A DNA stretch of 52,922 bases from positions 1 to 52,922 of the forward strand of contig JASMHR010000003.1 of assembly GCA_030750665.1 (NCBI GenBank), given 5' to 3'. The stretch comes from Candidatus Poseidoniaceae archaeon. GTDB lineage: Archaea; Thermoplasmatota; Poseidoniia; Poseidoniales; Poseidoniaceae. Shown piece after piece: positions 1-52,922 of this stretch. Numbering within the stretch: the first letter of the stretch is position 1; every line of letters starts with the position of its first letter. The notes beneath the pieces were generated by a model. It had not been told where the DNA came from, did not search any database, and saw nothing but the letters and a program-made list of their open reading frames with translations. The position numbers and the translations under genes were made by a program.

Positions 1-1
1 A

Positions 2-526
2 ACCATAGGAAGAGCATCCAGAAATGTTCGTGGGCGAGTCATTCTGTATGCGGATAGTATCAGCGCCTCTATGAGGGCAGCCATCGAACAGACGCTAGAT
101 AGACGTGAGAAACAGATATCTCACAACCTCGAGCATGGGATTGAACCGAAGACGATTTCGAAGCCAATGCCGACAATGGGTGCTGATTTTGAGGATCTGA
201 TCAGTGGAACAGCTGGAAGTGGTAGTAAAGGAGGCCGTCGTTTGGTTTCTTCCAAGGGCGGTAGAGTGGATGATGGCATGGCTCATGGATTGGAAATGGG
301 GGCTGGTTCCTGGGCATCTTCCGATGATGTGTTGAGCAGAATTTCTCAACCTTCTTCAATAAATGATTTTCCAATTGAAGAATCTGAAATGCAATTGGAA
401 TCCAATGAGGCAATAAAACTCTTGAAAAAACTCAAGAATTCAATGGAAGAAGCGGCGAGAATGCTTGATTTTGAAAAGGCAGCTGCATTAAGGGACCGAA
501 TATTCGAACTAGAGTCGCAAATCTGA
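2..526 (+). CDS. uvrB: UvrABC system protein B, C-terminal part (5' truncated by window)
   Basis: Reading from nt 2: [54 protein letters not shown], the classic UvrB C-terminal helicase segment, followed by a UVR motif ([32 protein letters not shown]). Confidence 0.95.
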
Positions 527-557
527 ATCTTCTCTGCACCGGAAGGATTCATGCCGG

Positions 558-1580
558 ATGGCAGATTGGCGAGGCCATATGGCACTCGACCCAGAGTCTT
601 TTGATGAGCCGGTGGTTGACTATGATTTCACAACTGTTGGTAGCAGCAGTCCGCTGATTGACCAGATGGCCAAAGCAGGTGGATTCACTGCTACGAAATT
701 GGCAGTGGCCCGTGATCTTCTACAGATGATGCGAAATCAGATTGAAGCGGCGGAGCACGATTCCTCGAAGGTGCTGAATTGGCTTTCATTTCCAGCCTGT
801 CTGTGTGCAACTGGAACACGCGGATTTTTTGTTGAAGCGCTTAGGAGTCGAATGTTCAACGTGGTATCAACCACATGTGGAACACTCGACCATGATATTG
901 CAAGAGCCTATGAGCACTACTATCATGGAGCCTTCGAATTGGATGATATTGAACTTGGAAAAGTTGGTTTGATGCGTTTAGGGAATGTTGTGGTGCCAAA
1001 CTCTTCCTATGGCGAGATCATCGAGGCAATGGTCATGCCCGTACTTGAACAGATACGTGAGGATAGAATTGCAGAGACCGGGAAGTCGGGGGCCGAACTG
1101 TGGTTGGGTTTTGGCAGCGTACAACTGGTTTGGGAATTGGGGAGGCGTATTGGTACACCAGATACTCTCATTCACTGGGCTGCCGAGAATGAGATACCAG
1201 TCGTTATTCCAGGGATTACCGATGGTAGTATTGGTGCGCAATTATTCTTATTCAGACAGAAGTATCGAGATTTCCATATTGACACTTTGGCCGACGAACA
1301 GATACTGTCTGATATGGCATGGGAAGTCGAAACCTCGAATGCGATGATGATTGGCGGAGGAATTTCCAAACATCATGTGATTTGGTGGAATCAATATCGT
1401 GGAGGCTTAGATTCTGCAGTTTATCTGACCACCGCACCAGAATATGATGGAAGTCTTTCCGGGGCCCGCCCTCGTGAAGCAATCTCTTGGGGCAAGGTTC
1501 GTCCCGAGGCCCCTCATGTCTGCGTTGAAGGTGAAGCCAGCGTCTTGCTTCCATTACTTGGTGCAGACCTATTCACTTGA
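558..1580 (+). CDS. dys: Deoxyhypusine synthase
   Basis: 340 aa; GTRGFFVEALRSRMFNVVSTTCGTLDHDIARAYEHYYHG, IPVVIPGITDGSIGAQLFLF and SGARPREAISWGKVRPEAPHVCVEGEASVLLPLL match the DHS family. Confidence 0.92.
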   Translation: MADWRGHMALDPESFDEPVVDYDFTTVGSSSPLIDQMAKAGGFTATKLAVARDLLQMMRNQIEAAEHDSSKVLNWLSFPACLCATGTRGFFVEALRSRMFNVVSTTCGTLDHDIARAYEHYYHGAFELDDIELGKVGLMRLGNVVVPNSSYGEIIEAMVMPVLEQIREDRIAETGKSGAELWLGFGSVQLVWELGRRIGTPDTLIHWAAENEIPVVIPGITDGSIGAQLFLFRQKYRDFHIDTLADEQILSDMAWEVETSNAMMIGGGISKHHVIWWNQYRGGLDSAVYLTTAPEYDGSLSGARPREAISWGKVRPEAPHVCVEGEASVLLPLLGADLFT

Positions 1581-2009
1581 ATCGGGTTCATCGGGAAATA
1601 CTTCGATCTCTCGGACCTTTCGAACCATATCTGTGAAGCTGCTATGGAATTTTGATGCTTTGACAGTGTGATTGTCGATCCAATGGTAGTTCCCTCCTCT
1701 TGGTTTCCCGAATAATATGGAATGATACTTGAAACCGTTCTTCTTCAACCATTCTTCAGTCACTTCTCTATGGCTTTCAGTCCTGCTCGTAAAGAAAGTA
1801 ATCACATGTCCCTCATCGTACCAGTTGTTTATCGTCTCTACCGCACCCTCAAAGACTTCAGCATCTACCATTCGCGATGGTTCTTCATTGGGGATGTCTT
1901 CACAGATGGTTCCGTCTATATCTATCATGAAATTTTTACAATCAGTGGCCAATTTCGGACTGATGCTTTTCCCCTCTCCATCTGCGGTCTGTATCAGTTC
2001 CACCATCAT
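1569..2009 (-). CDS. HAD-superfamily hydrolase (small)
   Basis: MIDIDGTICEDIPNEEPSRM..FFTSRTESHREVTEEWLKKNGF..KPRGGNYHWIDNHTVKA; HAD motif I DxDGT. The true start may be the internal Met before IDIDGT. 3' end overlaps dys convergently. Confidence 0.75.
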   Translation of the reverse strand: MMVELIQTADGEGKSISPKLATDCKNFMIDIDGTICEDIPNEEPSRMVDAEVFEGAVETINNWYDEGHVITFFTSRTESHREVTEEWLKKNGFKYHSILFGKPRGGNYHWIDNHTVKASKFHSSFTDMVRKVREIEVFPDEPDSSE

Positions 2010-2029
2010 CTGACCTTCAGCAATGGAGG

Positions 2030-2869
2030 TTATTCAATAATGCCCGGATTCCTCTCCAATTTATTGGCAATCCATTCCATCATGGTGACCTCAAGTCCAT
2101 GTACAGGCCTCCAACCATCTTCACTTCCAGATGCCTTCAATGCATCATGTAGACGAGAAAGATCTGGTCTTTGTCCGCTTGGAGCCTTGTTCTCAGATTC
2201 TGAGAAGGACGTCTTCTTCACCAAATCATCGATTTCGAGGTCATTCCTCAGGACTTTCAGGCTTCTGTTCAGCAGTGCTTGGAATTGTTGTTTTGTCTCT
2301 CCTCCAGAAATAGTTCTTCTCCCACAGATTGACAACCAAGGGGGTAGGGTTTCATTGCCGAGTGTTAAGATGGCTACTGCCTCAATCACATCTCTCCACG
2401 AAACCCAATGGTATTCATCACCAATATCTTTGACTTCTGTTCCCGGGAGAATAGTGCCATCATACCATTGCTTGAACGGATTTGAACTCCAATTTTCGTC
2501 AGCATCTGGATGTATCATGTCATGAATCTCGATGAGACAGGTTTCTTCGGTATCTGCAGAATCATCAACCAATGCGTGCGAAGGTTGAATCAGCATTTTT
2601 CTATTTGAGATAGAATCAGTGATTTTTCCTGCTAATACAGAGCCGCATGAGTTAGAGAATACCACCAACGGTCCAGTTTCATTGAATGGATCACCACCAA
2701 TCAAACCTCCAGTCGAATGTTGCAATAATGCTGGCATCAGTCTATTGATTTCCTCAGCAGCGGAATTTGAAACAATGACCTTACAACCAAGATGAAGCAG
2801 TCTAGCCACTAATTCCCTGCCTAGTGGAGAAAGGCTTCCATGTATCCCGACACGTGAAACACAAGTCAA
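2030..2869 (-). CDS. NAD-dependent epimerase/dehydratase-like protein (divergent)
   Basis: 279 aa; N-terminal Rossmann-like VGIHGSLSPLGRELVARLLHLGCKVIVSN and weak similarity to nucleotide-sugar epimerases (YHWVSWRDVIEAV). Confidence 0.5.
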   Translation of the reverse strand: MTCVSRVGIHGSLSPLGRELVARLLHLGCKVIVSNSAAEEINRLMPALLQHSTGGLIGGDPFNETGPLVVFSNSCGSVLAGKITDSISNRKMLIQPSHALVDDSADTEETCLIEIHDMIHPDADENWSSNPFKQWYDGTILPGTEVKDIGDEYHWVSWRDVIEAVAILTLGNETLPPWLSICGRRTISGGETKQQFQALLNRSLKVLRNDLEIDDLVKKTSFSESENKAPSGQRPDLSRLHDALKASGSEDGWRPVHGLEVTMMEWIANKLERNPGIIE

Positions 2870-2878
2870 CGTTTCACC

Positions 2879-4258
2879 TCACACTATTTGAGAGGATTGC
2901 AGACTTTTCGCTGCGGTTTCGAAGATGTTCAGTGCCTCGTCGATTTCATCGCTGTTTATCGTCAGACTAGGTCTGAGCCTGATACTGGTATAACCACTGT
3001 TCAACACATGTGCTCCACCGTCATAGATGGCGCTTCTCAAGGAATTCCGAGAATTGATGTCTGGAAGCGTGAATGCAGCCATCAAACCTTGTCCTCTTAC
3101 ATTGGAAATCATCTCAAAGGAGTCTCCGAGTTCGCATAGACCGGCCATCAACTCTTCACCTCGTCGTGCAGCGTTGGCAACCAGTCCATCTCGTTCAATG
3201 ATATCCAGTTGCATGGCACAGCGGACCATGTCAATGAGATTACCGCCGAAGGTCGAATTGATTCGACTACTGGTTTGGAACGGATTATCTTCAAATTCCT
3301 TGACACTGTCTTTTGCCATCACCCCACCAATCTGCATCTTCTTGCCAAAGGCGAGAATATCTGGTTCTGCCCCAGTATGCTGATAGGCCCACATCTTACC
3401 TGTTGCTCCGACACCTGTTTGGACTTCATCAACGATGAATAGAGCACCTATTTCCTTACAGGTGTCTGAAAGCCTCTTCATGTATTCTGGACGAAAATGA
3501 TTGTCACCACCCTCTCCTTGTATTGGTTCGATGATGATGCTGGCGATTGAATCGGGGTCTTCGGCAGCTGCGGAACGGATGCCTTCGATACTCCTGTTTT
3601 CTGCTTCATCTAGTCTGACTTCTTCTTCAGAATCAATTGGAAACCTGACCGAAGGGTTATGGAAACGAGGCCAATCAAACTTGGAGTAACTCTTGGTCTT
3701 GGTAGGGTCGGTATTGGTCACTGACATGGTGTATCCACTTCGACCATGGAACGCCTCTCTGAAATGGCCAATTTTCACCTTGTTCGATTCTCTCATATCA
3801 GCTGACCAGCAGAAATCGCCCCCTTCATGAGGAGTGCTCGTATCGACAAGGCCTTTGGAAAGACGATCATTCATTTTCCAATCCATTGAGATTTTCATTG
3901 AGTTTTCAACAGCCAATGCTCCCCCGGCAACCATGAACAGGTTGTCCATTTCATCCGGCATTGCGATAGAGCAGATAGTATTGACAGATTCAGCCATTTC
4001 AACCGTATAGAGATCAGAATTTGCCACATTGTTCACTGCAATACGTCCCAATTCAGCTTCAGCAGATTTCATGTCGGGGTGGTTCCAACCAACCGCAAGA
4101 CTGGCAAAACAGGTGAAGAAATCCATCACGTCTCGACCACTTCTAGAATCGTGAAATCGATTACCTTGGGATTTGTCAAGGTCGATGACGAAATCAAAAC
4201 CATCGACCAACATGTGTCGAGCGAGCGAGGAGTGGACATCGGAGGGAGTGATTGCCAT
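2879..4258 (-). CDS. lat: L-lysine 6-transaminase-like class III aminotransferase
   Basis: 459 aa; FHDSRSGRDVMDFFTCFASLAVGWNHP, IIIEPIQGEGGDNHFRPEYMKRL, FIVDEVQTGVGATGKMWAYQH, FGKKMQIGG (PLP lysine). Confidence 0.85.
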   Translation of the reverse strand: MAITPSDVHSSLARHMLVDGFDFVIDLDKSQGNRFHDSRSGRDVMDFFTCFASLAVGWNHPDMKSAEAELGRIAVNNVANSDLYTVEMAESVNTICSIAMPDEMDNLFMVAGGALAVENSMKISMDWKMNDRLSKGLVDTSTPHEGGDFCWSADMRESNKVKIGHFREAFHGRSGYTMSVTNTDPTKTKSYSKFDWPRFHNPSVRFPIDSEEEVRLDEAENRSIEGIRSAAAEDPDSIASIIIEPIQGEGGDNHFRPEYMKRLSDTCKEIGALFIVDEVQTGVGATGKMWAYQHTGAEPDILAFGKKMQIGGVMAKDSVKEFEDNPFQTSSRINSTFGGNLIDMVRCAMQLDIIERDGLVANAARRGEELMAGLCELGDSFEMISNVRGQGLMAAFTLPDINSRNSLRSAIYDGGAHVLNSGYTSIRLRPSLTINSDEIDEALNIFETAAKSLQSSQIV

Positions 4259-4322
4259 GATTCACGCCACAATTGCAGGTTCAAGATGATGACGGTCTAG
4301 ATAATTCCCAAGAATATTGTGA

Positions 4323-5168
4323 TCAAGGGGCACGAGGCTCAATTTCTGGCAGATCCTGTAAATGGTCGATGAGCCAGTTCTCTACTTCATCAATATCGCT
4401 GGAGAACTTCAACAATTCCAGATCTTCTGCACCGATCATTCCTTCATCTCTCAACATTTCCCAATCCACCATGCGTCTCCAATATTCTTCATTCCACAAG
4501 ATGATAGGCAGTTGTTTTGAAATCTTACCGGTTTGGATTAGAGTCAATACTTCAAACAATTCATCCAGAGTACCAAATCCACCAGGAAATACGAGTATTG
4601 CTTTCGCAGGGTAGATGAACCAGAATTTGCGCATGGCGAAATACTTGAATTGTATTCCAAGGCCTTCTGTAATCCATTCATTCAATGAAGGTTCAAACGG
4701 CAATTCTATTCCAAGTCCGATATTATCAGCCTCAGCATCTGCTGCTCCAAAATTGGACGCCGCCATGATTCCTGGTCCGCCGCCGGTGCAGACATGGAAT
4801 CTCTGACTTCCATCTTCTCTTGCCCCCCCCCCCTCCTTGGGAGAGGTTGTAGCCCATGTGCTGAGACGTTTGGCGATTTCTCTGGCCGCTTCAGCATCTG
4901 CGTGTTTCAGGTCGGTTCGTGCTGATCCGAAGAAGACTACTGTATCTCTTATCCCTCTGTCAAACAGAATGCTCTGGGGGGCAAGGAATTCAGTCATGAT
5001 TCGAATCGCTCTTGCATCCCTTCCGCCCATCCATTCAGGGTCATTCCATGGCGGGCGCGGGTCTTCTTGTAGGCGGCGCATGAGTTTCCGAGATACTTCC
5101 TGTGCAATCAATGTCTGCATTGTTGGAAATACGGATAATCCACAAATAATAACCATCATTCTTTCCAA
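4323..5168 (-). CDS. LOG-family (TIGR00730-like) nucleotide phosphoribohydrolase-type protein
   Basis: VVFFGSART...HVCTGGGPGIMAASNFGAADA...FPGGFGTLDELFEVLTLIQTGK; GGGPGIM and PGGxGTxxE motifs of LOG proteins. Confidence 0.85.
   Translation of the reverse strand: MERMMVIICGLSVFPTMQTLIAQEVSRKLMRRLQEDPRPPWNDPEWMGGRDARAIRIMTEFLAPQSILFDRGIRDTVVFFGSARTDLKHADAEAAREIAKRLSTWATTSPKEGGGAREDGSQRFHVCTGGGPGIMAASNFGAADAEADNIGLGIELPFEPSLNEWITEGLGIQFKYFAMRKFWFIYPAKAILVFPGGFGTLDELFEVLTLIQTGKISKQLPIILWNEEYWRRMVDWEMLRDEGMIGAEDLELLKFSSDIDEVENWLIDHLQDLPEIEPRAP
4823..4833. repeat. C11 (+ strand)/G11 (coding strand) mononucleotide tract inside LOG-family CDS
   Basis: 'tgcccccccccccctcc'-type run read directly: 11 consecutive C at 4823-4833, encoding EGGGA. 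Confidence 0.9.
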
Positions 5169-5544
5169 TTAAAAAATCTGTTTTTCAATTGAGATAATGG
5201 AATATCAATGATGGCGGATAACATTTCAAATATTCACTGGGATTATTCAAAATAGCAATTGAAATAGACTACAGTGTCAATGATAGCGTTGGAGGATAAT
5301 CTTGAATTATTGTTGATTCCAATTGAAACACGTATTATGAGACCTCTGAGTTATTCAGTTGAAAGTTAGATTATGCGCCCTTTGAATTTGATTCCTATTA
5401 GTTAGTTTTTGTATTGGATTTCGCTTTTTTATAACCAACACTCTAATTGGATACTCAAGCCAGTATGTTGGAGATAGTTTATATCCCTCTTCAATACAGC
5501 GAATTCCGAGCCAAAGGTGGTTCGAGAAAAAAGGATGGGAAAAT

Positions 5545-6135
5545 ATGACGAAGGGAGAACACTCGATTCAGGACCTTCTCGATAGAGAGGTTTTCGTGAA
5601 TCAAACGAAAGTTGGAGTGATTGTTGGTGAAAGACACCACCCGAATGAGGCGCGCGTACAATCAATGCGTATCAGGGTGGATCCAGGAATTGCTGAAGAA
5701 TATATGCGGAAGCCAGCCGAACTGGCACCTCTACCCAAGGAACTGGTGCACAGCATCAGGGCCGATGGTGGAGTGAAGCTGAGTAAGTCGATGCGCGAAC
5801 TCCAGAGGAGATGGAGAAACACAGTGCGAATTGATGAGAAACTGTATGCACCCGATGAGATGATTGACAGAGCATTGTTGGATAACCAGGGAATGGAGAT
5901 TGGAGTAATCACAGAACTGGTGAAGGTCAAGCGAACGTACCGTGGAGTGAATGTCAAGGTCCGCTCGGGCATCCAGAGACAATATGGCGTTGAATCAACA
6001 ATCAGTGTACCAATCACAGCAATTTACCGAACTAGAGAGAGGTTGGATGAAGTAGTGCTTTCAAGGACTTTTGAAAAGACTTTGATGTTGCCTTCATACA
6101 TTCAGATCAATGATCCAGCATTCGGTGAAGAGTGA
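5545..6135 (+). CDS. Hypothetical protein, possibly two PRC-barrel-like halves
   Basis: 196 aa; LLDREVFVNQTKVGVIVGERHHP.. and ALLDNQGMEIGVITELVKVKRTYRGVNVKVRSG..ISVPITAIYRTRERLDEVVLSRTFEKTL look like two PRC-barrel-type segments. Confidence 0.55.
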   Translation: MTKGEHSIQDLLDREVFVNQTKVGVIVGERHHPNEARVQSMRIRVDPGIAEEYMRKPAELAPLPKELVHSIRADGGVKLSKSMRELQRRWRNTVRIDEKLYAPDEMIDRALLDNQGMEIGVITELVKVKRTYRGVNVKVRSGIQRQYGVESTISVPITAIYRTRERLDEVVLSRTFEKTLMLPSYIQINDPAFGEE

Positions 6136-6249
6136 TACTGGGGCCTGAATTCAAAGGCTGTAATTATAGCAGCTGTAGGTCCGCTTTGTGACCTCTCGTA
6201 GGAAGACCGTCACGGTTATGACTGTGTGCAGGGTCGCCGCAACGCCTAT

Positions 6250-6324
6250 GGGCGGGTAGCTTAGATTGGTTGGAGCACCCGGCTGATAACCGGGAGGTCG
6301 CAGGTTCAAATCCTGCCTCGCCCA
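6250..6324 (+). tRNA. tRNA-Ile (GAU)
   Basis: Cloverleaf: acceptor GGGCGGG/CUCGCCC, anticodon stem CCCGG-CTGATAA-CCGGG (anticodon GAT), T arm GCAGG-TTCAAAT-CCTGC, discriminator A. Confidence 0.93.
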
Positions 6325-6409
6325 CTCCCCTTTTGTTGGATTTTTCCAAATGATTCTTTTTGCAAAGAACCTTCAAGCCTAAGCCCACCGGCTCCCATGA
6401 GGAAAGAGT

Positions 6410-7339
6410 ATGCCAGTGGTCTCAGGCTCCAGTGCCAGAGGACTTGCAGAGGATCTCGCTCGGCAGTTGGACTGGCATCATATTCAGATGGAATCCCGAA
6501 GATTTCCTGATGGTGAGGGATACGTCAGAGTTCCTGAAGATTCAATATCCTCGGTACGTGAACAAGATGTGGTTGTGGTTTCCAATACCTTCCCCGATTC
6601 AGGTATTGTTGAAACTCTACTTATGCTTGAAGCGATTTCTGATGTTCGAGCAGGTAGACTTGCAAGTCTCAAGGGCGGTATGGACAGCCAGGACGATGTT
6701 GGAGCGGGATTGTATCTGGCGATACCATACTTCGGATATTCCAGGCAGGATAAGAGATTCCAGAGAGGTGAAGCGATTTCTGCTCAGGCACTAGGGCGGA
6801 TATTTGCCGGTCATTGTGATGGGATGGTGGTTCTGGATCTTCATGCCCCAGTTGCTTTGGAGGGTTTGCCGGTGCCTGTGAAATTTGTTTCAGCAATGCC
6901 TGAAGTCGCAGAATATCTCAGTGAGAACGTCAAACCTGATTTTATTCTCAGCCCCGATAAAGGGGCAATAGAGCGAGCATCTTCAGTCGCTGAGGCTATT
7001 GGCTGTCGGTTCTCATATCTTGAGAAGGTTAGAATTGATGCACATACGATAGTTCATCAACCCAAGGATTTGGATGTAGATGATTCCATCGTCGCCATCA
7101 TCGATGATATGATATCCACGGGAGGGACCATCTGCAAGGCCAGTGAAGCTCTACATTCTCAGGGTGCCACCGAGGTGCATGCCGCTTGCACACATGGATT
7201 GTTTACCGATGGGGCAATCTCGCGATTGGATCAACATGTGGATGGAGTTCATGCTACCAATTCATTGTCAAATCCAAGGTCTTCCATCTCTGGAGGAAAG
7301 GCACTTGCTAGAGGTGTTCGTGAACTCCTCGAAAATTGA
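6410..7339 (+). CDS. prs: Ribose-phosphate pyrophosphokinase
   Basis: 309 aa; RRFPDGEGYVRVPE, PYFGYSRQDKRFQRGEAISA, VVLDLHAP, VAIIDDMISTGGTICKASEAL. Confidence 0.95.
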   Translation: MPVVSGSSARGLAEDLARQLDWHHIQMESRRFPDGEGYVRVPEDSISSVREQDVVVVSNTFPDSGIVETLLMLEAISDVRAGRLASLKGGMDSQDDVGAGLYLAIPYFGYSRQDKRFQRGEAISAQALGRIFAGHCDGMVVLDLHAPVALEGLPVPVKFVSAMPEVAEYLSENVKPDFILSPDKGAIERASSVAEAIGCRFSYLEKVRIDAHTIVHQPKDLDVDDSIVAIIDDMISTGGTICKASEALHSQGATEVHAACTHGLFTDGAISRLDQHVDGVHATNSLSNPRSSISGGKALARGVRELLEN

Positions 7340-7407
7340 TACGAGTTCCGATTATTGAGAAAACCAATGGACTGGGTAGATTCGCTATCCTGCTACGTCT
7401 CCGTTGG

Positions 7408-7414
7408 TTTTAAA
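7408..7414 (+). promoter_or_regulatory. Candidate archaeal TATA box (TTTTAAA) upstream of the L7Ae operon
   Basis: ggTTTTAAAccc within the 127-nt gap before the first ribosomal gene; about 59 nt upstream of the ATG. Confidence 0.4.
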
Positions 7415-7466
7415 CCCGCGATGCTTTGCGCAACGCTGCCTTACATGAGGAAATGGAGAGATTCCA

Positions 7467-7841
7467 ATGAGTGTACACGTACGATTTGAAACACCCCAAG
7501 ACTTGGCTGACAAAGTTTACGAGTTAGTTCAGACAGTGGGTAAAAGCGGAGCCATAAAGAAAGGAAGCAACGAGGTCACCAAGGCTGCTGAGCGAGGAAA
7601 TGCCAAATTCATCGTTCTCGCAGAAGATGTCAATCCACCAGAGTTGTTGGCTCATATCCCAATGATTTGTGATGAGAAGAATATTCACTATGGATACGTT
7701 CCCAGTCAAGAATTCTTGGCCAAGGAAGCTGGAATGCCAAAGGGTGTGAAAACCGCTTCTCTTGCTTTGATGGAAATCAGCAAAGCAGCTCAGGAGAATT
7801 ACAACGAAATCATTGAGCAGATCAGCGACATCAAAGAATGA
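7467..7841 (+). CDS. rpl7ae: Ribosomal protein L7Ae
   Basis: 124 aa; IKKGSNEVTKAAERGNAKFIVLAEDVNPPELLAHIPMICDEKNIHYGYVPSQEFLAKEAG. Confidence 0.97.
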   Translation: MSVHVRFETPQDLADKVYELVQTVGKSGAIKKGSNEVTKAAERGNAKFIVLAEDVNPPELLAHIPMICDEKNIHYGYVPSQEFLAKEAGMPKGVKTASLALMEISKAAQENYNEIIEQISDIKE

Positions 7842-7867
7842 GGAACATTCTGTAGGGGTAGGTCGAG

Positions 7868-8092
7868 ATGAGCGAAGAACTCAACGGATGGCCCGCAGAG
7901 GTGGTCGAAGTTGTCGGTCGTACCGGAATGACTGGTGAGGCCACTCAGGTCAAAGTGCGTGTTAATGATGCTCCGAATCCAAGGGATATTGGCCGAATCA
8001 TCACAAGAAACGTAGTTGGACCAATTCGTGTAGGAGATATTCTGATGCTCAAGGATACTGGCCGTGAAGCTCGAAAACTCAACGTGAGGTGA
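7868..8092 (+). CDS. rps28e: Ribosomal protein S28e
   Basis: 74 aa; [58 protein letters not shown]. Confidence 0.97.
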
Positions 8093-8096
8093 GATT

Positions 8097-8288
8097 TTGC
8101 CAGAGCGAAGAATCTGTAGTTTCAGTGGTGAGGAGATTGAACCGGGTACCGGTTTGATGTTTATCAAGAAAGATGGAACTGTTATGTGGTTCAAGAACAG
8201 CAAGGCTCGAAAGAACGCTCTGAAATTGAAGCGCAATCCACGCAGGGTCAAGTGGACACGCCATTTCGTTCGTGGCGGAATCCAGTGA
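8097..8288 (+). CDS. rpl24e: Ribosomal protein L24e (TTG start)
   Basis: 63 aa; RICSFSGEEIEPGTGLMFIKKDGTVMWFKNSKARKNALKLKRNPRRVKWT. Confidence 0.95.
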   Translation: MPERRICSFSGEEIEPGTGLMFIKKDGTVMWFKNSKARKNALKLKRNPRRVKWTRHFVRGGIQ

Positions 8289-8365
8289 ATCTGTTTAATC
8301 AATAGATAGATTTCTTCGATTACTGGTGTCCGTCGACTTCATGAAGGGCTTTCCGGTCGCCGGCT

Positions 8366-8827
8366 TTGGTGAGTGCCGTGGAGACAACGTATGTGATGGT
8401 GAAACCTGATGGTGTGCAAAGGGGTTTGGTCGGTGAGATAATCGGTCGTTTTGAACGCAAAGGCTTGAAGTTGGTTGGATTGAAGAGTATGGTGCCAAGC
8501 GAAGATCTCGCTCGTGCTCATTATGATGTTCACAAGGAGAGGCCTTTCTTTTCAGGATTGATTAAATTCATCACAAGTGGACCAGTGGTCTGTATGGCTT
8601 GGCATGGCGTGGAAGCGATCAAGGTTGCACGTACATTGATTGGAGCAACAAATGGTCGCGATGCCTCCCCTGGTACCATTAGAGGGGATTTTGGTATGGA
8701 CATGGGTTACAATATGATTCATGGTAGTGATGCTCCAGAAACTGCTGAATTTGAATTGGGACTATGGTTCCCTGAAGGAACCATGGAATGGTCATTGGAC
8801 CATGTGAAGTGGGTCTATGAATCATGA
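8366..8827 (+). CDS. ndk: Nucleoside diphosphate kinase
   Basis: [65 protein letters not shown]. The true start may be a downstream GTG. Confidence 0.96.
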
Positions 8828-8850
8828 ATCATCCCCTAGGAGGGATATGA

Positions 8851-10689
8851 ATGTCCGAAGAATTGAGCGATGGAGAGGGCGAGGAAATCGTCGCTGAAGA
8901 ACCTGTTCTCGGAGAGAATCGTCAACCAATCGTCAGTGTCCTCGGCCATGTTGATCATGGCAAAACCAGCATACTCGATCATATCCGCTCATTGGGAATT
9001 AATCGTCAAGCCAGTGTAATGGCTCGAGAGGCTGGGGGAATAACTCAGCATATCGGGGCAACTGAAGTTCCAGCACAACTGCTGAATGAGGCTTGTTCGA
9101 CAATGATGGGTGGAAAGGAGTTCAAGTCTCCTGGCTTGTTGTTCATCGACACACCTGGTCATCACTCTTTCACCACATTACGTACCAGAGGAGGGGCATT
9201 GGCTGACATTGCTATCCTAGTGGTTGATTTGATGGAAGGAACCCAGCCCCAGACAATAGAATCAATCAAGATATTGAGGGAAAAGAAGACGCCATTTGTG
9301 ATTGCTGCCAATAAAATTGACAGACTCCATGGTTGGCAGTCTGAAGCGGGACGTAGTTTCGTTGATTCGTTGAAGGAACAGCGTAGTGATGTCAAGGAAT
9401 ATCTTGATGAGCGTTGGTGGAAACTGGTTGGCCAGTTTTCAGAGCATGGTTTCAACATTGAGCGATATGATCGAATCAAAGATTTCACCAAGGATATCGC
9501 AGTCGTTCCTTGTTCCGCCAAAGAAGGAGAAGGTCTTCAGGACTTGTTGGCGGTAACCATTGGCCTCGCAGAACGTTTTCTCGATGAACGTCTACGTGAT
9601 ACATTGGGACCTGCTGAGGGGACAGTCTTGGAAATGAAGGACGAGCGCGGACTTGGTAAGACCATAGATGTCATACTGTATCGTGGTGAATTGAACAAGG
9701 GAGATAGAATCACTCTAATTTCTCAGGATGGGCCTTTTCAAACCCATATCAAAGGAATGTTTCGGCCTCGCGGCATGTCAGAGATGAGAGATGCGGGAGA
9801 TAGATGGGACCATGTCGATCACATCAAGGCTGCAGCGGGGATAAAGATCAGTGGTCCGGATCTTGAGAATGTACTGGCTGGGACATCCTTGAGGTTGAGC
9901 AACAGCGCTGAAGAACTCGAGAATGCTGAGATATTAGGCTGGGAGGAAGCAAAAGTCTCCTTTGAGATAGATGAAGAAGGCGTGGTACTCAAGGCCGACA
10001 CTCTCGGTGGCCTCGAGGCATTGGCATGGGAGTTGAAGAAACTGGAGATTCCCATTAGGTCGGCCACCATCGGGCAGGTCAACAAGAGAGACCTGATGAC
10101 TGCAGAGAATGCATCCAACCCCCTTCATAGGGCCATTCTGGCATTTTCCACTACCGCCTTGACTGAGGTTGGAGAGAAGTTGCAATCGGATGATTCCACT
10201 GTAGAGTATATCGATGCTGATGTCATCTATCATATCATTGAAAGATTCGAGGAATGGAATGAAGAAACCAAGAGAAAGATAGAGGAAGCCAGTAGAGAGG
10301 CTTTGGTCTATCCCGGAAAACTTCTGATATTGACGGATCATATCTTTCGCAGAAGCAATCCAGCAGTGGTTGGTGTACGGGTACTTGGAGGAAGAGTACA
10401 TCAAGGCCAGAGATTGATGAAACCGGATGGCACGAATATTGGGATGGTAAAATCTCTGAGGTCCGGCGAAGACACTCTCAAAGAAGCCCATCAAGGAGAT
10501 GAGGTAGCAGTTGCCATCAAGGGAGCAGTCGTTGGTCGAGGTATAGATGAAGAGGACATTCTATTGGTGGATATTCCTGAAAGTCACGCTAAACGTCTAC
10601 GTAAACTCGAATTGACGGCGATGGAGGAGGAGATCTTTGAAGAACTGATTTCACTACATCGAAAAGATAACCATTTTTGGGGAAGATGA
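8851..10689 (+). CDS. infB: Translation initiation factor aIF-2/IF5B
   Basis: 612 aa; VSVLGHVDHGKTSILDHIR, GGITQHIGATEVP, FIDTPGHHSFTTLRTRGGALADIAILVVDLMEGTQPQT, NKIDR. No intein seen. Confidence 0.97.
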   Translation: MSEELSDGEGEEIVAEEPVLGENRQPIVSVLGHVDHGKTSILDHIRSLGINRQASVMAREAGGITQHIGATEVPAQLLNEACSTMMGGKEFKSPGLLFIDTPGHHSFTTLRTRGGALADIAILVVDLMEGTQPQTIESIKILREKKTPFVIAANKIDRLHGWQSEAGRSFVDSLKEQRSDVKEYLDERWWKLVGQFSEHGFNIERYDRIKDFTKDIAVVPCSAKEGEGLQDLLAVTIGLAERFLDERLRDTLGPAEGTVLEMKDERGLGKTIDVILYRGELNKGDRITLISQDGPFQTHIKGMFRPRGMSEMRDAGDRWDHVDHIKAAAGIKISGPDLENVLAGTSLRLSNSAEELENAEILGWEEAKVSFEIDEEGVVLKADTLGGLEALAWELKKLEIPIRSATIGQVNKRDLMTAENASNPLHRAILAFSTTALTEVGEKLQSDDSTVEYIDADVIYHIIERFEEWNEETKRKIEEASREALVYPGKLLILTDHIFRRSNPAVVGVRVLGGRVHQGQRLMKPDGTNIGMVKSLRSGEDTLKEAHQGDEVAVAIKGAVVGRGIDEEDILLVDIPESHAKRLRKLELTAMEEEIFEELISLHRKDNHFWGR

Positions 10690-10804
10690 GTATTTTTTGC
10701 CGCTCAGTGGCCTTTTGGTGGCGTAGAACGCTCTGAAGTGCGTATACCCAATATTGAAGTACGATTCCGACGGGTGGGGGTATGTCCCACAGGAGGTGTA
10801 CACC

Positions 10805-11815
10805 ATGGCCCAAGCATATCAAGCAGGAGGAGTTGGAGGAGGAGATAATCGAACCAAGGACCTGATAGCAACTGTAAGCGCTATCGCAAACAGTCTGATG
10901 AATGAGGTTGGAAAGGTCATTATCGGTAAGCAGGAGAACCTGCGTCGAGTGACTGTTGGAATCCTCTCAAACGGAAATATGTTGCTTGAGGATTTCCCTG
11001 GATTGGGAAAAACAATGCTCTCAAACACCTTCGCTAAGGCCTTGGGTTGTAAGTTCAAGCGTGTTCAATTCACACCTGACCTGTTGCCAAGCGATATCAT
11101 GGGGACCTATATGTATGACCAGAAGTCTGGGGAATTCAAATTGCGTGCTGGACCACTGTTCTGTAATATCCTGCTTGCTGACGAGATAAATCGCGCCCCA
11201 CCTAAGACCCAGGCAGCATTGCTTGAGGCTATGGAAGAGAAGCAGGTCACCATCGAGGGAATCACTCACAAGTTGCCCGCTCCTTTCGTGGTGTTGGCTA
11301 CCCAGAACCCAATTGAGCAAGAAGGAACATATCCGTTACCAGAAGCGCAGATGGACCGATTCCTCATCAAGATGAGCATGGGTTATCCTGACCGTTCAGA
11401 AGAGAAGGCGATTCTAGCCCGAAGGAAACTTCGTGGTAAGGATCAGCACGACGTTTTGCAGATAACCTCGCCAAAGAAGGTGGTGGCCATGCAGAAGGCT
11501 CTGGAGACCGTTCACGTCGACCCTGCGATTCTTTCCTATGTGGTCGAAATTGTTCAGAGAAGTCGTGAAGACCACCGAATCATCAATGGTTGCAGCCCTC
11601 GTGCCAGCCAATCCTTGTTCAAATCCAGTCGTGCTGCAGCAGCAATAGACGGCAGGGATTATGTCATTCCAGATGACATCAAGAGTATCGCACTACAGAT
11701 TTGCAGCCACAGGATTGTCATGAAGCCTGAGGCCAAGATTCGTGGAATCACAGGAATGCACATCATGAGAAAGATTCTCTCCGAGGTTCCGGTACCAGTC
11801 ATTCAGCCTGCTTGA
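10805..11815 (+). CDS. MoxR-family AAA+ ATPase
   Basis: Walker A LEDFPGLGKTMLSN, Walker B LLADEINRAPPKTQAALLEAMEE, TQNPIEQEGTYPLPEAQMDRF. Start set at the internal ATG (MAQAYQAGG). Confidence 0.93.
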   Translation: MAQAYQAGGVGGGDNRTKDLIATVSAIANSLMNEVGKVIIGKQENLRRVTVGILSNGNMLLEDFPGLGKTMLSNTFAKALGCKFKRVQFTPDLLPSDIMGTYMYDQKSGEFKLRAGPLFCNILLADEINRAPPKTQAALLEAMEEKQVTIEGITHKLPAPFVVLATQNPIEQEGTYPLPEAQMDRFLIKMSMGYPDRSEEKAILARRKLRGKDQHDVLQITSPKKVVAMQKALETVHVDPAILSYVVEIVQRSREDHRIINGCSPRASQSLFKSSRAAAAIDGRDYVIPDDIKSIALQICSHRIVMKPEAKIRGITGMHIMRKILSEVPVPVIQPA

Positions 11816-11885
11816 GCCCTGTAGAGTATCTAGAGACCCATCGCTTGAAAGGTGAAGGCTTCAGTTGCGGTAGGAGGAGTGTCGA

Positions 11886-12839
11886 GTGGACCCATATACC
11901 ATGGTCATCACTGTAGCCAACCAGAAAGGTGGCTGTGCCAAGACTACTACTGCGGTAAATCTAGCCGCAGCACTGGCGAAGGGAGAAAAAGACCGCAAGC
12001 GCTGGATAATTCCACCTTCCAAGGTTTTGTTGATAGATCTCGACCCACAGGGTAACTGTTCGACCAGTTTTGGTGTAGAAAAGAGGCAACTCAAGAAGAC
12101 CGTGCATGATTTGTTGATGAATGAGAGTGGTGAGGATCTGCCAATAATGGATGAATTCCTACTCTCACCGGAACAATTGACTGAATCGATGCAGCGCACT
12201 TGGAAGACTGAATATCCAAACAAGAACCTTCCAAAGGGTTTGGTGGTGGAGAATCTCTGGCTACTCCCTTCTTCAATACATCTTTCTGGGGCTGAGATTG
12301 AATTGTCACACCGATTAGGACGAGAGACCAGGCTGCGTGAAGCCCTGTCTTCTATCGAGCATGAATTTGATTACATCATCATCGATACACCTCCAAGCCT
12401 TGGTTTATTGACAATTAATGCAATGGCAGTATCTAGATGGGTCCTGATTCCGGTACAAGCTGAGTTCTATGCTCTTGAGGGGATGAGTCTACTGATGAAT
12501 TCGGTGAAACTTGTTCAGCGCAGAATCAATCCGCATCTGAAATTGATGGGAATCGTCATGACCATGGTCATGCCCAAGTCAAAACTCTCCAACACTGTGT
12601 GTAACGAGGTCAAGGAACACTTCCCTAAGCATGTATATTCTACTGTAATACAACGACTGGTCAAGATCGCCGAAGCCCCTTCGGAAGGAGCGCCTACTGT
12701 GTTGCTTCACAAGCGTAGCAATGACAGCAAGGGGCGTGGCAGTCTGCAATACTGGACCTTCGCCAAGGAATTCCACCAGCGGGTTGAAGGTAAGCGTAAG
12801 AATCTTGGATTCAAGAAAACAAATAGGCTGAATGCTTGA
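11886..12839 (+). CDS. ParA-family ATPase
   Basis: 317 aa; deviant Walker A TVANQKGGCAKTTTAVNLAAALA, LLIDLDPQGNCSTSFGV, DYIIIDTPPSLGLLTINAMAVSRWVLIPVQAEFYALEG. Confidence 0.95.
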   Translation: MDPYTMVITVANQKGGCAKTTTAVNLAAALAKGEKDRKRWIIPPSKVLLIDLDPQGNCSTSFGVEKRQLKKTVHDLLMNESGEDLPIMDEFLLSPEQLTESMQRTWKTEYPNKNLPKGLVVENLWLLPSSIHLSGAEIELSHRLGRETRLREALSSIEHEFDYIIIDTPPSLGLLTINAMAVSRWVLIPVQAEFYALEGMSLLMNSVKLVQRRINPHLKLMGIVMTMVMPKSKLSNTVCNEVKEHFPKHVYSTVIQRLVKIAEAPSEGAPTVLLHKRSNDSKGRGSLQYWTFAKEFHQRVEGKRKNLGFKKTNRLNA

Positions 12840-12840
12840 A

Positions 12841-12863
12841 TCCGCTATTTATTGTTTAGCGGA
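12841..12863. repeat. Inverted repeat TCCGCTA-(9)-TAGCGGA directly after parA stop
   Basis: tccgcta tttattgtt tagcgga; perfect 7-bp arms. Confidence 0.85.
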
Positions 12864-12895
12864 ATCTTAGACCCTAATTGATTCAATTCTGCATC

Positions 12896-12915
12896 GAAGT
12901 TAAGTATAGAACTTC
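12896..12915. promoter_or_regulatory. Inverted repeat GAAGTT-(8)-AACTTC upstream of RHH gene; candidate operator
   Basis: gaagtt aagtatag aacttc; perfect 6-bp arms, 21 nt before the ATG at 12937. Confidence 0.45.
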
Positions 12916-12936
12916 AGACACCGAGACGGGAAAGAT

Positions 12937-13179
12937 ATGACTGCATCAGGGATGACATCTGTCAGTGTTAGTTTTGAGACTAGAAGACAACTTAATTCAA
13001 TGAAGGCGATGGATGATTATCGCAGCATTGATGATCTGTTGGCAGCACTTGTCAAACAATACAAGGTTCTGAGAATGAAAGGGGTGGTGGATAATCTTCG
13101 AAAGCGCCTTTCTGAACTTGAGGATATGGATGCTGAAGCACTCGTTCGTCGTTTGGCCATGTCGCCATTTCCAGTTTGA
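12937..13179 (+). CDS. Small ribbon-helix-helix-like protein with C-terminal helix
   Basis: 80 aa; MTSVSVSFETRRQLNSMKAMDDYRSIDDLLAALVKQYK has an RHH strand-helix-helix pattern; the remainder is amphipathic. Confidence 0.65.
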   Translation: MTASGMTSVSVSFETRRQLNSMKAMDDYRSIDDLLAALVKQYKVLRMKGVVDNLRKRLSELEDMDAEALVRRLAMSPFPV

Positions 13180-13188
13180 GGTGATACC

Positions 13189-13458
13189 ATGAGTTCTGCT
13201 AGACCTCAGAAACCTGCAACCTATGAGTTCGAAGCAGAGCATTTGATTCGAGCATTGTTTGATGCTGATTCAGATGAGGCAGTCATCTTGGAACTCGCAG
13301 CGATGAACAAGGTGGAGTTGCACGCCAGTGGAACTGTCTGGAACACTTTCCTATGGTTGATGATGACTACCATGAAAGATGCAGAAGGGAGCACTTTGTA
13401 CAGTGGTGCTGAACTCGGGAAGATGAAGAAAGAGCTTCCAATCAAGTTCCATCATTGA
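13189..13458 (+). CDS. Small hypothetical protein, likely co-transcribed with the RHH gene
   Basis: 89 aa ORF starting 9 nt after the previous stop; ggtgata upstream; no family recognised. Confidence 0.7.
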   Translation: MSSARPQKPATYEFEAEHLIRALFDADSDEAVILELAAMNKVELHASGTVWNTFLWLMMTTMKDAEGSTLYSGAELGKMKKELPIKFHH

Positions 13459-15813
13459 TCATTTGTTTTGGGCCAACCATTCATGCCCATACCATTTCCA
13501 TTGTTCCTCAGACCATCCGGGCGGTAGTCCGCTTGCAGGGACAGGTGGTGCTGCTGCTGGTTGTGCTGGGGCAGGTGAAGCTGCTGCTGGTGTCGACGAA
13601 GGTGCGGGCTCAGATGTGGAGACTCCTGCCAGTTCCTCCATTGAGAGTTCCTCTCCATAGTTCGAACCACCTAACTGCATTGGTTCGACCTCGTCGCCCC
13701 AGCCTTCTTCGTCCACAACTCCACCCATCGCTTCAAAGGCCTCTCCACTCTCTTGAGCTGCGAGTTCAGCCAATGAGGCGTTGGGAGAGAAGGATGAGTC
13801 TCCAAAGGATTTCGAGAAACTACGTTTTCGCCCCATCTTCATCATTCCATTGACTATCAGTAACATTGCCACAAGACCAACGAACAGGATCCCTCCATAC
13901 TTCAATGCAGTATCGATGCGTTCATCCATTTTGCTATCCTTGGTCTCGGTAGTATCTTGTTTTACAGTGTTGGAAGATACCCAGGAGTAGTAGTCCATCG
14001 GAGTATCACCGGCGTTGGTTGTCTGTTCCACATAGGCCTGATATTCAGGGCTGTTCAATCCCTTACAATAGTTGGAACTGTCATCAGGGTTGTTGAGACA
14101 CCAGTCTTCATGGGTCTCGATGGCTGCATTTGTATCATCATAATCGATCTTTTCACCAATTCCATCTTCATCCTGATCTCTGTATTCATTTTCGTCATCC
14201 GGTAGATGATCTAGGTGATCGGCGTATCCATCACCGTCGCTGTCTGGGCAGCCAAACTGTTCGATACGCTCGTAATCAACTATGACTCCACTGTTGGAAT
14301 ATACAGCCCACAATCCATACCTACTATCTCCAAATTGGCTTGAGCAAGCATCACCCCGATATGAATCGGCAGATGAACTGTCACCATATCCATCGCCGTC
14401 GCTATCAGCCCATTGCGTTCTTTCATGTGGGAATGCGTCGGCCGTACCATTTGGACTGGCAGCCCAAGATTCATCTGGGTCCGACCATCCATCTCCATCG
14501 GAATCAAGACATCCATTCCTATCGTATTGTGAACCGCCATTGACGGCAGGGCAATGATCTGGATTGGAACCCAATGGGTTGTCTCCAAGGCCGTCGCTGT
14601 CTCCATCTTCCCATTGTGAGCCATCATCTGGAAAAACATCTCCGTTATCGCCTACGCCATCTCCATCCGAATCGGAACTCTCCAATTCATCATCAGGATA
14701 TAGGTCAGCATTATCCCCTACGCCATCTCCATCTCGATCACTATGTTCAGAAGGGTCATTGGGAAACAGGTCGCCATTGTCTCCAACACCATCATAATCG
14801 CTGTCTTTGGTTTCATTGGCGTCATCCGGAAAGGCATCTTGTGAATCGACCAGGCCATCTCCATCAGAATCAATATCAAACAATCTTACGGTGGTAGATT
14901 GAGACAATGAAGCGATGAGGTACAATTGCCCCTTCTCTCCGCGATAGGCGCCTTTGATCTGTCCTCCAAGGGTATAGTCTTCAACAGAAGTGAAATTGTC
15001 AGAATCAACCGAATGGTATACTCCATTGTCTCCACCAAGATGAATTTCATCATCTGTAGGTAGAATGTATGCGAAACGATTGTTGGGACTGGTTTCAAGC
15101 GTCTCGTAACTCCAATCACTGGTATCATATCTAATCAATTTTCCATTTGCTGAAGAAGTCAGCAATCTGCCGCTTGAATCTACTGCCAAATCAAGGACAC
15201 GATCATTTTGTTCGGTCAGAATAATGGTATCTTCCCCACCCATGTCGTGAATCTTCACCTTCTCATCATTACCGCTGGTGACTATTCTTCCATCAGGTAA
15301 GACCAACACATCTGTCAAACCGATGGCATGTATATCTGTCTCTAAACCAGTGCTGACACCGGATTGATATTCTAGAGCATTTCTTGTTCCAGTTCCCTGT
15401 CCAACCCAAAGGTCTCCATCGATATCCCAAGCAAGGTCAGTGGCTGGGAATGATGTGGTGAAATTCTCAACGATGCTTTGGAGGACCATGTTCACTACTA
15501 TAACTCCCTCATCTGTACCTATGGCTACCAAGGTGTTGGTGCTATCAGGAACTGCGACGTGCGTGGTGGGTAATTCAGTCAATTCGAAAATCAGAGTGTG
15601 CACTCCATTTTCAAAATCAAGTAACTGGAATGTCCCATCGATGGTCAAGAAAACAGCCTTGCTATCGAGGTACTGAACCCATGAAGCGGTCCTTCCCGTT
15701 AGTACATCGACATTCCCAGATTCTTCAAGATCACCTTCAGCAGATGCAGGTATAGGTGCCATCGGCGAGAAGGACACCAGAATCAAACAGACTAGTACCG
15801 CGACACTCCGCAT
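13459..15813 (-). CDS. Secreted/membrane-anchored protein: propeller-like N-terminus, TSP3-type calcium-binding repeats, C-terminal TM and cytosolic tail
   Basis: 784 aa; N-terminal signal sequence (VLVCLILVSFSPMAPIPASA), DSDGDGVGDNGDVFPDD repeats, TM YGGILFVGLVAMLLIVNGMM, tail ending LPPGWSEEQWKWYGHEWLAQNK. Confidence 0.85.
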   Translation of the reverse strand: MRSVAVLVCLILVSFSPMAPIPASAEGDLEESGNVDVLTGRTASWVQYLDSKAVFLTIDGTFQLLDFENGVHTLIFELTELPTTHVAVPDSTNTLVAIGTDEGVIVVNMVLQSIVENFTTSFPATDLAWDIDGDLWVGQGTGTRNALEYQSGVSTGLETDIHAIGLTDVLVLPDGRIVTSGNDEKVKIHDMGGEDTIILTEQNDRVLDLAVDSSGRLLTSSANGKLIRYDTSDWSYETLETSPNNRFAYILPTDDEIHLGGDNGVYHSVDSDNFTSVEDYTLGGQIKGAYRGEKGQLYLIASLSQSTTVRLFDIDSDGDGLVDSQDAFPDDANETKDSDYDGVGDNGDLFPNDPSEHSDRDGDGVGDNADLYPDDELESSDSDGDGVGDNGDVFPDDGSQWEDGDSDGLGDNPLGSNPDHCPAVNGGSQYDRNGCLDSDGDGWSDPDESWAASPNGTADAFPHERTQWADSDGDGYGDSSSADSYRGDACSSQFGDSRYGLWAVYSNSGVIVDYERIEQFGCPDSDGDGYADHLDHLPDDENEYRDQDEDGIGEKIDYDDTNAAIETHEDWCLNNPDDSSNYCKGLNSPEYQAYVEQTTNAGDTPMDYYSWVSSNTVKQDTTETKDSKMDERIDTALKYGGILFVGLVAMLLIVNGMMKMGRKRSFSKSFGDSSFSPNASLAELAAQESGEAFEAMGGVVDEEGWGDEVEPMQLGGSNYGEELSMEELAGVSTSEPAPSSTPAAASPAPAQPAAAPPVPASGLPPGWSEEQWKWYGHEWLAQNK
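14579..14880 (-). repeat. Tandem TSP3-like D/N-rich Ca2+-binding repeat region
   Basis: Repeated coding units DxDGDGxGDNxDxxPDD read directly in the translation of the 784-aa ORF. Confidence 0.8.
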
Positions 15814-15897
15814 GGAACTCGATTGGAGCCCATCCTTTCAAAGCGACGGTTGTTGGTGTAAGTCGAAAATGACCGGATTTAGATAGAAGGGGCGTTT

Positions 15898-18800
15898 TCA
15901 TTCTTCTTCAGAATAATCTTCTTCGTCATCATCAGCACCAGCGTTGCTAGGTGGACCACTTCGAGAACTTGGCGGTGGACCTCTACGTCCTGCACCGGGA
16001 GGTGGACCTCTCTTGGAGTCAGGCGGTCCCTTTCGTCCACTCGTGCCAGATGGAGGAGGACCACGTCCAGTTCTTCTTGGTGGACCTTTACTGCCTTTCG
16101 TACTTGGTGGTGGTCCTCGTCGAGATCTGGAAGATTCTGCCTCATCTGCTACTTCTTCCTTCGTGTCGATACCAGCAATGGTCGGGACCTTGATGGACTC
16201 AATCATTGAATCCATATCAGAATCATCAGCCTCATCAGGAATTTCTTCTTCAGCATCCTGTATCAGGTCATCAATAGGGATTTGGGGAGTCATCATTACT
16301 CTGGAGACCGGAGTCAAACTTGAGGGCCCGTCTTCACCATCAGCCTCCTCTTCGCTAGTGGCTGGAGTCATGATTTGAGTAGATATAGGAGTAATACTTG
16401 CCATTTCTTTGACCGTTTCCGTCTCGGTTGATTCCGTTGGAGTAGTTTCAGGACTGAGAGTCGAGTCAGTAGATGGGGTCAATACCGTTGTTGAAACCGG
16501 AGTCAGTTGTGCAGTGACGGTCTTTGGGGCCTTCTCTTGAGGCTTCAGAATGGTTGTGGAGGTTGGAATCAATGGAGCTACTTCGGTGGTTATCTCCTTG
16601 CCAATTGGTGTTGGCAGTACCTCTTCCGGTTCTTCTTCAATCGGTTTTGCATCAGGTAGCCTTGGAGGAACCATACTTGGTGAGACTGGAGATCTTGCAG
16701 GTACTACCATTCCCTCTGAGGTGATTTCTGGAACATTGGGTTCGATTGCTTCGCCTACTGGAGTTGGTCTTTGTGTAGGAGGTACTTGCACATGAGGTAC
16801 TTGCGCAGATGGCGGTGCCTGAACGGGTGCTACAGCGGGGGTATCTGGCCTTGGATCAAAGGACATTGGTTCGCCAGCACCACCACGTGCGGGACCGGTT
16901 GGGAGTGGTTGTCTAACCACCCTCTGTACTGGTTGAATCGCTTGTTGAGCAGGCCCACCAGTAAGTGGAGGTTGGATTGGGTGAGCCATCGGTCCACCTT
17001 GTTCAGCCAATGGCCGGCGCTTCAATTCCGGCATTGCAGGCCCGCGAGATGTACCAGCACCCAATCCGCCGAGAGTTGGTCTTCCAGCAGCTGCAGTCAA
17101 TGGGTCAGCCCTTGCACCAAGTTTGCTTGGGTCTCCTAATCCTCCAATGGCAGCACCACCAGGTTGGCCAGCAATTGCTGAAAGCCATGACTGTTGTTTT
17201 GCGATTCGTCCTTCTTCACTCTGAAGGCGAGCGAATTCCTTCTCCTTGTCAGTCAGTCGGTCTGAATCTGCATCAATTTCCATCTGCATCTTCTGTTCAA
17301 TGGATTCTCGCATCTTCGATTCTGCCATTCCGCGGAATGCATCCATTTGATCTCCAAGTTGCCCGAGCCGGTCTTTGATCTCAGCACGCTTGATGCCGAG
17401 TTGTGATTCTATCTCGGCACGGATTTGACTTTCTTTGCGCCGAATCTCGATGAGTGCCTTGTTGCGCATGATTTCTTCACGCTTGGATAGTTGCTGTTCG
17501 AGTTGACTCGATATCTGGTCTTCCTTGGAGGAACGGAATTCCTTGAGGCGGTCTTCCATATCGACTTCAAGTTCGAGAGTAGTCTCATCTCGAATAAGGT
17601 CAAGGTCTGTCTCAAATGTCAAACGTTCGTTGCGCATCTGAGCATCGATCTCAGACATTATCGCCTTCATGGCGGCCTTCTCACGCGATTGGAATTCGGT
17701 CTCCAATCTCTCGACCCAATCCCTCTTCTCTTCTCCAAACTTGACATCTAGGTTTTCTCTGATATCATTCTCCTGATCATAACGGAATCTGGAAAGGCGA
17801 TTCTGTATCTCGGCTTCTCTAGCCATTCGATAGGCAGCGAATTCTTCCTCCAGACGGCGATTCATCTCGCCTTCGATATCTTCTGTGATTTCTCTGCTGA
17901 TGCTTTCTACTGCTTGACCAAAGGTCAAGTCATACTTTTCTCGCAATCTCTCTTTGCGCGATGCCAATCTGTCAGCATAGGATTCAGACAAGTCTCTGTT
18001 GATCTGTAAACGCAACTCGTCTCGACGACGGGCGACAGCCATTTCGACATCTTCTCTCATCCTGTCTTCAAGTTCTACGGTCTCTCTGCGTAGGTCCTGT
18101 TCGATATCCGATTGTAGTTGTTGAGCAACCTCTTCCTCAAGCCTTCTGCTGCGTCTTTCATATTCTGACCGCAGTCTGGTCTCTCGCGAGCGCATGCGTT
18201 CGCGTAACTGATTCTCTAGGCGTCGACGAATGCCAATTCGCAATTGTTCCTCGCGTTCTGAGAGAAGAGACATGTTTTCTTCTTCCAGGCGTTCAACCTC
18301 ATTCTTCTCGACCTGTGAGAAATGAATCTCCAGTTCCGATTCAATGGTTGATTCCATATCTCGAATTCGGCTTTGAAGAGCCTGATCGTACTCGATCTCC
18401 ATACGCTCTTTCTGGAAGGTCAAGCGACGCTGATGATTATCGGAGAGATCCTGCTCAAGTCTGCCACGCATATGCTGACGGTGTTCCTCAAGTCGACGTT
18501 CTTGTTCGACTTCTAGTTGCTCACGCATTGAATCCACTTCGCGCTGTAACTGTAACTCCAAGCGCTCCCGGATATCCTTCTCCTCTTTTCCAAGTGCTTC
18601 TATCTCGAGTTGTGCCAGTTCATCTTCCATCTCTTTACGAAGTTCACGCTCAAGTTGAGATAGTGTCATCTCATGTTGTTGGCTGAGTTCGCTGGCGATG
18701 ACTTCCTGCATAGCAGATATTCTTTCTGATTGTGCTTTCAGACGAAGATGTCTATCTCTACGCAGTCGGGCTCGAAGGCGTTCTTCTTCTCGGAACCTAG

Positions 18801-18981
18801 CGCTACGCTGAACCGTTGAATCCAATGTTGGGCTGGCAGCTCTAGTCATCTGATTGCGCAGAGCCGAAAGTGTCAATCCGTCGCCTGAGTGCTTCCGCTC
18901 TTCGCGGCTTCTCAGAACCGCTGTATCTCCGCTGTCGCTGACGCTCATGGGCACCCCATCCCGAACTGCATGCACATTCAC
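15898..18981 (-). CDS. Very long R/E-rich coiled-coil protein with Pro/Thr-rich C-terminal tail
   Basis: 1027 aa; roughly residues 55-600 are nearly continuous charged heptad-like sequence (e.g. RRLEEHRQHMRGRLEQDLSDNHQRRLTFQKERMEIEYDQAL), then a Pro-rich tail with RGPPP units. The start may be the internal MSVSDSG. Confidence 0.85.
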   Translation of the reverse strand: MNVHAVRDGVPMSVSDSGDTAVLRSREERKHSGDGLTLSALRNQMTRAASPTLDSTVQRSARFREEERLRARLRRDRHLRLKAQSERISAMQEVIASELSQQHEMTLSQLERELRKEMEDELAQLEIEALGKEEKDIRERLELQLQREVDSMREQLEVEQERRLEEHRQHMRGRLEQDLSDNHQRRLTFQKERMEIEYDQALQSRIRDMESTIESELEIHFSQVEKNEVERLEEENMSLLSEREEQLRIGIRRRLENQLRERMRSRETRLRSEYERRSRRLEEEVAQQLQSDIEQDLRRETVELEDRMREDVEMAVARRRDELRLQINRDLSESYADRLASRKERLREKYDLTFGQAVESISREITEDIEGEMNRRLEEEFAAYRMAREAEIQNRLSRFRYDQENDIRENLDVKFGEEKRDWVERLETEFQSREKAAMKAIMSEIDAQMRNERLTFETDLDLIRDETTLELEVDMEDRLKEFRSSKEDQISSQLEQQLSKREEIMRNKALIEIRRKESQIRAEIESQLGIKRAEIKDRLGQLGDQMDAFRGMAESKMRESIEQKMQMEIDADSDRLTDKEKEFARLQSEEGRIAKQQSWLSAIAGQPGGAAIGGLGDPSKLGARADPLTAAAGRPTLGGLGAGTSRGPAMPELKRRPLAEQGGPMAHPIQPPLTGGPAQQAIQPVQRVVRQPLPTGPARGGAGEPMSFDPRPDTPAVAPVQAPPSAQVPHVQVPPTQRPTPVGEAIEPNVPEITSEGMVVPARSPVSPSMVPPRLPDAKPIEEEPEEVLPTPIGKEITTEVAPLIPTSTTILKPQEKAPKTVTAQLTPVSTTVLTPSTDSTLSPETTPTESTETETVKEMASITPISTQIMTPATSEEEADGEDGPSSLTPVSRVMMTPQIPIDDLIQDAEEEIPDEADDSDMDSMIESIKVPTIAGIDTKEEVADEAESSRSRRGPPPSTKGSKGPPRRTGRGPPPSGTSGRKGPPDSKRGPPPGAGRRGPPPSSRSGPPSNAGADDDEEDYSEEE

Positions 18982-19050
18982 CCATACTTAAGGGAGGGGG
19001 GTCGCAATCTGTTTCGCGAGGCTGATTATGCGGCGTGGAAGCCACCCCCG

Positions 19051-19947
19051 TCATTCCTCGCTGTTGAATTCTACAGCATCATCATCATTCGCTACCACCG
19101 ATGGTCCGAATACGATGTACGACATGACTAGGAGGAAGGATATCAGCAATAACGCGGAAACGAATCTATTGACATTGAGCGATGTTGTATCGCCTCCTCT
19201 TGATACGTGGATCAACATGGTCAGAGTCGCTGTCAGCAATACCGACATTTGAGTTACCGTTGTCCACATCGGCCAGCCTTTCTTCAATTTAGGCAATTTC
19301 CGGTCAGCGATCATCATGCCTCCTGCGAACAACATGAATGGAAGAATCAGCCAATCATAGTATGGTTTTTCTCCACCCTTTCCAAAGCATATTGGGTCGC
19401 ATTCCCAGGTTGACAACCCAGGACCTATTCCAGTTGCAGGTTGTGTCCAAATGAATAATGCCAGCGACATCAGAAACATCGAGGATGCGGGGGAGGAAAG
19501 TCCTGAGAAGTATGGAACATAACCGCCTTCTTCATGAGCGAATCTCGCCAATCGAAGCATACCTGTGGCGATGACCCAACAACAGGCGATTCCAAGCAAT
19601 ATAGTCCAGAACGGAGTTGCAGACCCCAGCCGGCCGAACATGACGAATATCATCAGGGCAGGTGCTACACAGAATGCCAAACAATCAGACATGATGTCTA
19701 GGTTGCCACCTAGAATTCTAATCTTTGAGTATCTGCGTGCGATTGGACCATCGATGACATCACCAATAACAGAGAGTATGATGCAGAGTACTGCAGCCCA
19801 GATGAAGGTATCATTCATCCCTCCACCAATCGGATCAGACAGCCCATCAACAGCAAGGATCAACATCAGAACAGCGACTGCTCCAAGCAGACCATTCGCC
19901 AGTGTGATATAATCGGCGATTCCCATCATCCGGTAGGTTGTTTTCAT
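19051..19947 (-). CDS. CDP-alcohol phosphatidyltransferase (archaetidylserine/phosphatidylserine synthase-like)
   Basis: 298 aa; DGPIARRYSKIRILGGNLDIMSDCLAFCVAPALM = D-G-x2-A-R-x8-G-x3-D-x3-D signature; multiple TM segments. Confidence 0.9.
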   Translation of the reverse strand: MKTTYRMMGIADYITLANGLLGAVAVLMLILAVDGLSDPIGGGMNDTFIWAAVLCIILSVIGDVIDGPIARRYSKIRILGGNLDIMSDCLAFCVAPALMIFVMFGRLGSATPFWTILLGIACCWVIATGMLRLARFAHEEGGYVPYFSGLSSPASSMFLMSLALFIWTQPATGIGPGLSTWECDPICFGKGGEKPYYDWLILPFMLFAGGMMIADRKLPKLKKGWPMWTTVTQMSVLLTATLTMLIHVSRGGDTTSLNVNRFVSALLLISFLLVMSYIVFGPSVVANDDDAVEFNSEE

Positions 19948-20037
19948 TGGAATCAGTTCGGTCGGGAGGCAAGCACTCTTTCAACAAATCCCCGTCGAAC
20001 GTGGAGAAAGACTATTCTTGAGAGCAACAATACATTC

Positions 20038-20472
20038 TCAGCCGGTCATCTCAAAGCCAGTATCACAGGCTGGACAGGTGACATTTCGAGTCCCTGGTCT
20101 TGTACGCAATCTCAATCGGCGTTCGCAGCCCGGGCATTGAATTTCGGACTTGGGGACGTTTGCTTTCACTTCAAAGTCACATAGACAGGAACCGCAGCGG
20201 ACATTTGCAGGTCTCTCGCCAATACCAACAACGAGTAGTTTGTTGCATTTTGGACAGCCGAGTTTTTCATCTTCCCAATCTCTTCGAGTAACTTCGTGGT
20301 CAATCTTCATCCTTGCTCCGCAGAGAACACATGATAACTCACCCAAGGCGCTTGGAAGCAACCCGTCGCACTTGGGACAGGATAATGGCGGAGGTGCAAT
20401 CCTTGATTCGACGCTCCAAGGCCCCTCTTCAGTATCTTCATCTTCAGAATCTGCCTCGGTCTTTTCTGACAT
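20038..20472 (-). CDS. Multi zinc-ribbon protein (three CxxC...CxxC modules)
   Basis: 144 aa; CPKCDGLLPSALGELSCVLCG / CPKCNKLLVVGIGERPANVRCGSC / CPGCERRLRLRTRPGTRNVTCPAC. Confidence 0.75.
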   Translation of the reverse strand: MSEKTEADSEDEDTEEGPWSVESRIAPPPLSCPKCDGLLPSALGELSCVLCGARMKIDHEVTRRDWEDEKLGCPKCNKLLVVGIGERPANVRCGSCLCDFEVKANVPKSEIQCPGCERRLRLRTRPGTRNVTCPACDTGFEMTG

Positions 20473-20487
20473 CCTTAATCCTCCAAT

Positions 20488-21021
20488 TCACCTGGGTTTG
20501 GAGATCAATGCAACCGCTGAAGGAATGAAAGTGAAGGGTATATCGAAATCCAGTCCATTTTCTGTTGCTACTCTCTCGATGGTCTTCTTGGCAGTTATGG
20601 AATCGGTTGCGTTTCCGGATAGGTTGACCATTTTTATCTGGGCACCGCGTTCCAGCAGTTCTCTTACTTCTGGGTCAAGATTCTCTACCCAAGATGGCAA
20701 ACCGCCTCCTGAAATGGGGGCTGATGGAGTCTGATCATTGCTGCTGGAACTTACTTTCTGGATACATTTCCACCAACGAGAACGTCCGACATCACGGTGA
20801 TTCTCAATCAGTCCGATATTACTCAAATGTTTGAGATGATGATAGAGATGGTATCTCTCAATGCCTACTGCTTTACACAGTTGGACAGTTGACATTTCAT
20901 CAGAGTCAGCCAGTTGTTGGTAGAGTGCGTGTCGAGTAGGATGTGCAAGTGCTAGCCGGATGGGGTCGCCCCGAATCTTTGCCATACTCCATCCCCGTGT
21001 CTCCCAAGCCGGCTCAGCCAT
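20488..21021 (-). CDS. ArsR-like winged HTH transcriptional regulator
   Basis: 177 aa; LALAHPTRHALYQQLADSDEMSTVQLCKAVGIERYHLYHHLKHLSNIGLIENHRDVGRSRWWKC. Confidence 0.8.
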   Translation of the reverse strand: MAEPAWETRGWSMAKIRGDPIRLALAHPTRHALYQQLADSDEMSTVQLCKAVGIERYHLYHHLKHLSNIGLIENHRDVGRSRWWKCIQKVSSSSNDQTPSAPISGGGLPSWVENLDPEVRELLERGAQIKMVNLSGNATDSITAKKTIERVATENGLDFDIPFTFIPSAVALISKPR

Positions 21022-21050
21022 ATTTCAAAGCGTCGCAAGATGGCCTTGTT

Positions 21051-23735
21051 TCATGACCTCAAGCCACGCCTTGCCATCAGGGATTGGAAAGCCTCTCGAG
21101 TATCGTTCCATAGATCCTTGAACAGGTCCATCAACATTGCAAGGATTCCCTTTTCACCAGACAATCTTGCACCGTTGAGGATGACTAGGATAGCTGAAGC
21201 CTCATGAGCCAGAACTCCAATCCATAGTTGGTCATTGTACTCCGATACTACTGACCAGACAAGCAAGATAGTGATGGAGACAGAAATCAGAATATTTTGA
21301 GTGACTACGGTTCTGGTTCTTCGTGCCAATCGAATTAATTTACTGATCAGACGAGGGTCGTCTCCCGGAACCAATACATCTGCGGCATCAAGGTTAACCT
21401 GTTCACCGCTACCTATTGCTACTCCAACGTCAGAATTAGCCAGAGCTGCGGCGTCATTGAAACCATCTCCAGCCATCATGGTTACATGCGTTTTCGCTCT
21501 TGCTTCCACCCAATTCGCCTTGTCATTAGGGTCGAGGTCTCCTCTACAGGCAGCAGCGGGAATACCAACTCGCGGTCCAAATGCCTCAACGGCAGTACTG
21601 AGGTCACCTGACAATACTTCGACATTCACTTTCTGTTGATGCAATTCCTGTATCATTGCATCAGCCCCCTCTCGAATATCATCATGAACGAAGACGAACA
21701 GTGCAACGGCTTTGCCCGAACTGCTCAACAAAGAAGTGCCATGCCCTTCTTCCTTGGCTTCTTCCAGTGCTTTGTTGATATCCGAAGGTATGTCCACTCC
21801 TTCAGAAAGCAGCCAGTCAGGTCGTCCGAACATGACCTTGGTGTTTCCACGTTTACCAGTGACTCCAGCCTTTCCATCGTTGTGCTCCTTGACCTTGGTA
21901 GCTTCATATCCTTTTTCGGCAACCTGTGATTTGATGACTTCAGCATAGGGATGTGATGAACGGGCTTCCAATCCAGCAGCCAGTTTCATTGCCGCAGCCT
22001 CTTGTTTGCCCTTGGCCATCACCACTCTGTCCAGTCTTGGTCTTCCAGAGGTCAATGTTCCTGTCTTATCCAATAATGCTAGATTGACCCTACCTAGGCG
22101 TTCAATGACGTCTCCGCCGCGAGCGATGGCTCCAGAATGAGCGGCGTTGGCCAAAGAAGCGGCGTGAGGAATGGGTGCAGCTAGAAGCAGGGCGCAGGGA
22201 CAAGCAACTACCCATAACAGCAGCATCATCTTCCAGTTGGAAGCCTCACCAGAAAGGAACCAGGCCAGCGGCGCACCAATGAGAACCAAAGGAATCCAAA
22301 TCGCTGTGAATACCTCGACAGTACTCTGTAGGCGCGGGGGTTTTTCTCTGAATGAATGAACATCTTCAATCAAGCCACTGAGTCTTGTGTTCTCTCCAGT
22401 GGCAGTGGTGCTGATGATCAATGGCCCCTGTCTTAACACTAGACCTGCCAACACTTCATCGCCTTCTTCCACTCTGACGGGAATTGACTCTCCAGTCAAC
22501 GGTGCTCTATCTATTGAACCAGTCCCCTCCACTACTTCTCCATCAACAGGGATGACTTCGCCGCTGCGAACCTCGACACGGTCTCCAGCGGCCAGTAAAG
22601 AGACAGGCATCTCCTCGATATCACAGAGAGGTTCTGCCACTTGAACGGGTACACCTTGTGCTATGGATGATGATTCGGGGTCTGCAACGTCCACAGTTGC
22701 CATGTTCAATCGTATTCCAGATGCCTTTGGCTTCTCTTGAACCACTCTTGCTTTACGGGGAAGACGGTCCAATCCACCCTGCATCGCTTTACGCGCTCGC
22801 ATGAGAGCAGAGCCTTCCATATGTGAGGTGAATGCAACCAGAATTACAACCAAGAGAGCCTCGCTCCAAGCCTGTAATACCGCTGCCCCTAAGACCGCTA
22901 ATGTTGTCAATATCTGGAAACCAAGTTGCCTTGACCTGAGGCTGGCTATCGCCTCAGTGAACATTCTGAAACCTCCGATGAGAATACCAGCGATACCGAT
23001 GCTCATTATCAGCCACATCGGCCCACTCAGTATCTCCAATGTCAGGACTGCAGCAAATGCAGGTACTGCTACTGCTCCACCGAGCAGGCGAATCTGGTCA
23101 GGGCGCAGCCGATTGGAAACAGCAGGGCGAAGTTGGACTTCATGTCCGATGAGATTGCTCAATGCCAAGTCGCGAGCCTCGACAATCGAAATGCTGGAGT
23201 CCTCAGATACTTGGACCAGAATTCCACCATCATCATCCGACTGGACATCCAGAATACCGGATTGCCTCTTAATCAATTTCAATAGTCCTCTAGAATCAAT
23301 ATCTAAGCGCTTACTCAGACGGTCACTCTTCACTCCGCCCAACTGATACCATTGCAAATCTGGAGCATGTCCAAGACTTGACAATACACCATTGGCTTCA
23401 GAAAGTGTTCCCTTGGATAGGTCAACCACCAATCTGACACTGCCTTCGGCCACTGAAACATTGCAATCAGTGACCACATCCAGACGATTCAGGGCCTTTG
23501 TCGCCTTGAACGCACAATCAGGGCAGTCCATTCCAGTAAGTGGCCAGGCTACTGAGTGTTCACCACTCACCACAAGGTCGACGAGAACCTCATCGATTGG
23601 AGTCGTATCTATTTCAGGTTCAATGATGGCTTCAACCACTTCCTCCACTTGTATATCTTCAATCTTTTGAGTTTGAGAGGAACCTGAAAGGTCGTCGAGG
23701 AAAAGAAAATCCTCACCACCATCTCCCCCTACCAT
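21051..23735 (-). CDS. P1B-type heavy-metal-translocating ATPase
   Basis: HMA motif GMDCPDCAFKATKAL, CPCALLLAAP, DKTGTLTSGRP, SHPYAEVIK, AGDGFNDAAAL. Start set at ATG 23735 (MVGGDGGEDF). Confidence 0.93.
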   Translation of the reverse strand: MVGGDGGEDFLFLDDLSGSSQTQKIEDIQVEEVVEAIIEPEIDTTPIDEVLVDLVVSGEHSVAWPLTGMDCPDCAFKATKALNRLDVVTDCNVSVAEGSVRLVVDLSKGTLSEANGVLSSLGHAPDLQWYQLGGVKSDRLSKRLDIDSRGLLKLIKRQSGILDVQSDDDGGILVQVSEDSSISIVEARDLALSNLIGHEVQLRPAVSNRLRPDQIRLLGGAVAVPAFAAVLTLEILSGPMWLIMSIGIAGILIGGFRMFTEAIASLRSRQLGFQILTTLAVLGAAVLQAWSEALLVVILVAFTSHMEGSALMRARKAMQGGLDRLPRKARVVQEKPKASGIRLNMATVDVADPESSSIAQGVPVQVAEPLCDIEEMPVSLLAAGDRVEVRSGEVIPVDGEVVEGTGSIDRAPLTGESIPVRVEEGDEVLAGLVLRQGPLIISTTATGENTRLSGLIEDVHSFREKPPRLQSTVEVFTAIWIPLVLIGAPLAWFLSGEASNWKMMLLLWVVACPCALLLAAPIPHAASLANAAHSGAIARGGDVIERLGRVNLALLDKTGTLTSGRPRLDRVVMAKGKQEAAAMKLAAGLEARSSHPYAEVIKSQVAEKGYEATKVKEHNDGKAGVTGKRGNTKVMFGRPDWLLSEGVDIPSDINKALEEAKEEGHGTSLLSSSGKAVALFVFVHDDIREGADAMIQELHQQKVNVEVLSGDLSTAVEAFGPRVGIPAAACRGDLDPNDKANWVEARAKTHVTMMAGDGFNDAAALANSDVGVAIGSGEQVNLDAADVLVPGDDPRLISKLIRLARRTRTVVTQNILISVSITILLVWSVVSEYNDQLWIGVLAHEASAILVILNGARLSGEKGILAMLMDLFKDLWNDTREAFQSLMARRGLRS

Positions 23736-24531
23736 GATGAGCGACGAGATGCCCTTCGTCAAGAACCCAACGCTACTTCAGCGTTACAATCAAGCGCTAA
23801 ACCTCCGTGGTGCAGCCATGGGACTATTGCCATCAGAGCATGATCTCAGAATGCTTGTCATCGATATTGATGGAACTCTTACCGATGAGAACAAGTTGTT
23901 GCATACAGGTGCCGTTGAAGCGCTGCGAAAACTTGAGCAGGCAGGAATTCCAGTTGGTCTGGCGACCGGAAATGTCAGACCAATCACCTGGGGATTGTGG
24001 CGATTTCTTGGAATCACTGGTCCGATGATATGTGAAACAGGTGGAGTGATTTGGGAACCTCAACATGAGCAATTACTACACATGGCAGATGGAGCCCGTT
24101 CAAGGGCTGCTGCAGAGTGGTTGTCTACTCAGATAGATGGACTTGATGCATCAGGAATCGAATCCAATGCTTGGAGAGAGAGCGAGTGGTGCCTCAAGGT
24201 GCAAGAAGACGATGAACGAATTAGAGAATTGTTGAGCAACTCAGAATGGCCCGACCTCAAAGTGGTCAGGACAGGATTCGCCATTCATCTGGCAGAGCCA
24301 CAGGTCAACAAGGGCAATGGTCTGTTGAAATCACTCGAGATTCGAGGTATTTCTCCACAACAGGTCTGTGTTGTTGGCGATGCTCCGAACGACGACCCCT
24401 TGTTCGAGGTCGCAGGCTGGTCAATAGCAGTAGGGGGGGCGTTTGAATCCACAGCGGAATTGGCCGATGTGAAATCTCCATACTTCAGGGCCGATACTTT
24501 CCCACATCTTGTCAATGAATGGCTGGCTTGA
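23734..24531 (+). CDS. Phosphoglycolate phosphatase (archaeal HAD type)
   Basis: 265 aa; MLVIDIDGTLTDENKLLHTGAVEALRKLEQAGIPVGLATGNVRP, ICETGGVIW, VNKGNGLLKSLEIRGISPQQVCVVGDAPNDDPLF. Confidence 0.88.
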   Translation: MMSDEMPFVKNPTLLQRYNQALNLRGAAMGLLPSEHDLRMLVIDIDGTLTDENKLLHTGAVEALRKLEQAGIPVGLATGNVRPITWGLWRFLGITGPMICETGGVIWEPQHEQLLHMADGARSRAAAEWLSTQIDGLDASGIESNAWRESEWCLKVQEDDERIRELLSNSEWPDLKVVRTGFAIHLAEPQVNKGNGLLKSLEIRGISPQQVCVVGDAPNDDPLFEVAGWSIAVGGAFESTAELADVKSPYFRADTFPHLVNEWLA

Positions 24532-24601
24532 AGTGACGAGTAATAGAAAAGACAAGCATCCTGAGTATCGGTTTTATGTCTATGATTCAAGTCGTAAGGT
24601 C

Positions 24602-25195
24602 ATGGAGCGAGTGTCTATTCTCTCAGCACTCATTATTTCCCTTATTGTTCTAGTATCTGGATGCATTACAAAAGAATCTGATTTAGAACAGAAATCGACA
24701 TTATCGGAACCCTGTCCAGATGACCAGCCCCCTGAATGGTTCATTGGATGTTCTATGCCATCTTTTTCATTACTGGATGATTCCAATATCTCTCACAATG
24801 AATCGTCCACAAATGGTAGCGGAAGATGGGTAGCATATTTCTCTGCGACATGGTGTGGCCACTGTAAGCCTACAATCATGGCATTGAATGAAGGAATCGC
24901 CTCGGGACACATGTTGGTGTTCAACAAGGATGCTAGAGATGAATATTCGAATATGAGTGCTTGGAAAGAGTTGATGGAAAATGAGACTAATCAGACCTTT
25001 AATCGCCCTTTCATTCACGCTCCAGGATTGGCTGAGAACCTCACAGTTTCTTCTATCCCACATATCGTGCTCATCGACAACAACACCATCATTTCAGTCA
25101 GGCGTGGGCTTTGGGACGATTCAGAATCAATAACCACCTGGTTCTATTCAGAATCTCCAGCCTCCGGACTCTCCCAGCAGATAGAAAATCCCTGA
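24602..25195 (+). CDS. Thioredoxin-fold lipoprotein
   Basis: Start at ATG 24602: MERVSILSALIISLIVLVSGCIT (lipobox) then RWVAYFSATWCGHCKPTIMALNEGI (CxxC active site). Confidence 0.8.
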   Translation: MERVSILSALIISLIVLVSGCITKESDLEQKSTLSEPCPDDQPPEWFIGCSMPSFSLLDDSNISHNESSTNGSGRWVAYFSATWCGHCKPTIMALNEGIASGHMLVFNKDARDEYSNMSAWKELMENETNQTFNRPFIHAPGLAENLTVSSIPHIVLIDNNTIISVRRGLWDDSESITTWFYSESPASGLSQQIENP

Positions 25196-25251
25196 TGCTC
25201 TTATATTAGGCAGGAGTAAGTTGATTTGGAGTATATATCCCACATACACAT

Positions 25252-25395
25252 GTGTTGGAACTTACCGATGCTTTAGGTGATGCTATCGATGAGATGGAAG
25301 CAGAACTCAAGAAGCGCTGGTGGTGGAGGGTTCTCTGGCCAACCTTGCTGTATGGTCCATTAATCTTGATTGGGATATACCTCTATCGAATGTGA
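25252..25395 (+). CDS. Small single-TM protein (47 aa, GTG start), not in supplied ORF track
   Basis: Translated by eye: VLELTDALGDAIDEMEAELKKRWWWRVLWPTLLYGPLILIGIYLYRM*; acidic amphipathic N-terminus, KKRWWWR, then one TM. Confidence 0.55.
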   Translation: MLELTDALGDAIDEMEAELKKRWWWRVLWPTLLYGPLILIGIYLYRM

Positions 25396-25525
25396 CCAAA
25401 GAGTACGGACGCGACAGGCATCTCACGCGGGGGTGTTGGATGGGCCCCCTTGCGAATACAGGGTATCTATTTGTGCTCAAGTATGCACAACTCAGGATTT
25501 GACTTGTGCTTGAGAAAATTGCTAC

Positions 25526-26512
25526 TCACTCTGCGCCATATGAACGGAAGTAGTTGCAATCTTCTGTTTTCCGACTCTTGCCACCAGCATCGGTTGGAAA
25601 ACGTCCATCCAATCGCGCTCTGATATGCCCAGATAGCACCTTTGTTGCTAGCATGGCAGCGGTGAATTCAGTAAGTGGACCATCCTTTCCAGGGACTATC
25701 TCATTGACATCGGCTGAAATTACCTGCGCCTTTGAATTTGAGAACAGAGCATCGATTGTTTCCACAGCATGCCACATGGAAAGACCACCAGGTACGGGAG
25801 TTCCAGTGTCGGGTACCAATGAGCCGTCCATGCCGTCGATATCGATGCTTAGGTGTACGCAACCTTCAACCGATTCAAGTGCTGACAACCACTCAAGCCA
25901 TGCGCCTTGTCCAGCACAAGGACTCAAGATATCGCTGGCGAACCATGTGGAGATCCGTTCGTCGGAATCAATCCTTTCCGCCTCCTCACGAGAAAATGCA
26001 CGTACTCCAACCTGCATCAAACGTCCAATTCCCATATCCAAGGCTCTGGCTGCAGCACAAGCGTGCGACCATTTCTCTCCATCAAGTTCCTGTCTCAGAT
26101 CAGCATGAGCATCTATCTGCACCACGGTCAATTCTTCCAGTGGTGACGGCACTGCTGCCAGTATTGGAGGGAGTATTCCATGCTCTCCACCAAGGATGAT
26201 GGGAAAGCAATTCCCTGTGAACCAAGGTCGTAGATGAGCAGTCATGTTGTCCAGTTGTTCTAGCAATGTGTCTCCTTCTCCATCCCACGGTTCTGCGGTA
26301 TGTATCGATGCTCCAGCTGGGATATCTAAAGGAAGCGATGGGTCATACAATTCCACCTGTGTAGAAGCACGAATGCAGGCAGAGGGGCCCTGAGCGGTTC
26401 CTTGGCCATAGGAAGTCGTCAGTTCATAGGGGAGTGAAATCACGACGACATCGACATCGTCGCCTTTTTCAGGGAGGCCGAGGAAGTTACCCTCAACATG
26501 GTCGGGTTCCAT
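25526..26512 (-). CDS. speB: Agmatinase/arginase-family ureohydrolase
   Basis: 328 aa; PIILGGEHGILPPIL, VVQIDAHADLRQELDGEKWSHACAAARALD, LSIDIDGMDGSLVPDTGTPVPGGLSM. Confidence 0.88.
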   Translation of the reverse strand: MEPDHVEGNFLGLPEKGDDVDVVVISLPYELTTSYGQGTAQGPSACIRASTQVELYDPSLPLDIPAGASIHTAEPWDGEGDTLLEQLDNMTAHLRPWFTGNCFPIILGGEHGILPPILAAVPSPLEELTVVQIDAHADLRQELDGEKWSHACAAARALDMGIGRLMQVGVRAFSREEAERIDSDERISTWFASDILSPCAGQGAWLEWLSALESVEGCVHLSIDIDGMDGSLVPDTGTPVPGGLSMWHAVETIDALFSNSKAQVISADVNEIVPGKDGPLTEFTAAMLATKVLSGHIRARLDGRFPTDAGGKSRKTEDCNYFRSYGAE

Positions 26513-26678
26513 CAGACTGACGCGGAGTTGTGTAGAATTAAGCCCTTTCAGAGTGTAAAACTCCGAAAAGAGTGTTAATTGTGCGGATTATTCATATAGC
26601 ACCGTGTACAGAATAAACTACTGCGCAGCAATAGCCGATTGGTCGGACCTTAGAGCCGGCGCACCACGAGGGAAAAAG

Positions 26679-27101
26679 ATGGGAATGTCTCTACATGAAC
26701 TCACAGAAGCGATTAGACAACACATTGATTCGGATATGGAAGCGGATGTTGCTTCGGGCATGGCAGAGCATGCTCTAGGCTTCTTTGGCTTCTACGAGAG
26801 GATTATTGATAATGCTCTTGAACCAACTGATCGAAACCTGTTCTACATGTTCCAGGATTATGATTTGCTGACTACTGAGTCTGAAGAGACAACATTGTGG
26901 GATGGGCGTGAATGGCGTATTCATTATTGGCGTTTCAAGCCAGAATTACGTGACAAAGTACTCTCATACATGGACAGTACCAAGGAAGTGGCTGAAATCG
27001 ATCCGTTCTCCGACATCTATGGCGAGATTGGGGAGATGGTATGGAACCGAGATGATGACATGCCTGCCAACCCAAATGCCTTCACCAATGATAGATGGTG
27101 A
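26679..27101 (+). CDS. Conserved-looking hypothetical cytosolic protein
   Basis: Start at internal ATG: MGMSLHELTEAIRQHIDSDMEADVASGMAEHALGFFGFYERIIDNAL...; coding-like composition, no family assigned. Confidence 0.65.
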   Translation: MGMSLHELTEAIRQHIDSDMEADVASGMAEHALGFFGFYERIIDNALEPTDRNLFYMFQDYDLLTTESEETTLWDGREWRIHYWRFKPELRDKVLSYMDSTKEVAEIDPFSDIYGEIGEMVWNRDDDMPANPNAFTNDRW

Positions 27102-27220
27102 TTATCACATAGAATCACGGTTTTCATTTACTGAACTCAGGAGATTCACAGACTTCATTCACCTGACTAAGCCAGTTGAAGTCTTAACGAGAAACCGAAC
27201 CTGTTGAATAGGTCGCTTCC

Positions 27221-30200
27221 ATGTCAATATACATGGCGAAGCAGCGTATCAGCCTGTTGATTGCGGGATTATTCCTTTCGGTCATGATGTTGCCAGTCAT
27301 CGCTGCTGAATCCAGCGTTCCAGAGCATTTGATCATAGTGGATTGGAGTGCGGTGGAATGGGGTACTGAAGAGGAAGGCGGAGTTGAGCAGCGCCATTCA
27401 TATCGATTTGAGTTCAATGATGCCCTCAATTCCACTGTTTCAGAATTCAGTGCTGATGTTTCTCACTTCGATTCTGAAGGGTTATTGTTGAATGAATCAA
27501 ATTACTCTGTTGCGGAGATGGAATTTGTCAATGACCGAATTCTGCGGTTGGATTTGCCAGACAAGTTGTCATTTGGAGATTCCATCAATATCGAGACTTT
27601 CTGGGATGGTGTTGCAAGCGGTGTTTCAAGAAATATCCAAGCGACGGTTTGGAATCAACCTCTTGCAGATCATTCAGTGACTATTACAACAGACTGGAAT
27701 TTGAATCATAGTTATGAGGATGAGAATGGTTCTCAGCACTATCTGTTACTGTTCAATGGAAGAGGTTGGCAGGAGAGACAGGGCGAACTCCTGCATGCTT
27801 GGGAACTAGGAGATGGAATAGTAACCATAAACGAAGTTGGAGAGAATGAAACCACTTGGATCAATCTGACTCTTGATGAAATTTGGAGGAATGAGACCAC
27901 GGTTGATGGAGTATTACAGGCTCAGTATTTCAATGCCCAAGGCTGGGGTGATTTAGTCGTGGAGTTTTCTGATGATGAGATGGATTCCATGCGAGTCACA
28001 GCCGCTGTCTCAAATGCACAATTCAATCGCAGCACGGTGGATGGAATCATTTCTGAAGGCACCAAGTTGGAGGCAACTGGATATCTCAATGCCAGCAATG
28101 AAGATGAAGATGGAGAGTTGTGGATGAATGGAACAGTCTCAATCCTTTATTTCGAGCGCTATGAGGTGGATGGAGCCATAGAATATAATCTCAATCAATT
28201 CGAAGGCTATGCAGATATGCAGATGGTTGATGGAGACAATCGCTTCGATATCGATATCTCTGAAATAGCGATGTATGAAGAATGGGAGGATGGAGTGCGT
28301 ATTGGACAGAGAAACTCGATTAATGGAGACGGCACTTTCGGATTCAAATCAGATGAGGAAGATGGTGATATCACCATCAATGGAACAGTGTATGGCCTGC
28401 GTGACACCAGTGTTGATGGTGAGAAGACTGACCAGTATTTTCACATGGATGGAACCTTCACTGGAGATGTTGATGGAACCTTTGGAGCACTCACCAACAT
28501 CGAGACTTCGGGCGAGTGGCAGAACCACAATGGGACTGATTATCCTGTAAATGTGATTCTGGAAGAAACATGGCTCAACCTGACAGGTTCTGGTGGTTTT
28601 GGCTTCGATGGGGCTGGACAGAACCACAACAGAACTTGGAACTATGAGGTTCCATACATCGATTGGGATAACACCACCATCTACAGGAAATGGGAGAGTA
28701 CTGGTTTCGATAATGATGAGGGTGATGAATATCCTGAGGAATCACCCGTGCCCTCCCCGCCTACTCCTCCGGAGACGGAAGATGGCCTTGGTGAGGTTAA
28801 TCTGAGTCGTGAGACTGGGCTTTCACCTGTATCGTTACAACCTGGAGACATGGTTTCTCTCCTTGGCTCAGACCTTGTTGAACTGGATATCGTTGCCTCT
28901 GCCATCACTACCTCCACCAAAGATGGTCGTGTGTTCGATGTCACTCAATGGTCTGGTATCTACTACAATGAGGAGGGCACTTTGAGTGAAGGAACCGCTA
29001 CTGGTGAAGTCATCAACAAGGGCCCTCTTTCTGGATTGATATCCAGTGTCCAAAGGCAATTTACCATTCCAGCAGTGAATGATGAAGAAGCGGTATTCAC
29101 TGAGGTTCAGGTATTGGAGAGGATCAGTTATCCTTCTGTGGTTTCTGAGGGGGAGAACAGTGCACCGAGTGTGGAATCGATTTCCTTGCGCAGCAGCCTA
29201 GTCAACGAGGGGGGAACTTCTACCTATCTTGAGGTCAGCATTTTGGATCCTGATTGGAATGCCATCTCAGTTGTTGCCAATCTCAGTACTCTTGGTCTTG
29301 GCTCTGTACAGTTGGGCGACGAGGGATTGAATGGAGACTTGACGATACACGATGATGTTTGGACCACTCAAATTTCAGTTCCTGGAATTCAACATGGTGA
29401 ATTATCGGTATTGGTCACAGCCACTGATACATGGGGAGCGACAGATAGCATGAATGGAACCTTGGAGGTGTTCAATCAGGCTCCACGATTAAGGGAATGG
29501 GAACATGTACCATCATTGGCTTTCCGTGGCGAGATACTCATTGTCAATGCTGGAGTCAACGATGGCAATGGTGTGGCCAAAGTGGCAGTCGATATGCGCG
29601 ACCATGGTGGAGAACTACATGACTTGAGTCTCAACACCGGCAATCAGTTATGGATGGGGCAGATTCCAGTTCCAGAGGGAATGCATCCTGGTGAACAGGC
29701 TCTGAAGGTGTTCATGGAAGATGATGATGGAGCATCGATAATGGTCACATCTACGCAGAGTCTGGATTCACATTATCTGGATGGTCCAGAGGATGAAGCA
29801 TTACGGATTCGGATTATGAATCAGGGCCCGTTGCTTGAAAGTCCAGCAATTTCGCCCGATGAGATTGTACAGGTTGAAAATGATGGAGACGAGCAATCAT
29901 ACACGGTCACCGTTCATGTTTCGGATCCAGATGATATCAGATGGGTGAAAGTCAAACTTGGAGCACTTGCCGCAATTGGGCAACAAGATACATTCCTGTT
30001 GATGTATGATAATGGAGAAAATGGGGACCTGACTGCTGGGGATGGAATCTACAGCCTTTCTTTCGAGAGTCGAAGAGGAGTCCCTCTAGGCACCCATCCA
30101 GTCACTTTCAAGGCTGAAGATGATTACGGAGCTGAAGAATATCATGATGAATTCATCATCAAGGTTGTAGAGGCCCAGAGCGAAACTCTGGATGCGGATC

Positions 30201-30370
30201 AAGTGTTCAGTTTCGCTGATGATCCTGTGGTCATTCTTTGGGTGATAGGAATTCTTCTTGGTTTGGCTCTTCCTTCAGCGGCAGTCATTGCATTGCGTAA
30301 AAGGAAGCAGAACAAAGAGAATCCATGGAGCGGAAAGCAGCAGGGTGACGATGCCTGGGGTAACCAATGA
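27221..30370 (+). CDS. Large secreted cell-surface protein with C-terminal TM anchor
   Basis: 1049 aa; signal peptide MAKQRISLLIAGLFLSVMMLPVIAAE; Ig/choice-of-anchor-like units with NGDLTAGDGIYS; TM VVILWVIGILLGLALPSAAVIAL followed by RKRKQ. Confidence 0.85.
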   Translation: MSIYMAKQRISLLIAGLFLSVMMLPVIAAESSVPEHLIIVDWSAVEWGTEEEGGVEQRHSYRFEFNDALNSTVSEFSADVSHFDSEGLLLNESNYSVAEMEFVNDRILRLDLPDKLSFGDSINIETFWDGVASGVSRNIQATVWNQPLADHSVTITTDWNLNHSYEDENGSQHYLLLFNGRGWQERQGELLHAWELGDGIVTINEVGENETTWINLTLDEIWRNETTVDGVLQAQYFNAQGWGDLVVEFSDDEMDSMRVTAAVSNAQFNRSTVDGIISEGTKLEATGYLNASNEDEDGELWMNGTVSILYFERYEVDGAIEYNLNQFEGYADMQMVDGDNRFDIDISEIAMYEEWEDGVRIGQRNSINGDGTFGFKSDEEDGDITINGTVYGLRDTSVDGEKTDQYFHMDGTFTGDVDGTFGALTNIETSGEWQNHNGTDYPVNVILEETWLNLTGSGGFGFDGAGQNHNRTWNYEVPYIDWDNTTIYRKWESTGFDNDEGDEYPEESPVPSPPTPPETEDGLGEVNLSRETGLSPVSLQPGDMVSLLGSDLVELDIVASAITTSTKDGRVFDVTQWSGIYYNEEGTLSEGTATGEVINKGPLSGLISSVQRQFTIPAVNDEEAVFTEVQVLERISYPSVVSEGENSAPSVESISLRSSLVNEGGTSTYLEVSILDPDWNAISVVANLSTLGLGSVQLGDEGLNGDLTIHDDVWTTQISVPGIQHGELSVLVTATDTWGATDSMNGTLEVFNQAPRLREWEHVPSLAFRGEILIVNAGVNDGNGVAKVAVDMRDHGGELHDLSLNTGNQLWMGQIPVPEGMHPGEQALKVFMEDDDGASIMVTSTQSLDSHYLDGPEDEALRIRIMNQGPLLESPAISPDEIVQVENDGDEQSYTVTVHVSDPDDIRWVKVKLGALAAIGQQDTFLLMYDNGENGDLTAGDGIYSLSFESRRGVPLGTHPVTFKAEDDYGAEEYHDEFIIKVVEAQSETLDADQVFSFADDPVVILWVIGILLGLALPSAAVIALRKRKQNKENPWSGKQQGDDAWGNQ

Positions 30371-30439
30371 AGGCTGATTTCAGGGGGAGTTCCTCACATT
30401 TCTATGATGCAATTCAGGCTCTTAGTCAAGCATTCAGAG

Positions 30440-30511
30440 TGCGAGCGCCGAGATTTGAACTCGGGTTCAAGCGTTGGCAACGCTCGGTGATAACCACTAC
30501 ACTACGCTCGC
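30440..30511 (-). tRNA. tRNA-Gly (GCC)
   Basis: Reverse complement GCGAGCGTAGTGTAGTGGTTATCACCGAGCGTTGCCAACGCTTGAACCCGAGTTCAAATCTCGGCGCTCGCA; acceptor GCGAGCG/CGCTCGC, loop TTGCCAA (anticodon GCC). Confidence 0.93.
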
Positions 30512-30526
30512 AGAACGGCTCCGCCA

Positions 30527-30916
30527 TCAGTCATGGGTATGAAACATTGTCGTTTCAAGAATCTGGACCAGTTCCATGATCTGGTCTCTGATGTTACGGT
30601 AAACATCCAATCCCTGACTTACTGGGTCGTCCAACCCCCAGTCGGCATCGGCCTTCAGAGTCGGGCATGTCTCTTCCACTCCACATCCCATGGAGATGAC
30701 CTTGTCCCATGAATCGAGAGATTCAAGGTCAAGCAGTTTGGGGGTTTGAGCAGAGATATCAATACCCAATTCCGCCATTACTTCGACCGCATTGCTCGCT
30801 ACTCTACTAGCCGGCGTGGTACCGGCGCTTGCTGCATCATGTCCATACTCTCTTGCGAATCCCTCTGCCATCTGGCTTCTACAAGAATTTCCAACACAGA
30901 CGAACAGCACTTTCAT
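30527..30916 (-). CDS. Low-molecular-weight phosphatase / arsenate reductase (ArsC, LMWP type)
   Basis: Start at internal ATG: MKVLFVCVGNSCRSQMAEGFAREYGHD...SMGCGVEETCPTLKADADWGLDDPVSQGLDVYRNIRDQI. Confidence 0.9.
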   Translation of the reverse strand: MKVLFVCVGNSCRSQMAEGFAREYGHDAASAGTTPASRVASNAVEVMAELGIDISAQTPKLLDLESLDSWDKVISMGCGVEETCPTLKADADWGLDDPVSQGLDVYRNIRDQIMELVQILETTMFHTHD

Positions 30917-31007
30917 TGGAACCAGCAAGATGACGACCCCATTTGAATGATGTCCATAGAGAGAATCGAGTCGGCAGGCACTTGTCCTTACCGCCTCTCG
31001 ACCAACC

Positions 31008-31409
31008 ATGTTGCCCTCACGCTGGAATCCGTGGAGAGGCATCATTCTGACTTTGATCATCTTCGTCATCGAATTTGGATTGCATATCGTCTTCGCTGCC
31101 AAGCAATGGGATATTCTATTCTTGTTCGTTGCAATCGATATGTTCTTCCTGACCGTTTGTTTTGCTCCAATTGCATTGATTCTTGGTGGGGCAGCAAACC
31201 ATCATGTCGGGCAGCAAGTCATTGGAATCGGGACCACTATTGCAGTTCCCTTGACGATGGGGTTTTTCTGGGCTGTCAATGATATGACCTGGTCGTATTG
31301 GTTGATTGGTTCAACCACTCTTCCGATGTTGTCACAGATACTCTGGTATCGATGGGAAAGAGGGCTTTCCAACCTCATCTATCGCTCGGTTATTGTAGAG
31401 GAAGAGTGA
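31008..31409 (+). CDS. Small polytopic membrane protein, hypothetical
   Basis: 133 aa with about four hydrophobic segments (GIILTLIIFVIEFGLHIVF, ILFLFVAIDMFFLTVCFAPIALILGG...). Confidence 0.65.
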   Translation: MLPSRWNPWRGIILTLIIFVIEFGLHIVFAAKQWDILFLFVAIDMFFLTVCFAPIALILGGAANHHVGQQVIGIGTTIAVPLTMGFFWAVNDMTWSYWLIGSTTLPMLSQILWYRWERGLSNLIYRSVIVEEE

Positions 31410-31446
31410 GCGAGGATTCAAGAAAGCCGGTCTTGTCGACAGGTCG

Positions 31447-32463
31447 ATGACTGAATCTCCCGTCTCTCAACACACCCCCGACAAATCTGAAACTCCTGCT
31501 CCAGAGGGGGAAGCAAGTCCTCAACAGAGGAAGCAGATGGAAGCGGCATATCAGCAAATGAAGCGACAGATGGCGATGAAGAAGATTGCTGAAGAAATCT
31601 CACACAAGATCATGGTCTTGTCCGGCAAGGGTGGCGTTGGTAAGTCAACGGTAGCAACCGGTCTGGCTCTATCCTTGGCAGAACAGGGCCTGAAAGTCGG
31701 ACTTCTTGACATCGATATCACCGGTCCTAATGTTCCCAAGATGATGGGACTTGATGGAATGAGGCTGCATGTGGAGGAGGGTCGTATCTATCCTAATATT
31801 GGACATTCGGGTGTGAAGGTCATATCGATGGCTTTCCTATTGGAGGATGAAGATACACCTGTGGTCTGGCGTGGACCGATCAAGCTCGGTGCCATCCAAC
31901 AGTTCATTGCTGACGTTGAATGGGGGCTCCTTGATCATCTGATCATAGATTTCCCTCCTGGGACCAGTGATGAGCCACTCACTGTTGTTCAAAGTCTGCC
32001 GGATATTGATGGAATTGTGATAGTCACAACTCCACAAGACGTAGCATTGCTTGATAGCAGGAAGTCGATATCATTCGCTAAGACGTTGAATGTTCCAGTT
32101 CTTGGCGTGGTTGAGAATATGAGTGGTTATACTCTGCGCGGAAAAACAGAGCCTAACAGTAGATTGGAACTCGTTGGCCCTGGTGGCAAGATGATAGAGG
32201 TCGAGGCTGATGATGGCGGAGATTGGTCAGCGGTTCTTGATATTTTCAAGAGAGGTGGGGGTGAGAAGACTGCATCGGACCTCAAGGTACCCTTCCTTGG
32301 AGCATTACCCTTTGATCCAGGTGTGCTTCGTGGCGGTGATGATGGAGTTCATAGGATAATTGCGAATCCATCTGGAGAAAGCGCCAAGGCTTTTGCCAAG
32401 GTAGTTGAGGCAATTTCTGAACAGTTGTCAAATGAAGATGAATCTGGAGTCAACATCATCTGA
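31447..32463 (+). CDS. Mrp/NBP35-type P-loop Fe-S cluster carrier ATPase
   Basis: 338 aa; IMVLSGKGGVGKSTVATGLALSLAEQGLKVGLLDIDITGPNVPKMMG, DHLIIDFPPGTSDEPLTVVQ, GVVENMSGY. Confidence 0.93.
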   Translation: MTESPVSQHTPDKSETPAPEGEASPQQRKQMEAAYQQMKRQMAMKKIAEEISHKIMVLSGKGGVGKSTVATGLALSLAEQGLKVGLLDIDITGPNVPKMMGLDGMRLHVEEGRIYPNIGHSGVKVISMAFLLEDEDTPVVWRGPIKLGAIQQFIADVEWGLLDHLIIDFPPGTSDEPLTVVQSLPDIDGIVIVTTPQDVALLDSRKSISFAKTLNVPVLGVVENMSGYTLRGKTEPNSRLELVGPGGKMIEVEADDGGDWSAVLDIFKRGGGEKTASDLKVPFLGALPFDPGVLRGGDDGVHRIIANPSGESAKAFAKVVEAISEQLSNEDESGVNII

Positions 32464-32470
32464 GGTGTCG

Positions 32471-32824
32471 GTGTTGAGTGATATTCCTAAGTTGATTGAA
32501 CTTGAGCGTACTGTGGAGGACGCAGTACTTCGATGGCAGGATGGCAGCGAGCATACCATCTCATGGAACGATATCCGATACTACTGTCCTTGCGCTAAAT
32601 GTGCTCCAAATCGGGATAATGAAGAGACTGCATTAGAATTGAGGAGTTCGGTAGAAGCATATGTATCTGAGAAGCCAACGGTCAGGGCAATCGGCCGATA
32701 CGCTTTGACATTTGAGTGGAGCCAAGGTTGTAGTAGCGGTATCCACAGATTTGAGAGGTTGTGGGAAATCGCAAATGGAACTGACCCAGACCATGGCAAA
32801 CCCTACGTGCATGGGGCTTGGTAG
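32471..32824 (+). CDS. DUF971 domain protein
   Basis: IELERTVEDAVLRWQDGSEHTISWNDIRYYCPCAKC..RAIGRYALTFEWSQGCSSGIHRFERLWEI; approximate GTG start. Confidence 0.8.
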   Translation: MLSDIPKLIELERTVEDAVLRWQDGSEHTISWNDIRYYCPCAKCAPNRDNEETALELRSSVEAYVSEKPTVRAIGRYALTFEWSQGCSSGIHRFERLWEIANGTDPDHGKPYVHGAW

Positions 32825-32893
32825 TCGGCATATCCCAAGGGAGATGTAAACTCACAACTCTGATGTGAGAATGGCACAGGCTTGAAGCGTTGA

Positions 32894-35026
32894 ATGGTTG
32901 CGAGTACAGATGGGGCCGAGATGACCGACGGAATCTATCTCACTTGGATAACCATGGCTTTGGCTGGTGGTGTCATCTTGATTCCACTGTTCAAGCCTCC
33001 TTGGGCCAAGGCCAATTTGCGTGCATTCAATGATATGTTTCGCCGCTATTGGCTACATATCTTGTTGGTCTTCCTGATATTCTTCTGGAAGGATACTCTG
33101 GATACGTTGGACCGGATATTCATGGCCAATACCCAATTGGAGATGACCGCTTGGGTCTATGCGATTGAAGGAGATTTGGTTCTGTGGGTACAACAGACTT
33201 TCAAAGCTCAATGGCTGACAGTATCTCTGACTCATTTTTACGTCTCTGGATATTTGATGGTGGTCTATGTCAGTATCGTCTACTTCTGTTACTTCAATGA
33301 TCGTTTCATGGCTGACAGGGTATCTCTGTGCGTCTTCTTCATCTATGCATTGGCGGTTCCATTCTATTTGTTCTTCAATGTCAGAGTGACCGGTGACCAC
33401 ATTCCAGCAATGGAGACTTTGGCTTATGACTTGACACCGGAGATCAATGATTGGTTTGAACGAATAGATCCATTCACTAATGGAATGCCCAGTTTGCATA
33501 TCGGCATACCATTTGGGGTCTGGTTGTGTATCGTCAGATGGGATGATGACAATAGATGGACGAAGTATAGAAACTTCTTGTTCGTCTATCTAGTGGTTAC
33601 ATGTTTCACCATCGTCTATCTCGGAATTCATTGGTTCGTGGATATCATCGGTGGCATGATAATTGCCGCAGTAGCAATCAGACTGACTGAACGATACAAC
33701 AAGGCGGTGTGGAACGTCCTTGATGAAAGAACTTTGAATGCAAGATTAGCAACCATTGTGACCCGTCCGCACCGAGTTTCATGGTGGATTTCTTCAAGAA
33801 CGAAGAAATTAGTAAACGCCATCAGACATCCATCCAGTCATGAGACTGGTTGGGCCATTATCATTGTCGTCGTCATCACTTCCAGTGTGATTGTCTGGGA
33901 CATGACCCACCGTGATCTACCGGTCACTGGTGTTGAAGCCCCTGTTGGTGCGGTGGCAGCAGATGGTTGGTTGGTGAGTTTGGATAATCGTAGTGAAGAA
34001 GGAATAGTCTTGGTGGTGGTAGATTTATCGAATCCAGATGACCCACAGGTGATTCCACATCCTTCCTTGACCATGAATGCATTACATGATACGGCGGGTG
34101 ACATGGTTGCTGTTGCTAATTCAACAGAATTGTGGATTATGGATCTCAACGAATTGGCCAAGGAACCCACCATCCTTCCTGTTTCAAGTCCAACTAATGT
34201 GAAGATAGGTAACTCAGGATTAGGAGAAATGGTGGTGCTTTTGGTTGAGGATGGAAAGTTGAGAGGTGTATCGAGGAGTGGTGATGTCGTCGTGACTCCG
34301 AGTCTTCAGGATGAGCATGTAGAGGTGCTCAATCTAGCGGTAGATGGAAACAAATTGGCCATGGTATTCACAGATAACAATTCAAAGGTTAGGGTCGGAC
34401 AGGTTGGCACTCAGGGATTCGTTGATTATCCGTTGAATGTGACTGCACCTGTTGAACAGGATGAAACCTTGAGAAGTTGGGGTTACATCATTGATGTGGT
34501 CAATGCAACTGTAGTGGATATCGATCTAGATGAGAGATGGTTGGTGGCTACTGTGAATGTGACTGCAACAGATAGATTGGTGCTAATCGATCTAGAAACA
34601 GGAACTAGTCAGTTGCTGTCGGATCCGAAATATCCGGCTCATGATCCTGCGGTAGGCAATGGTTTGGTTGTCTGGGCATCTCAATGGCATCTGAACCCAG
34701 TACAACCTAGTGAGCAGTTTGAGGATCATGAAATATGGTATTATGATCTTGAGAAGAATTTGACAGAACATCTGACTGAGGATCTCGTAGATCAGCGAAA
34801 TCCTCAGGTGACTAAGGATCATATCGTCTGGCAGGAAGTGGAAGAAGGAAGTGTTGTTTCAACCAAGGTCCATCCTAGGAACATGCAATTGCAACCTTAC
34901 TCATCCACTTCTTTGCAGGTCGCTACCATCATTTTGATTCCATTGGTATGTCTGCATATTTGGAAACGTAGCACCGAAGCGAGTTTGAAAGAAGCAGGAG
35001 AATCATCAGATTCAATTGATGATTGA
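32894..35026 (+). CDS. PAP2-superfamily membrane phosphatase fused to a beta-propeller-like domain
   Basis: 710 aa; multiple TMs, GMPSLHIGIPFGVWL...YLGIHWFVDIIGGMIIAA (PAP2 motifs), then LDNRSEEGIVLVVVDLSNPDD... propeller-like blades and a C-terminal TM. Confidence 0.8.
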   Translation: MVASTDGAEMTDGIYLTWITMALAGGVILIPLFKPPWAKANLRAFNDMFRRYWLHILLVFLIFFWKDTLDTLDRIFMANTQLEMTAWVYAIEGDLVLWVQQTFKAQWLTVSLTHFYVSGYLMVVYVSIVYFCYFNDRFMADRVSLCVFFIYALAVPFYLFFNVRVTGDHIPAMETLAYDLTPEINDWFERIDPFTNGMPSLHIGIPFGVWLCIVRWDDDNRWTKYRNFLFVYLVVTCFTIVYLGIHWFVDIIGGMIIAAVAIRLTERYNKAVWNVLDERTLNARLATIVTRPHRVSWWISSRTKKLVNAIRHPSSHETGWAIIIVVVITSSVIVWDMTHRDLPVTGVEAPVGAVAADGWLVSLDNRSEEGIVLVVVDLSNPDDPQVIPHPSLTMNALHDTAGDMVAVANSTELWIMDLNELAKEPTILPVSSPTNVKIGNSGLGEMVVLLVEDGKLRGVSRSGDVVVTPSLQDEHVEVLNLAVDGNKLAMVFTDNNSKVRVGQVGTQGFVDYPLNVTAPVEQDETLRSWGYIIDVVNATVVDIDLDERWLVATVNVTATDRLVLIDLETGTSQLLSDPKYPAHDPAVGNGLVVWASQWHLNPVQPSEQFEDHEIWYYDLEKNLTEHLTEDLVDQRNPQVTKDHIVWQEVEEGSVVSTKVHPRNMQLQPYSSTSLQVATIILIPLVCLHIWKRSTEASLKEAGESSDSIDD

Positions 35027-36163
35027 CAGCATTCGTGATAACGCGATGTGGGCACTTGCTGCAGTTTCTACGGGAACCACTATTCTGTTTGCTTCTTCGC
35101 CGGATTCAATCCTTTGGAGTACATCGAGCAGATAGGAGGGATGAATCATGTACATGGTGGAACAAGGACAAACAAGAGGGTCAAGGCATTGCACTTTCTT
35201 GTCAGGATGGTCAGCATCCAGTCTCTTGACCATGTTGATCTCGGTACCTACTCCAATTGTGCTTCCACTGGGTGCTTCTGCAACATATCGCCTGATGAAC
35301 TCAGTGGAGCCGACAGCATCAGCAGCATCTACTACCTCTCTTCTGCATTCAGGATGTACCACAACAAGGGCATCGGGTTCACTCTCTCTGAGTTCCTCTA
35401 TCTGTGAAGTATTGAATCTCCGATGAACACTGCAATAGCCATGCCAGAGAATAATTCTAGCTTCATTCAGGATTTCTGTATCTGGACTTTCACTGGGGTT
35501 CCAGAGCATCATTTTCTCTTCTGGAATTCCCATTGCAAGTCCGGTGTTTCTTCCAAGATGTTGATCGGGAAAGAACAGAACCTTGCCTTCTGCCCCGGCT
35601 CTCTCAAAGGCCCAATCCATGACACCAGCAGCATTTGATGAAGTACAGACCACTCCACCATGCTCACCGACAAAAGCCTTCAATTCAGCACTTGAATTCA
35701 TGTAAGTTACTGGGACTAGGCAGGCTTCTCCGTCCTTGGCAGGTGCACTTTGATCAATACGATTTTTTGGGTCGACCAATCCCGACTCAGCAATCAATTC
35801 TTCCCAGCAGTCCTCAACCTGTTCGAGATTGGCCATATCTGCCATGCTGCATCCTGCTCTTAGATTGGGCAAACTGACTCTTTGTGATTCTCGACTCAGA
35901 ATGTCTGCTGATTCTGCCATGAAATGGACTCCACAGAACACGATGTTACTGGCTTCACTTTCGCTTGCCAGTTTCGATAGTAGGAAAGAGTCACCGAGTA
36001 GATCGGCGTGTTGTACAATACTATCCCTCTGGTAATGATGGCCGAGAATCAAGAGGTCCTTTCCCAGTCTCTTCTTGATAGCATCAATACGCTGATGCAA
36101 CTCCTCTTCTGAGAGGTCCAGCGTTTGTCCATCGATATCGCACATCGGCAGACTGAGAGTCAT
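35012..36163 (-). CDS. nadA: Quinolinate synthase A
   Basis: LGKDLLILGHHYQRDSIVQHADLLGDSFLLSKLA, VFCGVHFMAESADIL, VHPECRREVVDAADAVGSTEFI, CLDPLVCPCSTMYMI. Start chosen at MTLSLPMCD. Confidence 0.95.
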   Translation of the reverse strand: MTLSLPMCDIDGQTLDLSEEELHQRIDAIKKRLGKDLLILGHHYQRDSIVQHADLLGDSFLLSKLASESEASNIVFCGVHFMAESADILSRESQRVSLPNLRAGCSMADMANLEQVEDCWEELIAESGLVDPKNRIDQSAPAKDGEACLVPVTYMNSSAELKAFVGEHGGVVCTSSNAAGVMDWAFERAGAEGKVLFFPDQHLGRNTGLAMGIPEEKMMLWNPSESPDTEILNEARIILWHGYCSVHRRFNTSQIEELRESEPDALVVVHPECRREVVDAADAVGSTEFIRRYVAEAPSGSTIGVGTEINMVKRLDADHPDKKVQCLDPLVCPCSTMYMIHPSYLLDVLQRIESGEEANRIVVPVETAASAHIALSRMLSIIN

Positions 36164-36201
36164 TTCATTCCCCCTCAAGCCAATCTTACAGGGCCATCCC
36201 T

Positions 36202-36912
36202 TTGAAGCCATCCCTTCTGCGGGATGATGTTGGGGAGCCGATGTTGTGGAAGGATGAGGGCCGCCTCCATCTAGGGGCTGAAGCCGAAGTTCGTGCAGGT
36301 ATCTGGTTAGGTATTCCAGCGGTCAAGAAGGTTCGTCTGAAGCGCACCTGGAGGCATCCTGATCTTGATCGTCTATTGACTCGACGGCGGCTTGATGCAG
36401 AGTGTCGTTCTCTACGTCGATTGGCAGGTAGTGGAATTCAAATTCCTTCCATCCTGCAACTCGACAGAAATACTTTCACCATGATAATGAGCAAAGTGGA
36501 AGGTGACCCACTAATCGATGTACTAAGAGGTGGGATCAGTGGAGATAAGATCTTCAACGAAGTTGGCCGGGTCATTCGTAGGATGCATAGAGTCGGCATC
36601 GTTCATGGCGACCTTTCTACCAACAACATCCTTTGGCAACAAGGTGGTAATCCAGCAATTGTTGATCTTGGTCTTTCAAGGGTGTCAACAGAGGTGGAAC
36701 AGTTCGGGATAGATCTCCACGTCCTTGAGGAGATTCTATCCGCAAGTCATCCCGAATATGAAGGCGCAATGACGGTGGTGGAAACAGGTTACTTGTCTGT
36801 TGATATTGATGAAGGGCCAGTGGAAGACAGCAGTGGAGGATCATTGCCAAGTGCAGCACAGGTGATCAAACGACTTCAGGATATTCGCACCCGCGTCAGA
36901 TACCATGGTTAA
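36202..36912 (+). CDS. bud32: Stand-alone Bud32-type KEOPS serine/threonine kinase
   Basis: 236 aa (TTG start); LGAEAEVRAG..AVKKVRLKRTWRHPDLDRLLTRRRLDAECRSLRRL..IVHGDLSTNNILW.. IVDLGLSR; no Kae1 domain in the ORF. Confidence 0.9.
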   Translation: MKPSLLRDDVGEPMLWKDEGRLHLGAEAEVRAGIWLGIPAVKKVRLKRTWRHPDLDRLLTRRRLDAECRSLRRLAGSGIQIPSILQLDRNTFTMIMSKVEGDPLIDVLRGGISGDKIFNEVGRVIRRMHRVGIVHGDLSTNNILWQQGGNPAIVDLGLSRVSTEVEQFGIDLHVLEEILSASHPEYEGAMTVVETGYLSVDIDEGPVEDSSGGSLPSAAQVIKRLQDIRTRVRYHG

Positions 36913-36915
36913 GAT

Positions 36916-37293
36916 TCAAGCGATGACTTTCTCGACTCCCAACCAACCGATGAGTGCCAGCAGTGGTCCAACGATTGCGGTGACTCCAGCATAGAGTAAA
37001 GAACGCATTGTCTCCCCTTGCCTCCATAGTTCAATGGTCTCAAAACTATAGGTAGAAAGAGTGGTGAAAGCACCGAGGATACCGATTCCGAGAAACATGA
37101 CCATTTCTTCACTGATGATATCATTGCTCGCCGCAGCCCCCATCAATGCACCCAAGAGAAGTGAGCCAACCAGATTCACTGTCAGAGTTCCCCATGGCAT
37201 TTCCTCCGTGGTCAACCATTGTCCGAACAGATAACGGAGTACGGCGCCGATAGCTCCCCCGAACGCGATATAGATCAGAATCTTGGTTTCCAT
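36916..37293 (-). CDS. crcB: Fluoride channel CrcB/Fluc
   Basis: 125 aa; FGGAIGAVLRYLFGQWL, GTLTVNLVGSLLLGALMG, GILGAFTTLSTYSFETIEL. Confidence 0.93.
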   Translation of the reverse strand: METKILIYIAFGGAIGAVLRYLFGQWLTTEEMPWGTLTVNLVGSLLLGALMGAAASNDIISEEMVMFLGIGILGAFTTLSTYSFETIELWRQGETMRSLLYAGVTAIVGPLLALIGWLGVEKVIA

Positions 37294-37357
37294 GCACAGC
37301 CGTACCTGATGCGCTGCATCATCTTGCCGACATCAAAAAGGAGTCCGAACGATTCCG

Positions 37358-37966
37358 ATGCCCATGCCCCGGCGACTATTCTTCCTGACATCCAATCAAG
37401 GCAAGCTGCGCGAGGCTGAGCATCACCTTGCCACATCAGGATGGATGGTAGAGCAATTTTTGCTAGATGGAAAGGTACCTGAACTCATTGAGCCTCAAGT
37501 CGATTCCTTGGAGGAGGTAGCGCTTTCAAAACTGGTTCAGGCCATCGCTTTGCTTGAATCACAGGGGCGTTCATCCGATGCAGTTATTGTTGAGGATTCA
37601 GGTCTGTTCATACATGCATTTCCAGGATTTCCGGGGGTTTTTTCCTCTCATATCTTCAAGTCCTTGGGTTGTGCTGGGATTCTAAGATTGATGGGAGAGG
37701 AAAGGAGTGCCCATTTTGAAGCAGTGGCAGTCCTATGGGATGGTGAAAAGACCCGAATTGGAAGAGGTGTGTGTCGTGGAAGAATCGCAATGGAGATGAT
37801 TGAAGGTGAAGGATTCGGTTTCGACCCTATCTTCATTCCAGATGACCTCGAAGATGGCAGTAGCAGTGATGGCAAACCATTCGGTGCAATTCCAACCTCT
37901 CTGAAACATTGTTTCAGCCATCGAAGGTTGGCGTTGGACGAGTTGTTCAATAGCGGCGATGAATGA
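37358..37966 (+). CDS. rdgB: XTP/dITP diphosphatase (HAM1/RdgB family)
   Basis: RRLFFLTSNQGKLREAEHHLA, VIVEDSGLFIHAFPGFPGVFSSHIF, GEGFGFDPIFIPD, FSHRRLALDEL. Confidence 0.93.
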   Translation: MPMPRRLFFLTSNQGKLREAEHHLATSGWMVEQFLLDGKVPELIEPQVDSLEEVALSKLVQAIALLESQGRSSDAVIVEDSGLFIHAFPGFPGVFSSHIFKSLGCAGILRLMGEERSAHFEAVAVLWDGEKTRIGRGVCRGRIAMEMIEGEGFGFDPIFIPDDLEDGSSSDGKPFGAIPTSLKHCFSHRRLALDELFNSGDE

Positions 37967-38970
37967 GGCGATTCCCCCGCGCCGTCATCGTCAAAGGTGA
38001 ATTGCTGCTGGGCTTTTCGGTAACCATGGGCGCAGGTCTCAAAATGATGCTTGCTCTGGGTGCTCTTGGGACCTTTGGGTTCTATCTTGCCAGGGTTAGT
38101 GAGATGACCGAAGGTGCTCAATGGGGATTCATCGGCGCCATACTCGTGCAATCATTCCTTTTCGTCGTTATTCCAGGCAAACCGAAGAAGGTGGTCGTTC
38201 GGAAAAGGTTGGTTGAAATGGAGGCTGAAGATGAAATTGAAGAAGAGTCCCGGAATCTTCCAGAACCTGTCAAATCAGATCCACTTGATGGTGCCACATT
38301 GCGTGAGCGGAAGATGGCGAAGATCAGGGCCAAGGAAGAAGAGGAAGCCGTTGATGACGACGAAGTTATTCAAATTGATGTGGGGGATATTGAAGAGATT
38401 GAGGATGTTCATATCGCCGATCAATATGTTGTCGAGATAGATGCTGAATCCATTGAGGAATCTAGAATTGAAGATACTGTTGATGAACGCCGCCGCCGCC
38501 ATGCCGAGATACGTCAACGCATTGAGGCTCGACGGCGCGAACAGATGGCTCAGGTGCGAGCATCAGCAGCCAAGATGTGGGATGATAATCAGGACCGAGA
38601 GGATCTGGTAGCGGTATTGTCTGACCCTGAACACGGATTAACTGTTCTTGAAGAGCCCGCCAGCGTTTCTCCCGGCCACCCATATGGTTCAACCTTCATC
38701 CGCATCGATGAAGAGAGAGTGATCAAGGTTCGTATTCCATTGGATGAAGGATTCAGAAAGGTTGAGATTGAAGAGCCTGAAGCCTTACCTTTGCCGCTGC
38801 CCGGCGGCCTTCCATTGCCTGTCGGCCTTCCATTGCCCGGTGGTCTTCCATTGCCCTTGCCAGCAGGTGGCTTACCATTGCCACCTCCACCAATGGTTGG
38901 AACACTACCACCACCAGTGCTGGAGAGCCAGTCCAAACTCGCAGCTCTACGCAATGAAATAGACGATTGA
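37963..38970 (+). CDS. Membrane protein with two N-terminal TMs, acidic/coiled-coil middle and Pro-Leu-Gly repeat tail
   Basis: 335 aa; start overlaps rdgB stop (ATGA); C-terminal (P/V)LPLP(G)GLPLP repeats. Confidence 0.8.
   Translation: MRRFPRAVIVKGELLLGFSVTMGAGLKMMLALGALGTFGFYLARVSEMTEGAQWGFIGAILVQSFLFVVIPGKPKKVVVRKRLVEMEAEDEIEEESRNLPEPVKSDPLDGATLRERKMAKIRAKEEEEAVDDDEVIQIDVGDIEEIEDVHIADQYVVEIDAESIEESRIEDTVDERRRRHAEIRQRIEARRREQMAQVRASAAKMWDDNQDREDLVAVLSDPEHGLTVLEEPASVSPGHPYGSTFIRIDEERVIKVRIPLDEGFRKVEIEEPEALPLPLPGGLPLPVGLPLPGGLPLPLPAGGLPLPPPPMVGTLPPPVLESQSKLAALRNEIDD
38794..38920 (+). repeat. Degenerate tandem repeats encoding GGLPLP units
   Basis: gGCCTTCCATTGCCt/gtcGGCCTTCCATTGCCcggtgGTCTTCCATTGCCc, ~18-24 nt period. 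Confidence 0.75.
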
Positions 38971-39819
38971 TCATCGCCCGACCCATTCTGGATCTTGGCG
39001 CTCCAGAAAGGCTTGCACACCAATCTCCTTATCTTCGCTATCGAATAGTCCAGCGAATGCATCAGCTTCCATTGTGATACCTTTGTCCAGAGGATGTTCT
39101 AGTGCAGCCCTGATGGTTGCTTTAGCGACCTTCAAGGTGTGTGGAGACTTGCTGGCGATATTTCTGGCAAGTTCAAGAGTTGCAGCTTCCAGTTCTCCTG
39201 TTGGATGAACATGATTGACCAAGCCGATTGACCGAGCTTCTTGTGCGTTGATCATTTCGCCTCCCATCACCATCTCCATCGCTTTGCCATAGCCGACAAG
39301 GCGTGAGAGTCTCTGTGTTCCGCCCCCGCCGGGTATCAGGCCCAGATTGATTTCAGGGGTCGAGAACCGCGAGTTCTCACCTGCGATTCTCAAGTCGCAT
39401 GATAGAGCGATTTCAAGACCTCCGCCCAGAGCGAATCCATCGACCATGGCTATTGTGGGTTTGCTTAGATTCCATATCGCTTCCCAAGCATTATCTGTGA
39501 ATGAATTTCGAATATCTTTGGAATTCTTGCCAACGAATTCACTGATATCAGCACCAGCGACGAATGATTTGGGTTTGGCTCGCTTACCTTCAGCAGGCGG
39601 TTCAGGTTCCGAACCCCTGATGATCATCAGTCTGATATCATCAGCCTGTTCCACCCAAGCACAAGTCTGTTTGAGTGCAGAGGCCACTGTATTGTTCAAT
39701 GCGTTGAGTTTGTTCGGTCGATTGATGGTGACTATTGCAATCTTGCCACTATTGGATTTTTCATCATTGACTGAAACCACTTCGATGAGCACTTCGTTCA
39801 CATCGGGTTTGGCCGCCAT
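38971..39819 (-). CDS. Enoyl-CoA hydratase/isomerase family protein
   Basis: 282 aa; AIVTINRPNKLNALNNTVASAL, SFVAGADISEF, ALGGGLEIALSCDLRIAGENSRFSTPEINLGLIPGGGGTQRLSRLVG. Confidence 0.93.
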   Translation of the reverse strand: MAAKPDVNEVLIEVVSVNDEKSNSGKIAIVTINRPNKLNALNNTVASALKQTCAWVEQADDIRLMIIRGSEPEPPAEGKRAKPKSFVAGADISEFVGKNSKDIRNSFTDNAWEAIWNLSKPTIAMVDGFALGGGLEIALSCDLRIAGENSRFSTPEINLGLIPGGGGTQRLSRLVGYGKAMEMVMGGEMINAQEARSIGLVNHVHPTGELEAATLELARNIASKSPHTLKVAKATIRAALEHPLDKGITMEADAFAGLFDSEDKEIGVQAFLERQDPEWVGR

Positions 39820-39916
39820 GCAGGTCCCACGGCATCGAAGTCCTCAATGCTTCGTTCAAGAGGTTCCACATAATCATCTAAGACAGATGGCAGAGTCGGA
39901 GCGATGGAGATAGTCG

Positions 39917-40699
39917 ATGAGTGAGAGCAAAAAGCGCGAAATACTGGTCGCAGCCATTGATATCGGCAAGCGATTTGGTGATTTCATCGCCCTCCATCCC
40001 CTGAATGTAAAAGTTCAGTCAGGCGAATTCTTCGGTGTATTTGGGCCCAATGGCGCAGGCAAGTCAACATTCATCAAACTCTTGACAGGGCAGTTGAAAC
40101 CCAGCATTGGGGAAGTAGAGGTTCTTGGAATCGATGTCAAGAACAATCCACAGGAATTGAAAGCCAACATCGGCATTGTCCCCGAGTCTGAATCTCCACC
40201 CTCATATCTGACCCCAGTGGAATTCCTTGAGTTCGTAGGCAGATTGCGTGGGCTGGATGATCTTGTAAATCGAATCAACCATTGGATGGATTGGTTTGGT
40301 ATGACCGACAAACGGGATACTATGTGCAAGGACCTTTCAAAGGGCCAGAGGCAGAAAGTGATGTTGGCGAGTGCTTTCATCCATGAGCCACGAATCATGT
40401 TCCTCGACGAGCCCTTCGCTAATCTTGACCCGATTTATCAACGTAAATGCCGTACTTGGCTTCTCGACATGGTGGCAGAAGGCGGGACCATTTTCATGTG
40501 CAGCCACGTTCTTGAAGTGGCCGAGCGCCTTTGTACCAGATTGGCGATAATCGATCATGGTAAGGTATTGGCATCAGGTAAAATCGAAGACCTCAAGGCT
40601 TCAGATGGAGAGAATCTTGAGGATGTATTCATCCGTCTTGTGGGTCATTCAATGGCAGAGGCTCAGGGCATGGCTGATGGCGATATCGAGGAGGAATGA
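39917..40699 (+). CDS. ABC transporter ATP-binding protein
   Basis: 260 aa; FGPNGAGKSTFIKLLTGQ, LSKGQRQKVMLASAFIHEPRIMFLDEPFANLDP. Confidence 0.95.
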   Translation: MSESKKREILVAAIDIGKRFGDFIALHPLNVKVQSGEFFGVFGPNGAGKSTFIKLLTGQLKPSIGEVEVLGIDVKNNPQELKANIGIVPESESPPSYLTPVEFLEFVGRLRGLDDLVNRINHWMDWFGMTDKRDTMCKDLSKGQRQKVMLASAFIHEPRIMFLDEPFANLDPIYQRKCRTWLLDMVAEGGTIFMCSHVLEVAERLCTRLAIIDHGKVLASGKIEDLKASDGENLEDVFIRLVGHSMAEAQGMADGDIEEE

Positions 40700-42390
40700 A
40701 ATTGTCAGAGGTCTCCAGCAGGGACTGGAGCGAGGTCACCACAGTCATTGGAGGTGATCTTGGAACCGTTTCGGAAGGTAAGAAATATTCACCTGCAACC
40801 TTGTCTTCAGCCTTCGGAATCACTTTTCGCATGATGTTTAAAGAGGAATGGAGGCAAAATATCGACTTTGCCAAGAAGCGGCATATCTTATTGTTTCCAG
40901 CATTGTTGGCTGTGGTCACCATGGTCATGATTGTTGGGATCAAGTTCCTAGTGGGAGAAGGGGTTGCAGATGTCGAGGGTTTGGAGGATCAGCGGCGAGC
41001 CTTCACCTGGGATGAACTGAAGTTTGCACTTCACCTTCCATTGTTCATGTTCAGTCTGGGTATGGGTTCATTCGCTTTCCTTGGTAGGGTGATGGTCAGT
41101 CAACGCGGTTCTGGTCTCAACTATCTTCTCGCTTCTCCCGCTCTGCAACCTATTGAACAGTCAGCTAATCATTTCGCATATTGGGTCAAGGAAGTTGTCT
41201 ATTACCTGCTGTTGATTCTGTTTCCGGTCTCTTGTGGGATGGCTCTTGGTATCCTACTTGAGGTATTATTCTCTATTTCCACTCCCTTGCTTTGGAGTTC
41301 GATTCCAGTGACTATGCTCGCGATGTCACTCACGTTGGCTGAAGGTCTCGCTGTTTCGTTCCTTGGCAGTGCTTTGTGGACGAGAGGAAAACCTTGGTCG
41401 AAAGTCATCCCAATCATGGCAGTAATCATGGGAGTATTGGTTCTTGGTGGCTGGATACGTTTTGATCTGCTGATTATTGGGTATTCATTCCAGTTGAATC
41501 ACTCCATCTTTCTAGCCATAGCAGGAATCATAATCATTCCATTCATCGCTTGGTTAGGTGCGGTTTCAGTATCTGATGATTTTGAACAGAACATTTCCGA
41601 ACGCAAGGAATTGTTTACTCCTGTATATGCAAGATTAGGTTTCCTTGGCAAGGGAACGATGCGGCTGTTGGTGGCCAAGGAATTCGTCGATCTCATACGT
41701 AGTGGCACCATCAAGAAAATGATAGTCTCCTATGCCGTTCCACTGATGGTTCTTCTAGCCCTTGCATGGTTGGTGGATTTCACGGACTCTCCGATTCCCG
41801 TCAATCTATTGACATATGCACCATTCCTCGGTTTTTTCGGTTTCAATTTCTACTCTTGGTTGACTGGAATTGATTCTCCAGAGCACATGAACACACTTCC
41901 AGCATCGGTTCCTGAATTGATTCGGGCAAAGGTAGTGACTTACTTTCTGACAACGACTTGGATCAGTATAATCTTCCTATTGTTGATGGCATGGAAACTG
42001 GGGGCTTGGAGTATGCTTCCCGTAGCTATGATAGTAATGGTGGCGAACAGTATCTACATCGTTTCATTGACAGCTTTCTTGATGGGGCTACGGCCAAACA
42101 AAGCAATATTCGATGCTTCGATCATGCTATGGTTCTGGATAGGAACAGTCTTGCCGTTATTGGTGTTGTTCCTTTTGTCATTCACACAAGGAGATACTTC
42201 GTTCTATGATAATTGGTACCAACAAGTTAGTGAGAAAGGAATCAATGCCGAAGCAGTTGCATTCGATGATGATGGGATGCAGCGAGGTTTCACTGGAATA
42301 CTGATTGTCTCCTTGCTCTTGATTGGTGGCGGTTGGTTCTTGATGAAATTGCTTGACCGCAAATGGAAGCATGCTCCGTTCTACAATTGA
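40696..42390 (+). CDS. ABC transporter permease-like polytopic membrane protein
   Basis: 564 aa, ATGA-overlap with the ATPase gene, many hydrophobic segments. Confidence 0.85.
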   Translation: MKLSEVSSRDWSEVTTVIGGDLGTVSEGKKYSPATLSSAFGITFRMMFKEEWRQNIDFAKKRHILLFPALLAVVTMVMIVGIKFLVGEGVADVEGLEDQRRAFTWDELKFALHLPLFMFSLGMGSFAFLGRVMVSQRGSGLNYLLASPALQPIEQSANHFAYWVKEVVYYLLLILFPVSCGMALGILLEVLFSISTPLLWSSIPVTMLAMSLTLAEGLAVSFLGSALWTRGKPWSKVIPIMAVIMGVLVLGGWIRFDLLIIGYSFQLNHSIFLAIAGIIIIPFIAWLGAVSVSDDFEQNISERKELFTPVYARLGFLGKGTMRLLVAKEFVDLIRSGTIKKMIVSYAVPLMVLLALAWLVDFTDSPIPVNLLTYAPFLGFFGFNFYSWLTGIDSPEHMNTLPASVPELIRAKVVTYFLTTTWISIIFLLLMAWKLGAWSMLPVAMIVMVANSIYIVSLTAFLMGLRPNKAIFDASIMLWFWIGTVLPLLVLFLLSFTQGDTSFYDNWYQQVSEKGINAEAVAFDDDGMQRGFTGILIVSLLLIGGGWFLMKLLDRKWKHAPFYN

Positions 42391-42428
42391 GCCGGTTCAT
42401 TGATTGACTATCAGCCATTGGCGATGCC

Positions 42429-42983
42429 ATGGTACTCGTGGTTGCGGCGGTAGGGATGCCGGGTTGTGGCAAAGGAGAGTTGTCAGCATTGGTCAAAGCA
42501 GCGGGCATTCCAGTATTCTCGATGGGTGATATGATTCGAGCAGAAGTCGAAGCCCGCAACCTCGATGGCGACCCCCATGTATTTGGGAGGGTTGCACAAG
42601 AGTTACGCGACGAGTTTGGATATGGAGTTCTGGCGAGTCGTTTGGCTCCACATATTGAATCTGCCTTGGCTGGTAGCCAATTGGTATTGATAGAAGGGAT
42701 GAGGGGAGTCGATGAGAAGGATATCTTCCTTGAGCATTGGCCGAATTTCAAGGTCGTTGCTGTGGTTGTTGAAGCAGATATCAGGTTTGACAGGATTTCT
42801 CTTAGAGGAAGGGCTGAGGATGGAGACAGGGCAGCATTTGACAGACGCGATGATAGAGAATTGAGTTGGGGTGTAGGTGAACTCATTGCCGGCGCTGATT
42901 GGAGCCTAGATAACTCAGGCGACCTAGAAACTTTCAATAATCTCTCTGAACAGTGGCTAAAAGCACTGTTCCCGAGTCACTGA
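42429..42983 (+). CDS. Archaeal adenylate-kinase-like P-loop nucleotide kinase (UPF0200-like)
   Basis: 184 aa; VVAAVGMPGCGKGELSALVKAAGIPVFSMGDMIRAEVEAR...VLIEGMRGVDEKDIF. Confidence 0.8.
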   Translation: MVLVVAAVGMPGCGKGELSALVKAAGIPVFSMGDMIRAEVEARNLDGDPHVFGRVAQELRDEFGYGVLASRLAPHIESALAGSQLVLIEGMRGVDEKDIFLEHWPNFKVVAVVVEADIRFDRISLRGRAEDGDRAAFDRRDDRELSWGVGELIAGADWSLDNSGDLETFNNLSEQWLKALFPSH

Positions 42984-42985
42984 GG

Positions 42986-43006
42986 GCCCATGTGATGGGC
43001 CTTTTG
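42986..43006 (+). terminator. Hairpin GGCCCAT-GTG-ATGGGCC followed by TTTT
   Basis: Perfect 7-bp inverted repeat with U-run, 3 nt after the kinase stop codon. Confidence 0.6.
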
Positions 43007-43055
43007 AGGCCTGAATAGCAACCAAAGGTTATAGTGGGTTTGAAGTCGTCGTCAT

Positions 43056-43072
43056 CCCTGCCTACGGCAGGG
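43056..43072 (+). promoter_or_regulatory. Hairpin CCCTGCC-TAC-GGCAGGG just upstream of secretion ATPase start
   Basis: Perfect 7-bp inverted repeat with 3-nt loop ending 9 nt before the ATG at 43082. Confidence 0.5.
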
Positions 43073-43081
43073 GAATACTCT

Positions 43082-44614
43082 ATGGCAAGGAAAAAGGGGG
43101 GGAAAGGCGGTGGTCGTCGCGGTCGCGGTGGCAAGAAACAAGTAGCATATGATGAACTTGACAAATACCCAGTCATGCCTCCTCATGCTTTTGCTAGAAT
43201 AGTTCGTGACAAGAGCACTTTGAACATCATCTATCAGATTATCGAACCTCCATTGAACAAGAAGGAACAAGAGCATCGTGATGAGTTGATGGACATTTTC
43301 ATCAAGAGTTTGACCGCGAATATTGACGAGATAGATGCCGACCCAGGCGCTTACCTCAGGACTGCGATGGACAAGATAATCAAATCCTATGGAATGAAGA
43401 TCAACAAGAAATCCAAATCCAAGTTGTTCTATTATCTCAGGAGGGATATGATTGGCTATGGAAAGATGGATGTTCTGATGAACGACCCGAATGTAGAGGA
43501 TGTTTCTCTTGATGGAACAGGCATTCCAATCTTCGCTTATCATCGTAAGTTCGAATCTGTCGAAACCACATGTTCGTGGGATACTGATGACGAACTCGAA
43601 TCATATATCATCAAGTTGGCTCAACGTTGCGGAAAGCACATCTCTGTTGCAGATCCATTGCTTGATGCAACTTTGATGGATGGTTCCCGTATCGTCATGA
43701 AACTAGGATATGAGATTTCCACGCGGGGCTCTTGTTTCTGTATCCGACGTTTCAAGGAAGACCCGTTTTCTCCATGCGACATCGTTGCTTTCCGAACCAT
43801 GTCATCTTTGATGGTGGCCTATCTTTGGATAGCATTCCAGAATGAAGTACCGATGCTATTCGTAGGTGGTACGGCCTCAGGAAAGACAACAACTCTCAAT
43901 GCCATGTGTATCTTTATTCCATGGCAGATGAAGATTGTCAGCATTGAATCAACTCGTGAAGTTAACATTCCTCAACCCAACTGGGTTCCAGGATTGACCA
44001 GGCAAGGATTCGGGGGTGAATCGAGCGAAGGTGAGATAGGGGAGTTCGAATTGCTCAAGGCGGCCCTTCGTGAACGACCAGAATACATCATTGTGGGTGA
44101 GATTCGTGGTGCTGAAGCCTATGTTTTGTTCCAGGCAATGGCTACTGGGCACTGTGCATACTCTACTGTTCACGCCGATTCAGTACCGTCTCTTGTCCAT
44201 CGTTTGGAGAACAAACCTATCGATATTCCAAGAGTTCTGCTACCTGCACTTGAAGCCTGTTCCATTCAGATACAGACACGTATCAATGGCCAACGTGTGC
44301 GGCGTACAAGGCAGACTGTAGAGATAGTTGGTATCGACCCGAATTCAATGGAGATAATCACCAATGAGGTATTCCATTGGGATCCTGCGACCGATGATTA
44401 TGTTTTCAGTGGTAAATCATATGTCCTTGAGAAGATCATGGTCAAGATCAATTTCAGTCAGGATGAGATGCGTCGAGAGTTGAGAACAAGAAAGCGCATT
44501 CTTGAATGGATGGTATTGAATGACATCCGCAAGGCCGATCAGGTATCACAAATCGTCACTGAATATTATGTGAGGCCAAACGAGATCCTTGCTCGGGTTG
44601 ACGGATTGCGATGA
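43082..44614 (+). CDS. Type II/IV secretion / archaeal pilus assembly ATPase (GspE/TadA/FlaI-like)
   Basis: PMLFVGGTASGKTTTLNAMCIFIPWQMKIVSIESTREVNIPQPNWVPGLTRQGFGG, ALRERPEYIIVGEIRGAEAYVLFQAMATGHCAYSTVHAD. Start at ATG 43082 (MARKKGGKGGG). Confidence 0.95.
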   Translation: MARKKGGKGGGRRGRGGKKQVAYDELDKYPVMPPHAFARIVRDKSTLNIIYQIIEPPLNKKEQEHRDELMDIFIKSLTANIDEIDADPGAYLRTAMDKIIKSYGMKINKKSKSKLFYYLRRDMIGYGKMDVLMNDPNVEDVSLDGTGIPIFAYHRKFESVETTCSWDTDDELESYIIKLAQRCGKHISVADPLLDATLMDGSRIVMKLGYEISTRGSCFCIRRFKEDPFSPCDIVAFRTMSSLMVAYLWIAFQNEVPMLFVGGTASGKTTTLNAMCIFIPWQMKIVSIESTREVNIPQPNWVPGLTRQGFGGESSEGEIGEFELLKAALRERPEYIIVGEIRGAEAYVLFQAMATGHCAYSTVHADSVPSLVHRLENKPIDIPRVLLPALEACSIQIQTRINGQRVRRTRQTVEIVGIDPNSMEIITNEVFHWDPATDDYVFSGKSYVLEKIMVKINFSQDEMRRELRTRKRILEWMVLNDIRKADQVSQIVTEYYVRPNEILARVDGLR

Positions 44615-44634
44615 ACTCGGGAAGTGATGCATAG

Positions 44635-45660
44635 ATGGAGTTGACGGCCTGGCAGAAAATCTGTCACAGAACCGTTGGCAAGATTGTGAAGAAGAAGGCT
44701 CGCAATGACAAGGAACTCTGCAAGACTCTTGAGCAAGGTGCTTTTCCAGTGATGGCCGATGTCTATCTTGCTACCAATATTGTCACATCAATTGCTGTCT
44801 TCTTGATATGCATTGGAGTGATTGCAATAGTCTTCTTTCCTGCCATTGGAGTAATTGCGATTTACGAGAGCGTTCAGGACCCCGATTCTGAGACGCCATG
44901 TAAAATCTGGGAATATTGGAATCCGGAGAAGAAGGCGGCGAATTATGACCAGCCAGGGCATGGCTGTCCAGATTACAAAACATTGGAGTTTCCAACATAT
45001 CTCAAGATACTGATACCGGTCATGTGTGGATTAGTGATTCCCCTCTTGGCTTTCCGGTATTTCAAGGGTTCAGCGAAACGAATGGCCAAGAAACGAGGTA
45101 TGCAATTAGAGAAATATCTCCCTTATGCCGCTTCATATACAGCGGCGATGTCTGCAGCCAATGCAACACCTTCGAAGATTTTCCGTTCTTTGGCATTGAA
45201 CGAAGATATCTATGGGGATATCGCCTATGATTCATCATTGATTTATCGTGATGTGACATTATTGGGATATGACTTGTTGACGGCGATTAAACTATCCGTC
45301 GCTCGTGCTGCATCTCCTTGGTTGACTGAGTTCTTTCAAGGAATGGTTGGAACATTGACTTCAGGTGGAAATTTGAAGTTGTATTTCCTTAATCGTGCCG
45401 AACATTACATGCGTGAGAATCGAACGAGATTGCAAGTCTTCCTTGAGACTTTGGCGATGTTGGCAGAATCATATGTCGTGGTTGCAGTAGCGATGCCGCT
45501 GTTCCTGATCGTCATGCTGGTCATCATGTTCTGGGTTTCTGGTTCCGGCTCTCAGATGTCTGAGAGTTTCTTGTATACCATTATCATGGGAGTCATTCCA
45601 GCCATCCACGTTGCCTATGCTCTCTTGGTATGGACGATGAGTGAAGAACAGAAAATGTGA
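44635..45660 (+). CDS. FlaJ/TadC (T2SSF)-like membrane protein 1
   Basis: 341 aa; TMs plus YLPYAASYTAAMSAANATPSKIFRSLALNEDIYGDIAYDSSLIYRDVTLLGYDLLTAIKLSVARAASPWLTEFFQGMV, T2SF-like. Confidence 0.85.
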   Translation: MELTAWQKICHRTVGKIVKKKARNDKELCKTLEQGAFPVMADVYLATNIVTSIAVFLICIGVIAIVFFPAIGVIAIYESVQDPDSETPCKIWEYWNPEKKAANYDQPGHGCPDYKTLEFPTYLKILIPVMCGLVIPLLAFRYFKGSAKRMAKKRGMQLEKYLPYAASYTAAMSAANATPSKIFRSLALNEDIYGDIAYDSSLIYRDVTLLGYDLLTAIKLSVARAASPWLTEFFQGMVGTLTSGGNLKLYFLNRAEHYMRENRTRLQVFLETLAMLAESYVVVAVAMPLFLIVMLVIMFWVSGSGSQMSESFLYTIIMGVIPAIHVAYALLVWTMSEEQKM

Positions 45661-47519
45661 CAGGAGGTGATAGATTGGCGCGCAAGAAGGAGAAACTCAA
45701 GGTCAATCTTGAACTTCCAAAGAACGACACGACGATGACCAAATTGTATCTCATTCTCGGATTAGGGATGATATTAGGAATCTCGAGCATAGGTTTCTGG
45801 TTCATCAATTCGCCATTCTTACCTACTCCTAATGGGCAGCCAATGTTCATCAATATCGCTTGTGGTTGGGATCCTACCTTTCAACCCGATCTTGATTCGA
45901 ATGAATCATGTGACCTGATGCATGATGAGCCACAAGTTTCAGTCTTCGAAGCACCTCAGCCATGGAAAAAGGTCTTGGCAGAAGGACAGAGATTCACTGC
46001 TCCAGGATTATTACCTGAAGAACGAGGAAATTATTCCGGGCAACTAACTCAAGCTTTTGAATTGAAATGTGAAGCTAAAGCCGATGTTGAACTTCCGTAT
46101 ACCTTGGAGTTATGGGATTCTGAAAAGAATGTGATTGCTTCGAAACAGGATGGCATCACCAATCGTGGAGGTTGCAGTCTGAAACATGACCATGTAGAAC
46201 CTGGAGAGGAGTATTCGTACGTATTGTATTCCAATGACCCTGGGGGAGAGAAAATACGTGAGTTCACCTTTTCCTTGCATATCGAGGTCTATGATGGGGT
46301 TCCAGAGTACATGAACAACAAATCTCTGTGGCTGGGACCTGAGTTGGACCTTGGAATTACCTCATTCCGCCCCACATTATTCCTGAATTTCTTTGGTTTG
46401 GGGATATTTATTGCATTCTTCCCTGCTTCTTATTATTGGGATGGGGTAAAGAATCGAATCAATTCGATGGAAGATAAGTTCCCTGATTTTCTGCGAGACA
46501 TGGCTGAATACTGGAAAGGAGGTTTGTCGATGAACGTCGCGGTTCAAACTTTAGCCAGTTCGGAATATGGGGCCTTGAATGACGAAGTCAAGAAGATGGC
46601 CGATCAATTATCTTGGGGCGTAGCCTTCGGTGACGTAATGCAATTGTTCGCGGACCGTGTTGGGACTCCTCTAGTGAAGCGAGCGATCAGTCTGATTCAA
46701 GAAGCCAACAAAGCGGGTGGAAAGATTTCAGATATTCTAGTGACCGCAGCCAATGACAGCCGTGAGATCAAGTTCTTGGAAGGTGAGAGAAAACGAGCCA
46801 TCGCCTCCTATATCGCAGTCATTTGGGTTTCATACATGGTTTTCTTGGGGGTCATCGTGGTATTGGGCAAGGTTTTCATTCCCGCGATCGCAAGTTCCAA
46901 TTCTGGTGACGACGAAGGTGGAGAAGGAGATGATGGATCAGCGAAACTTGGGAACATGGAGATCAGAGCCATAGATCCACTATTCTTCCTGATGGTCTTC
47001 TATTACGGTGTCACTCTACAGGCTGTCGGCAATGGCTGCATGGCTGGTTTGATGGCCACGGGGAGATTAAGTTCGGGAATGAAACACGCTGGAATGATGA
47101 TTGTTCTTGCTTCATTAGCTTTCAATTTCGTTGTTTTCGCACCTGAATTGATTGGTATTCAACCCCCAGAGGAAATAGATGTCAGGGCTGGAACCTTTGA
47201 GCCAACGATGAGTATTCAGAACACTGCGCCCATAGCAACAAATTTGATGCTGTTACCCGCTACTCCAACGAATAGTGATGATTTGGAAGTCTCGTACGCA
47301 TACTATGATGAGGACAACCACCCAGAAGAAGGGACTGAGATACGTTGGTACCGTAACGGAAATGAAGTTATTGTTTGGAGTGAACTAACTACTATTCCTG
47401 CTTCAGAGACTCAGGTTGGGGACAGCATCTACTACATCATCAGGCCAAGTGATGGCATCGAATTGGGTTCCTATACAAGTCTACTTGATGACCAAGAAGC
47501 AGTCACGGTGGTGGCATGA
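45657..47519 (+). CDS. FlaJ/TadC (T2SSF)-like membrane protein 2 with extracytoplasmic domains
   Basis: 620 aa; DKFPDFLRDMAEYWKGGLSMNVAVQTLASSEYGALNDEVKKMADQLSWGVAFGDVMQLFADRVGTPLVKRAISLIQEANKAGG; long region between TM1 and TM2, and C-terminal Ig-like TPTNSDDLEVSYAYYDEDNHPEEGTEIRWYRNGNEV. Confidence 0.85.
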   Translation: MTGGDRLARKKEKLKVNLELPKNDTTMTKLYLILGLGMILGISSIGFWFINSPFLPTPNGQPMFINIACGWDPTFQPDLDSNESCDLMHDEPQVSVFEAPQPWKKVLAEGQRFTAPGLLPEERGNYSGQLTQAFELKCEAKADVELPYTLELWDSEKNVIASKQDGITNRGGCSLKHDHVEPGEEYSYVLYSNDPGGEKIREFTFSLHIEVYDGVPEYMNNKSLWLGPELDLGITSFRPTLFLNFFGLGIFIAFFPASYYWDGVKNRINSMEDKFPDFLRDMAEYWKGGLSMNVAVQTLASSEYGALNDEVKKMADQLSWGVAFGDVMQLFADRVGTPLVKRAISLIQEANKAGGKISDILVTAANDSREIKFLEGERKRAIASYIAVIWVSYMVFLGVIVVLGKVFIPAIASSNSGDDEGGEGDDGSAKLGNMEIRAIDPLFFLMVFYYGVTLQAVGNGCMAGLMATGRLSSGMKHAGMMIVLASLAFNFVVFAPELIGIQPPEEIDVRAGTFEPTMSIQNTAPIATNLMLLPATPTNSDDLEVSYAYYDEDNHPEEGTEIRWYRNGNEVIVWSELTTIPASETQVGDSIYYIIRPSDGIELGSYTSLLDDQEAVTVVA

Positions 47520-47977
47520 AATCGCTTATCGATTCTGATGAGAAGGCGCAGATTCACGTCCTTGAGATGTTGACACTGTTCTGGCTGTTCTTCATGTCGG
47601 CGATATTCGTGTTGCGTATCGATGTCCCAGATCCACCTTCTGCTGCTACGGATGCAACTTTGGAACTCTCTGGAGAGGATGCGATTAGAATGGCAAGGGC
47701 AGAACTCCCTCTCAACTCAAGTGCTGCTGATTCGCTATTGGTGGAGCATCTTGCTGATAGAAATCTAGATTCAGCCTGTGACTTGATACTCGACGGTCTG
47801 GGTGCGACTGTGGATGGAAGGTGTTGGTTGGCCATGGATGGTTCAGCATCCGAGGTTCATGGGGGCTCCACTTCACCACTTGGGCGAACTGAAACAGTTC
47901 ATGCAATGCTACAGCAGGGCCCACACCTATGGACCATTTCACTTGATGTCTGGCACCGAGGAGGTGGCTCTTCATGA
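47516..47977 (+). CDS. Pilin-like small membrane protein A
   Basis: 153 aa; SDEKAQIHVLEMLTLFWLFFMSAIFVL resembles a class III (type IV pilin) signal segment; ATGA overlaps both sides. Confidence 0.65.
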   Translation: MKSLIDSDEKAQIHVLEMLTLFWLFFMSAIFVLRIDVPDPPSAATDATLELSGEDAIRMARAELPLNSSAADSLLVEHLADRNLDSACDLILDGLGATVDGRCWLAMDGSASEVHGGSTSPLGRTETVHAMLQQGPHLWTISLDVWHRGGGSS

Positions 47978-48426
47978 AGAAACATTCAGTTGTTGACAGA
48001 GACTCAGATTCTTCTGAAGCGGGTCAGATGCTGTTGGCAGCAGGAATGGTTCTGCTGATGTCATTGTTGTCGATGGCAGTATATGGGGTGAAATTGGCGG
48101 GATTGGGAACCCCTCATGACTCAACTGAAGATGCTCTCATCGATGTTGCCAAAGAACTGCAGCGTGACTTTTCACCATTGCTGGAGCAACGCACCTTGAA
48201 TCGAATCGATGCCGGAATGGATTGGCAAGAAGCAGCAGAGAGTGCACTTTCTGCGACCCATGATGATCTGTTGCATCATGGAGAGATAAGAGGAGTGGAG
48301 ATCAAGATGTTGCAGATGAATGTGAGTAATGTGAGTGGCCAATTGACATTGACTGCTGTTGCTGGTCTCTCGGATTCCAAGGCGATGTTGGAGATTCCTT
48401 TGAGTGCTGAATTCACGGTTCAGTGA
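47974..48426 (+). CDS. Pilin-like small membrane protein B
   Basis: 150 aa; SSEAGQMLLAAGMVLLMSLLSMAVYGVKLAG N-terminal hydrophobic segment after charged residues; coupled to preceding gene. Confidence 0.6.
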   Translation: MKKHSVVDRDSDSSEAGQMLLAAGMVLLMSLLSMAVYGVKLAGLGTPHDSTEDALIDVAKELQRDFSPLLEQRTLNRIDAGMDWQEAAESALSATHDDLLHHGEIRGVEIKMLQMNVSNVSGQLTLTAVAGLSDSKAMLEIPLSAEFTVQ

Positions 48427-48465
48427 ACATCAATACATCCAGTAGGAGTTGGATGCATATTACGT

Positions 48466-49140
48466 TCATCTAGCTCTTCGAGCCTCATTCCACTGTAGGT
48501 CCAACCAATGTTTGATTCGGTCGACAGGGTCAGCAACCTGACTCGGATCCATTGTTTCCCAACCTTTCATCACACTGAGATCGAGAAGTCCCTTCTGTAT
48601 GGCACGGATCCTGTCAAATGCCGCGATATAGCGATCGGCTCGTCTCCATGAGTTGGCATCTCTTTCTTTGAGCATGGAGATATGTTGATCTTCTATCTCG
48701 ACTTTCATGATGAAACCAATCGCCAAACCTCCACTCTCACGCCACTCCTCTAGCCAGCGATTATCAGGCATCAAGTGGACACCTTCAACCAGAAGGTCGA
48801 TTCCTTCTCTTCGTCCTCGGGAGATAGTAGCATCGATTCCAGCCTCGACAACGGAACACGAATCTTTCCAGTCAAGAACGGGGTCTCCTGATTCACCGGT
48901 AGCGAAGGAGGAACGATGTAGTCTCGGAATTCGATGCTCAGGGTCACTCGCCCTCATGATTTCTCGAATGGCATCTGTAGACATGATTCTAGAGAATTCA
49001 AGGCGTTGTGCAGCCTCAATGGAGACGGTTGATTTTCCCACTCCAGTAGTTCCAGCAATCAATACCAAGCGGGGAGGTCTCTTGTGTTGTCCCGCCACCG
49101 CAGAAGCATGCATTCCAATACGTTCAGCCATGCTCCTCAT
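48466..49140 (-). CDS. P-loop kinase, 2-phosphoglycerate kinase-like
   Basis: 224 aa; RLVLIAGTTGVGKSTVSIEAAQRLEFSRIMSTDAIREIMR...DLLVEGVHLMPD. Confidence 0.7.
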   Translation of the reverse strand: MRSMAERIGMHASAVAGQHKRPPRLVLIAGTTGVGKSTVSIEAAQRLEFSRIMSTDAIREIMRASDPEHRIPRLHRSSFATGESGDPVLDWKDSCSVVEAGIDATISRGRREGIDLLVEGVHLMPDNRWLEEWRESGGLAIGFIMKVEIEDQHISMLKERDANSWRRADRYIAAFDRIRAIQKGLLDLSVMKGWETMDPSQVADPVDRIKHWLDLQWNEARRAR

Positions 49141-49202
49141 TCTTCGCTATTGAACCAGCCTTTCAATTCCTTCGTTCAAATTGCGGCAGCGACAGACCTT
49201 TC

Positions 49203-50672
49203 ATGGCGATGGTAGTGGCCAGCAACATGTCAGATGACAGGATGATGTGGCTAGATGGGGAATGGTGCTCTGCAGCCAGTGGTGAGGTCACTGAGGTTTG
49301 CAATCCAGCAGATAGTTCAGTATTGTGTACAGTTCCACGTGCTGATGAAGTAGATGTGCAGAGGGCAGTCAATGCTTCACAACAGGCATTGGCTTCCAAG
49401 GAATGGGCGTTGATGGACCCTGCACAGCGTGGAAGAATCCTACAGAAGATGGCTGCAGCAACCTATGCTGCTTCAAAGGATTTAGCAAAACTGGAGTCTC
49501 AGAACAATGGGAAGACATTCCGTGAAGCCCTTGGTGAAATTCGCTTTGCAGGCTGGACGTTGGAATACTTCGCTGGATGGTCGGACAAGATTGAGGGCCA
49601 GACCGTGCCCGTTCCGGGGAATCGTCTCAATTACACTCTTCGTCAACCATTGGGAGTGACCGCTCATATCATTCCGTGGAATTTTCCTTTGCAATTGGCT
49701 ATTCGTTCGATTGCTCCTGCACTAGCTGCGGGTTGCACAGTCATAGCCAAGCCAGCCAGCTTGACACCGATTTCTTTGTTGGCTTGGTGCGAAGTCATTG
49801 AGGAATGTGGTCTGCCGAATGGTGTGCTACAGGTGATAACAGGTCCAGGTGGAAAGATTGGAGATGCATTGGCAGGCTCTGCTGGAGTTGATGGAATTGT
49901 CCTGACTGGAGGGGTTCCGACCGGCAAGGCAGTCATGCAGAAGGCAGCTGAGAATCTAACTCCGGTAACACTCGAACTGGGAGGGAAAGGATGTAATGTT
50001 GTTTTCTCGGATGCTAATCTCAAATACTGTGCGAAGGCCATTTGTTTTGGTATCTTCATGAATGCAGGTCAGATGTGCTGGGCAGGTTCCAGATTAGTGG
50101 TTCACGAAGATGTCGCCGATGAGTTGATTCAATTGATTGTTGATGAAGTCTCCAAGTGGCCGGTTGGCCCCGGACTCTCAGAAGGAGTACGAATCGGCAG
50201 TCTGGTTTCCAAATCGCACCGTCAGTCAGTCCTCGACCTGCTAGAGAAAGGGTTGGCAGAAGGAGGTGAGTTGGTGACCGGCGGCGGCAGTCCCGACGGT
50301 GAATTGGAGGCTGGAGCATTCATGGAGCCAACCATTGTCAAAGGGGTAGGAATGAATGATATCCTGTTCAAGGAGGAATTATTTGGTCCTGTACTATCAG
50401 TCACTACATTCACTGAGGATAAAGAAGCCCTTGAATTGGCCAATGCCACTGATTTTGGTCTACTCAATGGAATCTGGACACAGAACCTAGGTAGGGCTCA
50501 CAAGATGGCGCGAGATATCAAGTCGGGAATGGTTTCGATCAATGAATACCCAATCACCTTCCCTCAGACTGCCTTCACAGGTTGGAAGGCAAGTGGTATC
50601 GGGGTCGAACAGTCGGCTGAAGCGATGAATTTCTATACCCGCATCAAGAATGTGAATGTGAATCTGGGATGA
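49203..50672 (+). CDS. NAD-dependent aldehyde dehydrogenase
   Basis: 489 aa; IIPWNFPLQLAIRSIAPALAAGCTVIAKPAS, VTLELGGKGCNVVFSDAN, NAGQMCWAGSRLVV, FKEELFGPVLSV. Confidence 0.95.
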   Translation: MAMVVASNMSDDRMMWLDGEWCSAASGEVTEVCNPADSSVLCTVPRADEVDVQRAVNASQQALASKEWALMDPAQRGRILQKMAAATYAASKDLAKLESQNNGKTFREALGEIRFAGWTLEYFAGWSDKIEGQTVPVPGNRLNYTLRQPLGVTAHIIPWNFPLQLAIRSIAPALAAGCTVIAKPASLTPISLLAWCEVIEECGLPNGVLQVITGPGGKIGDALAGSAGVDGIVLTGGVPTGKAVMQKAAENLTPVTLELGGKGCNVVFSDANLKYCAKAICFGIFMNAGQMCWAGSRLVVHEDVADELIQLIVDEVSKWPVGPGLSEGVRIGSLVSKSHRQSVLDLLEKGLAEGGELVTGGGSPDGELEAGAFMEPTIVKGVGMNDILFKEELFGPVLSVTTFTEDKEALELANATDFGLLNGIWTQNLGRAHKMARDIKSGMVSINEYPITFPQTAFTGWKASGIGVEQSAEAMNFYTRIKNVNVNLG

Positions 50673-50676
50673 TTGC

Positions 50677-51456
50677 ATGGCCATCGAGATATCTTCAGAA
50701 GATGGAGTCGCAATCATTCGAATGACAGGCGAGACAGCGTCGAATTCCTTCTCCAGAGAATCGATGAGGAATATCGTTGAGGCCATAGATTCCGTATTGA
50801 GCGACAATGATGTTCGTGCTGCGGTATTGACCGGAGAGGGTAGATTCTTCAGTGCAGGGGCGGACATCCGAGGTTTTCAAGATGCAATTGATGATGGTAG
50901 CATTACTTCTTTCATCCATGACTTGACTGGGATGTTGCATCCTCTTATTCTACGCATGAGGCGTTCATCCAAGATTCTGGTTGCGGCAATCAATGGGGCA
51001 GCCGCAGGAGGAGGGCTTGGTTTAGCACTGGCTTGTGATGCAAGAATAGTCGGTGCGGATGCCAAATTAGCCGCCTCCTATGCCGGAATTGGTTTATCTC
51101 CAGATGGGGGCACCACATGGCTGCTTCCTCGATTGGTTGGGGATCAGGCAAGCAAGCGCTTCTTCCTCGAGAATCAGGTCTGGAATTCTGAAGAAGCTCT
51201 TTGGCACGGAGCGGTGGACCATCATGTCTCGAATGAAGAATTGATATCCAAGGCAGTTGAAGTGGCAAGAACATGGTCAAGATGGGGAGCACATACGCGT
51301 GAGGCGACCAAGCACCTTCTCGACGTCCAGACCACGCAAGACCTTGAGGTTCACTTGAGTCATGAGCGGCTTCTTATCGAGGCAGCCGGAATAACTGAAG
51401 ATTTTGCAGAAGGTGTTGATGCCTTTCTCAACAAGAGAGAGCCCGATTTCATCTAA
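50677..51456 (+). CDS. Enoyl-CoA hydratase/isomerase family protein
   Basis: 259 aa; VLTGEGRFFSAGADIRGF, AAAGGGLGLALACDARIVGADAKLAASYAGIGLSPDGGTTWLLPRLVG. Confidence 0.93.
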   Translation: MAIEISSEDGVAIIRMTGETASNSFSRESMRNIVEAIDSVLSDNDVRAAVLTGEGRFFSAGADIRGFQDAIDDGSITSFIHDLTGMLHPLILRMRRSSKILVAAINGAAAGGGLGLALACDARIVGADAKLAASYAGIGLSPDGGTTWLLPRLVGDQASKRFFLENQVWNSEEALWHGAVDHHVSNEELISKAVEVARTWSRWGAHTREATKHLLDVQTTQDLEVHLSHERLLIEAAGITEDFAEGVDAFLNKREPDFI

Positions 51457-51458
51457 TG

Positions 51459-51752
51459 TCATTCAGACAGTTCGCTCCGAAGGTATCCCAGAATCAAATC
51501 TTTGCTAACAGGTCCGAAGTTGTGACTGTCTTCACTGGCCAACGGGTCAGGATTATCTCCTTGCAGAATATATCGGCCTTGCTTCGTCGCAATAATTCTC
51601 TTGACTACCGTAATCGTTGGTTTCAGAGGGTGTTGTGCTACCACTATATCGTCAATCTGGAGAACCGAATCTCCAATTGCTTTGAACTCTATCTCATCAC
51701 CATCTTTGAGAGTCGGCCACATACTATCGCCGCGGATGACGACGGTAATCAT
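51459..51752 (-). CDS. sodX: S26-type signal peptidase, probable NiSOD maturation protease
   Basis: 97 aa; RGDSMWPTLKDGDEI (catalytic Ser) and VVKRIIA (catalytic Lys), GDNPDPLASEDSHNFGPVSKDLILG; directly downstream of sodN. Confidence 0.85.
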   Translation of the reverse strand: MITVVIRGDSMWPTLKDGDEIEFKAIGDSVLQIDDIVVAQHPLKPTITVVKRIIATKQGRYILQGDNPDPLASEDSHNFGPVSKDLILGYLRSELSE

Positions 51753-51761
51753 TCACTCAAC

Positions 51762-52265
51762 TCAAGAAGCGCGAATCCAAGGGACATCACGTTCCTTGGC
51801 TGCCCAGAACATGTAATGGATGACTTCGATGGCATCCATCAATTCCTGTGCATGGGCTGAGGAGACCTCTACCTTGCATGCACTGCATAATTTTGCGGCC
51901 TTCCAGAAGGTTTGATGAAGATCTGGAATCGATTCTAGATGCTGTGGCTTGAAGAAGTCGGTCCAAAGGACCAGTAGTTCCTTCTTGCATTTCTGTGCCT
52001 CCTCTTCCTTGATTGCGGCATAGCGACTCATGGTGTTGAGATATGCTGCCATTGCTGCTCCATCGTCAGTGTCTGGACAAACCAGTCCAAGCATCTTGTT
52101 GGTCATCGATTGCACGGCTTCACCAGCCACACGTGCGCTGGCAGGGTCGTATACTCCACATGGACCGTCGCAGTGGGCAGAGGCTTCAATTTTCATCTCT
52201 TCAGAGGGCATGGGCAACGCAGCAGGATTCTGCATATCAAGATGTGTGTGGTAATGGGAATCCAA
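51762..52265 (-). CDS. sodN: Nickel superoxide dismutase
   Basis: 167 aa; Ni-hook motif HCDGPCGVYDPASARVAGEAVQSM after an N-terminal pro-segment, then the four-helix-type sequence typical of NiSOD. The true start may be the internal Met at 52235. Confidence 0.92.
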   Translation of the reverse strand: MDSHYHTHLDMQNPAALPMPSEEMKIEASAHCDGPCGVYDPASARVAGEAVQSMTNKMLGLVCPDTDDGAAMAAYLNTMSRYAAIKEEEAQKCKKELLVLWTDFFKPQHLESIPDLHQTFWKAAKLCSACKVEVSSAHAQELMDAIEVIHYMFWAAKERDVPWIRAS

Positions 52266-52412
52266 TCAATCGCATCATTGAAGATAGATGAACCATTTGC
52301 CGTCAATATGTCGTATGATGAAGTTGGTTCAATCTGCCCGGCTTGTGGCTTCAATATCGGGGTATTTGTCCCCGGAACTCCATGTCCCCATTGCGGTGAA
52401 CCTTTGCTCTGA
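52254..52412 (+). CDS. Small zinc-ribbon protein (52 aa)
   Basis: MGIQSIASLKIDEPFAVNMSYDEVGSICPACGFNIGVFVPGTPCPHCGEPLL; two CPxCG knuckles; divergent from sodN. Confidence 0.55.
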   Translation: MGIQSIASLKIDEPFAVNMSYDEVGSICPACGFNIGVFVPGTPCPHCGEPLL

Positions 52413-52421
52413 ATTTCGGTT

Positions 52422-52922
52422 TCAGAGTTCACGTTCTTCTGCTGAGCCAGTAGACCAATCATAGATTCCCGTTCCGCTCTTTTTCCCAAGGTCTCCTTGA
52501 GAGACCAACCTTTCCAACAATGGATGGGGGGCGTAGGAGTCATCATTGAAGGAGCGCTGTAGATTGAGTAGGATATCTCTCCTTACATCAAGCCCTACGA
52601 GATCAGTCAATTCTAGCGGCCCCATTGGATGGCGATACCCAAGTCGCATTGCGGTATCGATATCCTTGGCACTGGCTACACCATCTGCCAACATGCGAAT
52701 GGCTTCGTTTCCTAGAACAACCCCGAGTCTTGAAGTGGCGAAACCAGGAATGTTCTTGACTAGAATACAGGTTTTCCCCATACCTTCTCCGGCCTGTTCA
52801 ACAATGGCAATGGTCTCATCAGAAGTAAGATCATGACGAACCAACTCAAGGAGTTTCATCAATGGCACGGGATTGAAGAAATGCATGCCTATGACGCGAG
52901 ATGGGTCGCCGACCACGGAAGC
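52422..52922 (-). CDS. 3-hydroxyacyl-CoA dehydrogenase (5' end beyond window)
   Basis: VGDPSRVIGMHFFNPVPLMKLLELVRHDLTSDET..NIPGFATSRLGVVLGNEAIRMLADGVASAKDIDTAMRLGYRHPMGPLELTDLVGLD. Confidence 0.93.
   Translation of the reverse strand, partial: ASVVGDPSRVIGMHFFNPVPLMKLLELVRHDLTSDETIAIVEQAGEGMGKTCILVKNIPGFATSRLGVVLGNEAIRMLADGVASAKDIDTAMRLGYRHPMGPLELTDLVGLDVRRDILLNLQRSFNDDSYAPHPLLERLVSQGDLGKKSGTGIYDWSTGSAEEREL

Follow-up and report, generated by a model that had tools for sequence, protein, structure and literature searches.

What machine is encoded by five adjacent, co-directional genes in a genome of Candidatus Poseidoniales (Marine Group II), and is it a machine of its own or a stray part of the archaellum? 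The genome is 71% complete and in 145 contigs; the window, which is the whole stretch of 52,922 nucleotides that was analysed, is its contig C79. The five genes had been described in an earlier note as a compact, minimal Tad-like pilus or secretion system, and a check of open reading frames in the window found all five in place. We conclude that the cluster very probably encodes the assembly half of a type IV pilus of the euryarchaeal clade 2 (PilB3/PilB4-like), whose genes in Poseidoniales lie at two loci.

Architecture of the five-gene cluster

The first gene (43082..44614, forward strand, as for the four that follow) encodes a secretion/pilus assembly ATPase of 510 residues and of the PilB/GspE/FlaI type. 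It matches Pfam T2SSE at 2e-26, in agreement with its first description as a GspE/FlaI-like ATPase, with a sub-threshold match to PilB3_C, and the Walker A (GGTASGKTT) and Walker B (YIIVGEIRG) motifs can be read in its translation. Its nearest relatives are the archaeal GspE/PilB proteins: the closest solved structure is AfGspE (2oap, 3.8e-119, 401 bits), with FlaI at 268 bits and CpaF at 120 bits, and haloarchaeal PilB homologues share 41-43% identity with it. The ATPase probably belongs to clade 2 of Makarova (PilB3/PilB4-like).

After a gap of 20 nt, the ATPase is followed by two polytopic membrane proteins with T2SSF domains, FJ1 (44635..45660; 341 residues; a single T2SSF domain, 6.5e-12) and FJ2 (45675..47519; T2SSF 2.2e-14). 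The HMM search scored them at 45.9 and 53.9 bits against a curated cut-off of 25.2, which upholds the claim of two FlaJ/TadC-like proteins. In profile comparisons with the single 679-residue PilC of Halobaculum, FJ1 aligns to residues 30-322 (P 98.4%) and FJ2 to residues 440-673 (P 98.0%); FJ1 and FJ2 therefore correspond, in order, to the N- and C-terminal halves of PilC. The heteromeric platform proposed on the model of bacterial TadB/TadC is thus retained as a two-subunit platform, but its likeness to TadB/TadC is not, since unfused halves of PilC describe it better. Archaeal pili of clades 1 and 2 are already known to have loci with two tadC-like genes (PMC4858521).

Of three ATG overlaps reported between the genes, those at 47516 and 47974 are genuine ATGA junctions, and the only ones, whereas the codon at 45657 is GTG. 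Within AGGAGGTGATAGATTGGCG, a perfect Shine-Dalgarno sequence (AGGAGGTGAT, forward strand) lies at 45662-45671, directly 5' of a TTG at 45675, and the majority of relatives begin FJ2 at the residue equivalent to this TTG in the alignment (MARKK...). Because of the placement of this element and the matching start residue of the relatives, TTG 45675 is most likely the FJ2 start, 14 nt past the preceding stop, giving a protein of ~614 residues instead of the 620 obtained from GTG 45657.

The FJ2 protein carries two unusual features. Between TM1 and TM2 there is an insert of ~180 residues, which is modelled by AF2 as a beta-rich ectodomain (model mean pLDDT 67) and which returned only weak matches to beta domains in fold searches, the best being TK-subtilisin (3afg, E 3.7e-4), along with GOLD domains. 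At the C-terminus, residues ~521-620 (47217..47516, forward strand, from alignment A3) form an Ig-like extension of ~100 residues, found in 4 of the 20 rows of that alignment, all from the genus of the window; it resembles repeats in the large surface proteins that relatives encode, with E down to 1e-18. In L145, a locus from elsewhere in Thermoplasmatota, FJ2 has been independently fused at its C-terminus to ~770 residues of Ig-like repeats.

The last two genes, sm1 (47516..47977, 153 residues) and sm2 (47974..48426, 150 residues), encode small pilin-like proteins, each with a single hydrophobic helix after a short charged leader, in keeping with the charged-then-hydrophobic N-termini first noticed; sm2 overlaps sm1 by ATGA and is also preceded by GAGGAGGTGG. 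The putative prepilin-peptidase site of sm1 is DEKA/QIHVLEM. That of sm2, SEAG/QMLLAAG, is a partial fit, as the strict class III pattern is seen in some of its orthologues only. The AF2 model of sm1 (pLDDT 81) has an N-terminal helix and a four-stranded sheet, and its comparison with the PDB returned no pilin and no significant fold match (best E 0.01). The match of sm2 to DUF7261 is below cut-off (0.0021) and is shared by 10 of 17 orthologues, and neither protein matched a Flp-type pilin or a TadE/F pseudopilin in Pfam. In homologous haloarchaeal loci, ATPase and PilC are followed by DUF7287-DUF7288-DUF7261-DUF7266-DUF7289; of these, the best matches are DUF7288 for sm1 and DUF7261 for sm2, both weak and in the same order. 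Behind FJ2 in other Thermoplasmatota we found orthologues of sm1 (E 1e-5 to 7e-17) and, where found, of sm2 (E 1e-3 to 4e-8), the latter recognised in L140 and L146.

The order ATPase-FJ1-FJ2-sm1-sm2 was kept in all 20 relatives that were fetched, which is far beyond chance. In most of them synteny extends further, to an ABC transporter pair and a kinase on the upstream side and to a kinase, an aldehyde dehydrogenase and an enoyl-CoA hydratase-like gene on the downstream side. In the window, the flanking genes outside the cluster are an AAA_17-type kinase gene (42429..42983, forward strand), syntenic in most relatives, and a P-loop kinase-like gene on the opposite strand (48466..49140, reverse strand), which terminates the operon. 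Identities to the relatives are 82-96% for the ATPase, 59-85% for FJ1, 52-80% for FJ2 and 35-77% for the small proteins, a gradient that points to a conserved motor with faster evolving exported parts. The near relatives of FJ2 include those of Candidatus Poseidoniales archaeon UWMA-0357 and Euryarchaeota archaeon UBA226; an intact FJ2 frame spans the query in most fetched loci, in-gene stops were reported for some relatives, and in one genome (G007, L051) the gene is broken into two frames. Matches to FJ1 occur in 206 of 295 genomes of the phylum.

Distinctness from the archaellum and from the CpaF-like cluster

Since the ATPase matches the NCBIfam FlaI model with 397.8 bits, the cluster could be a reduced or rearranged archaellum operon, namely the 'archaeal flagella operon' of Marine Group II, which was reported in all Poseidoniaceae and in half of the Thalassarchaeaceae genera (Rinke 2018, PMC6461757), a distribution close to that of the cluster. 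The score is, however, under the cut-off of 550, and the true archaellum is a separate locus, where a FlaI of 678 bits, over the cut-off, stands beside ArlH, a fused FlaJ and archaellins. At the window locus there is neither a PF01917 archaellin nor an ArlH/FlaH beside a FlaI that passes the cut-off, and no FlaF/G/H gene was found inside the cluster or adjoining it. The absence of accessory archaellum genes is accordingly correct for the locus but not for the genome, whose archaellins are on contig C123. In the one-contig genome G015, the CpaF-like ATPase is found at 0.75 Mb, and the archaellins and FlaI, at 1.65 Mb, are ~140 kb away from the cluster, at 1.79 Mb. Arch_fla_DE was absent from all 59 genomes, where archaellum accessory proteins are too divergent or missing.

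The two machines also separate by lineage. In the family of the window, 32 of 35 genomes carry the cluster, and in the sister family 6 of 24; archaellum genes were found in seven sister-family genomes, four of which also carry the cluster. One genus (g17) has the cluster and no detected archaellum, and another (g14) shows the converse. These counts are raw, uncorrected for phylogeny and taken from incomplete MAGs. Synteny had been proposed as the test for a standard archaellum operon, and in the 20 relatives the cluster was not part of one. We rejected membership in the archaellum, a reading to which we give next to no credence.

The label 'Tad-like' was examined in the same way. The ATPase belongs to a family that is common to TadA, and the platform consists of two proteins with a single T2SSF domain each, so a Tad-type pilus with a heteromeric TadB/TadC platform could account for both. 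The ATPase score, though, is 401 bits for AfGspE against 120 bits for CpaF, FJ1 and FJ2 match the halves of PilC, and no TadE/F/G, secretin or TadZ genes were recognised beside the five genes. The description fits better a second cluster of the same genome, on contig C101, with an ATPase that among solved structures matches CpaF best (218 bits) and whose gene comes last, together with two T2SSF proteins, TadB and TadC, of 195 and 242 residues. Compared with the window, the two clusters have in common an ATPase, two T2SSF proteins and their distribution, while a CpaF-like ATPase in last place and smaller TadB/TadC proteins are peculiar to that on C101. Tad membership was therefore rejected as well, and we consider it very improbable for the window cluster.

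Pilins and prepilin peptidase at other loci

Further pilins and a putative enzyme for their processing were found elsewhere in the same genome. In L140 and L141, sister lineages within the class, in L143 and L146 and partly in L145, a pilin of ~300-390 residues and a pilin-like gene of ~150-180 residues lie directly upstream of the ATPase, so that these other Thermoplasmatota have one run of pilin, small pilin, ATPase, FJ1, FJ2, sm1 and, in some, sm2. In Poseidoniales, we identified instead an unlinked cassette of three pilins of ~350, ~660-745 and ~157 residues, which in the window's own genome lies on the reverse strand of another contig (C56:241-4030) and was assigned by orthology to those upstream pilins. 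The sister lineages' upstream pilin aligns with the first cassette gene over 295 columns (hhalign, P 97.6%), and the small upstream gene with the third, over the N-terminal 28 columns (P 81%). The cassette pilins have AVSE/AVSA-type sites behind a charged leader, and with the A/QIHVLE site of sm1 and the partial fit of sm2 they provide class III prepilins both in trans and in cis. We found the cassette in 40 of 59 genomes, among them that of the window; in the sister family, the six genomes of 24 that carry it are those that also carry the cluster. The simplest reading of these sequences would be an ancestral single operon that was later split in Poseidoniales.

A prepilin peptidase homologue is encoded on a third contig (G000:C12:1682-2638). 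Such homologues were found in 42 of 59 genomes, the window's own and nearly all of those with the cluster or the archaellum among them, and in this 59-genome search none was found in sister-family genomes that have neither; one homologue matches Peptidase_A24 and Arc_PepC_II in the correct order, each slightly under cut-off. With orthologous pilins on C56 and the peptidase on C12, the view of the cluster as a compact or minimal system had to be abandoned.

The locus itself has only two small pilin-like proteins, and sequence cannot tell the type of filament; the machine could thus be a pseudopilus for secretion or DNA uptake and not a long pilus. We regard this as unlikely, given the three further pilins of VSE/VSA type in the paired cassette, the PilA-type pilins in nearly all cluster-bearing genomes and the lack of an obvious secreted substrate or competence gene adjoining the cluster. 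Somewhat less unlikely, though still doubtful, is that the window genes are mainly the engine for pilins of the co-occurring Tad/CpaF-like system or of a giant fusion between surface protein and pilin, i.e. two motors for one appendage. Indeed, the Tad/CpaF-like cluster and the Pilin_N proteins follow the distribution of the window-type cluster, in the sister family (an identical set of 6 among 24 genomes) as in the window's own family (nearly all genomes), and because the Tad/CpaF-like cluster and PilA-type pilins share this distribution, it does not fix which ATPase serves which pilin. Against two motors for one appendage, the loci are separate, and relatives in the class and the phylum have a self-contained, single-locus system of the window type.

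Relatives also encode surface proteins of ~4,600 residues with a pilin at the C-terminus, behind a canonical class III site at the junction DDEQA/VSPVIAT. A tentative extension of the type IV pilus reading, which we hold to be rather unlikely, is a surface-anchored variant in which the outward domains of FJ2 would dock the machine to the cell surface and the prepilin peptidase would split a giant polyprotein, freeing pilin and giant adhesin. Among the open-access titles and abstracts listed in our literature searches, none describes Poseidoniales pili or giant protein-pilin fusions.

A probable type IV pilus of Marine Group II

The closest described counterparts are haloarchaeal type IV pilus loci of clade 2, of the PilB3/PilB4 type (Makarova et al. 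2016, PMC4858521). They share with the Poseidoniales cluster a PilB3_C-like ATPase end, a platform with two T2SSF domains, small pilin-like genes downstream that include a DUF7261-like one, and pilins in trans, as for PilB3. They differ in that the Poseidoniales platform is split into two genes, followed by two small genes and not five, and in that Poseidoniales have the ~180-residue ectodomain of FJ2 and a pilin cassette at a separate locus. The operons of other Thermoplasmatota (L140, L141, L143, L145, L146) contain orthologues of the ATPase, FJ1, FJ2 and sm1, arranged as in Poseidoniales; there, however, the pilins are at the same locus upstream of the ATPase, the ectodomain between TM1 and TM2 is shorter or missing, and FJ2 of L145 has its long C-terminal fusion. 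The archaellum of Poseidoniales (FlaAGHIJ; Tully 2019, PMC6336850) has homologous ATPase and platform families, but is a separate locus.

In the type IV pilus that we propose, the prepilin peptidase would trim the leaders of the cassette pilins, sm1 and sm2, and a hexameric ATPase would power the platform of FJ1 and FJ2, which would raise the processed pilins from the membrane into a filament. The sm1 and sm2 proteins would probably serve as minor pilins, as initiators or at the tip. The ectodomain of FJ2, joined in the genus of the window by the Ig-like tail, is predicted to face outwards and may attach the machine to the surface layer. By analogy with the PilB3-dependent pili of Haloferax (PMC4858521), the role is probably adhesion or cell contact and not swimming, and the adhesion to particles suggested earlier is plausible.

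The cluster is a real, conserved and ordinary type IV pilus module that had been blurred with the archaellum. In the literature, flaI, flaJ and tadC of Marine Group II are discussed under flagella (Rinke 2018, PMC6461757; Orellana 2019, PMC6864105), and the 'additional flaJ, flaI and tadC genes' of MGIIa MAGs were treated as extra flagella components (Orellana 2019). The latter are probably these very genes. Our data suggest that part of the published flaI, flaJ and tadC genes are components of this pilus and of the Tad/CpaF-like cluster.

Archaea of Marine Group II are abundant in the ocean, and the cited literature names no isolate in culture. Arguments for their motility and for attachment to particles depend on counts of 'flagella' genes by family. 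Three loci can now be told apart, the archaellum, this pilus and the Tad/CpaF-like cluster, and the gene list of the pilus is concrete: the window operon, the three-pilin cassette and the peptidase. The most unusual leads beside the cluster are the outward domains of FJ2 and the giant surface protein with a C-terminal pilin. There are lineages with pilus genes but no detected archaellum, and others for which the reverse is true; because pilus and archaellum separate by lineage, surveys that count flaI or flaJ may mix two functions.

Additional pilus-type and archaellum genes

The genome that carries the five-gene pilus operon (G000) contains a second, separate pilus-type cluster (C101, L037:14659-17231), composed of a CpaF/TadA-like ATPase and two small T2SSF proteins, and clusters of this type are distributed in the same way as the one in the window. 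Archaellins, FlaI, ArlH and FlaJ do occur among the 59 Poseidoniales relatives surveyed, but Arch_fla_DE (FlaD/E) gave zero matches across them, thus the accessory archaellum proteins in these genomes are either missing or divergent. The operon was also found on JAOMAZ010000017.1 (L093), a 32,634-base contig that matches genome G002, which we assigned to the window's genus, yet the record is titled 'Deltaproteobacteria bacterium AH-558-G13'; the 'Deltaproteobacteria' title is apparently mistaken.

Variants of platform protein 2

The platform protein 2 orthologue of genome G076, from another Thermoplasmatota lineage (L145:5675-9682), is 1335 aa long. Its T2SSF core spans residues 323-565, and Ig-like repeats make up the next ~770 aa; this fusion is independent of that in the window's genus. 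In G007, the gene is present as two adjacent ORFs (L051:8245-9780) beside otherwise intact operon genes, a split that could be an assembly error.

Giant surface protein-pilin ORFs

Pilus-bearing genomes typically contain one giant ORF of ~4,500-4,800 aa. Examples are found at L084:2328-15917 (G004), L085:905-14779 (G043) and, for the C-terminal part, L083 15822-20000 on the minus strand (G015). In these ORFs a signal peptide comes first, then an external region of ~4,250 aa, a TM segment, a short acidic loop and DDEQA|VSPVIATILMVAITVV, and last a C-terminal pilin of ~160 aa. The predicted product is a huge surface protein joined to a type IV pilin, and a canonical prepilin cleavage site lies between the two.
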